14,278 nt of DNA, taken from positions 1 to 14,278 of the forward strand of contig JAEORN010000332.1 in NCBI GenBank assembly GCA_016840825.1, given 5' to 3'. The stretch comes from Candidatus Thorarchaeota archaeon (GTDB lineage Archaea; Asgardarchaeota; Thorarchaeia; Thorarchaeales; Thorarchaeaceae). The notes below the pieces were generated by a model that made no database searches, was not told the origin of the DNA, and saw only the letters and a program-made list of their open reading frames with translations. Of the stretch, positions 1 to 14,278 are shown piece by piece (position 1 is the first letter of the stretch; each line of letters opens with the position of its first letter). The translations under genes were made by a program, and so were the position numbers.

Positions 1-1413
1 ACCCGTCTTGAGTTCCTTGAGAGAGTTGGTTTGGGCTATCTCCATTTGAACCGTGTTGCTTCTACACTCTCCGCTGGAGAAGCTCAACGTTTGGTATTAT
101 CTTCATTACTCGGCAGTGGACTAACATCCTTGACAATACTACTAGATGAACCTACTCGTGGGATGCATCCTTCTGAGGTGAATGCATTAGTCGATGCCCT
201 TACAAAACTGACTGATGAGGGTAGCAGTGTAATCGTAGTAGAACATGATCCTGATGTCATAAATGCGGCAGACTATTTGATTGATATTGGTCCTGGAAGT
301 GGCATCCGAGGTGGAAAAATTCTTGTTGCTGGGGATATTGAAACCTTGAGGAGAAGCAATACAATCACCGCTCAGTGGCTATCAGGCAAGAAACATCCAG
401 CAAAGAAAGAAGAATATAGGATCCCTAGCTCTTGGATGAGCATTGAGGGTGCAAAGGAGAATAACCTCAAGAATGTGAGCCTTAGGATCCCTACAGATGT
501 TCTAGTTGGTGTCTGTGGTGTTTCAGGCTCTGGCAAAAGCACATTCTTGATTTATACCATTGGTCGTGCTATAGCTCCAGCAAAATTCACAACAAGTGTT
601 TCATTTGAACCTGTTGAGCCCGGAGCCTATGAAAATCTTCGCGATGCACCTGAACGCGTGATTATCCTTGATCAAGGCCGAAAGGGAATATCAAGCCCTG
701 GACAAGCTTTGGGTCTATTCGACCCTCTCGCGAGGGTGTATTCCGAGAGTGAGGATGCAAAGGCTCTGGATTATGGCATGAAGGAGATCACCAAGTCATG
801 CAGTGTTTGTGATGGACAAGGGCGTATCAGGATTGAGATGGGTTTCCTCCCGGATATCTTTGAGATTTGCGAAACCTGTGACGGGTCAGGATACTCCCAG
901 GAAGCGTGGCAGGTAAGAATCAAAGGATTTGCCCTTCCTGAGCTCAATGAAATGACACTTGAAGAAGTCTACGATCTCTTCAAGGATGACGAAGGAATAT
1001 CAAGGGTATTGAAGGCATCTCTTGATGTTGGTCTTGGCTATTTAGGTCTGAAGCAACCTGCTCGGACTCTTTCCGGCGGTGAGATTCAACGACTCAAGAT
1101 TGCACAAGAACTCTCAAAGAAGACGAAACCTGGATCATTGTACATCTTTGATGAACCAACAGGAGGACAACATATGGAGGATGTTGAGCGGCTTATTCAT
1201 GTCTTGAATAGATTGGTCGATGCTGGAAACGGAGTTCTGGTAATAGAGCACCACCCTCACCTACTACTTGCATGTGATCATCTTATTGAATTCGGTCCAA
1301 AGGGAGGTCCCGATGGTGGATACGTAATTGCTCAAGGGACTCCTCGTGTGGTTGCAGAATTCAAAACACCAACTGCAGAATATCTGCGTACAATACTGGA
1401 GGTAAGGAAATGA
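1..1413 (+). CDS. UvrA-like excinuclease ABC ATPase, C-terminal half (5'-truncated by window edge)
   Basis: The frame is open from base 1 (reading TRLEFLERVG before the first possible start), so this is the 3' half of a longer gene; 470 codons are visible against about 940 in full UvrA. UvrA is the damage-recognising ABC ATPase of nucleotide excision repair. Visible in order: the end of the first ABC module with signature LSAGE (67-81) and Walker B LLDEP (about 139-153); the second module's Walker A GVSGSGKS (517-540); a zinc site C-x2-C-x19-C-x2-C (cysteine codons at 799, 808, 868, 877); signature LSGGE (1069-1083); Walker B FDEP near 1150; and the VIEHH switch. It is divergent: the first signature has Ala for Gly, and the segment before the zinc site lacks the UvrA motif resembling GRTPRSNPATYTG, although FDPLARVY remains. 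It may therefore be a UvrA paralogue rather than the housekeeping uvrA. It overlaps the next gene by 4 bases. Confidence 0.9.
   Translation, partial: TRLEFLERVGLGYLHLNRVASTLSAGEAQRLVLSSLLGSGLTSLTILLDEPTRGMHPSEVNALVDALTKLTDEGSSVIVVEHDPDVINAADYLIDIGPGSGIRGGKILVAGDIETLRRSNTITAQWLSGKKHPAKKEEYRIPSSWMSIEGAKENNLKNVSLRIPTDVLVGVCGVSGSGKSTFLIYTIGRAIAPAKFTTSVSFEPVEPGAYENLRDAPERVIILDQGRKGISSPGQALGLFDPLARVYSESEDAKALDYGMKEITKSCSVCDGQGRIRIEMGFLPDIFEICETCDGSGYSQEAWQVRIKGFALPELNEMTLEEVYDLFKDDEGISRVLKASLDVGLGYLGLKQPARTLSGGEIQRLKIAQELSKKTKPGSLYIFDEPTGGQHMEDVERLIHVLNRLVDAGNGVLVIEHHPHLLLACDHLIEFGPKGGPDGGYVIAQGTPRVVAEFKTPTAEYLRTILEVRK
1398..1403 (+). promoter_or_regulatory. Ribosome binding site of the QW-repeat gene
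   Basis: GGAGGT lies inside the end of the UvrA-like gene, 6 bases before the ATG at 1410. It is a near-perfect Shine-Dalgarno sequence and fixes the start of the downstream gene, supporting translational coupling across the ATGA overlap. Confidence 0.75.
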
Positions 1414-2447
1414 CTTGGATTCCATTACTCCTCGCTGATCGATCTTCAAATCTGAGATATCTTGTTCTCCGTGAACTAATGGGCTATTCCGACGATGATG
1501 AGGAAGTCGTTGAGCTTCAAACTATGCGTGAAGAGGATTCTGTTGTACATGATATTCTCTCTTCACAAAAAGAGGATGGATCATGGAATTACTTGGATGA
1601 TGCCACATCGCAAAGAAAAGATCCCTTGCGATCGACATCATTTGCACTCCTGCGTCTGGGTTACTTGGGATTCCCGAAGGATCATCCATCTATTATGAAA
1701 GGTATAGAATACATATTCAGAGAGCAGCATCGGAATGGAGCATGGCCAATTCCTCATGCGTATGATGGGCTTTCAGAACCTCAGCGTCAATATACTATGG
1801 TTCCTCTTCAAACTACAATTCCTCTTCTTGGGATTGCAGCAACAGGTCATGCAACCGATGAGAGGGCTGAATCAGCGTATGAATGGCTTCTGGCACAAAG
1901 ATTGGATGATGGATCGTGGCCTGCTGGTAAAATTGGAGAGGTCTATGGCTATCAAGCTGGATATAGGAAGATGCCCCACACCCAATGGGGATGCAGAACA
2001 AATACCACTTTAGCATTGACATGCCTAGCATATCACCCAAAGCGTCGCAGAAGTGAAGAAGCAAAAAGAGCTTTGGATTTACTTCTTGCAAGAGAAACCC
2101 GTGATAGAAGAAATCTTGGTTTCAACATTGCGCGCATAATCGGATTTGAACAGCATCGTGGGAACCTCACCTATCATGCAAATTTCGATCCTGGACTAGT
2201 ACTAGACATTTGCTGGCGGGTAGGAGCTAATCGCTCTGATGGACGAGTGGATGAGCTAGTGGAGTGGATATTGGATCAGCAGAACAAATATGGCATATGG
2301 GAGTATGAGCCCCGTCCTGAGGCATCCCGATGGATTACTTATGACCTTTTAAGTTCATTATCAAAGATTGATGATACAAGCGATTGGTTCACATCTGAAG
2401 TCCGCACATCATATGTTTCCTACCCCAAGAAAAAGAAACGGTTTTGA
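1410..2447 (+). CDS. QW-repeat alpha/alpha-toroid protein (terpene cyclase/prenyltransferase-like fold)
   Basis: This 345-residue protein has four Q-x(2-5)-G-x-W (QW-type) repeats at about residues 53-59, 106-112, 163-170 and 290/291-297, the hallmark of the alpha/alpha barrel of squalene-hopene cyclases and prenyltransferase beta subunits. I see no DxDD cyclase motif, so cyclase activity is not supported. The N-terminus (RYLVLRELMG, then an acidic stretch) resembles a widespread family of uncharacterised proteins sometimes misnamed nitrogen fixation protein NifH; it has no P-loop and is not nitrogenase. The lysine- and arginine-rich end (KKKKRF) is notable. The start is set by the GGAGGT site and the ATGA overlap with the UvrA-like gene, so the two proteins are very likely made together. 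No signal peptide or membrane segment is seen. The function is unknown; binding or modification of a small hydrophobic molecule or a peptide are guesses. Confidence 0.8.
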   Translation: MTWIPLLLADRSSNLRYLVLRELMGYSDDDEEVVELQTMREEDSVVHDILSSQKEDGSWNYLDDATSQRKDPLRSTSFALLRLGYLGFPKDHPSIMKGIEYIFREQHRNGAWPIPHAYDGLSEPQRQYTMVPLQTTIPLLGIAATGHATDERAESAYEWLLAQRLDDGSWPAGKIGEVYGYQAGYRKMPHTQWGCRTNTTLALTCLAYHPKRRRSEEAKRALDLLLARETRDRRNLGFNIARIIGFEQHRGNLTYHANFDPGLVLDICWRVGANRSDGRVDELVEWILDQQNKYGIWEYEPRPEASRWITYDLLSSLSKIDDTSDWFTSEVRTSYVSYPKKKKRF

Positions 2448-2554
2448 TCTTTTGAGGAACCAACCCCAAGGTTCGTCCTGAAGTATCTAGGGCAAATTGA
2501 AGTATCAATAAAAAGAGAAAAGGACCTTTGGGTCATTTTCAATTCTAACAAAAA
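2448..2554. terminator. Convergent intergenic region with weak hairpins
   Basis: This 107-base gap separates two convergent genes. It holds two small inverted repeats: GAACC (2457-2461) with GGTTC (2470-2474), and an A4/T4-flanked GACC-TTTG-GGTC (2518-2539) with one mismatch. The second runs AAAA before and TTTT after the stem, so it could serve transcripts from either side. Archaeal termination depends mainly on short U-tracts, and the TTTT tract here is weak. The assignment rests on position and the small hairpins only. Confidence 0.35.
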
Positions 2555-5164
2555 CTATTCCTTTTTCTTCAGATTGAGAACAATGATACTAATCACAACG
2601 ATCCCAGCAACCACTGCGACAACAACGATAATCATTGTGTAATCTGGTGGAGTCCCTGTTCCAGTATCTGTAGTTGGAGTAGTTGGAGTAGATGTATTCG
2701 CAACTTCAACAATAATGGTCCTCTCTACGAGATTTCCTGCATTGTCAAATACACGTACCAGAATAGTGTACAAACCATTACTCTCTGTTGTTGTGTCCCA
2801 TGTGTGGGAATAGGGCGAAGTAGTATCATTTGCTACTAGAGTTGAGCTGATGTATATCTCGACCCGAGCTACTCCAGAGCCAGAATCTGTGGCATCTACT
2901 GAAATTGTGACCTCTCCTGTGACATCTGAGTTATTTGCAGGGGCTGTTACCGTTACCTGTGGATCGGTCACATCATCGACAATGTAGCTCATAACAGAGG
3001 TCGAGGTGAGGTAATAGAATGTATCATTCGCTGAGATGTAGTATTCGACCAAGGTTTCGTATGACTGTCCTGGTATTGACTCATTGAAAGTATCTCCCGA
3101 GCCATGATTCATCGTCTTATTGATCCAAGATCCGCCATCCAATCTATAATGCAATTGAACTGCATCTAGACTAAGATCAATGATATCGGCTGCAATCTCG
3201 ATATCATCACCGACTTCCGGTGAGGATGGATCTAAGGCAACATTCTCAATGGAGGGGGCAGGATCGTCGTATAAATAGACATCATCCATCAGGAACTCGA
3301 TTCTTCCCCCAGCCTCTGAATTGGCTACGAGATATGCGTCATAGAAAAATTGGTCCGGTTCGCTACCGAAGAGTGTTACAAAGTCACTAAACAAGTTTCG
3401 ATTGAGTGTATGCCATGTCTGATTCACATTTGTACCTGGAAGAAGAATATACTCGTCAAAATCATCTTCAGGCCCAACATTACTTCCATTGGCAAAGACA
3501 TAGGCAAAACTAGAGTCTTCAAGATAGAACCCAAGATAGACTAATTCATTATCCAATGATGTGAAGTTTTCAAGTCGCCATCTCATGTGGAACCATTTGT
3601 CTGTTCGATTAGTCAATTTGTAGTTTTCATTGAAGGTTTGATCTGCATATTCACTATTGCCATTCGTGACGGTAAGATTAGCTGCCTTGAGACCATCATA
3701 GCTCATGTCTGTTACAGTAATGTAATCAGTTCCCATGCTATCTAGATTCCATCCAATCACATCCTCTCCGACATCTCCTTGATCTTCGTATCCAGCATCA
3801 CTTAATGCTAGTGTCTTTAATGTAAGATTGTCTAGAAGCATACTCGCTCGAGCTCCTACTCCTTTCGCATAGAACTCGAATTCGATATTTGTAATTATTA
3901 GATCCTCAGTGTCATTCACTGCAGTTACATCTTCCCAGATACTCCTGTCAAAATGATACCATTGACCAGAAGTGTTGTAATTGTCAACCTCGATAATCTG
4001 GAGATATGGTGATGGTGTCCAAGGATTTGAGCCCTTTGTGTATAAGAGATAGACTAGATCGAATTCCTCTCCTGTGGCATTCTGCGCCTCGACGAAGATG
4101 TAAGCATACACATCACCAGTTGGTGTGAGATATTCATCCAATTTCCACCAGAAGCTAAAGGAATCTGGATGGAGTCCAGATACTCGTCTTCCTACATCAA
4201 AACTGAAACCGCAATCACTTGTATTGCCATCGGAAATAGTAGTCGCATTGAATGCCCAATCTCCCTCAATTCTTTCAGTCGTTTGTGACATATCCGCGGG
4301 CGAATCTACAGATTGGGACCGTGTCCATCCTCCTGATGATTCCATATTGCCATTCCCGGTCGCACCTCCAATTACAGTGGTGGTTCCATTTACCAAGTTG
4401 AAGTCATCGACATATGCCTGAGAATAAAGCTGTGAACGACTTATGAGTCTAACATAGATTCTCCAAAGATCACCTGGTAGACTACCTTTAGCATCGAAGT
4501 AATCAGCTGTCACATTTCTCTCGATCACTGTCCAAGTTTTTAGTGGTGCATCAATATGGAAGAATGAGTGATATGTACTATTCAAGAGTTGAGAGTCTGT
4601 ACCTCCAATGACATAGTTTACATACAGTTTTGTCATGGATGAACCAAAACCGAATTGCACAGCAAAAAGATCGCTATCAGTTGAATCAGGGATCTCATCA
4701 AGCCATAAATCGAACTTTAAGGTGAGATTCAGTGGGTTTGATACGACATCTGAATGTTGTATAGTGCATACCGAGCTATGATCTATGTCTACAGCTTTCG
4801 CTCTCATACCAAGCGATTGTGTACTCTCATTTACAGGCTCTGGGGCTGTAGCGAACCAAGAATATTTCTCAGTTGACCTATCTGTGATTTGGACCTCATC
4901 ATACCAATAACCCCATTGTGAAATACCTGTGGCACTATGGGGATTATCCCAAAGCTCCATACCTGGATTCACAAAGTGTTCCATGTCTATTTGAGCTCTA
5001 CCCAAATCAACATCAGATGTTTCGTATTGAACTACAACTGATGATGTATTCTGTGTTGGATTTCTCGTGTTGCTACCAATCAACTGGATAGGTAGAAAGA
5101 ATAGAATTAGAAGTAGAAGCGCGAAAATTCTTTGGCGTGTTTCTTTCAAACTAAATCTCTCCAA
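2555..5164 (-). CDS. Secreted, C-terminally anchored multidomain surface glycoprotein
   Basis: This 869-residue protein starts at TTG (5162-5164). No ATG lies in frame between the upstream stop and this codon, and the next ATG would lose the signal peptide (charged KETRQR, then a hydrophobic core at residues 13-30). Three modules of about 180-195 residues follow (roughly 65-259, 268-452 and 456-632). Each opens with a Gly/Asn/Glu-rich segment and closes with a similar strand (YVDDFNL, LLDNLTL, FLMDDVYL), which suggests tandem jelly-roll, carbohydrate-binding-like folds. Next come an Ig/FN3-like domain (about 635-730), a bacterial Ig-like domain (about 734-821, with the segment VFDNAGN), a Thr/Pro stalk (822-841), a membrane helix (about 843-864) and a KKKE tail. 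About twenty N-x-S/T sequons fit an N-glycosylated archaeal surface protein. Only two cysteines are present and no catalytic motif is evident. It is probably a cell-surface adhesion or glycan-binding protein; the domain names are inferred from pattern only. Confidence 0.8.
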   Translation of the reverse strand: MERFSLKETRQRIFALLLLILFFLPIQLIGSNTRNPTQNTSSVVVQYETSDVDLGRAQIDMEHFVNPGMELWDNPHSATGISQWGYWYDEVQITDRSTEKYSWFATAPEPVNESTQSLGMRAKAVDIDHSSVCTIQHSDVVSNPLNLTLKFDLWLDEIPDSTDSDLFAVQFGFGSSMTKLYVNYVIGGTDSQLLNSTYHSFFHIDAPLKTWTVIERNVTADYFDAKGSLPGDLWRIYVRLISRSQLYSQAYVDDFNLVNGTTTVIGGATGNGNMESSGGWTRSQSVDSPADMSQTTERIEGDWAFNATTISDGNTSDCGFSFDVGRRVSGLHPDSFSFWWKLDEYLTPTGDVYAYIFVEAQNATGEEFDLVYLLYTKGSNPWTPSPYLQIIEVDNYNTSGQWYHFDRSIWEDVTAVNDTEDLIITNIEFEFYAKGVGARASMLLDNLTLKTLALSDAGYEDQGDVGEDVIGWNLDSMGTDYITVTDMSYDGLKAANLTVTNGNSEYADQTFNENYKLTNRTDKWFHMRWRLENFTSLDNELVYLGFYLEDSSFAYVFANGSNVGPEDDFDEYILLPGTNVNQTWHTLNRNLFSDFVTLFGSEPDQFFYDAYLVANSEAGGRIEFLMDDVYLYDDPAPSIENVALDPSSPEVGDDIEIAADIIDLSLDAVQLHYRLDGGSWINKTMNHGSGDTFNESIPGQSYETLVEYYISANDTFYYLTSTSVMSYIVDDVTDPQVTVTAPANNSDVTGEVTISVDATDSGSGVARVEIYISSTLVANDTTSPYSHTWDTTTESNGLYTILVRVFDNAGNLVERTIIVEVANTSTPTTPTTDTGTGTPPDYTMIIVVVAVVAGIVVISIIVLNLKKKE

Positions 5165-5201
5165 AATCGAATATTTCTTATTGCACCGAATTGCAGGAAT
5201 C

Positions 5202-5209
5202 TATATTAA
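5202..5209 (-). promoter_or_regulatory. TATA-like promoter of the surface glycoprotein gene
   Basis: Read on the minus strand this is TTAATATA, centred about 41 bases before the TTG start. An archaeal TSS about 25 bases downstream would give a leader of roughly 15 bases. No Shine-Dalgarno sequence precedes the TTG, which fits a short or nearly leaderless transcript. Confidence 0.45.
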
Positions 5210-5380
5210 TCATTGGTGAACCATGGCGAGGTTTGGTATGTCTTTTTCACCCTTCGGTTTCACTTGCCTCGAATTCTTATTTGTGAAATAGCTCAATCCT
5301 CTCACTCTTTTCTGTTCTGGATATCTTGACATCTACATTTTACCTTCCAAGCAAAATTCTCATAGACACCGAGAGAATCC

Positions 5381-5388
5381 TACTTAAG
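5381..5388 (+). promoter_or_regulatory. Possible TATA-like box of the YcaQ-like gene
   Basis: TACTTAAG is centred about 26 bases before the ATG at 5411, the distance expected for a leaderless archaeal mRNA. No ribosome binding site lies at a useful distance from that ATG, and nearer ATGs (5393, 5401) hit stops within a few codons. The match to a TATA consensus is only fair. Confidence 0.35.
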
Positions 5389-5410
5389 AGGTATGAAATA
5401 ATGGCGTTGC

Positions 5411-6643
5411 ATGCTTGAGGTTTCTCCAGAAGCTGTTAGAAGCTTGATACTTGATGTGCAGGGACTTAGAACTGATAATACGTCCCAATCTCTTCTAGAC
5501 GTGGCAAGTCGAATTCATAACATCCAGATTGATACGATCTCAGTAGTTAGCCGAAGTCATAATCTTATCAGCTTCAATAGATACCCGGATTATCAAGAGG
5601 GTCAGGTATGGGGCTTAGAGAAGGAAGGAAAGCTGTTTGAGTATTGGTCACACTCTATGTGCCTACTACCTATGGAATCCTTTCCATATTACTCTTGGAA
5701 AATGGATATGATGAGTAAACGAAAATCCGGATGGTACGTGAAATGGGGCTTAGACAACCAAGATCTTGTCGATTCAGTCTTTCAGAAAGTAAAGAAGGAT
5801 GGAGCAACAAAAAGCAAAGATCTTGGTGAAAGTAATCCACAAAGCGGAGGCTGGTGGGATTGGAAAAAAGAGAAACGTGCTTTAGAGTACCTCATGACAG
5901 TTGGTAGGTTGATGGTGGCATATCGGGAGGGATTCCAAAAACACTATGATATTCCCGAACGTGTCGTCCCATCCAATATTGATATCCATCCTATGGCTGA
6001 GGACGAGATTCTACGATATCTGGTTGATACTATTTACCGGTCGCTTGGAGTTGCTGATTATCGAGATGTGAAGCTCTATACCGGAGGAATGGCCGCAGAT
6101 CATTTCTGGAGGAATCAAAGGAATGTGATTGAACAATATCTCGAAGGGCTTGTTGGTGACATCTTAGAGGAAATCAGCTTTGGACACAAAAACCGTTATT
6201 TCGTCCATAAGGAGTATGTTTCGAAATTGGAGCACCAGAAATCATCGGATGCCAACAGTCCAGTCAAGATTCTTACACCGTTCGATAATGTCCTACGTGA
6301 GCGACACTATCCCGAAAGCATTTGGAATTTTGACTACAAGATCGAATGCTATGTCCCAAAACCTGATCGCAAGTATGGATACTTTGTGTTGCCGCTGCTT
6401 GATCAGAATGAATTCCGTGGGCGCGTAGATGCAAAAGTGCATAGAAAGGATAACACTCTGGAGCTCATATCGTTATATCTAGAACATCCTGAGATATTGG
6501 ACGAGAATGGGACGATTCGTCTGCGAGATGGACTTTGGGATTTCGCGAGATTTCACAACTGTAGTGCTATCAAATGTGGAAAGGTGACACCAAGAAAAGA
6601 GTCGAAACGAATCAAGAATCTTCTTGAATCCTTCAATACTTAG
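5411..6643 (+). CDS. YcaQ/AlkX-family winged-helix DNA glycosylase-like protein
   Basis: This 410-residue protein has the length and landmarks of the COG3214/HTH_42 family (winged-helix proteins related to E. coli YcaQ, also called AlkX, which unhooks DNA interstrand crosslinks and removes some alkylated bases). Near the N-terminus it shows NIQIDTISVVSRSHNL, in which Q39-I-D41 matches the catalytic Q-x-D motif of the YcaQ branch (the AlkZ branch has Q-x-Q). It is followed by the family hallmarks FEYWSHSMCLLPME and, later, LTPFDNVLRERH. The protein is soluble, with no membrane segments. The ATG at 5411 is the first workable start and may be leaderless. It lies alone on its strand downstream of a divergent promoter region, with a T5 tract (6644-6648) just after the stop. 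Family membership is firm; activity as a glycosylase in this organism is inferred from the conserved Q-x-D. Confidence 0.85.
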   Translation: MLEVSPEAVRSLILDVQGLRTDNTSQSLLDVASRIHNIQIDTISVVSRSHNLISFNRYPDYQEGQVWGLEKEGKLFEYWSHSMCLLPMESFPYYSWKMDMMSKRKSGWYVKWGLDNQDLVDSVFQKVKKDGATKSKDLGESNPQSGGWWDWKKEKRALEYLMTVGRLMVAYREGFQKHYDIPERVVPSNIDIHPMAEDEILRYLVDTIYRSLGVADYRDVKLYTGGMAADHFWRNQRNVIEQYLEGLVGDILEEISFGHKNRYFVHKEYVSKLEHQKSSDANSPVKILTPFDNVLRERHYPESIWNFDYKIECYVPKPDRKYGYFVLPLLDQNEFRGRVDAKVHRKDNTLELISLYLEHPEILDENGTIRLRDGLWDFARFHNCSAIKCGKVTPRKESKRIKNLLESFNT

Positions 6644-6753
6644 TTTTTCATTGTAACTAGCACTAACCTTATTTTGATGAATGTAAAAGACTCATTGCTA
6701 AGATGTAATGAGGGGTACATAGAGAGAAAAGAAGCAAAATGTATTCCGATTAA

Positions 6754-6760
6754 GAGAGGA
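6754..6760 (+). promoter_or_regulatory. Ribosome binding site choosing the GTPase start
   Basis: GAGAGGA lies 9 bases before the ATG at 6770. The frame is open back to a TTG at 6674 and an ATG at 6677, but those lack a comparable site and would add about 32 residues, largely charged, that have no place in the GTPase fold. Confidence 0.5.
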
Positions 6761-6769
6761 TGTACTTGG

Positions 6770-7357
6770 ATGAGAGATCAGGACGATGGTAGCAAAGTTA
6801 TGAAAGCGGTCCTAATAGGCGACGGTGGTGTAGGGAAGACATCAATTAGACGCAACTATCTTGGAGATGAGTTTATTGAAGGTCATATTGCAACCATTGG
6901 TGTCGATCTAGCAACCAAGCGGGTCTTATTTAACAAAGAGATAATCAAATTCATTATTTGGGATCTTGCAGGCCAACCCTCATTTGCCCAAGTTCGTGGT
7001 CATTATTATCATGGGTGCAATGGTATAATTCTTGTATATTCTACTGTAGATCGTGATTCTTTCGATAATGCAAGCAAGTGGCTTGTAGAGGCGTATAAGA
7101 ACATGGGTCCTCTTCCTCCAACCGTGATTGTAGGCAATAAGACTGATCTTCGAGAAGGTAGACCGAAATCCCTAATTGTTACTCCTGATGAAGGATTGAA
7201 ATTCACTAAGTATTTCATCGAGAAGCTTCAGGTCCCTGCTGTCTTCAAGGAAACTTCTGCAAGAACCGGGTACAACATCGAGAACACATTCACAGACCTT
7301 CTTCAAATGATGAGTGAAGCCCAAGAGGATAAAGAAAGCGGCCTCTTTATTGGATAG
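6770..7357 (+). CDS. Ras/Rab-like small GTPase
   Basis: From the ATG at 6770 this is a 195-residue protein, typical for the Ras superfamily. All motifs are present: G1 GDGGVGKT (residues 17-24), G2 T42 within the ATIGVD switch I segment (the Rab/Ran-like TIG triplet), G3 WDLAGQ (64-69, with the catalytic Gln at 69), G4 NKTD (123-126) and G5 ETSA (161-164). It should bind and hydrolyse GTP as a molecular switch. The C-terminus (ESGLFIG) has no cysteine, so there is no prenylation signal of the eukaryotic Rab or CAAX type; membrane attachment, if any, must use another route. Such eukaryote-like GTPases are expanded in Asgard archaea. It ends 118 bases before the PadR-type regulator, and the palindromic promoter between them argues for separate transcription. 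The longer start at 6674/6677 cannot be excluded. Confidence 0.9.
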   Translation: MRDQDDGSKVMKAVLIGDGGVGKTSIRRNYLGDEFIEGHIATIGVDLATKRVLFNKEIIKFIIWDLAGQPSFAQVRGHYYHGCNGIILVYSTVDRDSFDNASKWLVEAYKNMGPLPPTVIVGNKTDLREGRPKSLIVTPDEGLKFTKYFIEKLQVPAVFKETSARTGYNIENTFTDLLQMMSEAQEDKESGLFIG

Positions 7358-7403
7358 TTCAGAAGTCACTCCTGACTCATGCGATACCACAACTACAAGT
7401 ATA

Positions 7404-7421
7404 TATATCGACCCCGATATA
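7404..7421. promoter_or_regulatory. Operator-like palindrome 1 (TATATC-N6-GATATA)
   Basis: The arms TATATC (7404-7409) and GATATA (7416-7421) flank the spacer GACCCC. The inverted repeat extends to nine perfect pairs (7402-7410 with 7415-7423). It lies directly upstream of the PadR-type regulator gene and beside a TATA-like element, the usual position of a self-repressing operator. Assignment to that regulator is inferred. Confidence 0.65.
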
Positions 7422-7427
7422 TAATAT
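7420..7427 (+). promoter_or_regulatory. TATA-like box of the copper operon
   Basis: TATAATAT sits between, and overlaps the edges of, the two palindromes. A start of transcription about 26 bases downstream would fall near 7450, leaving a leader of about 25 bases that contains the Shine-Dalgarno site for the ATG at 7476. Confidence 0.5.
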
Positions 7428-7442
7428 ATCCGTACAGATATA
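7425..7442. promoter_or_regulatory. Operator-like palindrome 2 (TATATC-N6-GATATA)
   Basis: The arms TATATC (7425-7430) and GATATA (7437-7442) flank the spacer CGTACA, and the inverted repeat extends to seven pairs (7424-7430 with 7437-7443). It has the same 6-base arms and 6-base gap as palindrome 1, shifted by exactly 21 bases, or about two helical turns, so two dimers could bind the same face of the DNA. Confidence 0.65.
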
Positions 7443-7461
7443 TCCATTGTGATAGAAATAA

Positions 7462-7467
7462 GAAGGA
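7462..7467 (+). promoter_or_regulatory. Ribosome binding site of the PadR-type regulator
   Basis: GAAGGA lies 8 bases before the ATG at 7476. This favours that ATG over the in-frame GTG at 7449, which would fall at about the expected transcription start and next to palindrome 2. Confidence 0.55.
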
Positions 7468-7475
7468 TTGTGATT

Positions 7476-7958
7476 ATGCCCGAAACTAAAGATAGCCAAT
7501 CAGGAGAGATTTCCTCTATACTATCAGATTTCTCTCAGTTCTACATAATGCTCCTCCTTAGCGAAGGCTCCATTCATGGCTATGGAATAATGCGTGCGTT
7601 CAAGAATCGAACTGGGACTTCATTGAGTGCAGGTACACTCTATCCTTTCCTTCAAAAATTGGAAGCTCTAGAACTAGTCAAGAAATCTGGCGAAGCTTCT
7701 GGAAAGCGTCCAAAGATTGTTTATTCTCTAACGAAGAAGGGTGTGAAGTTTACAGAACGTCTTTTCAGACGATTTTCTGCAATAACTACTTCTGCGCTCG
7801 AACCTAGTTTGGAGACTTGCGCAAGTTGCGGTGCTCGAGTATATGATGGAGTCCATTACGAAGAGATTGATGGAGTCAAGCTTGGATTTTGCTGTATACA
7901 TTGCGCAAAGGCATACAAAAACGATCTCTATCTTAATCACGAACATACGGAGCGATGA
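7476..7958 (+). CDS. PadR-family regulator with C-terminal TRASH-like metal-binding motif
   Basis: From the ATG at 7476 the protein has 160 residues. Residues about 19-100 match the PadR winged helix: [18 protein letters not shown], then [18 protein letters not shown], then the wing with YSLTKKG. Residues about 113-150 are cysteine-rich: C115-x2-C118, then C118-x20-C139-x3-C143, with an extra C140. C-x(19-22)-C-x3-C is the signature of the TRASH domain, a metal-binding module of archaeal metallochaperones and of copper regulators such as Sulfolobus CopT/CopR (there joined to a different type of helix-turn-helix). The stop codon overlaps the start of the Cu(I) ATPase gene (ATGA), so it is very likely the copper sensor of that operon, and a repressor relieved by metal is the simplest model. 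The two TATATC-N6-GATATA palindromes upstream are its probable operator. Metal identity is inferred from the pump. Confidence 0.85.
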
Positions 7959-10792
7959 GAATGAGTCAAACCAAGACAAGTAATGACACGAATACTAGAA
8001 TGTCAATGCGGATAGAAGGTATGCATTGTGCTTCTTGTGTTGCAACAATTGAGAAGTCTTTGTTATCACAGGATGGAGTCATCAAAGCTACAGTCAGTCT
8101 TCTTGATGAGAAGGCAGTGATTGAATACGATCCTGCATCAGTCAATAGAGATGTTCTCGAAAAGGCTGTTGAATCTACAGGTTATCGGCCAAAAAGAGCT
8201 ACCATGACTTTGACAATTCAAGGCGAGCCGACCGTATCTGATTGGAACCGCATGACTGAAGAATTGAATACTATTAATGGTGTAATTTCTGCAAGGAGCT
8301 TCCCTGAGTCGAATCGTATGTTAGTCGAATATGACGATTCACTAGTTACATTCAAGATTATTCGTAAGGCTCTCAAGAACATGGGGTTTGAGCCTGAGGA
8401 CTCCGAGAGTGTTCGAGCTGATAGGGAATCGTTGGCAAGAGAGAAAGAGATACGATACTATTCCTTACTGCTTATCTTCTCTACAATACTTACAATTCCT
8501 GTCGTTCTCCTTCATTTTGGAGTTTTAGACGCATTGATCCCTGATGGTATGCTTCGAATGTGGATTATGTTTCTATTGGCTACACCAGTGCAGTTCATAG
8601 GTGGATATCCGTTCTATCAATCGGCTTTGCGTGCAGCTAGACATCTCAAGACAAACATGGATACTTTGATAATGCTTGGAACCACAGCAGCCTATGGTTA
8701 CTCCGTCGCTACTACCTTTGTCCTTACTGGATACAACTCATTCTATGATGCATCGGTGATGTTGATTAGCTTCATTCTTCTAGGCAGAACCCTTGAATCA
8801 ATTGCCAAAGGAAGGACTTCTCGCGCCATTAGAGGTTTGATGGACCTCCAAGCCAAAGTTGCTATCATAATCCGGAATGGGGAGGAGTCGATTGTTCCAA
8901 TCGAGGATGTTGAAGTTGATGATTTGGTTCTGGTCCGTCCAGGTGATAGAGTTCCTGTTGATGGTGAGGTTATTGAAGGAAAATCATCAGTTGATGAATC
9001 TATGATAACTGGAGAACCTCTTCCTGTTGACAAGGAGGTGGGTGATTCAGTTGTTGGCGGAACTGTCAACAAGAATGGAGTTCTTCGAGTTCGTGCTACC
9101 AATGTGGGGCAGGATACTGTGCTTTCGCAAATCGTTCGTATGGTTGAAGAAGCACAAACGAACAAACCACCAATTCAAAGAAAAGCTGATGCGATTGCTG
9201 AGGTCTTCACTCCTGTAGTACTAATTATAGCATTTTCCACCTTTGTCTTTTGGACTTTCTTTGCGAATCCAATCTTTGGAATCGCAGCTGATTGGACCCT
9301 TGCACTTAATTTCACCATCGCTGTCCTTGTAGCTGCTTGTCCCTGTGCACTAGGGCTTGCTACACCAACAGCAATCATGGTAGGCATCGGAAAGGGTGCT
9401 CAGCATGGAATATTGATCAAGACTGGTGATGGATTAGAAACCATTCCAGCTGTAGATACGATTGTTTTTGATAAAACTGGTACACTGACAATTGGTCGAC
9501 CTACTGTGACGGACATGATGACATTTGGTGATGTAAAGGAAGATGAAGCTCTTGCTCTAATCGCCGCTGTTGAGAAGAACAGCGAACATCCTCTTGCTGA
9601 GGCAATAGTCTATGATGCTAGAGAGAAGGGCTTAGAGATAGCTTCCTCCGAAGATTTCTCATATACTACCGGAAAAGGTGTCAAAGCAAAGGTGAATGGC
9701 TCTACAATTCTAGTAGGCAATTCGCAATACATGAATGATAACTCCATTGAAGTCAAGGGATTTGATGAGCATGACAAGACGCTACAACAACAAGGAAAGA
9801 CAACTGTCTATGCTGCTATGGATGGCGAACCATTAGCAATTCTTGCGATTGCTGATAAGCTGAAAGATAGTTCAATTCAAGCAGTTCGGACACTCAAAAA
9901 GATGGGAATCGACGTTTGGATGCTAACAGGAGACAAAGAAACCACTGCGAAATCAATCGCTGCGAGTGTGGGCATTGATAATGTTCTCTCAGAAGTACTT
10001 CCAGATGAGAAAGCTGATAAAATTAAGCAACTCCAAGCTGAGAATCGAGTTGTTGCAATGACTGGTGATGGAGTCAATGATGCCATCGCACTTGCTCAAG
10101 CAGATGTTGGAATCGCTCTTGGCTCTGGAACAGATGTTTCAGTCGAATCTGGTGATATAGTTCTAGTGAAGGATGATCTACTAGATGTTGTCACTGGCAT
10201 TCAACTTGGAAAGGGTACTATGAGTAAGATCAAACAAGGATTCTTCTGGGCATTGATATACAACATAATCTTGCTACCTATCGCTGCAGGACTATTGTTC
10301 CCATCAACAGGTCTCTACCTACAACCACAATTTGCGGGACTAGCAATGGCTCTCTCAAGCGTCAGTGTGGTAACAAATGCTTTGACATTGAACCGTTTCA
10401 AGCCAGAAAGAGTGGTGAGTGAGAAAACTTCTATTCCTCCTGCTGCATACCAAGAGGGCGAAGTAGCTATTGATCCTATTTGTAAGATGAAGGTCGAAAT
10501 TTCCACTACTGAACTGCATTCGGACTACGAAGGCAAACGCTATTATTTCTGTGCTCAGTATTGCAAGGATACTTTCGAAGCAAATCCTGCTGAATACAAA
10601 GAACCTGGATATAATGAACCTACAGAGTCAAAGATTGCAGTTGATCCAATATGCAAGATGGATGTAGACACCGAAACAGCCACTCTAGTAAGTGAATATG
10701 AGGGGAAGAAGTACTTCTTCTGTGCACAGCACTGTAAAACAACATTCGATGCCAATCCTGAACAATACAAGGATCAAGATGTCAGAAATTAG
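7955..10792 (+). CDS. copA: Cu(I)-exporting P1B-type ATPase with two C-terminal YHS domains
   Basis: This 945-residue membrane pump uses ATP to drive Cu(I) out of the cell. An HMA domain carries GMHCASC (C25, C28). A second HMA-like region (about 83-149) has lost its CxxC (GEPTVSDW in its place). Then come the membrane helices, actuator TGEP (352-355), TM6 CPC (462-464), phosphorylation site DKTGT (D506), HP locus (H545-P546) and hinge GDGVND (704-709). The membrane motifs CPC, YN (769-770) and MxxSS (798-802) are those of the Cu(I) class, P1B-1. The hinge continues AIAL where GDGxNDAPAL is usual. After the last helix come two YHS domains, C843-x22-C866-x3-C870 and C900-x22-C923-x3-C927, each opening DPICKM. 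Such domains are more often N-terminal and single. The start overlaps the regulator stop (ATGA); ATG 7961 is a possible alternative. Confidence 0.95.
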
Positions 10793-10807
10793 TGGCAATT
10801 TTCTGAT
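10781..10807 (+). terminator. Hairpin at the end of the copper operon
   Basis: TCAGAAA (10782-10788) pairs perfectly with TTTCTGA (10800-10806), with an outer G-T wobble and an 11-base loop that contains the stop codon of the ATPase gene. No T-tract follows, so a role in termination or mRNA 3'-end protection is only possible. Confidence 0.3.
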
Positions 10808-10840
10808 ACCAGGATTTCAATGATGAACCAGACCTCTCCG

Positions 10841-10850
10841 TATATTTAAA
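10841..10850 (+). promoter_or_regulatory. TATA-like promoter of the MFS transporter gene
   Basis: TATATTTAAA is a good archaeal TATA-like box. A TSS about 25 bases downstream falls near 10870, leaving a leader of about 30 bases with a GAGGT site before the ATG at 10903. It indicates that the transporter is transcribed apart from the copper operon. Confidence 0.55.
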
Positions 10851-10890
10851 TCGTGGATTGCTTATCTTAGATAGGTAGAATTGCGTGTGT

Positions 10891-10895
10891 GAGGT
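10891..10895 (+). promoter_or_regulatory. Ribosome binding site of the MFS transporter gene
   Basis: GAGGT ends 7 bases before the ATG at 10903 and makes it the better start than the in-frame GTG at 10885, which lies upstream of this site. Confidence 0.55.
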
Positions 10896-10902
10896 TGAAA
10901 AC

Positions 10903-12279
10903 ATGCTTCCTTTCTATAAGAAAGTAGCCTACGGTATGGGTAGGTTCGGTTCATCAGTCCTACTCTCACTGACAGGCCTTACAACTTTTTGGATATATGG
11001 AACTGTCTTTGAACTCAACTGGTTCCTGAATGGGATTGCTCTTGGCATATCATATGTCGTAATTGGTCTGACCCATTGGCTAACTGGTTACTATAGCGAC
11101 AGTGTGGACACAAGATGGGGACGACGAAAGCCGTTTGTGGTTATAGGAGCTCCGGGGCTAGCGGTCACGGGATTCTTGGTTTTCGTTCCAAATTGGTTCC
11201 TTGACACTGCAACATATGCCGCTAATCCTTCTGCAAATGTGGACTTAGGCTGGGCCATCTTTGGTTATTACTTATTCTTCATTTGTGCCTTCAAGTTCTT
11301 CTATGCATTCCTGCTGACAGCGTTCCAAGCATGGATGCCTGAGATAACTGATGAGGATGAGCGTCCGTTAGTATCAAGTATGCAAAACACTTCTAATTGG
11401 ATAGCTAATGGACTTGGTGTTGTAATCTCTTTAATAACTCCCATACTATTCATTGCAGCAACCCCTGGACTCTCTTCTTTAGGTACTACTATCGTCCTCC
11501 TATTCGCAGTAATTACGATATTCTTCTATCTACCCTCAATAATCTTCGTGAGAGAGAAAGAAGGTATTGTCATTCCCAAACGAAATATGGTTGAGGAAAC
11601 TAAGACAGTATTGCGCAATGATGTCTATGTGAAATGGTTCATGGTAGTTGGATTTCTTTCTTTCAGTTTTTCAGCTATAATATCACAGATTGTTGGCTTT
11701 GCCCAAGAGATCCTTCTCTTGAATTCAATAGAAACTCTTCTTCCACCTGCCTTGGCTCTATTAGCATCTATCATGATATTCCTGTATATCTGGATCAAAC
11801 TCATCGGTAAAGTTGGAAAAGGGAAATCGATGTATTTCTCTCTCTTTGTATTAGCTTTACTTCTTTGTTTGACTCCCTTCCTCGGGATGCTTATAGGACC
11901 ACTATCCAATGTCATTGTGGCTACTCTCTATTTTGTACCATTAGCCGCAACAATGGCAGTCTACTATCTCATGAGCTACATTGTACCAGCAGACATCGCA
12001 CATGTCGATGAATTGGTTTCAGGTAAAAGTCGGGCAGGGATTTATGAAGGATTCAAAGGAGTTCCATTGAACCTGTTTCAAGCCGCTTCAGCTGTCCTTC
12101 TTGGATGGTTTATGGATTTCTCTGTGGTCTCAACAGGAAGCACTGAGTTTGGCTATCTCTGGTGGGGTCCGTTCTTTGCTCCATTCCTTATTTTTGCCGC
12201 TTTGATTTTACGAAAGACCGATATCGATCCGGATTTCGAGAAATTGAAGCAGTCTGCAGTCGCAAAAACCGACGAATAG
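10903..12279 (+). CDS. MFS transporter of the GPH/SLC45-like (sugar:cation symporter) type
   Basis: From the ATG at 10903 the protein has 458 residues and about 12 hydrophobic segments. It opens MLPFYKKVAYGMGRFGSS, a typical start of the glycoside-pentoside-hexuronide:cation symporter family. Between TM2 and TM3 lies GYYSDSVDTRWGRRKPF, the MFS motif A in the form shared by GPH and SLC45 transporters. The C-terminal half contains DELVSGKSRAGIYEGF, matching the conserved DExxxGxRxxGxxxG-like loop of the family. It should move a sugar or other small polar solute across the membrane with a cation; the substrate cannot be read from the sequence. It has its own TATA-like box and GAGGT site, and a strong hairpin after the stop, so it is probably a single-gene unit. 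The alternative GTG start at 10885 adds six residues. Confidence 0.85.
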   Translation: MLPFYKKVAYGMGRFGSSVLLSLTGLTTFWIYGTVFELNWFLNGIALGISYVVIGLTHWLTGYYSDSVDTRWGRRKPFVVIGAPGLAVTGFLVFVPNWFLDTATYAANPSANVDLGWAIFGYYLFFICAFKFFYAFLLTAFQAWMPEITDEDERPLVSSMQNTSNWIANGLGVVISLITPILFIAATPGLSSLGTTIVLLFAVITIFFYLPSIIFVREKEGIVIPKRNMVEETKTVLRNDVYVKWFMVVGFLSFSFSAIISQIVGFAQEILLLNSIETLLPPALALLASIMIFLYIWIKLIGKVGKGKSMYFSLFVLALLLCLTPFLGMLIGPLSNVIVATLYFVPLAATMAVYYLMSYIVPADIAHVDELVSGKSRAGIYEGFKGVPLNLFQAASAVLLGWFMDFSVVSTGSTEFGYLWWGPFFAPFLIFAALILRKTDIDPDFEKLKQSAVAKTDE

Positions 12280-12300
12280 AGTAACTAATCAGAGTTGATC

Positions 12301-12339
12301 TGAGTGGATAGGCTCTCTGTCCACTCATCTCTCTTTTTT
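12301..12339 (+). terminator. Hairpin plus T6 terminator after the MFS transporter
   Basis: TGAGTGGA (12301-12308) pairs perfectly with TCCACTCA (12320-12327), and the stem can extend inward by four more pairs (two are G-T) to a CTC loop. A CT-rich stretch and TTTTTT (12334-12339) follow. It lies 22 bases past the transporter stop and just before the end of the convergent gene. The shape is that of a bacterial intrinsic terminator; in archaea the T-tract is the essential part. Confidence 0.75.
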
Positions 12340-12340
12340 A

Positions 12341-12691
12341 CTAATCCTCATCACTCGATAACATAGTTGATATAAGTTTGATGAAGCCTTCTGAGTATCC
12401 AATCGCAGTATTCTCCTCTATGAATTTAGCAATACGTTGACTTTGCAGCTCAGCAATTACATCATTGACATCATGAAGGGTGACAACATGATTCTGCCCA
12501 ACTTTACGCATATACATTAACATATCCTCAAATGTTATTGACTTCACATCATCATTGACCATTTTATGGACAAACATTTGGATTGCCCCAACAAGTCCTC
12601 CTATCATTGATGAATCACCTTCTAGCTTCTTATTTCCAAGCGAGATGATGGTTTCTCCAGCTTCGTTCAGCAAGAAGACTCCTTGTAACAT
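12341..12691 (-). CDS. Small longin/roadblock-like protein
   Basis: This 116-residue protein has no membrane segment or signal peptide. The pattern of its sequence suggests a profilin/longin-type fold: a beta hairpin (GVFLLNEAGETIISL, about residues 4-18), a helix (MIGGLVGAIQMFVHKM, about 29-44), a run of strands (SITFEDMLMYMRKV, then HVVTLHD, about 53-79) and a final helix (about 83-98). Small proteins of this look, with an opening hairpin and GGLxxAIxxF, are common in Asgard archaea, where longin and roadblock domains partner small GTPases. Function as a GTPase regulator or effector is inference, and nothing shows it acts with the GTPase at 6770-7357. ATG at 12689-12691 is supported by a GAGG site 8 bases upstream. 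It could belong to the same minus-strand unit as the two genes to its right, but a 216-base gap argues for its own promoter. Confidence 0.7.
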   Translation of the reverse strand: MLQGVFLLNEAGETIISLGNKKLEGDSSMIGGLVGAIQMFVHKMVNDDVKSITFEDMLMYMRKVGQNHVVTLHDVNDVIAELQSQRIAKFIEENTAIGYSEGFIKLISTMLSSDED

Positions 12692-12699
12692 ATTATTCG

Positions 12700-12703
12700 C
12701 CTC
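12700..12703 (-). promoter_or_regulatory. Ribosome binding site of the longin-like gene
   Basis: GAGG on the minus strand lies 8 bases before the ATG at 12691, which supports this start. Confidence 0.5.
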
Positions 12704-12784
12704 ACATTGAGATTGGATTCAAATAAGACCTGATTAGATTACCATTGATCAGAATCGGTCCCTATCATCATGCGAATTCAGATG

Positions 12785-12792
12785 AGATATAA
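12785..12792 (-). promoter_or_regulatory. Possible TATA-like box before the longin-like gene
   Basis: CTTATATC on the minus strand would give a leader of about 70 bases. The surrounding 12780-12830 is very A/T-rich, so such a match is weak. The rest of the 216-base gap 12692-12907 shows no gene or clear structure. Confidence 0.2.
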
Positions 12793-12907
12793 GTATTATT
12801 ATTAACTATTAGAAACTATTTGGATTTATCTTGCGAGTACCAAACTCTCTCTTTTCGGTAAAGCTATCTTGTATGGCAATACTCATAGTTGATGGAATCC
12901 GTTAAAC

Positions 12908-13672
12908 TCAGTTCAAATCGAATTGCTTCGCAAAGATGCTGCTCCGTAAGCATGCCTTTATGCATTTTTCACAGATATCCTTCTCGATACCTTTCGATTT
13001 GAGGAATAGGATATACTTCCTACAATTCTCCCTATAGTCATCAAGCACATCACGATTCTTTATGAAACTGCAGGTATCCTCACAAGCAGTACACTCACCA
13101 CACTGCGATTCATGAATTTGGTTGTAATCGAGAGGAATATCCACAATTACTGAAGCAAACCTTATCGCGCAGCTAAACTTCTCATGGATGATTAGCTGGT
13201 TCTTGCCTCTCCATCCTAGTCCAGCGAGTTCAGCAATTACTCGATGCGATACAACCATTGGAAAATAATCGCTGACATGGCTGATCTTATCAATTACACC
13301 CCCGATTGTAGCGGTCAATGGAATACCATCATACTTGGAAGCCAATGATTTTGCTATCTTATTCAAGATTTGATTTATCCTGTCATATTCCAATGCGTAT
13401 TTGTTCCATAATTCATAGTCTGGATTCTTAACACCTTTAGAGTTAATGAAATCAATTACAGAACTTCTGAATGCTACTCCAAAGCTGATTACTGTTCCTC
13501 GGTCGTAAATGGTATCAAACCTGTTGCCAGTAATCTCGCGCACTTTGTCTTGCTGCACAGGGAGTAGATTTCCATAGACATCTCTGAATCTACAAAATCC
13601 TATATCTCCTCTTTCTCCAAATTCATTTAGAAGAGTACGAAAGTCTTTACTAACTTCAGCATTTTTGAACAT
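12908..13672 (-). CDS. QueG-related double [4Fe-4S] cluster protein
   Basis: This 254-residue protein resembles the catalytic and ferredoxin-like parts of epoxyqueuosine reductase and related cobalamin-binding reductases. The segment VIAELAGLGWRGKNQLIIH (about residues 145-163) matches the family pattern AxxAGLGWxGKNxLL. The end carries two cluster sets: C191-x2-C194-x2-C197-x3-C201, and C217 with C234-x2-C237-x3-C241. The prolines that often follow the last cysteine of each set are replaced (TCSF, ACLR). It lacks the HEAT-repeat tail of full QueG (about 350-380 residues), so tRNA modification is not implied; it is better called a 4Fe-4S double-cluster protein of unknown substrate. The start ATG at 13670-13672 has an AAAGGA site 9 bases upstream. 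Only 33 bases separate it from the PhzF-like gene, so the two probably form an operon. Confidence 0.8.
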   Translation of the reverse strand: MFKNAEVSKDFRTLLNEFGERGDIGFCRFRDVYGNLLPVQQDKVREITGNRFDTIYDRGTVISFGVAFRSSVIDFINSKGVKNPDYELWNKYALEYDRINQILNKIAKSLASKYDGIPLTATIGGVIDKISHVSDYFPMVVSHRVIAELAGLGWRGKNQLIIHEKFSCAIRFASVIVDIPLDYNQIHESQCGECTACEDTCSFIKNRDVLDDYRENCRKYILFLKSKGIEKDICEKCIKACLRSSIFAKQFDLN

Positions 13673-13705
13673 ACAGCTAATTCCTTTGATTTGATTAAGT
13701 AATTT

Positions 13706-14278
13706 TTATTCGTCTAAGAAGAATGTACCTTCTGCAATCAATCTTGTCATTCCTGAAACATAGACCCCAGTAAAATCATCCGTACCAATGACATTGGCAG
13801 TCAGTTTGCTTGGTCTCTTTATTTCGTAGCCCTGTTCGATAACAATTGCACGTCCAGGATTATTCCTTCTTAGAAGATTGTATTGCTCAACATATGCGGT
13901 CAAAGGACCAGCTGCGCTTCCTGTTGCTGGATCCTCAACAACTCCCACTTCTGGACCAAACATCCTTACATGTAGGTCTGAATCTGCATTCACAGTTTCC
14001 CTACTAAAGATTAGAACTAGCTTGCTGATTTGTCCATCAAGGGCGGTCATTATCTCTGCTGGATTTGGATTTGCTTTTTTTACGGCCTCCAGAGATTTCA
14101 GAGGGACCATAAGGAATGGAAAGCCTGTAGATACCCATTGCATTGGTGATTGAGTATCTATCTCGCTAGGGTCTATATTCAGTGCTGATGCAATAGCCTT
14201 CTTATCAGCCCAGATATCTAGGAATTCCGGTTCATTTTGCTTCATTCTGATGGATCCATCATCCATATAGTCTACAGG
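13706..14278 (-). CDS. PhzF-family isomerase-like protein, C-terminal part (truncated by window edge)
   Basis: The frame stays open to base 14278 (the codons before the first ATG read PVDY), so the true start lies outside the window; 190 residues of a family usually 260-300 long are visible. The hallmark of the C-terminal domain is present: VRMFGPEVGVVEDPATGSAAGPLTAYV, with the DPATGSA loop that forms part of the active site and the dimer interface. Upstream, DGSIRMKQNEPEF matches the strand that opens the second half of the fold. PhzF proteins are diaminopimelate-epimerase-like isomerases; only some make phenazines, and the substrate here is unknown. The catalytic glutamate of the N-terminal domain is not in view. 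The next gene on the same strand starts 33 bases downstream, suggesting joint transcription with the Fe-S protein. Confidence 0.88.
   Translation of the reverse strand, partial: PVDYMDDGSIRMKQNEPEFLDIWADKKAIASALNIDPSEIDTQSPMQWVSTGFPFLMVPLKSLEAVKKANPNPAEIMTALDGQISKLVLIFSRETVNADSDLHVRMFGPEVGVVEDPATGSAAGPLTAYVEQYNLLRRNNPGRAIVIEQGYEIKRPSKLTANVIGTDDFTGVYVSGMTRLIAEGTFFLDE

Follow-up and report, generated by a model that had tools for sequence, protein, structure and literature searches.

The window analysed here, a stretch of 14,278 nucleotides from a Candidatus Thorarchaeota archaeon (GCA_016840825.1, contig JAEORN010000332.1), carries a regulator gene followed by a copper exporter gene. The first (7476..7958, + strand) encodes a protein of 160 amino acids, the predicted binder of the palindromes described below. 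The second (7955..10792, + strand), which overlaps the regulator's stop codon, encodes a copper P-type ATPase with an HMA domain, an E1-E2 ATPase domain and two YHS stretches; its product scores 625.8 bits as a copper-translocating ATPase (TIGR01511, cut-off 397), with HMA and YHS also matched. The regulator probably starts at ATG 7476, behind a putative Shine-Dalgarno-like AAGAAGGA (7460..7467, + strand), rather than at GTG 7449. Directly upstream lies a Ras-family small GTPase gene (6770-7357), as in several other Thorarchaeota (L088, L089, L098, L146, L149), and it still adjoins copA in two genomes where the intervening regulator gene is absent (G036, G040).

A PadR winged-helix domain is present in the regulator (PF03551, 1.8e-14, 53.9 bits for a cut-off of 27). 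Its tail matches PF11494 (4.3e-06, 27.5 bits for a cut-off of 27) and, below that family's cut-off, PF24273 (0.00057); no Lrp family is among its Pfam matches. The nearest named protein is P0002 of Thorarchaeota (86%). TRASH metal-sensor domains are marked by a conserved cysteine set, CxxC ... FCCxHC, and C115, C118, C139, C140 and C143 are invariant in 32 aligned rows. The AF2 model (mean pLDDT 86.2, pTM 0.63) has helices at 5-29, 35-46 and 52-64, strands at 68-73 and 80-85, a helix at 87-111 and a beta-beta-alpha TRASH end; helix 87-111, as seen in the monomer model, is a candidate for the C-terminal dimerisation helix of PadR proteins. The best Foldseek matches are mostly PadR-family chains with a winged helix (4ejo, Rv3488, LmrR), and hsRosR chains are found among the weak ones. 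Y36 and Y56 are likewise invariant in 32 aligned sequences. From motif context they appear equivalent to Y20 and Y42, the signature tyrosines of BsPadR (PMC6457526).

Dyads in the regulator promoter

Two exact copies of TATATC-N6-GATATA precede the regulator gene, TATATC-GACCCC-GATATA at 7404-7421 and TATATC-CGTACA-GATATA at 7425-7442, with their centres 21 bp apart. An initial annotation of the sequence had described them as a pair of palindromes with 6-bp arms. Both copies are exact, but the arms can be extended to 7 bp (ATATATC/GATATAT) and the dyads are three in number. Dyad 1, the "floating" copy, occupies 7403..7422, 21 bp before dyad 2, the "core" copy, at 7424..7443. Dyad 3 (7438..7457) is imperfect, with one mismatch in the 18-mer (TATATC-CATTGT-GATAGA, 7439-7456) and two in the 20-mer, and its centre lies 14 bp past that of dyad 2. 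None of the three is assigned to a strand. Dyads 2 and 3 overlap via a common self-complementary GATATATC (7437-7444).

The arms are AT-rich and overlap TATA-like sequence, as would be seen if AT-rich promoter DNA had yielded a palindrome by chance or under the pull of the TATA box. Matches to the 18-mer pattern with up to three mismatches barely exceed chance (15 found against 10.17 expected, a number reached in 16 of 200 shuffles), so that the signal lies in the near-exact copies. These stand well outside the shuffles: 1000 dinucleotide shuffles of the window gave a mean of 0.002 exact 18-mers and never two copies, and when the 200 bp preceding residue 22 of the regulator were shuffled 20000 times, 20 of the shuffles had at least one copy and none had two. 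The 20-mer form with 7-bp arms was found three times at up to two mismatches, against 0.07 expected.

Two candidate TATA boxes can be proposed on the + strand. The first, TATATATA (7400..7407), overlaps the left arm of dyad 1 and is suggested by archaeal promoter layout and by its TATAAATATATC context in relatives. The second, GATATATAATAT (7416..7427), overlaps both dyad 1 (right arm) and dyad 2 (left arm). We prefer the second because the distance from dyad 2 to the ATG is fixed, its TATATC starting 51 nt ahead of the start codon in the window and in the related loci L001 and L002. Equivalents of dyad 1 are found at varying distances before dyad 2, as an exact copy at 16 bp in L002 and a 2-mismatch copy at 18 bp in L001. 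Among 50 regulator promoters having a dyad with at most one mismatch, an A precedes the dyad in 46 and a T follows it in 47; TC continues after it in 33, and AAA stands before it in 23, as in TATAAATATATC. The string ataaaTATATC also occurs in several of the listed copper ATPase promoters. The left arm therefore seems to form the end of a TATA box or to follow one, and the TATA-like element that had been placed between the dyads more probably represents TATA boxes that overlap the left arms.

The PadR-TRASH protein of L002 (Thorarchaeota chromosome CP070658.1; L089 1568-2059) reads CASYG for CASCG, with Tyr at 118. One TRASH cysteine is lost there, yet two exact operator dyads are retained.

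Conservation and spacing of the dyads

Relatives were taken from a scan of genome contigs, as the best 80 loci of 106 confirmed relatives, which with the window gave 81 upstream regions of 200 bp before residue 22 of the PadR-TRASH gene. Of the 80 loci as fetched, 50 include a CopA relative. The N6 site is exact in 9 of the 81 regions, and the same arms with a 7-bp spacer, TATATC-N7-GATATA, are exact in 16; allowing one mismatch raises this to 37, and allowing two raises it to 50. Control stretches of 200 bp further down, at 78 loci, had no exact N6 site, two within one mismatch and three within two, and no N7 match; 50 shuffles of the upstream regions gave a mean of 0.02 exact N6 sites per 81. 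The N6 spacer belongs to Thorarchaeota and Hermodarchaeota, and N7 to Bathyarchaeota, Hadarchaeota, DPANN, Freyarchaeota and others; one Woesearchaeota locus (L076) has a spacer of 8. Fifteen of the 81 regulator promoters lack a dyad even when two mismatches and all spacers of 3-10 are allowed. Conservation in related operons had been expected of a true operator, and the same arms do stand before PadR-TRASH genes in Thorarchaeota, Hermodarchaeota, Bathyarchaeota, Hadarchaeota and DPANN.

Symmetric arm substitutions were considered as proof of a dyad and set aside as weak: degenerate sites show 10 positions with symmetric changes against 88 where the change is one-sided or differs between the arms, and several of the 10 are probably due to chance. 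The clean cases are L035, L066 and L075, the last of which reads TATGTC-N7-GACATA, that is, ATGT/ACAT.

Some loci depart from the general picture. Two Lokiarchaeota relatives (L074, L078) have a diverged recognition helix and a different AT-rich palindrome, TATATAC...GTATATA in L074. In two Hermodarchaeota loci (L013, L018) the PadR-TRASH frame is open for more than 400 nt upstream of 5001, which may point to fusion with a further domain; the 220 nt searched upstream contained no dyad. Archaeal-type PadR-TRASH genes are also carried by L031 and L036, labelled Firmicutes and Latescibacterota, the former with an N7 site within one mismatch; both are probably misbinned contigs.

In a tree of the PadR-TRASH proteins, 10 good N6 loci and 4 site-less loci form one clade (100/99), and N7 loci occur to either side of the midpoint root. 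All 14 members of the N6 clade have T at position 54, a residue of the recognition helix; in the 51 N7 loci this residue is L (38), Q (8), I (3), M (1) or S (1). Two loci, L077 and L078, were labelled N6 on 2-mismatch matches and treated as noise. The spacer label changes once on the tree without them, and three times with them. With these two aside the change is a single event, and a link between residue 54 and spacing is therefore only hypothetical. The single-bp difference confined to one clade provides a natural experiment on the joint change of a dimeric regulator and its operator.

Spacing between dyads was counted up to 45 bp, for dyads within two mismatches. The 24 N6 promoters in this set, which left out the copA promoter of G005 and the island G001 C118 and in which the L014 piece missed its dyad, gave 31 offsets: 16 of 14 bp, 4 of 16 bp and a single one of 21 bp, that of the window itself. 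In the 51 N7 loci the offset was 15 bp in 22 of 39 cases. These distances, 14 bp for N6 and 15 bp for N7, are each 4 bp shorter than the dyad, since GATATATC results where GATATA overlaps TATATC. The 21-bp distance, placing both dyads on one face of the helix, had been seen as the organising feature of the pair; as a general rule it is ruled out by these counts.

Distribution in whole genomes

Sites with these arms and spacers of 3-10 bp were counted in whole genomes, genes at the sites being named by reading translations and copper ATPases being confirmed by NCBIfam. Eleven Thorarchaeota and Hermodarchaeota genomes held 33 sites, of which 24 had the N6 spacer and 9 any of the others. As many as 21 of the 24 exact N6 sites are at PadR-TRASH or copper/metal-exporter loci: nine at PadR-TRASH genes (8 promoters), eleven at copper ATPase genes (7 promoters) and one at the head of a metal island (G001 C118), counted among the metal loci from its surroundings and Pfam names; three are elsewhere. 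The island comprises a MacB-like permease, a YHS-tailed ABC ATPase, HMA proteins and three P-type ATPases. In three genomes (G001, G008, G010) the site-bearing ATPase is on another contig than the regulator. The regulator gene of G006 has no site. Eight of the nine off-spacer sites were fetched and the ninth was read within L098: one, with N4, is flanked by two N6 sites in a copA promoter, and the other eight are in or beside ORFs not resembling copper genes. One subgroup of Thorarchaeota has a separate promoter for copA, downstream of the regulator gene; in its member L098 (2402-3019) this promoter holds two N6 dyads at a distance of 28 bp, between which the 4-bp-spaced dyad lies.

Twelve Bathyarchaeota genomes held 21 sites, 12 of them N7, and 11 of these 12 fell into eight PadR-TRASH promoters, seven of which also have a divergent CopA-type, HMA or YHS gene. 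All nine off-spacer sites were read, and as far as read none is at a copper gene; one, with N8, is near a TRASH-less PadR. Eight mixed genomes held 22 sites, 10 of them N7: six stand immediately at PadR-TRASH promoters, another some 300 bp before such a promoter, and three elsewhere. Six of the twelve off-spacer sites in this set were fetched; among the others, an N8 site in G031 is by its letters the PadR-TRASH promoter of L076.

The class of G002, a Thorarchaeota class, comprises 47 genomes, 41 of which were outside the earlier search; these include G037, the genome of L006, whose site-less regulator promoter was already known. The 41 held 15 exact N6 sites, eight at copper or regulator promoters, seven of these at ATPases (NCBIfam-confirmed, or recognised by an HMA domain for the cut-off G040 C30 piece) and one at a PadR-TRASH gene. 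The other seven comprise two upstream of TRASH-less PadR genes, two in a permease cluster and three in or at other ORFs. Far from being scattered at random, then, the exact sites were at regulator or copper/metal loci in 21 of 24 cases and, in the further genomes, in 8 of 15. Read backwards, the N6 pattern has 2 sites against 24 forward in the 11 genomes, and 4 against 33 in the 47. These spacer-specific and gene-specific counts, with the shuffles, rule out chance or AT-richness as the source of the dyads, and the reading as a chance or TATA-driven palindrome retains a negligible probability.

With the spacer ATATNT, the exact site (TATATC-ATATNT-GATATA) recurs in one unrelated permease/secreted-protein cluster in three Thorarchaeota genomes (L094, L151, L153, each at 1501-1518), and no relative of A1 was found in the 9-15 kb around each.

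A different question is which protein the sites serve. Some other regulator, such as a TRASH-less PadR, could use them as its operator and control both the copper genes and the PadR-TRASH gene. Such an arrangement would fit two TRASH-less PadR genes with an N6 site about 50-115 bp upstream (G059 C11, L155 1501-1518; G064 C84, L156 1501-1518), and G036, where an N6 site stands before copA (C1:265686-265703; L146 1501-1518; 3.16 Mb contig) in a genome with 11 PadR-like matches at E 0.001 in which neither a PadR-TRASH nor a PF24273 match was found. The word is therefore not private to TRASH fusions, and the half-site may be older than the fusion. Yet a full PadR-TRASH protein (E below 1e-60) is found in 11 of the 47 class genomes, and these 11 hold 24 sites, against 9 in the remaining 36. 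Within the set of 41 further genomes, sites at copper loci are present in 4 of the 5 that have PadR-TRASH and in 2 of the 36 that lack it (Fisher p 0.0007, uncorrected for kinship and completeness); G033 has a full PadR-TRASH and no exact N6 site. Spacer length also tracks the PadR-TRASH tree, two weak loci apart, and the site heads PadR-TRASH genes across phyla. We regard control by another regulator as improbable.

A predicted copper-responsive operator

Conservation, genome specificity, the spacer rule and the position before the genes can be read directly from the sequences. They make it likely that the dyads are the operator of the PadR-TRASH protein encoded downstream, which would repress its own gene and the exporter and be released by copper. 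The initial proposal of such an operator over the copper promoter is supported, as a predicted site, by conservation in related operons and by the non-random distribution; on sequence grounds it stands with amendments, namely three dyads, longer arms, the overlap rule and a conserved regulon. The predicted regulon, for uncultured Asgard and Bathyarchaeota lineages, comprises the regulator, CopA, His-rich CopB-type ATPases and the metal ABC/ATPase island. A literature search, with subscription journals mostly outside its reach, found no published DNA site for the PadR-TRASH class among the matches listed, and no paper joining 'PadR family' and 'TRASH domain'. The dyad is thus a candidate site, checked in genomes not used to define it, for a class without a published site found.

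From these observations we infer binding by the protein, the promoter elements, repression, copper as the signal and co-operation. A PadR-type dimer would contact ATATATC with one recognition helix and GATATAT with the other. As long as copper is not in excess, the dimer would cover the TATA box and the start region, excluding TBP/TFB or RNA polymerase, and would repress the regulator gene and the copper exporter as one operon. Cu(I) or a like thiophilic ion on the TRASH domain would cause the dimer to release the DNA, and the exporter would be made. Where dyads overlap with a common GATATATC, two or three dimers could pile up. Steric repression is suggested by the position of the dyad on or after the likely TATA box and by the 51 nt between dyad 2 and the ATG; this position would predict a repressor released by copper.

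A close parallel is CopR of Pyrococcus furiosus, an octamer with an Lrp/AsnC HTH and a TRASH domain, whose cop motif, TTNNCAWWWTGNNAA, lies directly upstream of the BRE (PMC7830388). Both are archaeal copper regulators, here a predicted one, with a C-terminal TRASH domain, encoded beside a copper P-type ATPase, with a semi-palindromic site at several copper promoters. CopR is reported to activate copA, in vitro, and the PadR-TRASH protein could likewise bind the dyads as an activator. The dyad here, in contrast, overlaps or follows the likely TATA box, so that a bound dimer should block initiation, and CopR itself is described as keeping TBP/TFB off its own promoter (PMC7830388). Activation therefore seems unlikely to us. 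The two systems also differ in fold, Lrp in CopR and PadR here, and in motif: the cop motif has no match in the window at up to one mismatch.

Repression by PadR-TRASH dimers can be extended, more tentatively, to a wider scheme, to which we give rather less than even weight. PadR-TRASH proteins would form a cross-phylum archaeal copper repressor family with one half-site. A single loss of 1 bp from the spacer would have occurred in the ancestor of the Thorarchaeota-Hermodarchaeota regulators, together with a corresponding change in alpha3 (position 54). The operators would be modular chains in which neighbouring dimers overlap by 4 bp on GATATATC (period 14 or 15 bp), either sharing a half-site or competing for it, and the length of the chain would tune the copper response. 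Chained dyads raise the question of how overlapping sites are filled.

PadR operators are given as ATGT/ACAT with 8-10 bp between (PMC3506622, PMC5050560). Inside the N6 dyad, ATAT-N8-ATAT fits the spacing of the ATGT-N8-ACAT rule, and its letters differ by one per arm. Bacterial PadR and LmrR proteins resemble the regulator predicted here as winged-helix dimers that read an inverted repeat, with an 8-bp inner distance and autoregulation overlapping the promoter; they differ in the half-site (ATGT, against ATAT-C here), and the one-bp spacing classes by clade and the metal-domain fusion are features of the present system. RosR of Halobacterium salinarum (VNG0258H), placed in the PadR family in PMC4287449, is an archaeal winged-helix relative with an imperfect palindrome of about 20 bp. 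Its motif, TCGnCGACGAGnTCGnCGAC, is GC-rich, and the protein has a reported role in oxidative stress and no cysteines (PMC4287449). Finally, cdPadR1 of Clostridium difficile recognises TACT-N11-12-AGTA (PMC5050560) and, like the present regulator, has two AT-rich inverted repeats in its own promoter; spacing is reported there as tolerant, whereas in the PadR-TRASH loci it is largely fixed within each clade.
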